From contig JAFYVN010000003.1 of NCBI GenBank assembly GCA_017549105.1, positions 1 through 42,652 of the forward strand: DNA of 42,652 nucleotides, read 5' to 3'. Positions 1 through 42,652 of the stretch are shown here, one piece after another. The notes beneath the pieces were generated by a model. The model saw only the letters and a list, made by a program, of their open reading frames with translations. It was not told the DNA's origin and ran no database searches. The stretch comes from Clostridia bacterium (GTDB lineage Bacteria > Bacillota > Clostridia > Oscillospirales > Acutalibacteraceae). The position numbers and the translations under genes were made by a program. Position 1 is the first letter of the stretch; each line of letters starts with the position of its first letter.

Positions 1-2301
1 ACCTTTGCGGGCACCGTGAGTTGAAATAAAGTATTCAAGAACGGTAAGACCTTCACGGAAGTTAGCCTTAATCGGGATTTCAATTGTACGTCCCATAGTA
101 TCCGCCATAAGACCACGCATACCTGCGAGCTGACGAATCTGGTTGATACTACCACGGGCACCGGAGTTAGCCATCATAAAGATAGGATTAAGCTCATCAA
201 GGTTATCCATAAGAGCCTGAGTAATCTTATTTGATGTCTCTGTCCAGATATTAATAACTCTCTTGTAACGTTCTTCATCACTCAACAAACCGTGATTGAA
301 CTTTTTAACAACATTGTCGATTTCCTTTTCAGCTTCTGAAAGGAATTCCTGCTTACTTCCCGGAATTTCCATATCGGAAACGCTTACAGTAATAGCACCC
401 CTTGTTGAATACTTAAAGCCCATAGCCTTAACGTTATCAAGGAGAGTAGCAGTTTCTGTAATTCCGTGAACTTTAATTGTTGCATCAATAATCTTACCGA
501 GCATCTTCTTGTCAACGGGGAACATTACCTCGTAATCAAGAGCTGTATCGGGATTTTTTCTGTCAACAAAACCTAAATCCTGCGGAATTTTCTCATTGAA
601 TATAATTCTTCCGACTGTAGCATCAACAAGCTTTTTAACGGTAACACCGTCAACCTCGGCAGATTTTCTTACCTTAATCGGAGCATGAAGACCAACAGCC
701 TTGTTTTCGTATGCAAGAATTGCTTCAGCTTCGGAAGCAAATACCTTTCCTGCACCGAATTCATCATCTATAACAATTGTAAGATAGTAGCTTCCGAGAA
801 CCATATCCTGTGTAGGAACAGTAACAGGCTTTCCGTCCTGAGGCTTTAAGAGGTTGTTCGCAGAAAGCATTAATATTCTTGCTTCTGCCTGTGCTTCTGC
901 TGAAAGCGGAAGATGAACAGCCATCTGGTCACCGTCGAAGTCGGCGTTAAACGCAGTACAAACAAGCGGATGGAGCTTTAATGCTTTACCGTCAACGAGT
1001 ACAGGTTCAAATGCCTGAATACCGAGTCTGTGGAGAGTAGGAGCACGGTTTAAAAGTACCGGATGCTCGGAGATAACCTCTTCAAGCACAGCCCAAACCT
1101 CAGGTCTTACTCTTTCTACCATTCTTTTAGCTGATTTTATATTGTGTGCGAGACCGTCGTTTACAAGTCTCTTCATAACGAAAGGCTTGAAAAGCTCAAG
1201 AGCCATTTTCTTCGGCAAACCGCACTGATAAATCTTAAGCTCAGGACCAACAACGATAACCGAACGACCGGAATAGTCAACACGCTTACCGAGAAGGTTC
1301 TGTCTGAAACGTCCCTGCTTACCTTTAAGCATATCGGAAAGAGATTTAAGAGCTCTGTTGTTGGGACCTGTTACAGGTCTGCCTCTTCTGCCGTTGTCGA
1401 TAAGAGCGTCAACAGCTTCCTGGAGCATTCTCTTTTCGTTTCTGATAATGATTTCGGGGGAGCCGAGCTCCATAAGCTTTGCAAGACGGTTGTTTCTGTT
1501 GATAACACGTCTGTAAAGATCGTTGAGGTCTGATGTTGCAAATCTGCCGCCTTCCAGCTGAACCATAGGTCTGATTTCGGGAGGAATAACGGGAACAACG
1601 TCAAGAATCATCCACTCAGGTCTGTTGCCCGACTGTCTGAAAGCTTCAACAACCTCAAGGCGCTTGAGAGCCTTGGCTTTTTTCTGACCCGATGCGGAAT
1701 CCATTTCTTCCTTAAGCTCTACCGAGAGTGCGTCAAGGTCGATTTCCGCAAGAAGCTCTTTGATAGCCTCTGCACCCATACCTGCTCTGAAATCGTCCTC
1801 ATAACGGAGTCTGTACTCTTCGTAATCTTTCTCGTCAAGAGTCTGATATTTTTCGAGCGGTGTGTCACCGGGATCGATAACGATGTGCTTTGCAAAATAG
1901 AGAACCTTTTCGAGGTCTCTGGGCGAGATATCAAGGATAAGTCCCATTCTTGAGGGAATACCCTTGAAATACCAGATGTGCGAAACGGGAGTTGCGAGCT
2001 CAATATGGCCCATTCTTTCACGACGGACCTTTGCTCTTGTGATTTCAACGCCGCAGCGTTCGCAGACCTTGCCCTTATAGCGGATTCTTTTATATTTACC
2101 GCAGTGGCACTCCCAGTCCTTCTGTGGTCCGAAAATCTTTTCGCAGAAAAGACCGTCCTTTTCGGGCTTGAGAGTTCTGTAGTTTATAGTTTCGGGCTTT
2201 TTGACCTCACCGTAAGACCATTCTCTGATCTGGTCGGGAGATGCAAGACCGATTTTTATGGATTCAAAAGTAAGATTGCTGTTGGATTCAATATTTTCCA
2301 T
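1..2301 (-). CDS. rpoC: DNA-directed RNA polymerase beta' subunit, N-terminal part (3' end beyond window)
   Basis: This is the N-terminal 767 codons of the RNA polymerase beta' subunit. The reading frame is open to the left window edge. The N-terminus contains the zinc-binding cysteines (CHCGKY ... CERCGVE). The catalytic [11 protein letters not shown] loop that holds the active-site Mg2+ is encoded near 919-952. The ATG at 2301 is preceded by GGAAGGGG at about 9-10 nt. It lies only 42 bases downstream of rpoB, so the two genes are co-transcribed from the promoter at 6328-6356. Nothing looks odd in the visible part. Identification is certain from conserved blocks along the whole frame. Confidence 0.98.
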
Positions 2302-2343
2302 TAAGCGATGCCCCTTCCGTTATTAACATTATGGAATCGGCGA

Positions 2344-5300
2344 TTATTCATAATCGTCCTCCGAGGTTTCAAAGTCAAAACCGAAATCTTCAACGTCCAT
2401 TTCTTCCGGCATACCGAAATCGTCATCATCTTCGAAGCCTCTGATGAAGATGTCGTTATCTTCACTCTCTTCGTCAATCATGAACTCGTCGCTGCCTTCA
2501 GCGTCGTTGACCTGCTGGAATGCCTTATCATCGGAAACAAATCCGACATCGTCATTATCAAATGACTGGCGCAGATCGATTTCTTCGTCGTTTTCGTCGA
2601 GAACCTTAATGTCAAGAGCAAGAGCCTGGAGTTCCTTGACAAGAACCTTGAATGATTCGGGAACACCGGGAGTGGGAACGTTGTTGCCCTTAACGATAGC
2701 TTCGTATGTCTTGACTCTTCCCACAACGTCGTCTGACTTAACGGTGAGAATTTCCTGGAGTGTATAGGCTGCGCCGTAAGCTTCGAGCGCCCAAACTTCC
2801 ATTTCACCGAAACGCTGACCGCCGAACTGAGCTTTACCGCCCAGAGGCTGCTGAGTAACGAGTGAGTAGGGACCTGTTGAACGGGCATGAATCTTATCGT
2901 CAACCAGATGGTGAAGCTTGAGGTAATACATAACACCGACTGTTACGGGGTTATCAAACTTTCTGCCAGTACGTCCGTCGGTGAGAATTGACTTACAGTC
3001 GAGGCGGAGCTGAGGAACGGTTGAGGGATCAAATTCAATACCCTTTGCAGCTGCTTCCTTCTCTGCCTTTTCCATTGCAACACGGTTTGCTTCCTTGAAT
3101 GCTTCGGTGATATCATCTTCGTGTGCACCGTCAAATACGGGTGTCATAACGTTGATGCCGAGATTTCTTGCAGCAAAGCCGAGGTGAACCTCGAGAACCT
3201 GACCGATGTTCATTCGGGAGGGAACGCCGAGGGGGTTAAGAACGATATCAAGAGGAGTACCATCGGGAAGGAAGGGCATATCTTCCTGGGGAAGAATTCT
3301 TGAAACAACACCCTTGTTACCGTGACGGCCGGCCATCTTATCGCCGACAGAAAGCTTACGCTTCTGAGCGATGTAGCAGCGTACTACCTTGTTAACGCCG
3401 GGTGAAAGTTCATCACTGTTTTCTCTTGTGAAAACTTCAACGTTAACAACGATACCGTATTCACCGTGGGGAACTTTGAGAGAGGTATCTCTGACTTCCT
3501 TTGCCTTTTCACCGAAGATTGCACGGAGAAGTCTTTCTTCAGCTGTAAGCTCGGTTTCGCCCTTGGGAGTAACCTTACCTACAAGGATATCGCCCGAGTG
3601 AACCTCTGCACCGATTCTGATAATTCCTCGCTCGTCAAGGTTGCCGAGTGCATCCTCGCCGACGTTGGGAATATCTCTTGTGATTTCTTCGGGACCAAGC
3701 TTGGTATCTCTTGCTTCGGTCTCGTATTCTTCAATGTGAACTGATGTGTAAACATCGTCACGGACAAGTTTTTCGTTGATAAGAACGGCGTCTTCGTAGT
3801 TGTAGCCTTCCCATGTCATGAAGCCTACGAGAGCGTTCTTGCCAAGGCTGATTTCGCCGTGGTCGGTTGCGGGACCGTCAGCAATAACTTCGCCTTTTTC
3901 AACTCTCTGGCCTGCAGAAACGATGGGACGCTGGTTGGTACAAGTGCCCTGGTTTGAACGCATAAACTTGATGAGTTCATAATAGTCGCTTGTGCCGTCG
4001 TCGTTCTTGATGATGATGTTGTCTGCGCTGACTTTTGCAACGGTACCTGCCTGCTTTGCAAGGACTGTTACGCCCGAGTCAACCGCTGCCTTATATTCCA
4101 TACCTGTACCAACGATGGGGGCGCAGGTCTTGAGCAGAGGAACAGCCTGACGCTGCATGTTCGAACCCATAAGAGCACGGTTTGCGTCGTCGTTTTCAAG
4201 GAAAGGAATCATTGCGGTAGCAACCGAAACAACCATCTTGGGTGAGATATCCATATAATCAACTCGTGTGCGGTCGATTTCAATGAATTCGTCTCTGTGT
4301 CTTGCAGTGATCTTCTGTCTAACGAAGCAGTTGTTCTCGTCAAGAGCTTCGTTAGCCTGAGCAACGATGAAATCGTCCTCAGTGTCTGCTGTCATATATT
4401 CAACTTCATCGAGGACTCTGCCTGTTTCCTTATCAATCTTTCTGTAAGGAGTTTCGATAAAGCCGTATTCATTAATCTTTGCGAAAGTTGCAAGGTAGGA
4501 GATAAGACCGATGTTGGGACCTTCGGGAGTTTCGATGGGACACATTCTGCCGTAGTGAGAATAGTGAACGTCTCGAACTTCGAAACCAGCTCTGTCTCGT
4601 GAAAGACCGCCGGGACCGAGGGCTGAAAGACGGCGCTTATGAGTAAGCTCTGCAAGGGGGTTGGTCTGGTCCATGAACTGTGAAAGGGGTGATGAACCGA
4701 AGAACTCTTTGATAGCAACCATAACGGGGCGGATATTGATAAGAGTCTGAGGAGTAATCTTATCTTCGTCCTCCTGAGCCTGGATAGCCATTCTCTCGCG
4801 AACTACTCTTTCCATTCTTGCAAGACCGATTCTGAACTGATTCTGAAGAAGTTCGCCGACGGAGCGGATTCTTCTGTTGCCCAGATGGTCGATATCGTCA
4901 ACGTTACCTACATGCTTGGTGAGGCAGTTGACATAGTTGACGGATGCGAAGATATCGTCAACGATAATGTGCTTGGGAATAAGGTCGTCGCAACGCTCTG
5001 CCATCTCTGCAAGAAGAGCAGCCTTGTCGTCGCCGCACTTCTCGATAACTTCGTGAAGAACCGAGTAGCGAACCTTTTCGTTGATGCCGATTGCTTCAAG
5101 CTCTTCCTTCGAGATTTCAACAGGAAGAATTGCATCGGCATAAACCATGCCGTTTGAGATAACGAACAGCTCACTGCCGTCCTCGCAGGCAACAACAACC
5201 TTCATAACGCCTGCATTCTCTATTTCGAGAGCCTTCTGCTTTGTAAGAACCTCACCGGGTTCTGCAAGGAACTCACCTGTGTATTCGGAAATAACGGGCT

Positions 5301-6177
5301 GAGCAACAGTGCATCCGGGGAGTCTGTTGAGCATTGAAAGCTTCTTGTTATATTTGTAACGTCCCACTCTGGAAATATCATATCTGTGCGGATCAAAGAA
5401 AAGATTGTCGATATGCTGCTGTGCGGATTCAAGAGTAACGGGTTCACCGGGACGAAGCTTCTTGAACACTTCCATAAGAGCTTCTTCGGTGTTTCTTGTT
5501 TCATCCTTCTCGAGAGTTGCTTCGAGCTTGTTATCCTCGCCGAAGAAAGCACGGATATCCTCGTTGCTGCTCAGACCGAGAGCACGGATGAAAGCTGTGA
5601 TGTAGATTTTTCTGTTTTTGTCGATACGGACATAGAAAATGTCGTTGGCATCGGTTTCGTATTCAAGCCAAGCACCTCTGTTGGGGTTGATTGTGCTTGT
5701 GAAAAGCTCGATACCTGTCTTATCGTGGGTCATGCCGTAGTAAACACCGGGTGAACGAACGAGCTGAGAAACAATAACTCTCTCTGCGCCGTTGATAACA
5801 AAGGTGCCGCTTTCGGTCATGATGGGGAAATCACCCATAAAGACTTCCGACTCTTTGATGATGCCGGTCTCTTTGTTCTGCAAACGAACTGTTACTCTCA
5901 TGGGAGCCGCATATGTTGCGTCGCGCTCCTTGCACTCACGAACTGTGTACTTGGGCTTGTCGTCCATTCTGTAGTCAACAAAGCTGAGTACCCAGTTTCC
6001 GGTATAGTCCGTGATGTCCGCCGTATCACGGAATACCTCTTTAAGGCCGGTTTCGATGAACCATTTGTAGGAAGCCTTCTGGATTTCAATGAGGTTGGGC
6101 ATATCCATAACCTCGTTGATTTTTCCGAAGCTCTGACGCTCACAGCTTCCTCTTCTAACGGTTTTTGTTTTCAGCAT
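2344..6177 (-). CDS. rpoB: DNA-directed RNA polymerase beta subunit
   Basis: Complete 1277-residue beta subunit of RNA polymerase, which forms the catalytic cleft together with beta'. The rifampicin-binding region reads [20 protein letters not shown] followed by [13 protein letters not shown]. It carries the wild-type Asp, His and Ser at the positions usually changed in resistant mutants, so a rifampicin-sensitive enzyme is inferred. The C-terminus ([19 protein letters not shown]) is followed by an acidic tail of roughly 80 residues rich in Asp/Glu with scattered Phe. This tail makes the protein somewhat longer than typical Firmicutes RpoB. The ATG at 6177 is preceded by GGAG. The usual ribosomal protein genes (rplL etc.) are not immediately upstream. 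Confidence 0.98.
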
Positions 6178-6251
6178 TAGGCTAAATCACTCCGTTTCTT
6201 TAAATCTTCCATTTCCATGTGGAATGCCGAAATTCGTTACGGAAATCAGCA

Positions 6252-6294
6252 CCTATAAATACTATATTACGCGTAATATAGGCAAACTTATAGG
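6252..6294 (-). promoter_or_regulatory. Nested palindrome in the rpoBC leader
   Basis: A perfect 20-bp palindrome (CTATATTACG and its complement, 6262-6281) is enclosed by a second inverted repeat, CCTATAA (6252-6258) and TTATAGG (6288-6294). It lies in the untranslated leader between the rpoB promoter and the rpoB start. It could be an RNA hairpin in the leader or a protein-binding site. The sequence does not decide which. Confidence 0.5.
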
Positions 6295-6327
6295 GTATTA
6301 ATTTCCATTTTACAATTGCGAGACGAT

Positions 6328-6356
6328 ATTATATATCTAAAATATTTTTTTGTCAA
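6328..6356 (-). promoter_or_regulatory. Sigma-A-type promoter for rpoBC
   Basis: Read on the minus strand: TTGACA (6351-6356), a 17-nt spacer, and TATAAT (6328-6333), both perfect consensus boxes. It predicts a transcript start near 6321 and a leader of about 145 nt before rpoB. Confidence 0.85.
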
Positions 6357-6627
6357 TTAAATTTTAAAAATATTTTTTATGATTCCAGAAATTTGTGCAT
6401 TCATACGAAATTTTGTCATTTTGTATACAAATCTTTGTTTAGTATTTTTTGAGTTTTGTTGATTTTGTCCATATAGAATGATGATGTTTTCTTGTGTATT
6501 AAATTCAGACGTGAAAACACCCGTGTCTGAAATTCGCAAAAAACGCATCTCACACACAGGTGTTCTGTAATCAAATAATTTCTGAAATGTATAAATTTTT
6601 TATTATAATATTATAATATTATTAATC
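6357..6627. other. AT-rich intergenic stretch between rpoB promoter and tmcAL
   Basis: About 270 bases, very AT-rich, with an imperfect hairpin near 6508-6533 (TCAGAC ... GTCTGA) and runs of TATTATAA near 6600-6625. A 66-codon frame at 6357-6557 has no convincing ribosome binding site and low-complexity composition, so I do not call it a gene. No clear terminator for tmcAL is visible. Confidence 0.5.
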
Positions 6628-7797
6628 CTATTTAATTATTGGAATACTCTTTTTTTCGCCTCCGCAAGGCAAGGTTTTTTCAAAACAAAGCGCAAAAATA
6701 TTTCCCGCTCTGCACTCAAGTGAGAATATTTTTTGAGCATTTTCTCCGAGCGAAGCAACATCCGAAGCCTTTGTGATAATCGGCAGACGGGCTGCTTCTC
6801 CTGCATTCCTGATAAGCTCCGCTCCCTTTTCGTTGAACCCGATTACCCTTATATACGGCACGGGAATTGCCAGATCCTCCGCTGTAAATCCGAGAAAATA
6901 ACTGAGTATAATTCTTCTGATTCTTGCGTGAGAATAGCGTTTTGTCTTTGAAAAAGAATAAAGTTCTTTGAGATTTGTTGCTGTTTCAGCGGCTGAAATA
7001 ATTCTGTTTTCAATGCCTTCGCTGACATCCGGAGCCTTTGAAAGTGACTCCGAATCCGCCGTGCGCAGCTTATAAAGTAACGCTTTTTCTATATTTTCTA
7101 TATTTGCTATCGCAGCGTTTTTATAGATATCAACCGTGTTTTCAGGCACAAAACGCTCCCATCCGCCAGCCAAAAACAGCTCTCTTATATTGGACGCTGA
7201 AGCGATATTTCCGCCTGTTTCCTTTGAATCGTGGTCCGATCCGATTCTCGGAAATGTAACGGGAACAATTCTGCTGCCAAGCTTTTTAAGAGCCGAAATA
7301 TATTCAACTCCGAGAATATTGTTGGGTGATTTTATGATGTCGGCGCTATCGGAATCAATGCATCTGAGCGCATTTTCTCTTGCAGAAGCAAAGGATATAC
7401 CTTTTTTCAGTTCGGCATCAAGTAACGGCTTAAGGCTTTCAGATTCAAGCGCACAAACGGCTGAAATGAGTTTTTCTGTATCACCGCATTCGCTTCCGAA
7501 CACAAGCTCATCAACAATCCCCATACCGTCAAGTATTTCAACAGCGGCACGTGAAAAGCTTTGGGCAGCCGAAGCGGCATAAACCGAAGGAAGCTGAAGA
7601 ACAAGGTCAACCCCGTTCATCAGCGCCGCCTGAGTTCTCACAGAACGGTCAAACAGCGCAGGTTCGCCTCTCTGAACAAAATTCCCGCTCATAACCGCAA
7701 CAACGTGAGTCGCACCGTTTTTTCTTGCCGTTTCAACAAGGTGTGCATGCCCGTTATGAAAAGGATTATATTCGGCTATGATTCCCGCAACCTTCAT
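6628..7797 (-). CDS. tmcAL: tRNA(Met) cytidine acetate ligase (TmcAL, YlbM family)
   Basis: A 389-residue member of the TmcAL/YlbM family. The family acetylates cytidine 34 of elongator tRNA(Met) using acetate and ATP via an acetyl-adenylate. The N-terminus (MKVAGIIAEYNPFHNGHAHL) contains the nucleotidyltransferase HNGH signature. The sequence keeps the conserved KSPNNILGVEYISAL and the later SHARIRRIIL motif. I place the start at the ATG at 7797, preceded by AAAGGA, rather than at a longer frame beginning 39 nt upstream without a ribosome binding site. It is divergent from the acetate kinase gene, so an acetate-using enzyme sits next to an acetate-producing one. Confidence 0.93.
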   Translation of the reverse strand: MKVAGIIAEYNPFHNGHAHLVETARKNGATHVVAVMSGNFVQRGEPALFDRSVRTQAALMNGVDLVLQLPSVYAASAAQSFSRAAVEILDGMGIVDELVFGSECGDTEKLISAVCALESESLKPLLDAELKKGISFASARENALRCIDSDSADIIKSPNNILGVEYISALKKLGSRIVPVTFPRIGSDHDSKETGGNIASASNIRELFLAGGWERFVPENTVDIYKNAAIANIENIEKALLYKLRTADSESLSKAPDVSEGIENRIISAAETATNLKELYSFSKTKRYSHARIRRIILSYFLGFTAEDLAIPVPYIRVIGFNEKGAELIRNAGEAARLPIITKASDVASLGENAQKIFSLECRAGNIFALCFEKTLPCGGEKKSIPIIK

Positions 7798-7836
7798 ATC
7801 TGCTGTCCTTTCAAAGAAATTAATATAATAAAGCAC

Positions 7837-7865
7837 TTGAAAAATTTATCTGATAAGTATATAAT
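7837..7865 (+). promoter_or_regulatory. Promoter for ackA
   Basis: TTGAAA (7837-7842), 17-nt spacer, TATAAT (7860-7865). It lies 52 bases upstream of the ackA start, with the -35 box just inside the 5' flank of tmcAL. Confidence 0.75.
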
Positions 7866-7917
7866 ATACATTTGTAAGACTAAAATCAAGTGAATAATCA
7901 CTATTAGGAGTGTTAAA

Positions 7918-9123
7918 ATGAAAGTTCTTGTTATTAACTGCGGCAGTTCATCACTCAAGTATCAGCTTTTTGATATGGAAACCGAAGCTGTTCTTGCAAA
8001 AGGTAACTGCGAAAAAATCGGCGACGAAACCAGCTTTATCGGCGGTTCCGCAAACGGTGAAAAGTTTGAAACAAAAGTATTTATGTCAAACCACACAGAA
8101 GCTTTCCTTCAGGTTAAGAAGGCTCTTACCGAAGGCGCATCAAAGGTTATTGACGATATGAGCGAAATCTCGGCTGTCGGCCACAGAGTCGTTCAGGGCG
8201 GCGCACTCTTCAACGAGAGCGTTCTTGTTACAGACGAAGTTGTTAAGGGCATCGAAAGCCTTTGCGACCTCGCTCCTCTCCACAACCCCGCTCACATCCA
8301 GGGTATCAGAGCCTGCATCGACGTTTTCGGCGCAGAGCTTCCCCAGGTTGTTGTTTTCGACAACGCATTCCACTCAACAATGCCCCCTGAAGCATATATT
8401 TTCCCCATCCCCTACGAATACTATGAGAAGTACGCTGTTCGCCGTTACGGTTTCCACGGCACATCTCATCGCTTCGTAAGCGCAAGATGCGCAGAGGTTA
8501 TGGGTAAAAACATCGAAGACCTCAAGATTGTTACCTGCCATCTCGGCAACGGTTCATCAATCACAGCTGTAAAGGGCGGCAAGTGCGTTGATACCAGTAT
8601 GGGTCTCACTCCCCTTGACGGTTTCATCATGGGCACACGCTGTGGTGCTGTTGACCCCTCAGTTATCACCTACCTTCAGCAGAAGGAAGGCTGGACTCCC
8701 GCTGAAACCGACACAATCCTCAACAAGAAGTCAGGTGTTCTCGGTATTTCAGGCGTAGGCAGTGACGACAGAGACGTTTCTGCTGCAGAAGCAAACGGAA
8801 ACGAAAGAGCTCACCTTGCAAGAAGCATTCAGAAGTATCAGGTACGCAAGCTCATCGGCAGCTATGTTGCAGCTATGGACGGTGTTGATGCTATCGTATT
8901 TACCGGCGGTATCGGTGAAAACACATTCGACCTGCGTGCAGACGTTTGTAACAACCTCAGTTACCTCGGCATTGAGCTTGACGCTGAAGCAAACGAAATT
9001 ATGAGAAGAGGAAAGGAAGGCGAAATCTCAACCGCAAACTCAAAGGTTAAGGTTTATGTTCTTCCCACCAACGAAGAGCTTGTTATCGCAAGAGATACAA
9101 AGGCTATCGTTGAAGCTATGTAA
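7918..9123 (+). CDS. ackA: Acetate kinase
   Basis: A 401-residue acetate kinase. It converts acetyl phosphate and ADP to acetate and ATP, the substrate-level phosphorylation step of acetate-producing fermentation. The N-terminus MKVLVINCGSSSLKYQLFDM holds the phosphate-binding NCGSSS motif. VRRYGFHGTSHRFVS contains the second ackA signature, and VFTGGIGENT is the C-terminal nucleotide-binding block. Length is typical (about 400). The ATG follows AGGAGTG at good spacing. No phosphotransacetylase (pta) gene is adjacent, unlike in many Firmicutes. It is transcribed alone, between its own promoter and a strong terminator. Confidence 0.98.
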   Translation: MKVLVINCGSSSLKYQLFDMETEAVLAKGNCEKIGDETSFIGGSANGEKFETKVFMSNHTEAFLQVKKALTEGASKVIDDMSEISAVGHRVVQGGALFNESVLVTDEVVKGIESLCDLAPLHNPAHIQGIRACIDVFGAELPQVVVFDNAFHSTMPPEAYIFPIPYEYYEKYAVRRYGFHGTSHRFVSARCAEVMGKNIEDLKIVTCHLGNGSSITAVKGGKCVDTSMGLTPLDGFIMGTRCGAVDPSVITYLQQKEGWTPAETDTILNKKSGVLGISGVGSDDRDVSAAEANGNERAHLARSIQKYQVRKLIGSYVAAMDGVDAIVFTGGIGENTFDLRADVCNNLSYLGIELDAEANEIMRRGKEGEISTANSKVKVYVLPTNEELVIARDTKAIVEAM

Positions 9124-9133
9124 TTAAAACATC

Positions 9134-9169
9134 AACAGGACTGTTTCGTATGAAGCAGTCCTGTTTTTC
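9134..9169 (+). terminator. Intrinsic terminator of ackA
   Basis: Inverted repeat AACAGGACTG / CAGTCCTGTT with a 12-nt loop, followed by a T run. It begins 10 bases after the ackA stop codon. Confidence 0.85.
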
Positions 9170-9181
9170 TATCTAAAAACG

Positions 9182-9213
9182 CAAAAATCAGCCGCCAGAA
9201 CTGACGGCTGATT
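9182..9213 (-). terminator. Intrinsic terminator of the bifurcating transhydrogenase operon
   Basis: Inverted repeat AATCAGCCG / CGGCTGATT (9186-9194 and 9205-9213). The T run follows on the minus strand, just downstream of the 9220 stop codon. Confidence 0.8.
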
Positions 9214-9219
9214 AATTTT

Positions 9220-11250
9220 TTATCCTAAAATCTTCAATGCGCCTGTCGGGCAGACCTCTGCACACTTGCGGCAATCCTTACAAACCGCAATTCTGTCAGT
9301 ACCCTCGAATTCGGGTTTAATAACAGTCTTGAAACCTCTGCCGACAAGACCGAGAATGCTCTCGTTTGCAACCTCCTTGCAAGTACGTACGCAGAGATTA
9401 CAAAGGATGCACTTGCCCTGGTCTCTCTCGATTGAAACAAGTCTTGTTTCCTTGAAGCACTCATGCTTTGCGCCTGCAAGACGGGCGGGTTCAATCGGAT
9501 CTTCGTTTGCGTAGCGGATAAGCTTGCATTCCTTGAAATCGTGGCATCCGCATTCAAGACATCTCTTTGCCTCTCCCCTCGCCTGCTCTTCGGTAAATCC
9601 GTTAAGAACAGCCTCGAAGTTGCCCTTTCTGTATTCGGGAGCTTTGACAGACATAACCGCTCTGGGCATCTTCTCTCTGTCAGCAAGCATTTCGGGAGTA
9701 ACATTTCTTTCGGAATAATACGGCTTCGGGAAGTCCATAGGCATTCCGAGAAGGTATGCGTTGATTGCTCTTGCGGCAATGTTTGCTTCTGCGATTGCAT
9801 CAATTGCAATTGATGCACCGTTGTTGGTAGCATCACCTGCGGCAAATACTCCTTCGATATTGGTAAGGCAGGTTGCTTCGTCTGCCTGGATTGTGCCCCA
9901 ACCGGTTGTGCCGATTTCTTCGAGACCCGATGAAGCATATTTCTGACCGATTGCGGAAATAACGGTGTCAACTTCAAGCGTTTTGAATTCACCTTCAACG
10001 GGGACAGGTTTTCTTCTGCCCGATGCATCGGGTTCGCCAAGCTCCATAATCTGAAGCTTGACTGCCTTGACCTTACCGTTTTCGCCGATAATTTCGTCGG
10101 GATTGGTGAGAAAAAGGAACTCAACACCCTCTTCGATTGCTTCTTCAATTTCAATATCCTCTGCGGGAGCTTCCGCTCTTGTTCTGCGATAGATAACATA
10201 AACATTCTCCGCACCGCATCTTACAGCCGTACGGCAGGCATCCATTGCGGTGTTACCGCCACCGACAACTGCAACATTCTTGCCGATATCGGGGATATTG
10301 CCCATATTGACTTCACGGAGAAAACCAATACCGCTGAGAACGCCTTCAAGCTCTTCGCCCTTGCATCTGATACTGCTGCCTTTCCAGGCACCGACGGTAA
10401 CGAGAACTGCATCTGCACCGTTTCTGATTTCTTCAAAAGATATATCCTTACCGACCTTGACATTGTTTTTCATCTCAACGCCGAGCTTTGCGATTGCTTC
10501 AACTTCCTTGGCAAGAACAGCCTTGGGAAGTCTGTATTCGGGAATGCCGTAGCGGAGCATACCGCCCATCTCGGGCATCGCTTCGTAAATTGTTACATCG
10601 TGACCCGAAAGTCGGAGGTAATAAGCCGCTGTAAGACCTGCAGGACCGCCACCGATAATTGCAACCTTCTTGCCGCTCTCCTCTTCACAGACTGCGGTGT
10701 AGGGGTTTTCGGATGCGAGGTCATTATCCGCCGCAAAAGCCTTGAGATATGCAACCGAAAGAGGTTCTTCAACCAGTCTTCTTCTGCAATGCGACTCGCA
10801 CGGATGCGGACAAACTCTGCCGATTGATGCGGGAATGGGGATTTTCTCTTTGATAATACGAACGGCTTCTCTGTCGTCTCCATTCGCAATAGCTTTAAGA
10901 TATCCCTGAATATCGGTGTGTGCGGGGCAATTGAGCGAGCAAGGTGCAACGCAGTCGCCCTCGTGGTCACTCATAATAAGCTCGAGTGCAATTTTTCTTG
11001 CCTTGACAACTCTCGGAGTCTTTGTGCTGTAAACAGCTCCATCCTGAGCAACGGTTGCGCAGGCACGCATAAGCTTGGGCATACCCTCAGCCTCAACAAG
11101 GCAAAGACCGCAGGCACCGTAAAGCTTGAGCTGACCGTTATAGCAGAGATTCGGAATCTCTATTCCGTTGTTTGCGGCAATATTAAGAACGGTTTCGCCT
11201 TTGTTGCCAACGCATTCCTTGCCGTTGATTATAATTTTAATCTGTTCCAT
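9220..11250 (-). CDS. stnC: Stn-type transhydrogenase subunit C: 2Fe-2S / GltD-like FAD-NADPH / 2[4Fe-4S] fusion
   Basis: A 676-residue multidomain iron-sulfur flavoprotein. Residues 1-75 form a NuoG-like [2Fe-2S] domain (Cys36, 47, 50, 64), followed by further clusters (His96, Cys100, 104, 108; CPHPCESHC near 147-155). Residues 193-500 are a GltD/NfnB-type NADPH:FAD module with GGGPAG at 200-205 and GGGNTA at 330-335. The C-terminus has two [4Fe-4S] motifs (CILCNLCVRTC, CKDCRKCAEVC). NuoE, NuoF and GltD-like subunits encoded together, with no hydrogenase or formate dehydrogenase subunit, match the Stn (Sporomusa-type Nfn) family. That family couples NADPH to NAD and ferredoxin by electron bifurcation. 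The ATG at 11250 follows AGGAGG. Domain assignment is firm. The exact electron carriers are inferred. Confidence 0.8.
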   Translation of the reverse strand: MEQIKIIINGKECVGNKGETVLNIAANNGIEIPNLCYNGQLKLYGACGLCLVEAEGMPKLMRACATVAQDGAVYSTKTPRVVKARKIALELIMSDHEGDCVAPCSLNCPAHTDIQGYLKAIANGDDREAVRIIKEKIPIPASIGRVCPHPCESHCRRRLVEEPLSVAYLKAFAADNDLASENPYTAVCEEESGKKVAIIGGGPAGLTAAYYLRLSGHDVTIYEAMPEMGGMLRYGIPEYRLPKAVLAKEVEAIAKLGVEMKNNVKVGKDISFEEIRNGADAVLVTVGAWKGSSIRCKGEELEGVLSGIGFLREVNMGNIPDIGKNVAVVGGGNTAMDACRTAVRCGAENVYVIYRRTRAEAPAEDIEIEEAIEEGVEFLFLTNPDEIIGENGKVKAVKLQIMELGEPDASGRRKPVPVEGEFKTLEVDTVISAIGQKYASSGLEEIGTTGWGTIQADEATCLTNIEGVFAAGDATNNGASIAIDAIAEANIAARAINAYLLGMPMDFPKPYYSERNVTPEMLADREKMPRAVMSVKAPEYRKGNFEAVLNGFTEEQARGEAKRCLECGCHDFKECKLIRYANEDPIEPARLAGAKHECFKETRLVSIERDQGKCILCNLCVRTCKEVANESILGLVGRGFKTVIKPEFEGTDRIAVCKDCRKCAEVCPTGALKILG

Positions 11251-11262
11251 TCTGCCGCCTCC

Positions 11263-13014
11263 TTATTCTACGATAATCGCACCGAAGCGGCAGGAATTTA
11301 CGCACTGACCGCAGCGGATGCAGATGTTTTCATCAATGATATGTGCTTTCTTGAGTTCACCGCTGATTGCCTTTGCAGGGCATTTCTTTGCGCAAAGAGT
11401 ACAGCCCTTACACTTGTCAGCATCAATCGAATATGTGAGAAGGTCAACGCACTCCTTGGCGGGGCATTTCTTCTCCTTAATATGTGCCTCATATTCGTTG
11501 CGGAAATATCTGATGGTTGTGAGCACGGGATTGGGTGCAGTCTGACCGAGACCGCAGAGCGCACCGTCCTTGACTGCGTCGCAAAGCTCTTCGAGAAGCT
11601 CTATATCACCCTCTTTGCCCTCGCCTTTTACAATACGGGTGAGAATTTCCTGCATTCTTGCAGTACCGATACGGCAGTGAACGCACTTTCCGCATGATTC
11701 AAGAGCGGTGAAATCGAGGAAGAATTTCGCCATACCGACCATACAGGTGCTTTCATCCATAACAACCATACCGCCCGAACCCATAATTGCGCCTGTTGCG
11801 GCAAGTGCCTTGTAATCGATAACGGTGTCAAGCAAATCTGCGGGGATACATCCGCCCGAAGGTCCGCCCATCTGAACAGCCTTGAATTCTTTATCGTCAC
11901 GGATTCCTCCGCCGATTCCGTAGATAACATCACGCAGAGTTTTACCCATAGGAATTTCAACAAGACCGCCCTTGCGGATTTTACCCGTGAGAGCAAAAAC
12001 CTTGGTACCCTTGCTGTTTTCGGTACCCATAGCGGCAAAAGCCTCGCCGCCGTTATTTATAATCCACGAAACATTTGCAAATGTTTCAACGTTATTGATG
12101 TTTGAAGGCTCATCCATATAGCCTTTCTGTGCGGGGAAGGGAGGCTTGAGTCTGGGCATACCTCTTTTGCCTTCAAGCGATTCGATAAGTGCGGTTTCTT
12201 CACCACAGACAAATGCGCCTGCGCCCGCTTTGATTCTCATATCGCAAGAAAATCCTGTGCCGAGAATGTTTTCACCGAGAAGATTTGCTTTTCTTGCGGC
12301 ATCAATTGCGATTTCAAGGTTGGTGATTGCAAGCGGATATTCCGCACGCACATAAACAATCATCTCGCAAGCGCCGATTGCGTATGCACCGATAAGCATA
12401 CCTTCAATAAGGCTGTGGGGGTCGGATTCGATAACCGCTCTGTCCATAAATGCACCGGGGTCGCCTTCGTCAGCATTACAGATGAGATATTTTGTGTCAC
12501 CCGCACTCTGACGTGCCGCATTCCACTTGAACCAGGTCGGGAAACCTGCACCGCCTCTGCCGGCAAGACCCGAAACCTTGATTTCTTCGATAACCTGCTC
12601 TGGTGTCATTGTTTTAAGAGCCTTTTCAAGAGCCTGATAACCGTCTGCATTTCTGTAGTCATCAAGCGATACGGGGTCAATCAGACCGCAGTGACGCAGA
12701 GCAATTCTTGTCTGACGGGCAAGAAACTCTTCGTCATCTGCCGATATAACAAGCTTTTCAACGCCCGAAAGATCACCGCTTCTTACCGCTTCAACAATTG
12801 CCTCCGCATCATCGGCTGTAACTTTAACAAGACGTTTTATAAGATTTTTTCCGTCATAGAGGTCAACAATGGGTTCAAGGAAACACATACCGATACAGCC
12901 TGTGCTTCCGAGAGTAAAGCTTTCATTTCCGGTCATAAGAGCTTCAATTGCCTTATGCACTTTTGCTGCACCTGCCGCAATACCGCAGGAGCCTTCACCG
13001 ATAACTATACGCAT
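11263..13014 (-). CDS. stnB: NuoF/HydB-like FMN subunit (Stn-type transhydrogenase subunit B)
   Basis: A 583-residue NuoF-type protein, expected to bind FMN, NAD(H) and iron-sulfur clusters. Order of domains: an N-terminal thioredoxin-like region; the FMN/NADH site GRGGAGFPTW (152-161) and GAGAFVCGEETAL; the [4Fe-4S] motif ESCGKCVHCRIGT; and a C-terminal ferredoxin domain with two [4Fe-4S] motifs (CKGCTLCAKKCP, CIRCGQCVNSC). This layout is that of HydB/StnB-type bifurcating subunits rather than plain NuoF. The N-terminal domain shows only Cys10, Cys40 and Cys44 where the usual [2Fe-2S] fold has four ligands. Its start overlaps the stnA stop as TAATG, and GGAGGG lies just before it, so the two are translationally coupled. 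Confidence 0.85.
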   Translation of the reverse strand: MRIVIGEGSCGIAAGAAKVHKAIEALMTGNESFTLGSTGCIGMCFLEPIVDLYDGKNLIKRLVKVTADDAEAIVEAVRSGDLSGVEKLVISADDEEFLARQTRIALRHCGLIDPVSLDDYRNADGYQALEKALKTMTPEQVIEEIKVSGLAGRGGAGFPTWFKWNAARQSAGDTKYLICNADEGDPGAFMDRAVIESDPHSLIEGMLIGAYAIGACEMIVYVRAEYPLAITNLEIAIDAARKANLLGENILGTGFSCDMRIKAGAGAFVCGEETALIESLEGKRGMPRLKPPFPAQKGYMDEPSNINNVETFANVSWIINNGGEAFAAMGTENSKGTKVFALTGKIRKGGLVEIPMGKTLRDVIYGIGGGIRDDKEFKAVQMGGPSGGCIPADLLDTVIDYKALAATGAIMGSGGMVVMDESTCMVGMAKFFLDFTALESCGKCVHCRIGTARMQEILTRIVKGEGKEGDIELLEELCDAVKDGALCGLGQTAPNPVLTTIRYFRNEYEAHIKEKKCPAKECVDLLTYSIDADKCKGCTLCAKKCPAKAISGELKKAHIIDENICIRCGQCVNSCRFGAIIVE

Positions 13015-13511
13015 TATTTACCCTCCTTTTCCTGAATGCTTTTGATAACAGCAACCGCTGAATCGGGAGTAAGATTGCCGTAAGCTTCACCGTTTATCAT
13101 AATAACGGGCGCAAGTGAGCAGCAGCCGAGACACGCAACATTCTCGAGCGTGAAAAGACCGTCAGCCGTTGTTTCTCCGTTGCCGATTCCGAGATATTCG
13201 GAGATTGCGGCAGTTACTCTTTCGCTTCCGTTAACGTGGCAAGCCGTACCCTGGCAAGCCATAATAAGATATTTGCCGATGGGGGTAAGTCTGAACTGCG
13301 AATAGAAAGTTGCAACACCCATAACATCGGCGGGTGTAATACCGACCTTCTCTGCAATGCAGTACATAACATCCTTCGGCAGATAACCGTAGATATTCTG
13401 AGCCTTCTGAAGAATTGTGATAAGATTGCTCGATGAACCGCCGTATTCCTTCAGCACTTCGTCGAGCAGTGAAAGGTCGCTTTTGGGACCCTGACAGTTG
13501 CAGTTGCACAT
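13014..13511 (-). CDS. stnA: NuoE-like thioredoxin-fold 2Fe-2S subunit (Stn-type transhydrogenase subunit A)
   Basis: A 165-residue NuoE-type protein carrying one [2Fe-2S] cluster. The ligand pattern C-x4-C ... C-x3-C is present at Cys86, 91, 127 and 131 (CQGTACHVNG; ACLGCCSLAPV). It is the first gene of the operon and would pass electrons between the flavin subunit and its partners. I chose the ATG at 13511, preceded by AGGAGG at 8 nt, over an upstream frame start without a ribosome binding site. The chosen N-terminus is MCNCNCQGPK, an unusual CxCxC start of unknown role. The subunit is typical in length for bacterial NuoE. Confidence 0.87.
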   Translation of the reverse strand: MCNCNCQGPKSDLSLLDEVLKEYGGSSSNLITILQKAQNIYGYLPKDVMYCIAEKVGITPADVMGVATFYSQFRLTPIGKYLIMACQGTACHVNGSERVTAAISEYLGIGNGETTADGLFTLENVACLGCCSLAPVIMINGEAYGNLTPDSAVAVIKSIQEKEGK

Positions 13512-13552
13512 AATTATATCCTCCTCGGAACATATTTCGACATAACGGTTTA

Positions 13553-13581
13553 AATATATCACATCTTGATTAATTATTCAA
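13553..13581 (-). promoter_or_regulatory. Promoter for the stnABC-like operon
   Basis: Minus strand: TTGAAT (13576-13581), 17-nt spacer, TATATT (13553-13558), 42 bases before the stnA start. I see no Rex-type operator here. Confidence 0.65.
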
Positions 13582-13594
13582 TAAAAAGATGTAA

Positions 13595-13626
13595 ACAAAA
13601 AAAGAACCTGCGAAAAACGCAGGTTC
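13595..13626 (-). terminator. Intrinsic terminator of the 68-residue ORF
   Basis: GAACCTGCG / CGCAGGTTC with a 5-nt loop, followed on the minus strand by seven T residues. It starts 13 bases after the stop of the 13639-13845 gene. Confidence 0.88.
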
Positions 13627-13638
13627 AAAAAATGTTTT

Positions 13639-13845
13639 TTAGAAGCCAAACCAATTTTCAAGCCACTGGTTAACAGCCGCCCAGATGGGATTCCATACGG
13701 GAGCAACCATTGTAAGAAGCTGACCGAGATAGTCAAAGTTGATTTCTTTGATATCGAACTCGGAAAGATACTTGAAGAGTGCAAGGATAAGGTCCTGTGC
13801 GCCGGTTGTATCAAGATCGCCTAAAAGTGTTCCTAAAAATTCCAT
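13639..13845 (-). CDS. Small hypothetical protein, 68 residues, Trp-rich C-terminus
   Basis: I do not recognise this protein. It is supported as a real gene by a full set of signals: a consensus promoter at 13919-13947, an AGGGGGA ribosome binding site before the ATG at 13845, and a strong terminator at 13595-13626. It forms a stand-alone transcription unit. The N-terminal half is acidic and leucine-rich (MEFLGTLLGDLDTTG). The C-terminal third is hydrophobic and aromatic, with four Trp in the last 20 residues, ending WLENWFGF. No cysteines, no signal peptidase site. It may be an amphipathic membrane-associated peptide. Function unknown. Confidence 0.7.
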   Translation of the reverse strand: MEFLGTLLGDLDTTGAQDLILALFKYLSEFDIKEINFDYLGQLLTMVAPVWNPIWAAVNQWLENWFGF

Positions 13846-13918
13846 TTTTTTGTCCCCCTAAAATTATTTCTTGCATAACGCAAGAGTATCCACAGCCTGT
13901 CGATAAGACTGTGTGAAT

Positions 13919-13947
13919 ATTATAAACCAAGATAATTACGTTGTCAA
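13919..13947 (-). promoter_or_regulatory. Promoter for the 68-residue ORF
   Basis: Minus strand: TTGACA (13942-13947), 17-nt spacer, TATAAT (13919-13924), both perfect. The leader of about 65 nt contains a small hairpin, CTTGC/GCAAG, near 13870-13884. Confidence 0.85.
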
Positions 13948-13986
13948 TACCCGAAAGTTTTAACAAATTGTGACATTTTTTGAAAC

Positions 13987-15234
13987 TTATATACAGTAAT
14001 CCTTATATCTGTCAACCATTGTAACATCGGCAACCAGGTCAAAAAACAGCCCGTCTGCTCTGTATTCTTCCGAATTGATAACGCTGTCTTTACGGATAAT
14101 TGCAGCCGCTCCACCGTCGGAATAAGGGATAAGCATCTTTACTCTCGCTCTTGTTGGAGGAAGAGCCTTTGCGATTGCATCAAGCAAACTGTCAAAGCCT
14201 TTTTCTTCAAGTGCGGATATCATAACAGAATTCGGCTCAAAAAGAATATTCTCTTTTGCTTCGGGTAAGTCGCACTTGTTGAAAACGGGAATAACGGGTT
14301 TGCCGGAGCATCCCAGCTCATCAAGAAGCTCGTTTGTGACCTTGATATGCTCACCGCATTCGGGGTCGGATGCATCGCAGACATTGAGAATAACCTTTGC
14401 GCAAGCCGCCTCTTCAAGAGTGGATTTAAAAGCCTCAACAAGGTGGTGGGGAAGTCTGCGGATAAAACCTACGGTATCAATAAGCATAACCTTTCTGCCG
14501 TCGGGCAGAGTCAATGCTCTTGAAGTCGGATCGAGAGTTGCAAAAAGCTTATCCTGTGCAAGCACACCCGCTTGGGTAAGCGCATTCATAAGAGTTGATT
14601 TGCCCGCATTTGTGTATCCGACGATAACAACGGTTTCAACTCCGTCTTTTTCTCGCCTTGCTCTTGCAAGCCCTCTTCTCTTTTCAAGCGCCTCAAATTC
14701 CTCTTCAAGGGATTTGATTCTTCTTCTGATATGACGTTTATCGGATTCAAGCTTCGTTTCGCCGGGACCTCTGGTACCGATACCGCCACCGAGTCTTGAA
14801 AGCTTTACACCCTGACCGGTAAGTCTCGGAAGCGAATAGCGAAGCTGAGCAAGCTCAACCTGAAGCTTACCCTCGTTGCTTCTTGCTCTTTCGGCAAAAA
14901 TATCGAGAATCAGAGTTGTTCTGTCGATAACCCTGATTTTTGTTGCTTTTTCAATGTTGCGCAGCTGTGCGGGAGAAAGCTCGCTGTCCGCAATAACAAG
15001 GTCAGCCTCGTCATTCTCGCAGAATTCTGCAAGCTCCTCAAGTCTGCCGCTGCCGAGAAAAGTTGCGTTGTCGGGTTTATCCCTTTTCTGCCACAGTTTT
15101 CCGATAACTTCCGCACCTGCGGTTTTTGCAAGTTCCTCAAGCTCATCAAGAGAGGATTCGCAGTCGTAATCGCCCGTATCAACGGCAATAAGCACCGCCT
15201 TTTCGGGTTCTTGTTTGTTTTCGTAAAATTCCAT
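13987..15234 (-). CDS. hflX: Ribosome-associated GTPase HflX
   Basis: A 415-residue HflX GTPase, which in the family rescues or splits stalled ribosomes. The N-terminal HflX domain is followed by a glycine-rich segment (LTGQGVKLSRLGGGIGTRGP) and a basic coiled coil (ESDKRHIRRRIKSLEEEFEA). The G domain follows with VGYTNAGKST (G1), DTVGF (G3) and NKCD (G4). Length is normal. The ATG at 15234 is preceded by AAGGAG. It lies downstream of the 15298-17079 gene with a REP sequence between them, and ends shortly before the promoter of the 68-residue ORF. It may be co-transcribed with the upstream membrane-protein gene. Confidence 0.96.
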   Translation of the reverse strand: MEFYENKQEPEKAVLIAVDTGDYDCESSLDELEELAKTAGAEVIGKLWQKRDKPDNATFLGSGRLEELAEFCENDEADLVIADSELSPAQLRNIEKATKIRVIDRTTLILDIFAERARSNEGKLQVELAQLRYSLPRLTGQGVKLSRLGGGIGTRGPGETKLESDKRHIRRRIKSLEEEFEALEKRRGLARARREKDGVETVVIVGYTNAGKSTLMNALTQAGVLAQDKLFATLDPTSRALTLPDGRKVMLIDTVGFIRRLPHHLVEAFKSTLEEAACAKVILNVCDASDPECGEHIKVTNELLDELGCSGKPVIPVFNKCDLPEAKENILFEPNSVMISALEEKGFDSLLDAIAKALPPTRARVKMLIPYSDGGAAAIIRKDSVINSEEYRADGLFFDLVADVTMVDRYKDYCI

Positions 15235-15262
15235 AGGAACTCCTTTGGCGAATTAATGAAAC

Positions 15263-15288
15263 GGGACGGCACAGAGGCCGTCCCCTAC
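15263..15288 (-). repeat. REP element, GTAG family, copy 1
   Basis: Minus strand: GTAG, then GGGACGGC, a 6-nt loop, and GCCGTCCC. It is identical to the copy inside the RAYT gene (23565-23590) and differs by one loop base from the copy at 23719-23744. It sits in the spacer between the membrane-protein gene and hflX, a typical REP location. Confidence 0.85.
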
Positions 15289-15297
15289 AAATTCAAA

Positions 15298-17079
15298 TCA
15301 GTTTTTAACAATTGATTCCGCTTCGATGATTGCACCGCTGCCTTCATAGGTAACAGTTACGGCATCACCGACATTGAGAATAACAACAGATTCTTCATCG
15401 GCTGCTGCGATTGAGAAATAAGAATCGTGAGTGTCAAGCTTGATATAGTAATAGCTGTCGCCGTCGATAACTGCTGTTCTGATGTCAGCGATTCCACCCT
15501 TCATAACAAGAAGCTCTTTTGCAGGTTCATCATTGTTATCGGGAGTTGAAGGCTCAACCACAACATCCTCGGGGTTGATATCAACCTTGATTCCGCTCTC
15601 TTCAAGAGCAGAAATATAGCTTGCAAGACACTTTGCAAGGTCTGTACCGGTTGCACCCATCTTGTTGTTATTGTACTGTGCAACGTTGATAAGAGCATAC
15701 TGCTGAACAATGTTGTTGGTGGGGTCTTTAAGTGACATGAAGTAAGTGGGTTCGCCACCGATGTTAAGAAGAAGCGGGAAGGTTGCACTGTAGCCAAGGT
15801 CCTTTACTCGGCCTTCAGCCGCCTGCTGTGCCGAATACTCGGTACCGCCCGTAACTCTGTAATAAACAGATTCCTTTGTTCTCTGGTTGATAAGGATGAA
15901 ACCTGTGATTGACTGGTCGGAAGTAACCGATGTAACACCTGTATACATCCATACGTCGTCATCTTTTGCAAGATAGTTGTAGTTTGCGGTTGTTGTGATA
16001 ACGCCCTTCTGACCGAGAATTGAGTTCCAGAAACCGTTCTGATACTTGCCGTAGTAGTTATACTGCTGAACGAGGAGGTCTGAATCATAAATTCTGTCGA
16101 GCCACTGAAGTTCGGCATTTGTTTTGATATCTTCGATTGTGTAGTATGCGCTTTCGCCTTCATCGCTGTCTGCCTTAACAACAACTGCACCGATTACGTC
16201 TGTACCGCCGAAAAGACCGATTGTCTTGTCAAGACGTGCACAAATCCAGTAGGGATTGCCGTTATCGTCGATTTCGAAAGTTGCTTCGGAGAACATAAAT
16301 GTGGGATATTCAAAACGGAGATGTCTCTTGAGGAGCTTGTTGAAATGCTCTGCAGGAGAAATTTTGATGCTGTTTTCAAGCTCAACAAACTGTGTTGACT
16401 CATTAGCCATATCAATAATAACATAGCCGGGGAAACCGTTTCTTGTGTTGGTGAACCACTTGATTATGCTTGCATACTGAAGAGGTGCAACTCTGACAGG
16501 AGTATCCTTATAGTTAATCTGTGTATACTGAGGATAAACGGTGAACTGTGAAACATAACCCTTTTCTTCGAGAACACCGAGAGCTCTTGTTGCGAGCTGA
16601 GCAGCTGCGTCTTCGTCGAGCTTAGGAATAGCGCTGAAGCTTTCTGCGTTTTCTTCGGGAATATCCTTTGAGAAATCGGAGTCTGTTCTTACATCAATAA
16701 TATTGCTGTAGCTTTCAGCTCTGAAAAACTCGCTTGATGCAAGATATCCGATGCCGACTGCAACAATGAGGATACCGATGATGATGCCGGGAACAATAGC
16801 TCTTTTCTTAACATACGGAACATATTCGGGCTTTGCAAGAACATTTGCAAAAAGTCCGTTGAAAACAACGTATGAAGCTGCAACCGCGCCGATATAAATG
16901 TAGAAATCATATGATTTGACATTAAGTGCGGGCATCATAAAATAGAATGCACCTGCAGCAAAAAGAACTGTGCAGAGAATACTGAGCACAATCTTAAGGG
17001 CGGACTTTTCGGGAGGGATAACTATGTCCTTCTTTCTTCCGCTGTCCTTCTTTGAAAAATCTACTTTGATAGGATCCAT
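15298..17079 (-). CDS. Uncharacterised membrane-anchored protein, three N-terminal TM segments
   Basis: A 593-residue protein I cannot assign to a named family. After a basic cytoplasmic N-terminus there are three hydrophobic segments (about residues 28-50, 57-80 and 93-115). A large extracytoplasmic domain of about 470 residues follows, rich in Tyr, Asn and Asp, with recognisable blocks such as YNYYGKYQNGFWNSILGQKG and DDVWMYTGVTSV. A Pro/Asp-rich linker (VEPSTPDNNDEPAK, about 515-530) precedes a C-terminal beta-rich domain that may be an OB-like fold. The start at 17079 is chosen because AAGGAGATG precedes it. The longer frame to 17169 has none. It has its own promoter at 17112-17140. Confidence 0.8.
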   Translation of the reverse strand: MDPIKVDFSKKDSGRKKDIVIPPEKSALKIVLSILCTVLFAAGAFYFMMPALNVKSYDFYIYIGAVAASYVVFNGLFANVLAKPEYVPYVKKRAIVPGIIIGILIVAVGIGYLASSEFFRAESYSNIIDVRTDSDFSKDIPEENAESFSAIPKLDEDAAAQLATRALGVLEEKGYVSQFTVYPQYTQINYKDTPVRVAPLQYASIIKWFTNTRNGFPGYVIIDMANESTQFVELENSIKISPAEHFNKLLKRHLRFEYPTFMFSEATFEIDDNGNPYWICARLDKTIGLFGGTDVIGAVVVKADSDEGESAYYTIEDIKTNAELQWLDRIYDSDLLVQQYNYYGKYQNGFWNSILGQKGVITTTANYNYLAKDDDVWMYTGVTSVTSDQSITGFILINQRTKESVYYRVTGGTEYSAQQAAEGRVKDLGYSATFPLLLNIGGEPTYFMSLKDPTNNIVQQYALINVAQYNNNKMGATGTDLAKCLASYISALEESGIKVDINPEDVVVEPSTPDNNDEPAKELLVMKGGIADIRTAVIDGDSYYYIKLDTHDSYFSIAAADEESVVILNVGDAVTVTYEGSGAIIEAESIVKN

Positions 17080-17111
17080 TTGTACATCTCCTTGTTTGCG
17101 TATTCTCATAC

Positions 17112-17140
17112 AGTATAACCTATTCGAATGAATAATACAA
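17112..17140 (-). promoter_or_regulatory. Promoter for the 593-residue membrane protein
   Basis: Minus strand: TTGTAT (17135-17140), 17-nt spacer, TATACT (17112-17117), 33 bases before the start codon. Divergent from the glyA promoter. Confidence 0.7.
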
Positions 17141-17162
17141 GTATTTTTTGTTAACAATGCGA

Positions 17163-17192
17163 TTGACACGGATTAATTTTTTGTGGTATTAT
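17163..17192 (+). promoter_or_regulatory. Promoter for glyA
   Basis: TTGACA (17163-17168), 18-nt spacer, TATTAT (17187-17192). The predicted leader is only about 36 nt, too short for a glycine or THF riboswitch. Confidence 0.7.
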
Positions 17193-17234
17193 GACATTGT
17201 ATTGTTTTATATTATCAAAAGAGGAGAATTTTAT

Positions 17235-18485
17235 ATGTTTTCAGATTATATCGACACAATTTCACTCGTAACAAAATGCGACGAAGAAGTCGGTCTTGCA
17301 ATGCAGGCTGAACTCAAAAGACAGAGAAGAAATCTTGAACTCATCGCATCCGAAAACATCGTTTCCCCCGCTGTTATGGCGGCTATGGGCAGCGTGCTGA
17401 CAAACAAATACGCGGAAGGTTATCCTTCAAAGAGATACTACGGCGGCTGTGAATGCGTTGACGTTGTTGAAAACATTGCAATCGAACGTGCGAAGAAGCT
17501 TTTCGGAGCTGAAGCAGCAAACGTTCAGCCTCATTCGGGTGCACAGGCTAATATGGCAGCTTACGCAGCTATTCTTTAACCCGGCGATGTTGTTATGGGT
17601 ATGAACCTTGCTCACGGCGGTCATCTGACCCACGGTTCACCTGTTAATGCAAGCGGCAAGCTTTATAAATTTGTTCCCTACGGTGTAAACGACGACGGCT
17701 TCATCGATTATGACGAATTCGAGAAAACAGCAAATGAAGTAAAGCCCAAGCTCATCGTTGCAGGTGCATCTGCATATCCCAGAGTTATCGATTTTGAACG
17801 CATCGGCAAAATTGCAAAGTCAGTCGGCGCATATTTTATGGTTGATATGGCTCACATTGCAGGTCTTGTTGCGGCAGGTCTCCATCCCTCACCCGTACCC
17901 TATGCCGATATCGTAACCACCACAACCCACAAAACCCTCAGAGGTCCCAGAGGCGGTCTTATTCTTTCAACTGCAGAGCTTGCTCCCGCAATCAACAAGG
18001 CTATCTTCCCCGGCAACCAGGGCGGCCCTCTTATGCACGTTATCGCAGCAAAAGCAGTTTGCTTCGGCGAAGCTCTTGACCCCTCATTCAAAATTTATCA
18101 GGAAAACATCATCAAGAATGCCGCAGCTCTCGCAAACGGTCTCACCAAAAGAGGTATCAACCTCGTTTCGGGCGGCACAGACAATCACCTTATGCTCGTT
18201 GACCTTCGCTCAACCGGTATCACAGGCAAAGAGCTTGAGCACAGACTTGACGAAGTTTATATCACAGCAAACAAAAACGCAATTCCCAACGACCCCGAGA
18301 AGCCCTTTGTTACAAGCGGTGTAAGACTCGGCACAGCCGCAGTCACATCAAGAGGTCTCAACGAAGAAGATATGGATAAAATTGCAGAGTTCATTTATCT
18401 TTGCGCAACTGATTTCGAGAACAACATCGAAAAAATCAAGGCAGGCGTTAATAAAATCTGCGAACGTTATCCCATTTATGAATAA
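17235..18485 (+). pseudogene. glyA: Serine hydroxymethyltransferase with one in-frame TAA stop
   Basis: The frame encodes a full-length SHMT (416 codons plus stop), which converts serine and THF to glycine and methylene-THF with PLP. The N-terminal part ([34 protein letters not shown]) and the C-terminal part ([15 protein letters not shown], the PLP-lysine motif [26 protein letters not shown]) are in the same frame. They are separated only by TAA at 17577-17579. The family has Lys in that place (L-K-P-G-D), so a single A-to-T change of AAA explains the stop. The ATG at 17235 follows GAGGAG at 8 nt. The internal ATGs after the stop have no ribosome binding site. Either a recent nonsense mutation or a sequence error. 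All other motifs are intact. Confidence 0.9.
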
Positions 18486-18507
18486 TTTTAAAACGGAGAT
18501 GTTAAAT

Positions 18508-19368
18508 ATGAAAGGTATTTTTACCGCACTTCTCACCCCTTTCAAAGACGATTACACAATCAACGAAGCTTCTCTCAAAAAGCTTGTTGAGTTCAACCTC
18601 GAAAAAGGTATCAACGGCTTCTACGTAGGCGGAAGCACAGGCGAAAGTATGGTTATGACTGCAGAGGAACGCAAGGAAGTTTTCCGCATTGTCAAAGAAG
18701 CTGCAGGCGATAAAGTTCCTATGATTGCTCACTGCGGTGCAATTTCAACAGACGCTGCTATCGATATGGCAAAAACAGCTGAAAGCCTCGGCTACGATGC
18801 AATTTCAGCAGTTGCTCCCTTCTATTACGGCTTCCCCGCAGCTGCTATCAAGCAGTATTACACCGACATCGTTTCAAGCGTCAACATTCCCATGGTTATC
18901 TACAATTTCCCCGGTGGAAACGGATTCACATTCACTCCCGATTATGCAGCAGAAATGTTCAAGGATAAGAGATTCATCGGTATCAAGCACACTTCAGCCG
19001 ATCTCTTCACTCTTCAGCAGTTCAAAGAGAAGATTGACGGCGTAACCGTATTCAACGGATTTGACGAAATGTGCCTCGGCGGTCTTGCAATGGGTGCAGA
19101 CGGTGCAATCGGCAGCACATACAACTTTATGGGCGATAAGTTCCTTAAGATTTATGATGAATTCCACAACGGAAGCATCGCAAAGGCTCAGGAAATTCAG
19201 AACGAAGCAAACGTTATCATCACTGAGATGATCAAATACGGTGTGTTCCAGTGCGAAAAAGCAGTTCTCACTCATATGGGTATCGACATGGGTCCCTGCC
19301 GCAGACCCTTCCTCCCCATCAGCAAGGAAGGCTGGGAATCAATGAAAAAGGTTGCAGAAAGCCTTTAA
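18508..19368 (+). CDS. nanA: N-acetylneuraminate lyase (DapA/NanA superfamily)
   Basis: A 286-residue class I aldolase-fold lyase. The motif GGSTGES (rather than the GTTGE of dihydrodipicolinate synthase), the catalytic Tyr in MVIYNFPGGNGF and the Schiff-base Lys in FIGIKHTSADLF all fit N-acetylneuraminate lyase. That enzyme splits sialic acid into ManNAc and pyruvate. The start is the ATG at 18508, with GGAG 9 nt upstream. It follows glyA by 22 bases and shares its transcript, with a strong terminator behind. No nanE, nanK or sialic acid transporter is in the window, so substrate use in vivo is inferred from motifs only. Another pyruvate-dependent lyase of the superfamily remains possible. 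Confidence 0.85.
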   Translation: MKGIFTALLTPFKDDYTINEASLKKLVEFNLEKGINGFYVGGSTGESMVMTAEERKEVFRIVKEAAGDKVPMIAHCGAISTDAAIDMAKTAESLGYDAISAVAPFYYGFPAAAIKQYYTDIVSSVNIPMVIYNFPGGNGFTFTPDYAAEMFKDKRFIGIKHTSADLFTLQQFKEKIDGVTVFNGFDEMCLGGLAMGADGAIGSTYNFMGDKFLKIYDEFHNGSIAKAQEIQNEANVIITEMIKYGVFQCEKAVLTHMGIDMGPCRRPFLPISKEGWESMKKVAESL

Positions 19369-19375
19369 TTGCATC

Positions 19376-19409
19376 AAACCCTGACGGTTCATACCATCAG
19401 GGTTTTTGT
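19376..19409 (+). terminator. Intrinsic terminator of glyA-nanA
   Basis: AAACCCTGA (19376-19384) and TCAGGGTTT (19397-19405) followed by T residues. It overlaps the last codons and stop of the converging ypeB gene. Confidence 0.85.
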
Positions 19410-20627
19410 TATTTTCATATTATAACAGTCTATAAATATATATACATTATTATTACCGTATCTGCAAACGGCAAGAATGCAGAGCTTTTCGGCTCCGTCA
19501 ATATCTGCCGTGCAAACAAGCGATTTCTCATACTCCAATATTTCGGGAACCATAAACTCAACATCGGGTATCGAATCAACAGCAACCGTATCTGTGCGGA
19601 ATCTGCAGATGTATGCCGAAGCATCAAAATATGTGACCTTGCCGCTCGCAAGACAAAGACCGATTTTGATTTTTGCGGGCAAAAGCAAAACTCCGTTCAC
19701 TTCGGGAACGAACACAAAATCTGCCGTAAAAATATTTTCATCCGACCTTATCTCTGTCATATTTTCAAAGCCGTGGTTTTTCATAAAATCCACGGCTTTT
19801 TTTCTTACATCGGCAAGACTGTAAATGGGACCCCCGCACGGTTGAGGGTTGATTATTCTGTATATAACTCCGCCCGATTTGCATATATCAACTTCTGTGT
19901 CACCGTTTTTGAGTGCGTAAATTTCAGCTCCCTCAACGTTCTTCGGTTCTCCGTCTCTCCACAGTGCTTCATTAATTCCTGTCAGCTTGCTCGCTGTTCT
20001 TTTTGCCGTGTCGGCAGATACACTGTCTTTTCCGTCAAGATAAACGCTCCTGCTCACCTTTGCAGATGCAGTCGGAATCAAGCCGTATATCTCATCTTTT
20101 CCGTAATAATCAAGCTCATCCTCAAAATACGGCACTTCAGATTTTCGATAGATACTGTCGTATTCCGTCAGAGTGTATTCACCGCTTACAACGGCGTTGG
20201 TCAGGTCGCTGAGATGATAATAAACCTCCTGCGCATGGTCAGAAAATTTCACTGCCGTTTTTCTGCTCTCCTCATTACCGGAAAACTCTTCTGAAAAGTC
20301 ATAAACTCCGCTGAAAAAACGGGTAAGATTATCAACCTTTTCGCTGTAAAAACAACCAAGGCTGCCCATTGCGCCCACGGCACGTGCACTCACATAGGCA
20401 GCGCTGTCCGTAAGCGAATCCCCTGCCGAAACAGCAAGCAGACGAAGACCGCTGCTGATTTCACGTGAATATTCCGTAAGCGATGCAAGAGCTTCAAACC
20501 TCACTTTTTCGAGCGTGCTTTCGTATTCGGATTTTGCCCTTGCCGTAAAAACTCCCGATGCCGCAAACACCACGCAAAGCGCAACGAGATATGATATTAT
20601 TCTGATAAATTTTCTGCGTCTGAGCAT
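19389..20627 (-). CDS. ypeB: YpeB-like spore germination protein with PepSY-type repeats
   Basis: A 412-residue protein resembling germination protein YpeB. In spore formers YpeB stabilises the cortex-lytic enzyme SleB. It has an N-terminal membrane anchor (about residues 10-29). A helical region with LTEYSREISSGLRLLAVSAG follows, and then C-terminal PepSY-like modules (for example LADVRKKAVDFMKNHGFENM ... VNGVLLLPAKIKIGL). No sleB gene lies next to it, although the two are often neighbours. The ATG at 20627 is preceded by AGGGTGA, which is part of an 11-bp inverted repeat. Its final codons run through the hairpin of the converging nanA terminator. Family assignment is by recalled motif pattern, not by search. 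Confidence 0.78.
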   Translation of the reverse strand: MLRRRKFIRIISYLVALCVVFAASGVFTARAKSEYESTLEKVRFEALASLTEYSREISSGLRLLAVSAGDSLTDSAAYVSARAVGAMGSLGCFYSEKVDNLTRFFSGVYDFSEEFSGNEESRKTAVKFSDHAQEVYYHLSDLTNAVVSGEYTLTEYDSIYRKSEVPYFEDELDYYGKDEIYGLIPTASAKVSRSVYLDGKDSVSADTAKRTASKLTGINEALWRDGEPKNVEGAEIYALKNGDTEVDICKSGGVIYRIINPQPCGGPIYSLADVRKKAVDFMKNHGFENMTEIRSDENIFTADFVFVPEVNGVLLLPAKIKIGLCLASGKVTYFDASAYICRFRTDTVAVDSIPDVEFMVPEILEYEKSLVCTADIDGAEKLCILAVCRYGNNNVYIFIDCYNMKITKTLMV

Positions 20628-20631
20628 AAAA

Positions 20632-20670
20632 AATCACCCTGCCTTCACTATAAAAGTGTGCAGGGTGATT
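20632..20670 (-). promoter_or_regulatory. Inverted repeat covering the ypeB ribosome binding site
   Basis: AATCACCCTGC (20632-20642) and GCAGGGTGATT (20660-20670) are perfect 11-bp arms, with an inner CACT/AGTG. On the minus strand the second arm contains the AGGGTGA ribosome binding site of ypeB and runs into six T residues directly before the ATG. It may act as an intrinsic terminator for gpmI read-through, as a translation-blocking hairpin for ypeB, or both. Confidence 0.6.
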
Positions 20671-20682
20671 CATTTTATACAA

Positions 20683-20797
20683 TGAAAAATTTAAAATGAA
20701 TAATGAAAAATTAAGGAAGGGCTCCGCCCTTACCCGATTATATAATCCGGAGCGAAGCGACCCTTAATTATTCACTTTTCACTATTCATTATTCATT
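20683..20797. repeat. MITE-like palindromic repeat at the gpmI 3' end
   Basis: About 115 bp with AT-rich inverted ends (AATGAATAATGAA ... AATTAAGG on the left, and the inverted CCTTAATTATTCA ... ATTCATTATTCATT on the right). These surround a GC-rich centre with the small hairpin AAGGGC/GCCCTT and GGAGCGAAGCGAC. It encodes nothing. The gpmI stop codon lies inside its right end. Whether it is mobile cannot be seen from one copy. Confidence 0.55.
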
Positions 20798-22313
20798 TAA
20801 TCAGAAGGCTTTCGCCTGTCATCTGTGCAGGCTGTTCGATGCCCATAATGTCGAGCATAGTGGGAGCGATGTCGCAGAGCTTGCCACCGTTTTCCTTGAG
20901 CTTGCAGTCGTGACCGACAACAACGAAGGGAACGGGATTTGTTGTGTGAGCGGTGAAGGGAGAACCGTCGGGCTCATACATCTTGTCTGCGTTACCGTGG
21001 TCAGCAGTGATAAGCATTACACCGCCCTTTGCAGAAACAGCATCGCAAATCTTGCCAACGCAGGTGTCAACTGCTTCAACAGCAGCAACAGCAGCCTCAA
21101 ATACACCTGTGTGACCAACCATATCGCAGTTAGCGTAGTTGAGAATGATTACATCATACTTATCTGTGCCGATTGCTTCGAGAAGCTTATCTGTAACTTC
21201 GTAAGCGCTCATTTCGGGCTGAAGATCATAAGTTGCAACAGCAGGTGACTTAACAAGAATTCTATCCTCACCGTCATACTGCTTTTCAACACCGCCGTTA
21301 AAGAAGAATGTTACATGAGCATACTTCTCTGTTTCAGCGATTCTGAGCTGAGTCATACCCTTCTGTGAAAGGAACTCGCCGAATGTGTTGTCAAGAGTCT
21401 GAGGCTTGAATGCAACGTGAACGTTGGGCATTGTTGCATCATACTGAGTCATACATACATAGTAGAGATTCTTGAGCTGTTCACGCTCAAAACCGCTGAA
21501 TTCGCCATCAACAAAAGCTCTTGTAATTTCTCTTGCTCTGTCGGGTCGGAAGTTGAAGAAAACAACTGAATCGTTATCGGAAATGGGCTGTGCATCCTTT
21601 GAAACAGCAGGAACAATAAATTCGTCTGTAACATCGTTCTTATATGATTCTTCAATCATTTCGCAGCCGCAGTCGAACTTAACGCCTTCGCACTTTGTCA
21701 TAGCATCGTATGCCTTGACAACTCTTTCCCAGCGGTTGTCTCTGTCCATTGCATAGTATCTGCCCATAATTGTTGCAATCTTGCCTGTGCCGATTTCTGC
21801 AAGATTCTTATAAAGGTCAGCAACGAAATCCTTACCCGATGTGGGAGGAACATCTCTGCCGTCCATAAGGCAATGAACAAAAACTTTTTCAAGTCCCATA
21901 TCCTTTGCCATTTTAACAATTCCATAAAGGTGAGTATTGTGGCTGTGAACACCGCCGTCTGAAAGAAGACCCATAAGGTGGAGAGCGGAATTATTCTTTT
22001 TGCAGTTTTCCACTGCGCCCACAAGAGCTTCATTCTCAAAGAAATCGCCGTCATTGATTGACTTTGTGATTCTTGTAAGTTCCTGGTAAACAACACGGCC
22101 TGCACCGATATTGGTGTGACCTACTTCGCTGTTACCCATCTGACCGTCGGGAAGACCTACATCCATACCCGAAGCACCGATATATGTCATCGGATTTTCT
22201 GCCATAATTTTATCAAGATTAGGAGTTTTAGCAGCAACAATTGCGTTACCGTAATCGCTGTCGTTTCTGCCGAAACCGTCCATAATGCAAAGAAGAACAG
22301 GTTTTTTGCTCAT
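20793..22313 (-). CDS. gpmI: 2,3-bisphosphoglycerate-independent phosphoglycerate mutase
   Basis: A 506-residue alkaline-phosphatase-superfamily enzyme interconverting 3- and 2-phosphoglycerate in glycolysis. The metal-binding start (PVLLCIMDGFGRND), the phosphoserine site (GQMGNSEVGHTNIGAG) and the C-terminal metal motif (LITADHGNAD) are all present. Length is normal (about 510). The ATG at 22313 is preceded by AAAGGAAAG. The longer frame to 22415 runs through REP sequences and is rejected. It is the last gene of the pgk-RAYT-tpiA-gpmI operon. The stop codon TGA falls in the terminal sequence of the MITE-like repeat. Confidence 0.97.
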   Translation of the reverse strand: MSKKPVLLCIMDGFGRNDSDYGNAIVAAKTPNLDKIMAENPMTYIGASGMDVGLPDGQMGNSEVGHTNIGAGRVVYQELTRITKSINDGDFFENEALVGAVENCKKNNSALHLMGLLSDGGVHSHNTHLYGIVKMAKDMGLEKVFVHCLMDGRDVPPTSGKDFVADLYKNLAEIGTGKIATIMGRYYAMDRDNRWERVVKAYDAMTKCEGVKFDCGCEMIEESYKNDVTDEFIVPAVSKDAQPISDNDSVVFFNFRPDRAREITRAFVDGEFSGFEREQLKNLYYVCMTQYDATMPNVHVAFKPQTLDNTFGEFLSQKGMTQLRIAETEKYAHVTFFFNGGVEKQYDGEDRILVKSPAVATYDLQPEMSAYEVTDKLLEAIGTDKYDVIILNYANCDMVGHTGVFEAAVAAVEAVDTCVGKICDAVSAKGGVMLITADHGNADKMYEPDGSPFTAHTTNPVPFVVVGHDCKLKENGGKLCDIAPTMLDIMGIEQPAQMTGESLLIK

Positions 22314-22341
22314 AATAAACTTTCCTTTCGTCATTTTATAC

Positions 22342-22367
22342 GGAACGTCGGGGACGACGTTCCCTAC
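22342..22367 (-). repeat. REP element, second stem type, copy a
   Basis: Minus strand: GTAG, then GGAACGTCG, loop TCCC, CGACGTTCC. It has the same architecture as the GTAG/GGGACGGC family but a different 9-bp stem. It is followed 9 bp later by an inverted partner. Confidence 0.75.
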
Positions 22368-22376
22368 TGAATTTTT

Positions 22377-22402
22377 GCAGGGAACGCTGTCCTCAGCGTT
22401 CC
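22377..22402 (+). repeat. REP element, second stem type, copy b
   Basis: Plus strand: GCAG (variant of GTAG), then GGAACGCTG, loop TCCT, CAGCGTTCC. It forms an inverted pair with the 22342-22367 copy, giving a BIME-like unit in the tpiA-gpmI spacer. Confidence 0.7.
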
Positions 22403-22418
22403 GTAACATAAACACACA

Positions 22419-22443
22419 TATAGGGGGTCGATTTCCGACCCCC
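22419..22443. repeat. GGGGGTCG hairpin downstream of tpiA
   Basis: GGGGGTCG (22423-22430) and CGACCCCC (22436-22443) with a 5-nt loop, preceded by ATAG. It starts 13 bases beyond the tpiA stop. It has no T run on the minus strand, so it is at most an RNA-stabilising hairpin. The ATAG foot suggests a third REP-like variant. Confidence 0.5.
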
Positions 22444-22455
22444 TGAAAACTTTAA

Positions 22456-23223
22456 TTATTTTGAAGCCGCTGCAACGATTGCTGCAAACTTCTCTGCAAC
22501 AAGTGATGCACCGCCGATGAGACCGCCGTCAACATCGTACTGAGCAAGAAGCTCTGCTGCGTTTGCATCGTTCATTGAACCGCCGTACTGGATAACAAAC
22601 TTATCAGCAGCATCCTTGTTGTAAAGCTCTGCGATAAGAGCGCGGATAACTGCGCAAACTTCGTTAGCCTGCTCGGGAGTAGCGGTAAGACCTGTGCCGA
22701 TAGCCCAAACGGGTTCGTAAGCAATGATGATATTTGCAAGTTCAGCTTCGGATACGCCTGAAAGAGCAACCTTTGTCTGAAGTCTTACAACCTCTGCTGT
22801 GATGCCGAGTTCTCTTTCCTTGAGAACTTCACCAACGCAAAGGATAACCTTGAGACCTGCATTAAGAGCAGCTCTTACACGGTCACGGACTGTTTCGTCT
22901 GTTTCACCGAAATACTGTCTTCTTTCGGAGTGACCGATGATAACATAGGGAACGCCTGCAGCCTTGAGCATTTCAGCTGAAACTTCGCCGGTGAATGCGC
23001 CTTTTTCTGCCCAGTGGCAGTTCTCTGCACCGATCATGATGTTTGAGCCTGCTGCAGCTTCCATAGCTGCATAGAGGTCGATATAGGGAGCGCAGATAAC
23101 AACGTCGCAATCAGCATCAGCAACGAGGGGCTTCATAGCTTCGATGAGAGCCTTTGTCTGCTCGGGAGTGTTGTTCATTTTCCAGTTGCCTGCGATAACA
23201 GGTCTGCGGAGTGACTTATCCAT
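22456..23223 (-). CDS. tpiA: Triosephosphate isomerase
   Basis: A 255-residue TIM-barrel isomerase interconverting dihydroxyacetone phosphate and glyceraldehyde 3-phosphate. The substrate-binding Lys (AGNWKMN), catalytic His (VIIGHSERR) and catalytic Glu (IAYEPVWAIGTG) are visible. C-terminal GGSMNDANA and GGLIGGASL fit the phosphate-binding loops. Length is normal. The ATG at 23223 follows AAAGGATG, and this ribosome binding site lies inside the 3' end of the upstream RAYT gene. The two coding regions overlap by 8 bases, so tpiA translation may be coupled to that of the transposase. Confidence 0.97.
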   Translation of the reverse strand: MDKSLRRPVIAGNWKMNNTPEQTKALIEAMKPLVADADCDVVICAPYIDLYAAMEAAAGSNIMIGAENCHWAEKGAFTGEVSAEMLKAAGVPYVIIGHSERRQYFGETDETVRDRVRAALNAGLKVILCVGEVLKERELGITAEVVRLQTKVALSGVSEAELANIIIAYEPVWAIGTGLTATPEQANEVCAVIRALIAELYNKDAADKFVIQYGGSMNDANAAELLAQYDVDGGLIGGASLVAEKFAAIVAAASK

Positions 23224-23704
23224 TCAGATTACATCCTTTCGTCTTTTTTAAATTCCATTTCAACGGATTCTCGTCAATATATTGCCACGTTTCGTCATAG
23301 TCAGCCTGACCACGGATGATGTGGTCGTTATATGACCTTTGCCACAATTCATCCCCGAACGAATTTGCTGTATATGATTTGAATCGTTTTATAATTTCAG
23401 GAATATCAATATCAGTTTTGCCTGCATTTTTATTGCAAATTGAAATCAGTATATGCACATGATCTGGCATAACAGCGTATTTATCAACAGAAACATCGGG
23501 ATAACCGTTAATGTGAAGGATTGATTTTTCAACTGTTTTGCCTATATCCGTCAACTCTGTTTTCGGGACGGCACAGAGGCCGTCCCCTACGATATTACAT
23601 AATATCTGTTCCTTATCTTTTGTGCAAATGGTTATATGATACGCACCGTTCTGTGAATAATCGTACCCTTTTAACCTAAGCTGTTTTCTTTTGAGCAAAC
23701 TCAT
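23216..23704 (-). CDS. REP-associated tyrosine transposase (RAYT, Y1/IS200-like fold)
   Basis: A 162-residue Y1-type HUH transposase of the RAYT group. These are single-copy, domesticated relatives of IS200/IS605 TnpA that act on REP sequences. Seen: GYDYSQNGAYHITICTKDKE at the N-terminus, the HUH motif in VMPDHVHILI (His82, His84), the catalytic-tyrosine candidate Tyr111 in KRFKSYTAN, and the RAYT-type C-terminus LWQRSYNDHIIR. Residues 39-47 are encoded by a complete REP in frame. The gene sits between pgk and tpiA in the glycolytic operon and its stop overlaps the tpiA start. The ATG at 23704 follows AAGGGGA. No terminal repeats of an insertion sequence are seen. Confidence 0.93.
   Translation of the reverse strand: MSLLKRKQLRLKGYDYSQNGAYHITICTKDKEQILCNIVGDGLCAVPKTELTDIGKTVEKSILHINGYPDVSVDKYAVMPDHVHILISICNKNAGKTDIDIPEIIKRFKSYTANSFGDELWQRSYNDHIIRGQADYDETWQYIDENPLKWNLKKTKGCNLNG
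23565..23590 (-). repeat. REP element, GTAG family, copy 2, inside the RAYT coding sequence
   Basis: Minus strand: GTAG, GGGACGGC, loop CTCTGT, GCCGTCCC. It is identical to copy 1. With the next base it forms exactly nine codons (V G D G L C A V P, residues 39-47) in frame in the transposase gene. Confidence 0.9.
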
Positions 23705-23718
23705 TTTTTATTCCCCTT

Positions 23719-23744
23719 GTAGGGGACGGCCTCCGTGCCGTCCC
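23719..23744 (+). repeat. REP element, GTAG family, copy 3, between pgk and RAYT
   Basis: Plus strand: GTAG, GGGACGGC, loop CTCCGT, GCCGTCCC. It differs from copies 1 and 2 by one loop base and lies in inverted orientation to copy 2. Its foot overlaps a second palindrome (CCCCT TGT AGGGG on the plus strand, 23713-23725) that contains the RAYT ribosome binding site. Confidence 0.9.
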
Positions 23745-23756
23745 GAAAGGTCAAAA

Positions 23757-24968
23757 TTACTTATCGTTTACTGCTTCGATACCGGGAAGAGCCTTACCCT
23801 CGAGGAATTCGAGTGAAGCGCCGCCACCGGTTGAGATGTGAGTCATCTTGTCACCAAAACCGAGAGTGTTAACAGCAGCTGCTGAGTCACCACCGCCGAT
23901 GATTGTAACTGCATCTGTTTCAGCAAGAGCCTTAGCAACTGCGATTGTACCTGCTGCAAGAGTGGGGTTCTCGAAAACGCCCATGGGGCCGTTCCAAACA
24001 ACGGTCTTTGCGCTCTGGACTGCGTCTGCATAGAGTTCTGCAGTCTTGGGACCGATGTCAAGGCCTTCCTTGTCAGCGGGAATAGCATCTGCTGCAAAAA
24101 CTTCTGTGTCGATGGGAGCATCGATGGGGTTGGGGAAACCTGCTGCAGTAACAACATCGATGGGAAGAAGGATCTTAACACCCTTTGCATCTGCCTTTGC
24201 AAGCATATCCTTGCAGTAGTCAATCTTGCTTTCGTCGAGGAGTGAGTTACCTACACCGTAGCCCTTTGCAGCAAGGAATGTGTAAGCCATACCGCCACCG
24301 ATGATAAGTGTATCAGCCTTGTTGAGAAGGTTTTCGATAACGTTGAGCTTATCAGCAACCTTTGCACCGCCAAGGATTGTAACGAAGGGTCTTTCGGGAT
24401 CTTCAACAGCGTTGCCGAGATACTTGAGTTCTTTGCCCATAAGATAACCTACAGCTGCTTCTTCAACATAAGCTGTTACGCCTACTGTTGAGCAGTGTGC
24501 TCTGTGAGCTGCGCCGAATGCATCGTTAACATACATTTCGCAGATGCTTGCAAGATCCTTTGAGAAAGCTTCGCCGTTCTTTGTTTCTTCTGCACGGAAA
24601 CGTGTGTTTTCAAGAAGAACAACGTCACCGTCGTTCATAGCAGCAACAGCAGCCTTTGCATTTTCGCCTACTACTGTATCGTCAGCTGCAAAAACAACTT
24701 CCTTGCCGAGCTTCTCGCTGAGTCTCTTTGCAACGGGAGCAAGTGAGAACTTTGCTTCGGGGCCGTTCTTGGGCTTGCCGAGATGTGAGCAAAGGATAAC
24801 CTTTGCGCCGTCATTTATGAGTTTCTGAATTGTGGGAAGAGCTGCATTGATTCTGTTTTCGTCTGTGATAACGCCTTCCTTGAGGGGAACGTTAAAGTCG
24901 CAACGAACAAGCACCTTCTTGCCCTTTGCATTGATGTCGTCAACTGTCTTTTTGTTAAGTAAGCTCAT
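23757..24968 (-). CDS. pgk: Phosphoglycerate kinase
   Basis: A 403-residue phosphoglycerate kinase, making ATP from 1,3-bisphosphoglycerate and ADP. The N-terminal substrate site ([16 protein letters not shown]), the SHLGKPKNG block, [10 protein letters not shown], and the C-terminal nucleotide site ([20 protein letters not shown]) are present. The length is slightly above 395. The ATG at 24968 is preceded by AAAGGA. An upstream in-frame TTG is not used. It is the first gene of the operon that continues into the RAYT, tpiA and gpmI. A glyceraldehyde-3-phosphate dehydrogenase gene is not next to it. Confidence 0.98.
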
Positions 24969-24993
24969 TTTCTTCAATCCTTTCAGAATTTTT

Positions 24994-25021
24994 ATTATAG
25001 AGTAGTCGCATACTTTACCAA
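24994..25021 (-). promoter_or_regulatory. Promoter for the pgk-RAYT-tpiA-gpmI operon
   Basis: Minus strand: TTGGTA (25016-25021), 16-nt spacer, TATAAT (24994-24999), 25 bases upstream of the pgk start. A TTGACA further upstream lacks a well-placed -10 box. Confidence 0.6.
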
Positions 25022-25163
25022 TTATTTATTTTATAATATTATGTCAAATTTTTCAAGTATTATTTATCGGCAAATCGCCGAATATAAGCGGTTTTTGCAG
25101 ACAATTTTCATCTTGACTTTACAACGGGATTTTGATAAAATATTTGACTGTAAATAAATTATA

Positions 25164-25307
25164 TATTTGCCTCCTTAGTTAAATGGATATAAGAACCTCG
25201 AACACGATGTGTTCGAGAACCTTGTTACTCGCTTCGCTCGTAATAAGAACTTGTCGCTCCGCGCCAAAACCTTGTTACTCGCTTCGCTCGTAATAACAGG
25301 CCCCTCC
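25164..25307 (+). repeat. tRNA-Arg(CCU) 5' fragment split by a 104-bp insertion
   Basis: 25169-25192 and 25297-25307 together match the 5' fragment at 25336-25373 (GCCTCCTTAGTTAAATGG ... CAGGCCCCTCC). The 104 bp between them is flanked by ATAA direct repeats (25189-25192 and 25293-25296). The insert contains two copies of a 28-nt repeat (25219-25246 and 25269-25296, starting ACCTTGTTACTCGCTTCGC) and a short palindrome, CTCGAACAC/GTGTTCGAG. No ORF. Confidence 0.65.
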
Positions 25308-25328
25308 GTTTAACAAACTTTTTAATTT

Positions 25329-25373
25329 AATATTTGCCTCCTTAGTTAAATGGATATAACAGGCCCCTCCTAA
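25329..25373 (+). repeat. tRNA-Arg(CCU) 5' half fragment ending in the anticodon loop
   Basis: 25336-25373 matches most of the first 38 bases of the intact tRNA-Arg at 25555. It has the same acceptor strand (GCCTCCT) and ends with the anticodon loop CTCCTAA, with no anticodon 3' stem or T arm behind it. Its 5' flank (TATTTGCCTCC) repeats that of the fragment at 25164, so the two arose by tandem duplication. Confidence 0.7.
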
Positions 25374-25429
25374 TAGAACCTAAACTAATCGTCTTTTTCT
25401 CGTGACTTCAGCTAATAGAATATGTGTAC

Positions 25430-25468
25430 GTCTTCGTAGCTCAGCAGGATAGAGCGTCTGCCTCCTAA
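25430..25468 (+). repeat. 5' half of a second tRNA-Arg(CCU) type, truncated at the anticodon loop
   Basis: GTCTTCG acceptor strand, D arm GTAGCTCAGCAGGATAGAGC, and anticodon loop CTCCTAA (25462-25468), then unrelated sequence. It derives from a different tRNA-Arg(CCU) gene than the other fragments, yet it ends at the same base of the anticodon loop. Confidence 0.75.
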
Positions 25469-25554
25469 TTGTTCGTTGTGTCGTTCACCTTTTGACTAAA
25501 AGTGATTGACATTGAGTTATTTTGTTCCTATACAATATCATATTTTGCACCCAC

Positions 25555-25629
25555 GCCTCCTTAGTTCAATGGATAGAATAAGCCCCTCCTAAGGGCTAGA
25601 TATCGGTTCGATCCCGGTAGGGGGTGCCA
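25555..25629 (+). tRNA. tRNA-Arg (anticodon CCU)
   Basis: The 75-nt cloverleaf folds well. Acceptor GCCTCCT pairs with AGGGGGT (two G-U). The D arm is GTTC/GAAT with GG in the loop. Anticodon stem AGCCC/GGGCT encloses CTCCTAA (anticodon CCT). The T arm is ATCGG-TTCGATC-CCGGT, with discriminator G and an encoded CCA. A strong terminator follows at once. It is the left boundary of the proposed integrated segment. Its 3' half may derive from that segment, since the 3' fragment at 26964-27007 has a different T arm. Confidence 0.92.
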
Positions 25630-25633
25630 TTTT

Positions 25634-25682
25634 AAAAGCCGAAAGTCCTTGAGAAATCAAGGACTTTCGGCTTTTTGTTTTT
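25634..25682 (+). terminator. Intrinsic terminator of tRNA-Arg
   Basis: A 19-bp stem starting AAAAGCCGAAAGTCC with a GAAA tetraloop (25653-25656), followed by T-rich sequence. Begins 5 bases after the CCA end. Confidence 0.92.
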
Positions 25683-25723
25683 TATGCATTTTCAAAAAAT
25701 TTTCAGAAAAATCTAATTTTTCC

Positions 25724-25861
25724 GTTAGCAGAATCACCTCCCCAAGTTGGAATAATTACCACTTTCAAGGTGATTGTCCCTGCTAATAAAAATTAGCAGG
25801 ATTTTTTAATTCCTGCTAACGATTTCGGCTTTTTGCTAACATTTTTTAATATCTTGCTAAC
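25724..25861. repeat. TGCTAAC/T repeat cluster, left side
   Basis: Six copies of TGCTAA(C/T) in about 140 bp: 25724-25730 (inverted), 25781-25787 and 25792-25798 (an inverted pair), 25814-25820, 25834-25840 and 25855-25861 (three direct, about 20 bp apart). The rest of 25683-25976 has no gene. The spacing near two helical turns suggests protein-binding sites such as integrase arm sites. Confidence 0.5.
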
Positions 25862-25976
25862 GAAAAAGGGGATTGTTATCCTGTTATAAAGTAATTTTTA
25901 CACGTCGGAGAAATATCATCGTCCCCCAAAGTATATTAACCAATGAAATGAATCCCGTAATAAAGCGTATAGTTTC

Positions 25977-26396
25977 TCATATTCTTTTTTCATAATAAAT
26001 ATTTGCAATTAAATAAACAACAGCAAACACCAACAAACAAGAAAGCAAAGAAACAGACACCCATAAAAACAAAGTGTTTTCATATATATTCCAAAGAAGA
26101 CCGAAGATAAACACTGCAATAATCACACAGTAAAACATTATGCGAGAAGTAATCAAAATACATTTTGAAGCAATGTGAACATCTCTTTCATCCTGAAAAC
26201 TTTCAGCTTGTTTTTCTCCCAAAAAACCAGGTGATATTGCGTTGATAATTGAAATAAATCCTGAAACGAGCATCAAAAAAGCCACAAGCAGATTGTGTGT
26301 GCTTTTATCCCAAATACATACAGCAAGCAAAAATAAAGAAACAGATATCTGTAATATTCCAATCACTAAAAACTTCTTGCTTCTCAGTAATCTCAT
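25977..26396 (-). CDS. Small four-helix membrane protein, DUF2178-like
   Basis: A 139-residue protein with four hydrophobic segments (about residues 9-27, 32-52, 82-102 and 107-130). The segments are arranged as two pairs around a hydrophilic loop containing QDERDVHIASKC. The DER loop and pairing with a short XRE gene are typical of DUF2178/DUF3796-like membrane proteins, whose function is not established. The ATG at 26396 follows GGAGGTAG, and the gene starts 15 bases after the XRE stop, so the two form an operon under the XRE promoter. It lies inside the proposed tRNA-Arg island. The family name is a recollection of pattern and may be wrong. Confidence 0.7.
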   Translation of the reverse strand: MRLLRSKKFLVIGILQISVSLFLLAVCIWDKSTHNLLVAFLMLVSGFISIINAISPGFLGEKQAESFQDERDVHIASKCILITSRIMFYCVIIAVFIFGLLWNIYENTLFLWVSVSLLSCLLVFAVVYLIANIYYEKRI

Positions 26397-26411
26397 ATAT
26401 TCTACCTCCGT

Positions 26412-26603
26412 TTAATCAAAACAACACAACTCTTCAATTGTTACATTAAATACTTTTGAAAGTTTATAAGCAAGCATCAAAGAAGGACTGTACTGTCCTT
26501 TTTCAATTGAAATGATTGTTCTTTGCGAAACTCCAACCTTGTCAGCTAGTTGCTGTTGAGTCATATTCGCAGAAACTCTTAATTCTTTTACTTTTGTTTT
26601 CAT
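26412..26603 (-). CDS. Short XRE-family DNA-binding regulator
   Basis: A 63-residue protein consisting almost only of a helix-turn-helix (MTQQQLADKVGVSQRTIISI followed by EKGQYSPSLMLAYKLSKVF), in the Cro/CI-like XRE family. I chose the ATG at 26603, preceded by AGAGGTGC. The longer frame to 26678 would run through the promoter and operators. Directly upstream lie two tandem 16-bp palindromes overlapping the -10 box, so autoregulation is strongly suggested. It is co-transcribed with the membrane-protein gene behind it, the common XRE plus membrane protein pair. Confidence 0.88.
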   Translation of the reverse strand: MKTKVKELRVSANMTQQQLADKVGVSQRTIISIEKGQYSPSLMLAYKLSKVFNVTIEELCCFD

Positions 26604-26616
26604 AGCGCACCTCTGT

Positions 26617-26648
26617 GTGAAGTGAACTTCACATGAAGTTCGCTTCAT
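26617..26648. promoter_or_regulatory. Tandem operator of the XRE regulator
   Basis: Two abutting 16-bp palindromes: GTGAAG-TGAA-CTTCAC (26617-26632) and ATGAAG-TTCG-CTTCAT (26633-26648). They fill the space between the -10 box and the ribosome binding site. The shared half-site is (A/G)TGAAG. Confidence 0.85.
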
Positions 26649-26675
26649 ATTAACATATTTCCAAAGTTTTGTCAA
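26647..26675 (-). promoter_or_regulatory. Promoter of the XRE/membrane-protein operon
   Basis: Minus strand: TTGACA (26670-26675), 17-nt spacer, TAATAT (26647-26652). The -10 box overlaps the outer operator. Confidence 0.85.
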
Positions 26676-26820
26676 CAAATCAACTCATATGAAAATAAGA
26701 CAAATTTTCAAAAATAAGTTGGCTTGCGAGAATTCCACTTGCTCATTATTTTTGTTGCAAATCTTTTGGAAGACATAGGAATATATTAACAGCCTAACGA
26801 CCACCACAAATCACTGTTTT

Positions 26821-26888
26821 TGCTAACGGCTTGCTAATATCGGTAGGAAAACATAACACTTCGAGATATTCCATAGTACTCCGCTAAC
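26821..26888. repeat. TGCTAAC/T repeat cluster, right side
   Basis: TGCTAAC (26821-26827), TGCTAAT (26832-26838) and CGCTAAC (26882-26888), same heptamer as the left cluster. The surrounding 26676-26963 contains no gene. Confidence 0.45.
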
Positions 26889-26963
26889 AAGAAAACATAG
26901 TAAAAATAAGGACTTCACAAGCACTAAAACACCTTTGAAGAGAACAGAATAACCAAGTTCTGG

Positions 26964-27007
26964 CTCCTAAGGGTCAGTTGTGGGTTCGATTCCCGCAGGG
27001 GGTGCCA
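26964..27007 (+). repeat. tRNA-Arg(CCU) 3' half fragment
   Basis: Starts with the anticodon loop CTCCTAA, continues with GGGTCAGTT and the T arm GTGGG-TTCGATT-CCCGC, then AGGGGGT-G-CCA. The upstream bases do not pair with the anticodon 3' strand and no D arm precedes it, so it is not a functional tRNA. It marks the right boundary of the proposed island. Confidence 0.8.
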
Positions 27008-27008
27008 A

Positions 27009-27043
27009 AAAAGCACCGTTCGGATGAACGGTGCTTTTGTTTG
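27009..27043. terminator. Bidirectional terminator between tRNA 3' fragment and purC
   Basis: AAAAGCACCGTTC / GAACGGTGCTTTT with a 4-nt loop. T runs follow on both strands. Ends 6 bases from the purC stop. Confidence 0.88.
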
Positions 27044-27048
27044 TGCGA

Positions 27049-27732
27049 TTATCTGTTGTTGATAAGCTTTGTAAGTTCAACGGGATCAACAATCTTGCCG
27101 TCCTTATAAACACGCATATTGCCCGAAGCAATTTCGTCGATAAGGATAACTTCATCGTTGTTGTAACCGAACTCAAACTTGATATCCCAGAGATCGAGAC
27201 CGATTGACTTGAGGTCGTCAGCAACAATCTTTGTGATTGCGAGAGTCTGAGCCTTCATGCTTTCAAACATTTCGGGACTCATGATGCCGAGAGCTGCGAG
27301 ACCTTCGCCTGTTACGAGGGGATCGCCGAGAGCATCGTTTTTGAATGTGCATTCAACATAGCCGCCTTCAAGGACTGTGCCGTCTGCAATGTATTCGCCG
27401 TATCTGCGGATGAAGCTGCCTGTTGCAACAAGGCGGCAGATAACTTCAAGACCGTGACCGAAAACCTTGCCGGGAAGAACTTCCATTGTTGCGTCATCAA
27501 TGTTTGCACTTACATAGTGAGTCTTGATGCCTGCAGCCTTGAGAAGCTCAAAATAGTGAATTGATGATTTGAGGTTTGCCTTGCCGATGCCTTCGATAGT
27601 GAGACCAACGGTGTTTTCACCGGGATCGAACACGCCGTCTTTACCTGTGCAATCATCCTTGAACTTAAGCATAACGTTACCGTTTTCAAGTGAATAAACG
27701 TCTTTGGTTTTGCCTTCATAAATCTTTGTCAT
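27049..27732 (-). CDS. purC: SAICAR synthetase (phosphoribosylaminoimidazole-succinocarboxamide synthase)
   Basis: A 227-residue PurC joining CAIR and aspartate with ATP in purine synthesis. The N-terminus [20 protein letters not shown] is the ATP-binding start. [17 protein letters not shown] and the C-terminal [15 protein letters not shown] are family signatures. Slightly shorter than the 235-240 usual in Bacilli but complete. The ATG at 27732 follows AAAGGAG. It stands alone, without other pur genes, between a bidirectional terminator and the N/Q-rich mini-gene. I could not identify a convincing promoter. A weak TAATAT lies about 45 bases upstream. Confidence 0.95.
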
Positions 27733-27894
27733 AATGCAACACTCCTTTGAGTCTTTTAACGATATTACTTTATCACAAAATTTTTGATTTGTATAGATTT
27801 TTTTACGAATTTTTTTAGCGGATTTTCAATTTTTTTAGATATCACAAAAATGAATTAAAAAATATGTTTTGATATATAAAAAATTACCTATATC

Positions 27895-27924
27895 AAAAGC
27901 GGTGCCGCAAAGCACCGCCTTTTA
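27895..27924 (-). terminator. Terminator of the N/Q-rich mini-gene
   Basis: GCGGTGC (27899-27905) and GCACCGC (27912-27918) with flanking A and T tracts. Lies directly behind the stop codon at 27926. Confidence 0.75.
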
Positions 27925-27925
27925 A

Positions 27926-28036
27926 TCAGAAGTTTTCTTTGTTGTTCTTCTTGTTCTGCTGATTCTGCTGGTTTTTATTCTGCTGATTGTTGTTCTGCTG
28001 ATTATTCTGCTGGTTATTCTGTTTGTTGTTTTCCAT
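27926..28036 (-). CDS. 36-residue Asn/Gln-rich mini-protein (possible spore protein)
   Basis: A 36-codon frame beginning MENNKQNNQQNNQQ and ending KKNNKENF, made almost only of Asn, Gln and Lys. It is supported by a good ribosome binding site (GAGGT, 8 nt before the ATG at 28036) and an immediate terminator. Gamma-type small acid-soluble spore proteins are also short, N/Q-rich and lack other features. With a YpeB-like gene in the same window a spore role is plausible but is only inference. A weak CATAATA (28083-28089, minus) could be a sigma-G-type -10 box. Confidence 0.7.
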   Translation of the reverse strand: MENNKQNNQQNNQQNNNQQNKNQQNQQNKKNNKENF

Positions 28037-28112
28037 TTTCAAGTACCTCACAAAAATTATTTTCGAACTCACGGTTCATCATTATTATGAACAAAACAAT
28101 GCTTATTATTTA

Positions 28113-28141
28113 TTGACAAAAAATTTTGTGAATGCTACAAT
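28113..28141 (+). promoter_or_regulatory. Promoter for the EFR1/GPH operon
   Basis: TTGACA (28113-28118), 17-nt spacer, TACAAT (28136-28141), 30 bases before the start codon at 28172. Confidence 0.75.
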
Positions 28142-28171
28142 TTTAAAAAAGAATTTATGTAAGGTATTTTT

Positions 28172-28912
28172 ATGATTTATTATTTTTCTGCAACAGGCAA
28201 TTCGAAACACGCAGCTCAGGTCATTGCCGAAAAAACGGGCGACACTGCCGTTAATATTGTTGACGTTTTAAATGGCAAGGTCAAAATCGAAAAAAGCGAA
28301 AAAACAGGTTTCGTTTTTCCCGTGTATTATTGGGGCCTTCCAGAAATCATCAAACGCTTCGCTTCATTGCCCGAGGTTAGGAATTCGCTTGGAAACTATG
28401 TCTACTGCGTGATTACCTGCGGTGCAACAACAGGTTCGGCAGATAAGATGCTTGCCAAAAAGCTCGGCAGAAACCTTGATTACAGTTATTCTCTCAGGAT
28501 GCCGGATAACTATGTTGTGCTCTACGACCCGAGTCCCAAGGAAAAAGCCAAAAAATTCCTCGTTCACGCAGACAAAGAACTTGAATCAGTGTGTGAGGAT
28601 ATAAATTCATTTGCAAAAAAACGTGCGGGAAGCACCGACGGTGAAATCAAAAGTCTTTTTGTTTCAAAACTTTATGATTTCTGCCGTACAACCAAAAAAT
28701 TCCGCGCGGATGACAAATGCGTATCCTGCGGTCTGTGCGCAAAAAGCTGCCCCGACAATGCAATTGAAATCAAAAACGGCAAACCCGTATGGACAAAATC
28801 AAAATGTCAGCACTGCACGGCTTGTATCAACCGATGCCCGAAAGAATCAATTCAATACGGAAAAGGCACTGAAACAAGACGAAGATATAATTATAATAAT
28901 ACAATAAAATAA
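28172..28912 (+). CDS. EFR1-type flavodoxin/ferredoxin fusion protein
   Basis: A 246-residue redox protein. The N-terminal flavodoxin-like domain begins MIYYFSATGNSKHAAQVIAE, where the SATGNS loop would bind FMN phosphate. Residues from about 185 carry two [4Fe-4S] motifs (CVSCGLCAKSCP and CQHCTACINRCP). This matches the EFR1 family common in Clostridia, thought to be electron carriers; the specific partner is not known. It starts at the ATG at 28172 with a weak ribosome binding site (AAGG). A sugar symporter gene follows 13 bases later in the same operon. The C-terminal tail is Arg/Tyr/Asn-rich. Confidence 0.88.
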   Translation: MIYYFSATGNSKHAAQVIAEKTGDTAVNIVDVLNGKVKIEKSEKTGFVFPVYYWGLPEIIKRFASLPEVRNSLGNYVYCVITCGATTGSADKMLAKKLGRNLDYSYSLRMPDNYVVLYDPSPKEKAKKFLVHADKELESVCEDINSFAKKRAGSTDGEIKSLFVSKLYDFCRTTKKFRADDKCVSCGLCAKSCPDNAIEIKNGKPVWTKSKCQHCTACINRCPKESIQYGKGTETRRRYNYNNTIK

Positions 28913-28925
28913 AAGGAGCTTCGGT

Positions 28926-30308
28926 ATGAAAAAAATCGGTCTCGGCGAAAAGCTCGGCTACGGCGTAGGCGCCGTCGGTCTTGACCTCAGCTACGGAATG
29001 TTCTATTCCTACCTTTCGATTTATCTCACAAACGCACTTGGCATCAGCCCTGCATTTCTTCTTATCATCACTCCCCTTGCACGTCTTTGGGACGGATTTA
29101 ACGACCCGATGATGGGAATGATTGTTGACAAAACAAAAACAAAAATGGGCAAATACCGTCCGTGGATTCTGACAGGTGCACTGCTCAATGCGATTGTGCT
29201 TGCTTTGCTTTTCAACAATCCCGGCTTTGCATCAGGTTCAACCGGACTCTACGTTTATGCTGCAATACTCTATGTTTTCTGGGGTATGACAAACACTCTT
29301 GCCGATATCCCATTCTGGTCGATGGTCCCTTCATTTGCCAGTGAAGAAAAAGACAGAAACCTTGTTTCCACAATCGCAAGAGCTTTTTCGGGTCTCGGTC
29401 AGGGAATCATTTCAATCTTCACTCCGATGGCGGTTGCATTCTTTGGCGGGGTTGCAGGCAGTAAGCTTGACACAATGACATCCGACACTCTCAGCAAAGG
29501 CTTCGGAAAGTGGTCAATCATTATGGCGGGCGGACTTGTTCTGTTTGCACTCGTCAGCGTACTTTCAACAAAGGAAAGACGCATCATCGTCAACAACGAG
29601 AAATTCTCGTTCAAGGCGGCAATCAATGTTATAAAGAGCAACGATCAGCTTCTTGTGTTTATGCTCTTTGCAATGATTTCAAACGCCGGCTTCTATATGA
29701 CATCGGGTATCAGCAGCTATTATTTCACCTCTGTTCTCGGTGACCTTACCCTTCAGTCAAAATTCAACCTTATGGGTACAGTCGGTTCCGTGCTTTCAAT
29801 CCTTGTTGTTCCCGTATTCTCGAAGTTTATGAATAACCGCCAAATCTACAAACTTTCACTCGGAATGGCTGCAGCGGGCTACATCGGAATGGCTGTTATG
29901 GGTTACGTTTTCACGGGCAACGTTACCGCACTCGGCATCTTCTATATTCTCACTTCGCTCGGCACAGGCAGTATGTTCGTCAATCAGACGGTTATGCTTG
30001 CAGACTGCGTTGACTACGGTGAATTCAAGACGGGCAGCCGAAATCAGAGTCTCACCTTCTCGATGAAGGGCTTCCTTCAGAAAATGGCATACACAATGCA
30101 GGCGATTATTATGTATGCAACCTTTACTGTTACGGGTTATGACGGTGAAGCGCTCGTTCAGACCGCACAGGCACAGAGTGCAATTTCGTTCCTTATGTTC
30201 ATCGTTCCCCCCGTAATGATTATCACATCACTTATAATCTTCACAAAGAAATATAAAATCTTCGGAGATTTCAAGAAAGAAGTTCTTGAAGCGGTAAGTG
30301 AGAAATAA
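28926..30308 (+). CDS. GPH-family (glycoside-pentoside-hexuronide) cation symporter
   Basis: A 460-residue permease with about 12 hydrophobic segments. The N-terminal motif DGFNDPMMGMIVDKTKTKMG followed by KYRPW is diagnostic of the GPH:cation symporter family (MelB, XynB, GusB type). The family imports sugars or glycosides with Na+ or H+. The central loop contains STKERRIIV. The substrate cannot be read from sequence. AAAGGAG precedes the ATG at 28926. It ends in a bidirectional terminator. No glycosidase or regulator gene accompanies it, which is unusual because these symporters often sit beside the enzymes for their substrate. Confidence 0.9.
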   Translation: MKKIGLGEKLGYGVGAVGLDLSYGMFYSYLSIYLTNALGISPAFLLIITPLARLWDGFNDPMMGMIVDKTKTKMGKYRPWILTGALLNAIVLALLFNNPGFASGSTGLYVYAAILYVFWGMTNTLADIPFWSMVPSFASEEKDRNLVSTIARAFSGLGQGIISIFTPMAVAFFGGVAGSKLDTMTSDTLSKGFGKWSIIMAGGLVLFALVSVLSTKERRIIVNNEKFSFKAAINVIKSNDQLLVFMLFAMISNAGFYMTSGISSYYFTSVLGDLTLQSKFNLMGTVGSVLSILVVPVFSKFMNNRQIYKLSLGMAAAGYIGMAVMGYVFTGNVTALGIFYILTSLGTGSMFVNQTVMLADCVDYGEFKTGSRNQSLTFSMKGFLQKMAYTMQAIIMYATFTVTGYDGEALVQTAQAQSAISFLMFIVPPVMIITSLIIFTKKYKIFGDFKKEVLEAVSEK

Positions 30309-30314
30309 AAATAC

Positions 30315-30358
30315 AAATAACGGAAGTGTACCGAAAAAGTACGCTTCCGTTATTTTTT
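30315..30358. terminator. Bidirectional terminator between GPH symporter and UPF0126 gene
   Basis: AAATAACGGAAG (30315-30326) and CTTCCGTTATTT (30344-30355), extended inside by GTAC/GTAC. Serves the two converging genes. Confidence 0.88.
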
Positions 30359-31013
30359 ATTCATCAAGATTTTTAACCGTCGGCAGATTCCAATGGAATA
30401 CCGTTGCAAGAATTCTGATTATCATTACTGAACCCGCACCGATAATAATTGCCGCAGTTGAGGAACAAACGCTGTAATATATAAGTAAATAATAAATGAC
30501 TGCTCCGATTATTGCTGCAAGCGCGTAAACTCTTTTGCGAAGAATTTTCGGCACTCTGCCTGCCATTATGTCACGCATCACACCGCCGCCGACACCGGTT
30601 AAGGTTGCAACAAAAATCGAGAGAAACATATTCTCCTCAAATCCGCAGGCGATTGCGCTGTTGACACCGCCGACAACAAAAACCGAAAGTCCGATTGAGT
30701 CAAAAATATTTATGACCTGCGAATATACGTCATAGTGTTTCTGAATTTTTTTGCCGAAGAAATACGCGATAATAAAAACCGCAAGCGAAGTTACAACAGC
30801 AGTTATGGCATAAACGGATTTTCTGAATGCCATCGGAGGAGTATAGCCGAGAATAAGGTCTCGCACAATACCGCCACCAACCGCAGTAACCGTTCCGAGA
30901 ACGATTGCTCCGAAAATATCAAACTTCTTTTCGAGTGCAGTGATGACACCTGTTATGGCAAAAGCGACGGTGCCGATAATTTCAATTGCAAAAAATAATT
31001 TTTCAAGATTCAT
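30357..31013 (-). CDS. UPF0126/TRIC-type membrane protein (YicG-like)
   Basis: A 218-residue protein with about seven hydrophobic segments, arranged as two similar halves. Each half carries the glycine motif GGGIVRDLILG or GGGVMRDIMAGRVP that defines the UPF0126/YadS/YicG family. That family is related to prokaryotic TRIC cation channels, and some members are described as glycine transporters. The start is the ATG at 31013, which has AAGGGGA at 8 nt. The ATG at 31019 is too close to it and a longer frame has no support. It overlaps the tadA 3' end by 11 bases, so the two are one operon. Confidence 0.88.
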   Translation of the reverse strand: MNLEKLFFAIEIIGTVAFAITGVITALEKKFDIFGAIVLGTVTAVGGGIVRDLILGYTPPMAFRKSVYAITAVVTSLAVFIIAYFFGKKIQKHYDVYSQVINIFDSIGLSVFVVGGVNSAIACGFEENMFLSIFVATLTGVGGGVMRDIMAGRVPKILRKRVYALAAIIGAVIYYLLIYYSVCSSTAAIIIGAGSVMIIRILATVFHWNLPTVKNLDE

Positions 31014-31476
31014 CGGCATTCCCCTTCTTTCTTTTTCTAAGTTGTGAAAAAAAATCCGACAGAAGTGCAGCACATTCATCTGCCATAAAACCCGCAACCA
31101 CCTCGGGTTTGTGGTTATAAGGCAAATCAAAAAGATTGACAACCGAACCGCACGAACCCGCTTTTATATCCGATGCGCCGTAAACAAGACGGCGGATTCT
31201 CGAATTGATTATTGCACCCGTACACATCGGGCAGGGTTCGAGAGTGACATACATCTCGCATTCCCAGAGCCGCCAACCGCCAAGCTTTTTGCAAGCAAGG
31301 TCAATCGCTTCGATTTCGGCATGGGCAAGAGCGTTTTTGCCGTATTCACGTCGGTTTCTGCCGACTGAAACAACCTCTCCGTTACGCACGATAACCGCAC
31401 CGACAGGAACTTCAAGCCCATCAGCAGCGATTTTTGCCTGTTCGATTGCAAGATTCATAAAATCACGGTCGGTCAT
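31003..31476 (-). CDS. tadA: tRNA-specific adenosine deaminase
   Basis: A 157-residue zinc deaminase converting A34 to inosine in tRNA-Arg(ACG). The zinc site is complete: HAEIEAI (His, catalytic Glu) and PCPMCTGAI (two Cys). N-terminal MTDRDFMNLAIEQAKIAA and the central GRNRREYGKNALAHAE fit TadA rather than guanine or cytosine deaminases. Length is typical. The ATG at 31476 follows TGAGGTGA. It shares a transcript with the overlapping UPF0126 gene. Confidence 0.95.
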   Translation of the reverse strand: MTDRDFMNLAIEQAKIAADGLEVPVGAVIVRNGEVVSVGRNRREYGKNALAHAEIEAIDLACKKLGGWRLWECEMYVTLEPCPMCTGAIINSRIRRLVYGASDIKAGSCGSVVNLFDLPYNHKPEVVAGFMADECAALLSDFFSQLRKRKKGNADES

Positions 31477-31529
31477 AATTCACCTCAAATCAACAAGGCG
31501 ACCCGATTGAGCCGCCTGTGATTAACTAA

Positions 31530-33944
31530 TTATTTCTTCTTTCTGAGGTCGATTTTTTCGACATTCCAGATATCTCTTGCATAGTCGTTGATTGAACGGT
31601 CAGCCGCAAAAACACCTGCGCCCGCGATATTTGCAAGCGACATCTTTGTCCATCTGTCCTTATCTGCCCAGATTTCCTCTGCAGTCTTCTGGATGTTTCT
31701 GTAATCAGCAAAATCTGCAAGAACCATATAGGGGTCATGATGGGTTATTGAACCGCCGATTTCACCGAACATCTTACCGTTGATTCCCTTATTGATGAAA
31801 TTGATAAGATTATTAAGCTCGGCGTTGTTGTTGTAGTAATTCTGCGGATTGTAGCCGCTTCTCTTAAGCTCATTGACCTCGGGAGTGCTCATACCGAAAA
31901 TAAGAATATTTTCGGGGCCTACAGCATCATAAATCTCGACGTTTGCGCCGTCCATTGTACCGACGGTAACAGCACCGTTAATCATAAGCTTCATATTACC
32001 CGTACCGCTTGCTTCCGTACCTGCAAGCGAAATCTGCTCGCTGATATCGGCTGCAGGCATAAGAGCCTCTGCCATAGTTACATTATAGTCTTCCATATAA
32101 ACAACCTTGAGAAGGTCCTTTACATCGGGGTCGTTATTGATAAGATCTGCAAGAGCGCAGATGAATTCGATGATTTTCTTTGCCATAAAGTAGCCCGAAG
32201 CTGCCTTTGCACCGAAAATATAGGTATGGGGAGTGTAGTTTCCGTTGGGGTTTGCTTTGATTTCAAGATACTTTGCAAGGATATTGAAAGCATTGAGATG
32301 CTGACGCTTATACTCGTGAAGACGCTTTACCTGAACGTCGAAAATCGAAGTCGGGTCAAGGCTGATACCCGTCTTACTCTTTACAATCTTTGCAAAATTC
32401 TCTTTATTTTCAAGCTTAATCCTGCGAAGGTCTTCGAGTACGGCGGCATCGTCTGCATACTTTGAAAGCTTGCTGAGCTTTGATGCATCATAAACAAAAT
32501 CCTTGCCGATAAGACCTGTCAGCATATCGGTGAGACCGGGGTTTGCCTGGCAGAGCCAACGTCTGTGAGCGATACCGTTTGTAACATTGGTGAATTTATC
32601 GGGTTCAAGAGTATAGAACTCGTTGAAGATAGTATCTTTAAGAATCTGACTGTGGAGAGCGGAAACGCCGTTTACCTTGTGGCAGACAGCAACGCAGAGG
32701 TTAGCCATTCTGACAGCACCGTTTGAGATAACAGCCATTCTTTCAACTCTGCCCGCATCACCTGTTGCATCCCAGATTTTCTTTCTGAAGCGGTTGTCAA
32801 TTTCCTTGACAATCTGATAAATTCTGGGAAGGAGTCTCTTGAAGAGGTCTTCACCCCAGCACTCAAGAGCTTCAGCCATAACGGTGTGGTTTGTATATGC
32901 ACAGCACTTTTCAACAATGCTGTAAGCATCATCCCAACCGTAACCGCATTCGTCAAGCATAATTCTCATAAGCTCGGGAATAGCCATTGTGGGATGGGTA
33001 TCATTGATGTGGATTGCGTTCATTTCCGCAAAGTTTTCGAGTGAACCGTAATCTCTGAGATGTCTCTGAACAATATCCTGAACGGATGCCGAAACAAGGA
33101 AATACTGCTGACGCAGACGAAGGCTCTTTCCTTCGGGGTGATTATCTGCGGGGTAAAGAACCTTGCTGATAACCTCTGCCATAGCCTTTTCTTCCATAGC
33201 TCTCATATAGTCGCCCTGGTTGAACATCGCCATATCAAGACCGTCAACCTTTGCCGACCATAGACGGAGCACAGCAGCGCCCTTTCCGTCTTTGGCAGCA
33301 ACCATCATATCATAAGGAACAGCCTTGACTGTTTTGCAGTTGACAAGCTCAACGTGATGATATGCGCCTTCCCAGCTGTCGATAACATCGCCTTCAAATT
33401 TGACTTCAACAGTCTTATCCTCTCTGGGAACAAGCCATACTTCGCCGCCGGGAAGCCAGAAATCGGGCATCTCGGTCTGCCAGCCGTCAATAATTTTCTG
33501 CTTGAAAATACCGTATTCGTAAAGAATCGAGTAGCCCATACCTCTGTAGCCCTGATTTGCAAGAGCATCGAGATAACAAGCTGCAAGTCTGCCCAATCCG
33601 CCATTGCCCAGACCTGCATCGGGTTCGCAGTCATAAAGTCTTTCAAGCTTTATGCCGAAGCTTGAAAGAGCCTTTTCTGCGGTTGATGTAAGATTAAGAT
33701 TGTAAAGAGTGTTCTTGAGAGTTCTGCCCATAAGGAACTCCATGCAGAGATAATAAACCTTCTTCTGATTTTTTTCGAGCGATTCCTTATCGAACTCTCT
33801 TCTCGAATCTCTTACCATATCTCTGGCTATCATCGAAAGTGCTCTGTAGAACTGTTCGTTGGTCGCATCCTTGGGCGAAACACCGAAGAAATGAGAAAGC
33901 TTGGATGAAATCATTTCTTCAAGCTGTTTTTTTGTAATTGCCAT
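31530..33944 (-). CDS. glgP: Glycogen/starch phosphorylase
   Basis: An 804-residue phosphorylase releasing glucose 1-phosphate from alpha-1,4-glucans with PLP. GNGGLGRLAACYLDAL (substrate region), VQVKRLHEYKRQ and the PLP-lysine block EASGTGNMKLMINGA are all intact. The ATG at 33944 is chosen because AGGAGG lies 9 nt before it; the frame extends 22 codons further but into the promoter. It is a single-gene unit with no other glycogen genes nearby. It starts from a promoter divergent with that of the CPBP protease gene. A weak hairpin (AGGCG/CGCCT) lies behind the stop. Confidence 0.97.
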   Translation of the reverse strand: MAITKKQLEEMISSKLSHFFGVSPKDATNEQFYRALSMIARDMVRDSRREFDKESLEKNQKKVYYLCMEFLMGRTLKNTLYNLNLTSTAEKALSSFGIKLERLYDCEPDAGLGNGGLGRLAACYLDALANQGYRGMGYSILYEYGIFKQKIIDGWQTEMPDFWLPGGEVWLVPREDKTVEVKFEGDVIDSWEGAYHHVELVNCKTVKAVPYDMMVAAKDGKGAAVLRLWSAKVDGLDMAMFNQGDYMRAMEEKAMAEVISKVLYPADNHPEGKSLRLRQQYFLVSASVQDIVQRHLRDYGSLENFAEMNAIHINDTHPTMAIPELMRIMLDECGYGWDDAYSIVEKCCAYTNHTVMAEALECWGEDLFKRLLPRIYQIVKEIDNRFRKKIWDATGDAGRVERMAVISNGAVRMANLCVAVCHKVNGVSALHSQILKDTIFNEFYTLEPDKFTNVTNGIAHRRWLCQANPGLTDMLTGLIGKDFVYDASKLSKLSKYADDAAVLEDLRRIKLENKENFAKIVKSKTGISLDPTSIFDVQVKRLHEYKRQHLNAFNILAKYLEIKANPNGNYTPHTYIFGAKAASGYFMAKKIIEFICALADLINNDPDVKDLLKVVYMEDYNVTMAEALMPAADISEQISLAGTEASGTGNMKLMINGAVTVGTMDGANVEIYDAVGPENILIFGMSTPEVNELKRSGYNPQNYYNNNAELNNLINFINKGINGKMFGEIGGSITHHDPYMVLADFADYRNIQKTAEEIWADKDRWTKMSLANIAGAGVFAADRSINDYARDIWNVEKIDLRKKK

Positions 33945-33991
33945 ATATATAATCCTCCTATAGATTGCAGACAAATAAAAATGTACTATAT

Positions 33992-34020
33992 ATTTTACAC
34001 TAAAATTCAAAATAATACAA
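33992..34020 (-). promoter_or_regulatory. Promoter for glgP
   Basis: Minus strand: TTGTAT (34015-34020), 17-nt spacer, TAAAAT (33992-33997), 48 bases before the glgP ATG. Confidence 0.65.
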
Positions 34021-34052
34021 CAAAATTTTAACAGTTGATTAACCTAAAACGC

Positions 34053-34081
34053 TTGTAAGAGATAGAAAATTAAGGTATAAT
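34053..34081 (+). promoter_or_regulatory. Promoter for the CPBP protease gene
   Basis: TTGTAA (34053-34058), 17-nt spacer, TATAAT (34076-34081). Predicted start near 34088, leaving an unusually short leader. Confidence 0.7.
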
Positions 34082-34101
34082 AATAAAAAAATTTGGTTGA
34101 A

Positions 34102-35112
34102 ATGCAAAAAACCAACAAAGACGGTGATAATTTGTATAATTTTTATGATGCCGAAAACTCAATATATGTACGCCTCGAAAAAGAACGTGAATCGATTAAA
34201 CTCATAAGCAAAGCGGCAGGTCTGAGCGTTATTGCATATGTGCTTATTCAGAATCTTCTGTCAATTCTTGTTTATCTTTCTCCCATCGGAGAGATATACG
34301 AAACAGACCCCGGTCTTCAAAGCGTTGTGACCATCTTTCTCTCTGTTCTCGGTCTGCTCGTACCGTTTGCTGCAGGCGGATATTTTATCAACAGAGGCAA
34401 AAACACTCCGATGGTTGATTTCAGAAAACCCGTCAGTATTCCTCTTATGCTTTCGGCAACGGCGCTCGGCATTTTTATTTGTCTTGCAGGCAACTACGTT
34501 ACGGGGATTTTTGCGGAGATGATGGATTCGGTCGGCATTACACTTTCTGCACCCGAATACACCGTGCCATCCGATTTTGCCGGAAGATTAATCTATGCAC
34601 TTTCCATTGCGGTTGTGCCCGCTCTCGTTGAAGAGTTCGCAGTCAGAGGTGTTATTCTTCAGCCTTTGAGAAAATACGGCGATAAGTTTGCAATTCTTGC
34701 TTCTGCTCTCATTTTTGCCGTTATGCACGGCAACCTTATTCAGGCGCCCTTCGCACTCATTGCGGGCATCGGAATCGGCTATGCCGTCTGCATCACAAAC
34801 AGTATATGGACGGGTGTGCTTATCCACTTCATCAACAATCTTTATTCGGTAATCATCGAATTCCTTGTTGCGGATATCACCGATGAAACAAAACTCAACT
34901 TAATATATATTTCAATCACGGTTGTGCTTTATGCGGTTTCAATCATCGGTTCGGTTGCATTCGTTGCAATAAAAAACAAAAGAAAAATTTTACCGTCATT
35001 CACCGCAATGAGCGAAAAGCAAAAGCTGAGAGCGTTCATCTTTACTCTGCCAATGATAATCGCTCTTCTCATGATGATAAAGATAACATCGGCTTTTATC
35101 GCCGCAAACTGA
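34102..35112 (+). CDS. CPBP-family intramembrane metalloprotease
   Basis: A roughly 336-residue membrane protein with eight or so hydrophobic segments and the CPBP (Abi/CAAX protease-like) motifs. EEFAVRG gives the EExxxR glutamates, FAVMHGN the first His, and HFINN the second. Members cleave within membranes or process peptides; the substrate here is unknown. The start is uncertain. The ATG at 34102 and a TTG at 34093 lack a ribosome binding site and lie only about 14 nt from the predicted transcript start. A TTG at 34132 has GGTGAT in front but at short spacing. A terminator follows the stop. Confidence 0.87.
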   Translation: MQKTNKDGDNLYNFYDAENSIYVRLEKERESIKLISKAAGLSVIAYVLIQNLLSILVYLSPIGEIYETDPGLQSVVTIFLSVLGLLVPFAAGGYFINRGKNTPMVDFRKPVSIPLMLSATALGIFICLAGNYVTGIFAEMMDSVGITLSAPEYTVPSDFAGRLIYALSIAVVPALVEEFAVRGVILQPLRKYGDKFAILASALIFAVMHGNLIQAPFALIAGIGIGYAVCITNSIWTGVLIHFINNLYSVIIEFLVADITDETKLNLIYISITVVLYAVSIIGSVAFVAIKNKRKILPSFTAMSEKQKLRAFIFTLPMIIALLMMIKITSAFIAAN

Positions 35113-35126
35113 ACAAAAAAACAAAT

Positions 35127-35160
35127 CCTCCGCGGAAATCAGATTCCGTGGAGGTTTTTT
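35127..35160 (+). terminator. Intrinsic terminator of the CPBP gene
   Basis: CCTCCGCGGAA (35127-35137) and TTCCGTGGAGG (35144-35154), then T7. May also serve the converging transporter gene. Confidence 0.88.
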
Positions 35161-35165
35161 TATGT

Positions 35166-36014
35166 TTAAAACATCATAAGCACGGTTGAAACAAACGCAA
35201 TTGCCGTTGAAATCAGCGTTTGGGGCGAAGGCTTTTCTTTTCTGATAAGACTGATTATCGTTGAAAAAACCATAACACCGCCCGTCGTTATCGGAAACTG
35301 AACCGAAGCGGGAAGCGAAACAAGAGCGATAAGACAAAGCAGATTGCCTATACCGTTGCAGACTGCGTGACCGCCGATGCTTCCGAGAGATTTGAGAGAA
35401 ACTTTTGCGATTTTTTTGTTCTTGATAAGCTGATATGCAAGGCACATAACAAAAACGCATATGTTCACAGTTGCCATAAAACTCTTGCTGTCAACGGCAA
35501 GAGAGGTGTCCGACTGATGTATCTTCGAAAGAACTCCGACCATACCGTTAAGCACAAAAACACCAAAATAATATTTGAGATTGTTACCCTTGGTTGTGCT
35601 CTTTTCAAAGCTGAGTGCGGTTGCAACACCGATAAGAATTATGCAGAATATCTTGAAAACATTCAGCTTTTCGTTGCAAAAAATAACACCGTAGGCAAGC
35701 GGCAGCAACATTCCGCCGAGCATCGCATAAATTGAAAAAACAGAGAGATTTGCCGTTGCAAACGATTTGAGACTTGCGTAATTATATCCGAGAACAACAA
35801 CGGCATAAATCGCAGCAATCAGCACGGAAAACCAAGTGAATTCAAGCCTGAATCCGCTGAGAACAAGCATAATCAGAAAGCTTATTCCGTGGGTGTAACC
35901 GGCAAAAATAACGGTTGAATCATTTCCGTCTCCGTTGAATTTGCGGAATTGCTGATTGAATAAAAACTGCATTGCAAACAAGAGCGCCGCAGTTGTAAGA
36001 AGTACATACATCAT
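35166..36014 (-). CDS. EamA/DMT-family transporter
   Basis: A 282-residue protein with ten hydrophobic segments in two halves, the pattern of the drug/metabolite transporter (EamA) superfamily. Recognisable details are a Gly- and Pro-containing helix (SIYAMLGGMLLPLAYGVIFC NEKL) and a C-terminal helix with LPASVQFPITTGG. The substrate cannot be predicted. The ATG at 36014 has AAAGGTGA in front. Only 24 bases separate its start from the stop of the serine recombinase on the same strand, so any native promoter has been displaced by the mobile element or lies within it. Confidence 0.82.
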   Translation of the reverse strand: MMYVLLTTAALLFAMQFLFNQQFRKFNGDGNDSTVIFAGYTHGISFLIMLVLSGFRLEFTWFSVLIAAIYAVVVLGYNYASLKSFATANLSVFSIYAMLGGMLLPLAYGVIFCNEKLNVFKIFCIILIGVATALSFEKSTTKGNNLKYYFGVFVLNGMVGVLSKIHQSDTSLAVDSKSFMATVNICVFVMCLAYQLIKNKKIAKVSLKSLGSIGGHAVCNGIGNLLCLIALVSLPASVQFPITTGGVMVFSTIISLIRKEKPSPQTLISTAIAFVSTVLMMF

Positions 36015-36038
36015 AATTTTTTCACCTTTATTTGTTGA

Positions 36039-37715
36039 TTATTTGCGTGTCAGCAACACAACACACTCGACTGTTGTTTCACTGTCCCAACGGATAAGTG
36101 TCACATTCTCATCCCCGTCATAAAAGACGGGGAATTTGAAATTGATACACTTTAACAGTCTACCGTCAGGCTGTTCTTCTTTGAATATCTCAACGCTTTC
36201 GATAAAGGTGTTGAGAAACTTCTTTTTCTCAGCGTCGGTAAACTCTTTGTACATTGTACCATAATAGTGCAGAAAAAGATAGACATTTTCACCTGATATT
36301 TTTTCTTCTTTTATGTTGGCGATGCGGGATTGAAGCTCAGCTATTTGTTCTTCCACAATCTCTATCTCATCATAGAAATCATAAAGTCTGTTTTGCATAT
36401 CCTGATACTTTTTATCGTAATGTCTGTCTGTGACATCAAGGGTATCCATTTGTGATGCAAGCTTTCTTTTTGACATAACAAGCTGATTGAGTTGCTTTTT
36501 GAATACTGCGAGCTCTTCTTCAAGACCTTCTGTGCTTACTCTTGTGTTTATCTTTTCACACAAAGCTTTTTCAAATTGAGGATTAGATACAAGCCTTTCA
36601 ATAACTTCTTCAACTGCTCCGTTAACAACAGTCTGATTCCATTGTCTGTGATAATCGCATTTGTGTCCGTCAACCTTCATACGATGCTTACAAGCATAAT
36701 AAAAATGGTCTTTATAGATTGTCCCGTCAGGCTTTTTCTTTCGGTTAATGTTACCGTACATTGCCGCACCGCAAACAGGGCAGCGAAGCAATCCTGACAA
36801 TAAATGCTCGTGGTCGAGATTGTATATCTTCTCTCGTTTAATACCTAATTTCTTTCGTTTCTGCTGTGCCAATTCCCAATCTTCAACAGATACAATGGCT
36901 TCGTGTATACCGTCATAAACAGGATATTGTTCTTGCTTAACTATATGATATTCGTTTCGGGTACCGTTAATCTTTTCAGTTTTACGCCTGCCGAATGCTA
37001 TCTTTCCGCAATAGACAGGATTCTGTATAACCAACTTTATGAAATGTGCAGAAAAGGTATTTAATGTACCATTTTGTCTTGGCTTTTTAGCAATGCCATG
37101 TTGGTTGAGATATTTAGCAATACCATTTGCACCCATATTTGTATTTATATATTTATCAAATATAATGCGTATAGTTTCAGCTTCATCCTCTGCAATCTTT
37201 AATTCACCTTTTTCAAGATAATATCCGTAAGGGGCAAACCCACCATTCCATTTACCTTCTCTTGCCTTTTGTTTTCTGCCTTCCATTGTCTGAACAAGAA
37301 TATTTTCACGCTCAATTTCAGCAACGGCAGATAATACAGAAATCATTAGCTTACCGCTGTCCTTTGAACTGTCGATACCATCTTCAACACAGATAAGATT
37401 TGCACCGTAGTCCTGCATAATCTGTAAAGATGAAAGCACATCAGCGGCATTTCTGCCGAAACGGGACAGCTTGAAAACAAGAACATAATCTATATTATCT
37501 TTACCGCTTGCAATATCTGATAACATTTGCTGAAACTCAAGTCTTCCTCCAATGTTTTTACCTGATTTACCTTCATCACTGTATTCTCCTGCAATATGCA
37601 TTTCCTGATACTTGGCATATTTACGGAGCTTTTCTCTCTGTGCATCAAGACTAAATCCCTCGACCTGCATTGATGTTGAAACACGGGTGTAGATATAGCA
37701 ATTTAATCGTTTCAT
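36039..37715 (-). CDS. Large serine recombinase (integrase of the mobilizable element)
   Basis: A 558-residue recombinase. The N-terminal resolvase domain has YIYTRVSTSMQVEG, with Ser13 as the nucleophile, and FKLSRFGRN. A recombinase domain follows, then a zinc-ribbon region (LLRCPVCGAAMYG ... YYACKHRM ... CDYH). The C-terminus has a coiled coil (about 395-475, EELAVFKKQLNQLVMSKRKL). This architecture is that of TnpX/phiC31-type integrases, which move elements between attP and attB with a 2-bp core. The ATG at 37715 follows AAGGAG. It lies at the chromosome-proximal end of the element, the expected place for an integrase. Confidence 0.95.
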   Translation of the reverse strand: MKRLNCYIYTRVSTSMQVEGFSLDAQREKLRKYAKYQEMHIAGEYSDEGKSGKNIGGRLEFQQMLSDIASGKDNIDYVLVFKLSRFGRNAADVLSSLQIMQDYGANLICVEDGIDSSKDSGKLMISVLSAVAEIERENILVQTMEGRKQKAREGKWNGGFAPYGYYLEKGELKIAEDEAETIRIIFDKYINTNMGANGIAKYLNQHGIAKKPRQNGTLNTFSAHFIKLVIQNPVYCGKIAFGRRKTEKINGTRNEYHIVKQEQYPVYDGIHEAIVSVEDWELAQQKRKKLGIKREKIYNLDHEHLLSGLLRCPVCGAAMYGNINRKKKPDGTIYKDHFYYACKHRMKVDGHKCDYHRQWNQTVVNGAVEEVIERLVSNPQFEKALCEKINTRVSTEGLEEELAVFKKQLNQLVMSKRKLASQMDTLDVTDRHYDKKYQDMQNRLYDFYDEIEIVEEQIAELQSRIANIKEEKISGENVYLFLHYYGTMYKEFTDAEKKKFLNTFIESVEIFKEEQPDGRLLKCINFKFPVFYDGDENVTLIRWDSETTVECVVLLTRK

Positions 37716-37780
37716 ATATTTTCAACTCCTTATAATTTTACATTGTGATTATATTTTTCTTTCGTATATTCGACAAATGT

Positions 37781-37805
37781 GTGAGGCAGGATAACCCTGC
37801 CTCAC
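37781..37805 (-). terminator. Hairpin downstream of the 76-residue ORF
   Basis: GTGAGGCAGG (37781-37790) and CCTGCCTCAC (37796-37805) with a 5-nt loop, 8 bases after the stop. No T run on either strand, so it may be a processing hairpin rather than a true terminator. It separates the recombinase from the mobilization genes. Confidence 0.5.
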
Positions 37806-37812
37806 AACACTT

Positions 37813-38043
37813 TTAAGCTGTCTTCTTGTTTCTGATTTCTGTATCATTTTTTGGTATCTTATTACCGTATTTCTCAATCATATCTGCAAGGAAATCTATC
37901 ATTTGGTCAAATGCGATTTTCTGTTCTTTGGTGAAGGTTGAAACATCAGGAATATTAAACGTACATTCTCCTTTTATATCGCTGATAGTTTTTACAAAAC
38001 CATCCTTTATGCTCTCATATAAATTTATAATTCTGCTAATCAA
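37813..38043 (-). CDS. Small hypothetical protein, 76 residues, of the mobile element
   Basis: I do not recognise this protein. It is mixed-charge and probably helical, with the segments ISRIINLYESIKDGFVKTIS and TKEQKIAFDQMIDFLADMIE. It has no cysteine and no membrane segment. Translation would start at a TTG (38043) preceded by GAGGTGA at about 7 nt. An overlapping ATG at 38050 gives only four codons. It follows the ParB-like gene by 6 bases and is the last gene before the hairpin at 37781-37805. Codon use is like that of its neighbours. Confidence 0.6.
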   Translation of the reverse strand: MISRIINLYESIKDGFVKTISDIKGECTFNIPDVSTFTKEQKIAFDQMIDFLADMIEKYGNKIPKNDTEIRNKKTA

Positions 38044-38049
38044 TACGCA

Positions 38050-38898
38050 TCACCTCGCATCTCTATTACGCTGTCGCTGAAGATACTTGTAATAGTGCTC
38101 ACAGGCTTTCAGTACGAAATCTTCAAAGTCTTTATCCTTAACCTTAGGTGCAACTTTTTGCAGCTTCTCCATAGATACTTTAAACATAGGCTTCTGATTT
38201 GCCTTATCTTCCTGCATAATGGTTTCAATATCATCGTCAGAAAGATTTCCTGTCTGACTTAATTTTTTGAAACGGACAGCCTGTGAAAGAGATGGTGTTC
38301 TGTCTTCAACCTCAATGGCACCGAGAAGAGCATACTGTTCCTCGTCGGTAAGGTATGAAAGCTCAACCGCAGGTGTGAGTGCGATTTTTTCTTCATCAAC
38401 AAGGTCAAGTAGTTCGGGTATGAGATAAGTCAGACGAATATAACGTTGAATTTGTCTACCACTGTCTGTGTCTGAAATTTCATCTCGTGACTTGTGGCCA
38501 ACTTGTCCACAAGTGATACCCTGATGCTTCATTGCTTCAAGTTTCAGCTTATATGCAAACGCCTTCTCCGACGGGAGAACATGCTCTCGGTGAAGATTAC
38601 TGTCAACGAGCATAATTGCTGCTTCATCACGGCTAACGGCATAAATAAAAGCAGGTACTGTTTCCAGCCCTGCTTTCTGTGATGCTCTCATTCGTCTGTG
38701 ACCTGAGATAAGTTCATATTCATCGTTTGTATTTTCCAACGGTCTTACAACAATAGGAGTAAGAATACCTTGCTCCTGAATACTGCATATAAGAGTATTC
38801 ATTTCATCGTTATCCAAAACCTTGTAAGGATTTCCCTCAAAGGGATGAATTTTTGATACCGGGATATTTACCGGTGATTTGATATTTTGATTAAACAT
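38050..38898 (-). CDS. ParB/RepB-type nuclease-fold DNA-binding protein
   Basis: A 282-residue ParB N-domain protein. ISKIHPFEGNPYKV-type start (VSKIHPFEGNPYKVLDND), GILTPIVVRPL and the ISGHRRMRASQKAG box are the classic ParB/sulfiredoxin motifs, and the LHREHVLPSEKAFAYKLKLE segment precedes the helix-turn-helix. No ParA partner is visible. Lone ParB-like genes are common in mobilizable elements of Firmicutes, where their role is not settled. The ATG at 38898 follows GGAGGTAA. It lies between two unknown small genes in the element operon. Confidence 0.88.
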   Translation of the reverse strand: MFNQNIKSPVNIPVSKIHPFEGNPYKVLDNDEMNTLICSIQEQGILTPIVVRPLENTNDEYELISGHRRMRASQKAGLETVPAFIYAVSRDEAAIMLVDSNLHREHVLPSEKAFAYKLKLEAMKHQGITCGQVGHKSRDEISDTDSGRQIQRYIRLTYLIPELLDLVDEEKIALTPAVELSYLTDEEQYALLGAIEVEDRTPSLSQAVRFKKLSQTGNLSDDDIETIMQEDKANQKPMFKVSMEKLQKVAPKVKDKDFEDFVLKACEHYYKYLQRQRNRDAR

Positions 38899-38916
38899 AA
38901 TTTACCTCCATAAAAA

Positions 38917-39102
38917 TTAATAATTTCTTTTATACTTTTTCTGTTCGGCTTGTATAAGCTTCAAGTGTTTTCTTACAGAATAGCCTGGTCTGCCCATATA
39001 CTTATGAGCATATTCGCTTGATGACATTTCTTCTTCGTAACAATTTTTATTATCAGCCTTTTTCTTTTCCTGCATTTTCTTGCATAATTCTTCAGCGTTC
39101 AT
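38917..39102 (-). CDS. Small basic hypothetical protein, 61 residues
   Basis: Unrecognised. Begins MNAEELCKKMQEKKKADNKN and ends with a very basic segment (KHLKLIQAEQKKYKRNY). It is rich in Lys and Glu and probably helical, with two Cys. Its ribosome binding site (GGGAGGTAA) overlaps the relaxase stop codon, so translation is coupled. Position between relaxase and ParB-like genes suggests a mobilization accessory role, which is only a guess. Confidence 0.65.
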   Translation of the reverse strand: MNAEELCKKMQEKKKADNKNCYEEEMSSSEYAHKYMGRPGYSVRKHLKLIQAEQKKYKRNY

Positions 39103-39107
39103 AGCAT

Positions 39108-40571
39108 TTACCTCCCTTCATAATGTTTTTCTTTGACCTGAACTTTCTCAGGAAAATACCATTCACGGATAAGTGCCTTTTCCGCTTCAAGACTTTCTTC
39201 AAGCCCCGGTCTGTCCTTGATAATGCGTTTTGCAATGTTAATCTTTTCTCTTAATGCAGATATTTCAGACGTAAGAAAATCCCGACGGTCAATAAGGTAT
39301 TCCTTAGCCGTCGGGTCTTTGCATCTTCTTATCTGATTGTAAATTTTGTTACGCTGGGTTTTAAGCTCCTCCATACGGATGTCAGTCCTTGAAATGAATT
39401 TATCAACCTCGGCAAAGTCATAAAGCTTTTCATCAATAGCAAGCTCAATCTGCTTATGCATAAACTCAATCCTCGGTGCAGAGTATTTCATCTTCGGTGA
39501 GAACGGATGAGGATTGCAGTTGTTCTTTTCTGCTATCGCTCCTACAAACAAGAGAGCAATAAACAAAAGCGAAATAACAGGAGCACCGAGTACGGCACCG
39601 CCCACAATCAGCTTTGTAAAATCTGAAACGGTTCTGCTGAAATTTTCAGGGTAACGGTAACTCTGTGCTGATTCTTTGAACTCATAACCTCTGTAATTGA
39701 AAACAAAGATTTGATTTTTAAGATAATTATTCGCACGGGTGTAGTTATAAAAGTTTTCATCAACCTCATAAAGAGGCTGATGATTAATCCTGTCCCAAAG
39801 ACTTTCATAAGAGTATTCGTCACCGAGATTTGAAAGCTTAATGCCGTGCTTGTCGGTACGGTAACCAATCTTTCCGTCATCAAACCAATAACCCTTCTGA
39901 CTCATAATTCTGAAAAACTGTTTTATGCTTCTGCTTCTTGGAATAGCGTAGTCAATATCTTCACGCATATAATCATATTTTGTTTTGATACCTTTCTGCA
40001 TTGCCTTGTAAACATTGTAGGGTATTCGTTTGCCTTTCGGATTTTCAATAACAGACAGTCCGTGCTCAAGACAGATTTCATCACTCGTCTTTCTGAACAG
40101 ACGGTACATCGCTCTGTCTTCATTCATCTTTCTTCCGTCAGTCATTGAAACGGAATTAATGACTATATGACAGTGAACACAGTTAGCATTCAGATGAGTA
40201 GCAACAACCATTTCGTAATCAGCTCCCCACATCTTGTTAGCAACTTCCATTGCAACCTGCTGTGCTTCTTCGGGAGTAACCTCTCCCGGCTTGAAGGAAA
40301 TATATGCGTGGTAAGCAACAATGCCTCCCGTCTTTCCATACATCTCTTTTGTGTCAATCATCTGCTGTGCAGCAATGTCAGGGTCACAGTTAATGCCGTC
40401 AACAAGAAGTCGCTGTTCGCTTTCTAAATTTGTTTTATCCTTATCAGCGGCATAGTGAAGTGATGAAACAAGGTCTGAATATTTTGATAAATCAGTTTTG
40501 CTTTTATTAGCAGCATAAGACACAACCTGATGAATGTTATTTTTTATCGGCCATATTCTTGTAACTGCCAT
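39108..40571 (-). CDS. MOBP-type relaxase with a transmembrane segment
   Basis: A 487-residue relaxase that would nick at oriT and pilot the DNA strand. The N-terminal half has the relaxase fold: a Tyr-containing start (VVSYAANKSK), IVAYHAYISFKPGEVTPEEA, and the metal-binding three-His motif in THLNANCVHCHIVINS. A hydrophobic segment of about 24 residues (about 322-345, LIVGGAVLGAPVISLLFIAL) separates it from a C-terminal coiled coil (about 375-465). A membrane segment is unusual in a relaxase. Its start overlaps the mobC stop as TAATG. Confidence 0.9.
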   Translation of the reverse strand: MAVTRIWPIKNNIHQVVSYAANKSKTDLSKYSDLVSSLHYAADKDKTNLESEQRLLVDGINCDPDIAAQQMIDTKEMYGKTGGIVAYHAYISFKPGEVTPEEAQQVAMEVANKMWGADYEMVVATHLNANCVHCHIVINSVSMTDGRKMNEDRAMYRLFRKTSDEICLEHGLSVIENPKGKRIPYNVYKAMQKGIKTKYDYMREDIDYAIPRSRSIKQFFRIMSQKGYWFDDGKIGYRTDKHGIKLSNLGDEYSYESLWDRINHQPLYEVDENFYNYTRANNYLKNQIFVFNYRGYEFKESAQSYRYPENFSRTVSDFTKLIVGGAVLGAPVISLLFIALLFVGAIAEKNNCNPHPFSPKMKYSAPRIEFMHKQIELAIDEKLYDFAEVDKFISRTDIRMEELKTQRNKIYNQIRRCKDPTAKEYLIDRRDFLTSEISALREKINIAKRIIKDRPGLEESLEAEKALIREWYFPEKVQVKEKHYEGR

Positions 40572-40909
40572 TATTCAAATCTCCCTTTTCCCGGTTTAAA
40601 ATATTTGGCAATATCCGATTCAAGAGAACGAACCACAGATAAAACTTCCTTGCATTCATTACGGTCAATGAAACCGATTGCATTTGCTTTGGCTGTAAGC
40701 TGATTAAGATTAGTGCCGACTCTACGAAGCTCAATAATGAACTGTTTGTAATCAACAGGCGGAGCTTCAACAAGCCTTGTACCTAAAATCATTGCTCTGA
40801 TAATTTTGCTTCGGTCAGTTTTCATAACCTTACAGAATTTATTTAAGACTTCGTTTTCTTCTTCACTGAGATAAACATGAAAATCAATTTCTCTTTTTCG
40901 TTTTGACAT
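40571..40909 (-). CDS. mobC: MobC-type mobilization protein
   Basis: A 112-residue accessory protein with an N-terminal ribbon-helix-helix (REIDFHVYLSEEENEVLNKF) and the C-terminal MobC-like segment (LRRVGTNLNQLTAKANAIG). MobC proteins bind oriT and assist the relaxase. The ATG at 40909 is preceded by AAAGGAG. The frame extends upstream to 41068, but that part is the oriT-like repeat region read as protein and is rejected. Translation couples to the relaxase gene. Confidence 0.9.
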   Translation of the reverse strand: MSKRKREIDFHVYLSEEENEVLNKFCKVMKTDRSKIIRAMILGTRLVEAPPVDYKQFIIELRRVGTNLNQLTAKANAIGFIDRNECKEVLSVVRSLESDIAKYFKPGKGRFE

Positions 40910-40948
40910 AGGAATTCTCCTTTCTTTGATTTTTGTGTTGGGCTGTTG

Positions 40949-41043
40949 GTAAAAACGCTCTGTTTTTACGGATTTGCGGATACAAATCCAATGCTTGCTA
41001 AACTTCGGACCAAAATCCAAAAAGTATAAGCAAGCGTTGGATT
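40949..41043. other. Candidate origin of transfer (oriT)
   Basis: The spacer between the DUF927 gene and mobC has two inverted repeats. GTAAAAAC/GTTTTTAC lies at 40949-40969 with a 5-nt loop. A larger pair, AATCCAATGCTTGCT (40985-40999) and AGCAAGCGTTGGATT (41029-41043), has 15-bp arms with one mismatch, 29 nt apart. Such repeats directly upstream of mobC-relaxase are the usual place for oriT. The nic site is not identified. Confidence 0.6.
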
Positions 41044-41051
41044 GTCCTCGT

Positions 41052-42652
41052 TTAATTACCCGCCGCATAAGAAAAGGCGAGCTGTTCGGACTCGCTTTCT
41101 TCAGTAGATATTATCTTACCGGGACCAAAGGGTAAGTCTTCATCATCGGATACTTCATCCTCATCGGGCGGTAAGCTTTTGTTAAATGCTTCCTTTGATA
41201 TACAGATAACTCTTTTGGGTGTACCGAACACTCTGACATTTCTTGTGCACTCTCCCTTTGAACAGATACTGACTCCTTCATTCTTCAGAGCTTTTATTAA
41301 GGCTTTCTGTGTTAACGGGAAATGCTCACCGACATCGTAACAGGATTTTATGACTGCCGCATAAGCTGCATCAGATTCAAAGTAAAAGTTTTCATCGTCA
41401 TAATAACCGACAAGGTTTCTCGGCATATCAATAGGTCTTATCATACGCTCAACAAGATTTACTTTACCTACATCAATAAGACTGCGAAGCTTTCGGATAA
41501 ATATTTCTGTTGGCTGTTCAGTTTCTGTCAGTGCCTGCTGTGACACTGCGAGTCTCAATAAAATTCTGTCAAGCTCATTTAACATTTCAATTTTTTCTTT
41601 TGCAGTGATGCCTTCATAGTACAAAAGTGTTTCACAGTAAAGCTCAAAGCCGATTCTTAAATTTGCAAGGTCGTCACATAATCTCGGTCTGATATGAAAA
41701 TTCATTTCATCAGCTTTGCCTTTGTAAAACTTTCTGTTAGAAAGAAAACCGCTTTTGAGTTTTTCTAAAAGTTCTTTCACTCCGTTTTCTTTGTCAAGAA
41801 ATTTTGCCTTCAGCATTTCAGTTGCAAGGAAAGTGAAGTGTGATAAGGTTCCTTCCTCAGCTTCCTTCTGATACTTTGTAAGCTCGTTAAGGTTAATGTC
41901 GCCGGGCTTCAGCTCAAGAGACAGAAATCTTGCAACACCGCTTTCACCAACATTAGGAAGATACTCTGCAGTCATTATCACATTACACTGCGGTCTTTTG
42001 GCAGCTCTCTGTCTTCCACTTTTATCAAGAGCACCTCTTGCTTCTCTGTTACAGATACCACGGATAAGTGCCTGAGTTGTTGCATCCTGTGCTGACTGTT
42101 CTCTGCCTGAGCCGGGATGATAGTCGTCAATGATAACTGCACAGTCCTTAAGTGTGAAGCAATAGTTCAATATGCTCTTGGGTGTATCACGGAAATTCAT
42201 CGGTATATTATCTTCATTAAACCTGCCGAAAAGGGAATTGATTAAAAGTGATAGCGTGGTTTTCATAGAGCCTGTTTTTCCGTAAAGCATAATAACCGTT
42301 TTCGTTTCCTTACCCGCCCTTGCCATAAAGGTACCGAGTATGCTTACCAATGTGTAAGCTAACATAGGAAACATAATCTCTTTAGGTGCAACGGAGTACG
42401 GTAAGACTTTCATCAGGTTCATTGTTTCTGTTACATCAGCATCAGTTTTAAATGAATAACCCTTTGTCTTTTCCGTCAGTTCAACCTCTGCGTTGATGTT
42501 ACCGGGCATACAGAATTGCCAGCCCGTTGCAGTTTCCCACCAGCCTGTTGTACCGTAAATAGTTTTTGCTTCTGCGTATTTTGCCGTTGACTGAATCGCC
42601 TGACGAAGATTATCACGGTTGCCGTAGCCTGATTCAATAACACAGTTGATAC
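41052..42652 (-). CDS. DUF927-type ATPase/helicase-like protein of the mobile element (5' end outside window)
   Basis: The frame is open to the right edge (533 codons visible). The first ATG inside the window (42509) is internal, because upstream codons continue the protein (IYGTTGWWETATGWQFC). Seen: Walker A LYGKTGSMKTT, Walker B CAVIIDDYHPG, and NVIMTAEYLPNVGESG. This fits DUF927, a family of SF-type ATPases often linked to primase or replication functions in mobile elements. The C-terminal tail is acidic (PPDEDEVSDDEDLPF). A role in element replication is inferred from family and context. It is the most upstream gene of the visible element operon. Confidence 0.83.
   Translation of the reverse strand, partial: INCVIESGYGNRDNLRQAIQSTAKYAEAKTIYGTTGWWETATGWQFCMPGNINAEVELTEKTKGYSFKTDADVTETMNLMKVLPYSVAPKEIMFPMLAYTLVSILGTFMARAGKETKTVIMLYGKTGSMKTTLSLLINSLFGRFNEDNIPMNFRDTPKSILNYCFTLKDCAVIIDDYHPGSGREQSAQDATTQALIRGICNREARGALDKSGRQRAAKRPQCNVIMTAEYLPNVGESGVARFLSLELKPGDINLNELTKYQKEAEEGTLSHFTFLATEMLKAKFLDKENGVKELLEKLKSGFLSNRKFYKGKADEMNFHIRPRLCDDLANLRIGFELYCETLLYYEGITAKEKIEMLNELDRILLRLAVSQQALTETEQPTEIFIRKLRSLIDVGKVNLVERMIRPIDMPRNLVGYYDDENFYFESDAAYAAVIKSCYDVGEHFPLTQKALIKALKNEGVSICSKGECTRNVRVFGTPKRVICISKEAFNKSLPPDEDEVSDDEDLPFGPGKIISTEESESEQLAFSYAAGN

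Follow-up and report, generated by a model that had tools for sequence, protein, structure and literature searches.

REP palindromes inside RAYT-like transposase genes of a clostridial family: a site ahead of the HUH codons and its inverted partners

The window analysed here is a stretch of 42,652 nucleotides from a Clostridia bacterium, whose assembly (1.24 Mb, 63.9% complete) has 'Clostridia bacterium' MAGs as nearest named relatives. Between putative pgk and tpi genes it contains an ORF (Table 1) whose product scores 36.2 bits against PF01797 (Y1_Tnp; cut-off 23) in a Pfam search and has 4ER8, the E. coli TnpA-REP, as its closest solved structure. The protein presents the features of the Y1_Tnp fold (HUH and a single catalytic tyrosine, then Y-x-x-x-N-P), and residues H82, H84, Y142 and N146 are invariant across 27 aligned proteins. 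These data support the assignment of the gene, already made in the initial annotation, as a putative RAYT-like Y1 transposase, although the top-scoring model, NCBIfam NF047646 (REP-associated tyrosine transposase), gives 63.1 bits, under its curated cut-off of 80, and for that reason we use the term RAYT-like.

Table 1. Genes and repeat elements of the window considered in this work (positions are those of the whole stretch)
Feature	Position	Strand	Remarks
RAYT/TnpA-REP-like gene	23216..23704	-	162-aa ORF, Pfam Y1_Tnp
HUH (DHVH) codons	~23453-23461	-	within the RAYT-like gene
Tyr motif YIDENP, Tyr142	~23279-23281	-	within the RAYT-like gene
In-gene REP, site A	23565..23590	-	GTAG foot, 8-bp stem, 6-nt loop; codons 39-47
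Upstream REP copy	23719..23744	+	one mismatch; opposite orientation to the in-gene copy
30-nt inverted repeat	23561..23748		arms 23561-23590 and 23719-23748; two REPs and shared GAAA tails
Extragenic REP	15263..15288	-	identical to the in-gene copy
Putative pgk	23757..24977	-	precedes the RAYT-like gene, same strand; named by reading the protein
Putative tpi	22456..23223	-	start overlaps the RAYT-like stop; named by reading the protein
Putative gpmI	20793-22415	-	after tpi; named by reading the protein
REP of another stem family (GTAGGGAACGTC...GACGTTCC)	22342..22367	-	ahead of gpmI; stem-finder scan

Within this gene lies a complete 26-bp REP, GTAGGGGACGGCCTCTGTGCCGTCCC, which encodes VGDGLCAVP in frame (the nine codons span 23564-23590) and has a GTAG foot immediately 5' of a short GC-rich hairpin, as expected for a GTAG-type REP; the predicted fold of the 8-bp stem has -9.8 kcal/mol as DNA. 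Coordinates and translation confirm the in-frame position claimed by the initial annotation, as well as the identity with the extragenic copy. Both copies that it named are real; it overlooked a third one, inverted and upstream of the gene, which ends just before the likely Shine-Dalgarno sequence. The arms of the resulting inverted repeat are 97% complementary and 128 nt apart, so that one member of the REP pair is inside the gene and the other upstream, while there is no REP of that type just downstream and none between the HUH and tyrosine codons, a position that we call site B. The REP of the other stem family falls within an N-terminal extension that the gpmI ORF has if a GTG start is assumed; translation probably begins at a later ATG (MSKKPVLL), which would leave this REP intergenic.

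Chance does not account for these palindromes. The pattern GTAGGGGACGGC occurs six times in the window with at most two mismatches (three exact), against 0.86 expected, and none of 100 shuffles reached six. With one stem-finder run on the source genome (1,239,523 bases), 30 palindromes of several stem families were found at 155 GTAGGG feet, whereas ten control feet gave 0, 0, 0, 0, 1, 1, 1, 3, 6 and 17, the last being TAGGGG, which overlaps the real foot. The GTAG REP family is thus present elsewhere in the genome, as had been proposed, with three copies only of the strict pattern (1.24 Mb, 63.9% complete), and five further stem variants sharing the CTC-N-GTG loop region, which is found in eight copies in all. 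All three RAYT matches of the source genome have a REP at the same codons, and few of the remaining 27 palindromes are in ORFs of at least 120 amino acids, those being mostly at ORF ends or in doubtful ORFs.

We surveyed RAYT loci from two sources, 62 loci of named genomes and the 74 of 300 family genomes with a match at E <= 1e-15. For the latter, 60 regions were fetched, some being extra copies in the same genomes, and 14 more were added; from about 140 family match rows, 30 were used as loci together with these 74 further regions, the rest being mostly fragments. From 163 RAYT-like ORFs we retained 134, leaving aside 29 with no first strand or HUH, with a short C-terminus or duplicated; four loci (L063, L064, L066 and L068) had no ORF and were not counted. 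The REP finder demanded a stem of at least 7 with at most one mismatch, and therefore scored decayed palindromes as absent (by eye, about eleven at site A: L035, L045, L053, L075, L085, L088, L095, L107, L108, L140 and L145), as was also done for L234, which has masked bases at the site.

Of the 88 family genes, 64 have a REP at the position of the window's in-gene copy (site A), as do 18 of the 52 genes of the wider named set, and the opposite orientation was never found. After merging, the palindrome is present in 85 of the 134 genes (84 with a GTAG foot and one with GTGG, a foot found at site A of L050, from Flavobacteriaceae), and all 85 have the same orientation, although they comprise 57 sequences and 41 stem arms. 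At site B, a REP facing opposite to A is found in 100 of the 134 genes and one facing as A in 20. By occupancy of the two sites, 73 genes have both, 12 have A only, 30 have B only and 19 have none. In a phylum sample, 20 of 398 genomes, source genome included, had a match at E <= 1e-12; among the 23 loci examined, site A is intact in L238, from the same order, and by eye looks decayed in L241 and L244, and several loci have site B. Site A is therefore largely a trait of this family and some relatives. Six loci from outside the family (L028, L038, L039, L042, L051 and L062) have two outward REPs at site B within about 130 nt, in-gene pairs that are REPIN-like, with the stems of the two members differing in most.

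The initial annotation saw one intergenic copy that had landed in one gene, in what it took for a variable loop between the N-terminal strand and the HUH motif. The location stood, since 4ER8 has no residues there in the alignment, and site A would correspond to a tolerant loop of the Y1 domain, after its first strand and before its first helix. The single landing did not: with site A occupied in most family genes by lineage-specific sequences, the element has the appearance of an in-gene REP that is old and has been maintained. The nine codons measure its coding extent and are not a demonstrated insertion length, given that distant homologues without a REP are about six codons shorter at the site, a few being shorter still (counted by eye). 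None of the relatives compared offers a clean empty site lacking exactly nine codons; the closest palindrome-less genes, L139 and L147 (75-80% identical to L148), have the same length there and an eroded palindrome. A recent single insertion was therefore rejected. The same residues conserved in genomes devoid of REPs were not seen either, the nearest case being again L139 and L147, in which the peptide is partly kept and the palindrome lost, with a REP of the same type and orientation as site A upstream instead. Overall, that interpretation is partly supported.

It is the DNA rather than the peptide that is conserved at site A, since L094 and L104, whose proteins are 63% identical, have an identical 23-nt REP there in two reading frames. 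Stem pairing is mostly kept as the REPs diverge. When A and B of the same gene were compared with no stem demanded (81 genes, one set aside), 34 stem pairs had changed on both sides and still paired and three had changed on one side and still paired, against 18 changes that break pairing; 568 pairs were the same and paired, and 25 the same and unpaired. The corresponding comparison using the stem finder, which is biased towards the paired result, gave 29 versus 4. The both-side changes fall at stem position 4 in 20 of the 34 cases, which hints that this pair may not be read in sequence.

The two in-gene REPs change together. Among 74 genes, the mean edit distance between A and B is 1.69 within a gene and 7.95 across genes, and the observed sum of edits is 125, the lowest of 10,000 permutations being 498. 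The extent of change at the two sites is correlated over 36 non-overlapping nearest-neighbour pairs (Spearman 0.77, or 0.67 when protein identity is taken into account), with at least five edits at both sites in 16 pairs, at one only in 2 and at neither in 17, and one pair in between. With nearest relatives of 40-50% identity, a gene's own B is nearer to its A than the relative's A in 69 of 73 cases (2 ties, 2 farther), with those of 50-60% in 52 of 70 (7 ties, 11 farther), with those of 60-80% in 21 of 43 (8 ties, 14 farther) and with those of 80-95% in 3 of 10 (1 tie), the relative's A being nearer in the other 6, which indicates that copying between A and B is not constant. The two sites are thus slow to equalise, and over long times both shift to the same new type. 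Four genes have A and B at least five edits apart (L073, L077, L082 and L116); L085, a relative of L073, has a B of the same odd type and a decaying A.

REPs outside the genes were also considered, using the 124 genes with 400 nt on both sides and scoring GTAGG REPs within 400 nt, with relatedness ignored. A flanking REP was found in 9 of 68 genes with both A and B, in 26 of 36 with one in-gene REP (including 12 of the 12 with A only) and in 4 of 20 with none; the family set gave 9 of 55, 12 of 16 and 3 of 10, respectively. The difference between one and both (p 2.3e-9; family 2.2e-5), again ignoring relatedness, indicates that a single in-gene REP usually has a flank partner and that genes with two inside seldom do. 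Genes with no in-gene REP do not differ from those with both (p 0.48; family 0.38, relatedness ignored) and are also mostly without flanking REPs; the plain claim that in-gene REPs replace flanking ones was therefore cut back to the one-versus-two comparison. Half of the 16 genes with neither in-gene nor flanking REP show a decayed site-A palindrome, and L036, L050 and L052, counted as empty, have REPs missed by the foot or orientation rule. With relatedness uncorrected, the tests of site A against upstream REPs sharing its orientation (p 0.012) and of site B against downstream REPs sharing its orientation (p 0.00064) came out as expected, whereas those of site A against any upstream (p 0.09) or any downstream REP (p 0.36) were not significant.

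In 21 genes, the extragenic REPs of a gene's own locus are 4.38 edits from its site A, against 7.89 when permuted (lowest of 2000 permutations, 6.24). Exact copies of four REP types were counted in 74 genomes, reaching 81 in one genome (G285), with no copies of their reversed control patterns. Copies outside RAYT genes were present in 15 of 21 carrier and 42 of 275 non-carrier cases (hand-counted), bearing in mind that in some non-carriers, as G171, there is an unfetched RAYT of the type, or such a gene may be absent from the draft. One of these types has 81, 28 and 37 exact copies in G285, G258 and G015, respectively; the single RAYT match of G285 carries a different REP type, so that the enzyme for these 81 copies is absent from the draft or else has diverged or been lost.

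At the pgk-tpi junction, a RAYT gene is present in six of 29 congeneric loci (L261-L289), in three groups with three REP types: the window type (L261 and L262), CGACCTGYGGTCG (L268 and L270) and CGAACTGYGTTCG (L275 and L277, nearly identical to each other). The last four have both in-gene REPs and no further REP in the gap between pgk and tpi. Six loci with pgk and tpi 96-99% identical to those of the window (L263-L267 and L269) have a gap of 74-143 nt and no RAYT, and in the 506-nt gap of L273, which contains a REP, a search at E <= 1e-6 found no RAYT. This junction thus gains, loses or exchanges RAYT genes. The RAYT of L032, a locus with the layout of L268, occupies the same slot as that of the window; by eye, the DNA of the two genes is far more alike towards the end than in the earlier part, which points to recombination inside RAYT genes.

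An E. coli RAYT is reported to recognise single-stranded REP DNA and to cut at GTAG (Di Nocera 2013, PMC3733652). We hypothesize that the encoded RAYT has the in-gene REP as its cognate site, placed inside the ORF in a tolerant loop, and that a cognate REP pair lying partly or wholly within the ORF keeps enzyme and substrate linked, a reading to which we give a probability of about 0.55. Most RAYTs in this clostridial group have an inverted in-gene pair, one member on each side of the HUH codons, and many others, the window gene included, have one REP inside and one at the flank. With the site inside the gene, enzyme and substrate would not be parted by transfer, replacement or loss of the flanks, and a RAYT drifting in specificity could keep its site with it, provided that the REP is renewed by exchange or template switching. 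Accepting this, the window RAYT would bind or cut its in-gene REP, linkage would be the reason why in-gene copies are kept, and the likeness of A and B may arise by RAYT-mediated exchange or template switching. The window gene itself departs from the common layout, as it has no site B and its REP pair faces inward.

REPs might instead be tolerated passengers, inserting often in or near RAYT genes and surviving in two permissive loops, with the upkeep of the palindromes and the likeness of A and B due to template switching between inverted repeats and not to functional selection. Template switching does perfect quasi-palindromes, both loops are length-variable by protein comparison, and genes with no in-gene REP mostly have no flanking REPs as well; moreover, REPs in unrelated genes are already in print (PMC3733652). 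Passengers would not be expected to show a single orientation in 85 of 85 cases, nor to occupy every RAYT gene of the source genome when the other 27 palindromes are rarely within long ORFs. Furthermore, the palindrome erodes where there is a flanking REP (L139 and L147) or a B of changed type (L085), from which it follows that template switching alone does not keep palindromes, and we regard the passenger explanation as rather unlikely.

Autoregulation, in which the in-gene REP acts as an mRNA or DNA element holding down RAYT expression, draws on the layout of the window gene, where a stem of about 30 bp formed with the upstream REP encloses the Shine-Dalgarno sequence and the AUG, inside a glycolytic gene cluster. 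The predicted mRNA fold has -91.4 kcal/mol (z -9.0), and L007 (z -6.5) and L008 (z -11.6) share this layout. In a simple scan no promoter-like site was found on the RAYT strand between pgk and the RAYT gene, the same strand having a single weak match within pgk and two before that gene, and a read-through transcript would therefore hold both arms. However, any comparable inverted repeat folds well in prediction, the inward, start-enclosing pair was seen only in the window gene, L007 and L008 among the genes scanned (L262 resembles L008), and the common A and B pair sits within the coding region, where the start is not enclosed. As an explanation for the in-gene REPs, autoregulation thus seems to us unlikely.

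A different role would be that of a brake at the DNA level, making the RAYT a self-limiting element: since outward-footed cognate REPs flank the HUH codons in most genes, the gene would be open to attack by its own product, and the enzyme would be destroyed if the segment between A and B were removed. HUH is present in 189 of 192 N-to-C units (some loci being counted twice). Two of the exceptions have other features, undetermined bases in the gap (L058) and a broken gene with a stop (L072), and the third, L126, is a relic (about 4280-4640, plus strand) with site A intact, the HUH codons gone and half of B left, so that the segment from A to the middle of B is lost; an intact RAYT with this REP type is found elsewhere on its contig. 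This relic fits a brake; we nevertheless consider such a role distinctly improbable. Ordinary protein conservation, with nine residues that matter to the enzyme and the palindrome as a by-product, is very improbable indeed and was rejected as the cause: 80 of the 85 site-A REPs are in one frame (a bias due in part to the third frame, which would place TAG in frame) and L139 and L147 partly keep the peptide despite palindrome loss, but the two frames of L094 and L104 give different peptides from the same REP, stems changed on both sides remain paired, and homologues outside the group are mostly without the segment.

To our knowledge, it is an open question how a RAYT remains matched to REPs that diverge in sequence. 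Here, an enzyme and its presumed substrate are found in one ORF across dozens of lineages, each with its own REP, which makes the in-gene copy a strong candidate for the cognate REP. In-gene REPs therefore offer ready-made enzyme-substrate pairs for specificity studies, including natural swaps at the pgk-tpi junction, and give clear predictions that would tell apart linkage, regulation and a brake as the reason for keeping them.

In Rickettsia, many proteins contain palindromic repeats as in-frame insertions; the in-gene REPs are likewise in-frame palindromes, but the hosts of the Rickettsia palindromic elements are not the genes of their cognate enzymes. In REPtrons and REPINs, the RAYT gene is described as lying between inverted REPs (Nunvar 2010, PMC2817692), whereas the genes described here have one or both REPs within the ORF. 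GTAG-footed palindromes within ORFs, as that of the window, were described by Di Nocera (2013, PMC3733652), many in DNA synthesis and repair genes, with different REPs near one site in recB of two Xanthomonas species and with some transposase-flanking REPs overlapping the 5' or 3' end of the gene (Figure 8); the sections of that work compared describe no REPs in the middle of a RAYT gene and no fixed in-gene site with a changing REP. A text search of a 2021 TnpA-REP paper for in-gene insertion found no passage.

The closest parallel is subclass 2.4 of the tnpA-REP genes, in which, in addition to flanking REPs, there are REPs within the transposase gene that preserve its reading frame, as a rule between HuH and Y (insertion class beta3:alphaC), a feature given as unique to this subclass, with a peripheral, flexible region suggested, while Table 1 of the same work lists a beta1:alphaA insertion for subclass 2.3 only (Quentin 2018, PMC6006769). 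The window gene was rejected as a member of subclass 2.4, because its motifs (DHVH, WQ and YIDENP) do not all match NH[IFV]H, WQ and YIxNNP and its insertion site differs; in the 134-gene set, HUH is preceded by N in 100 genes and by D in the other 34. Subclass 2.4, in the main text of that paper, generally has its insertion at what we call site B, whereas site A of the present genes precedes HUH, is inverted relative to B and changes together with it. Set against the main-text sections compared, site A, the inverted A and B pair with its co-change and the pattern of one REP inside and one outside appear to be new.
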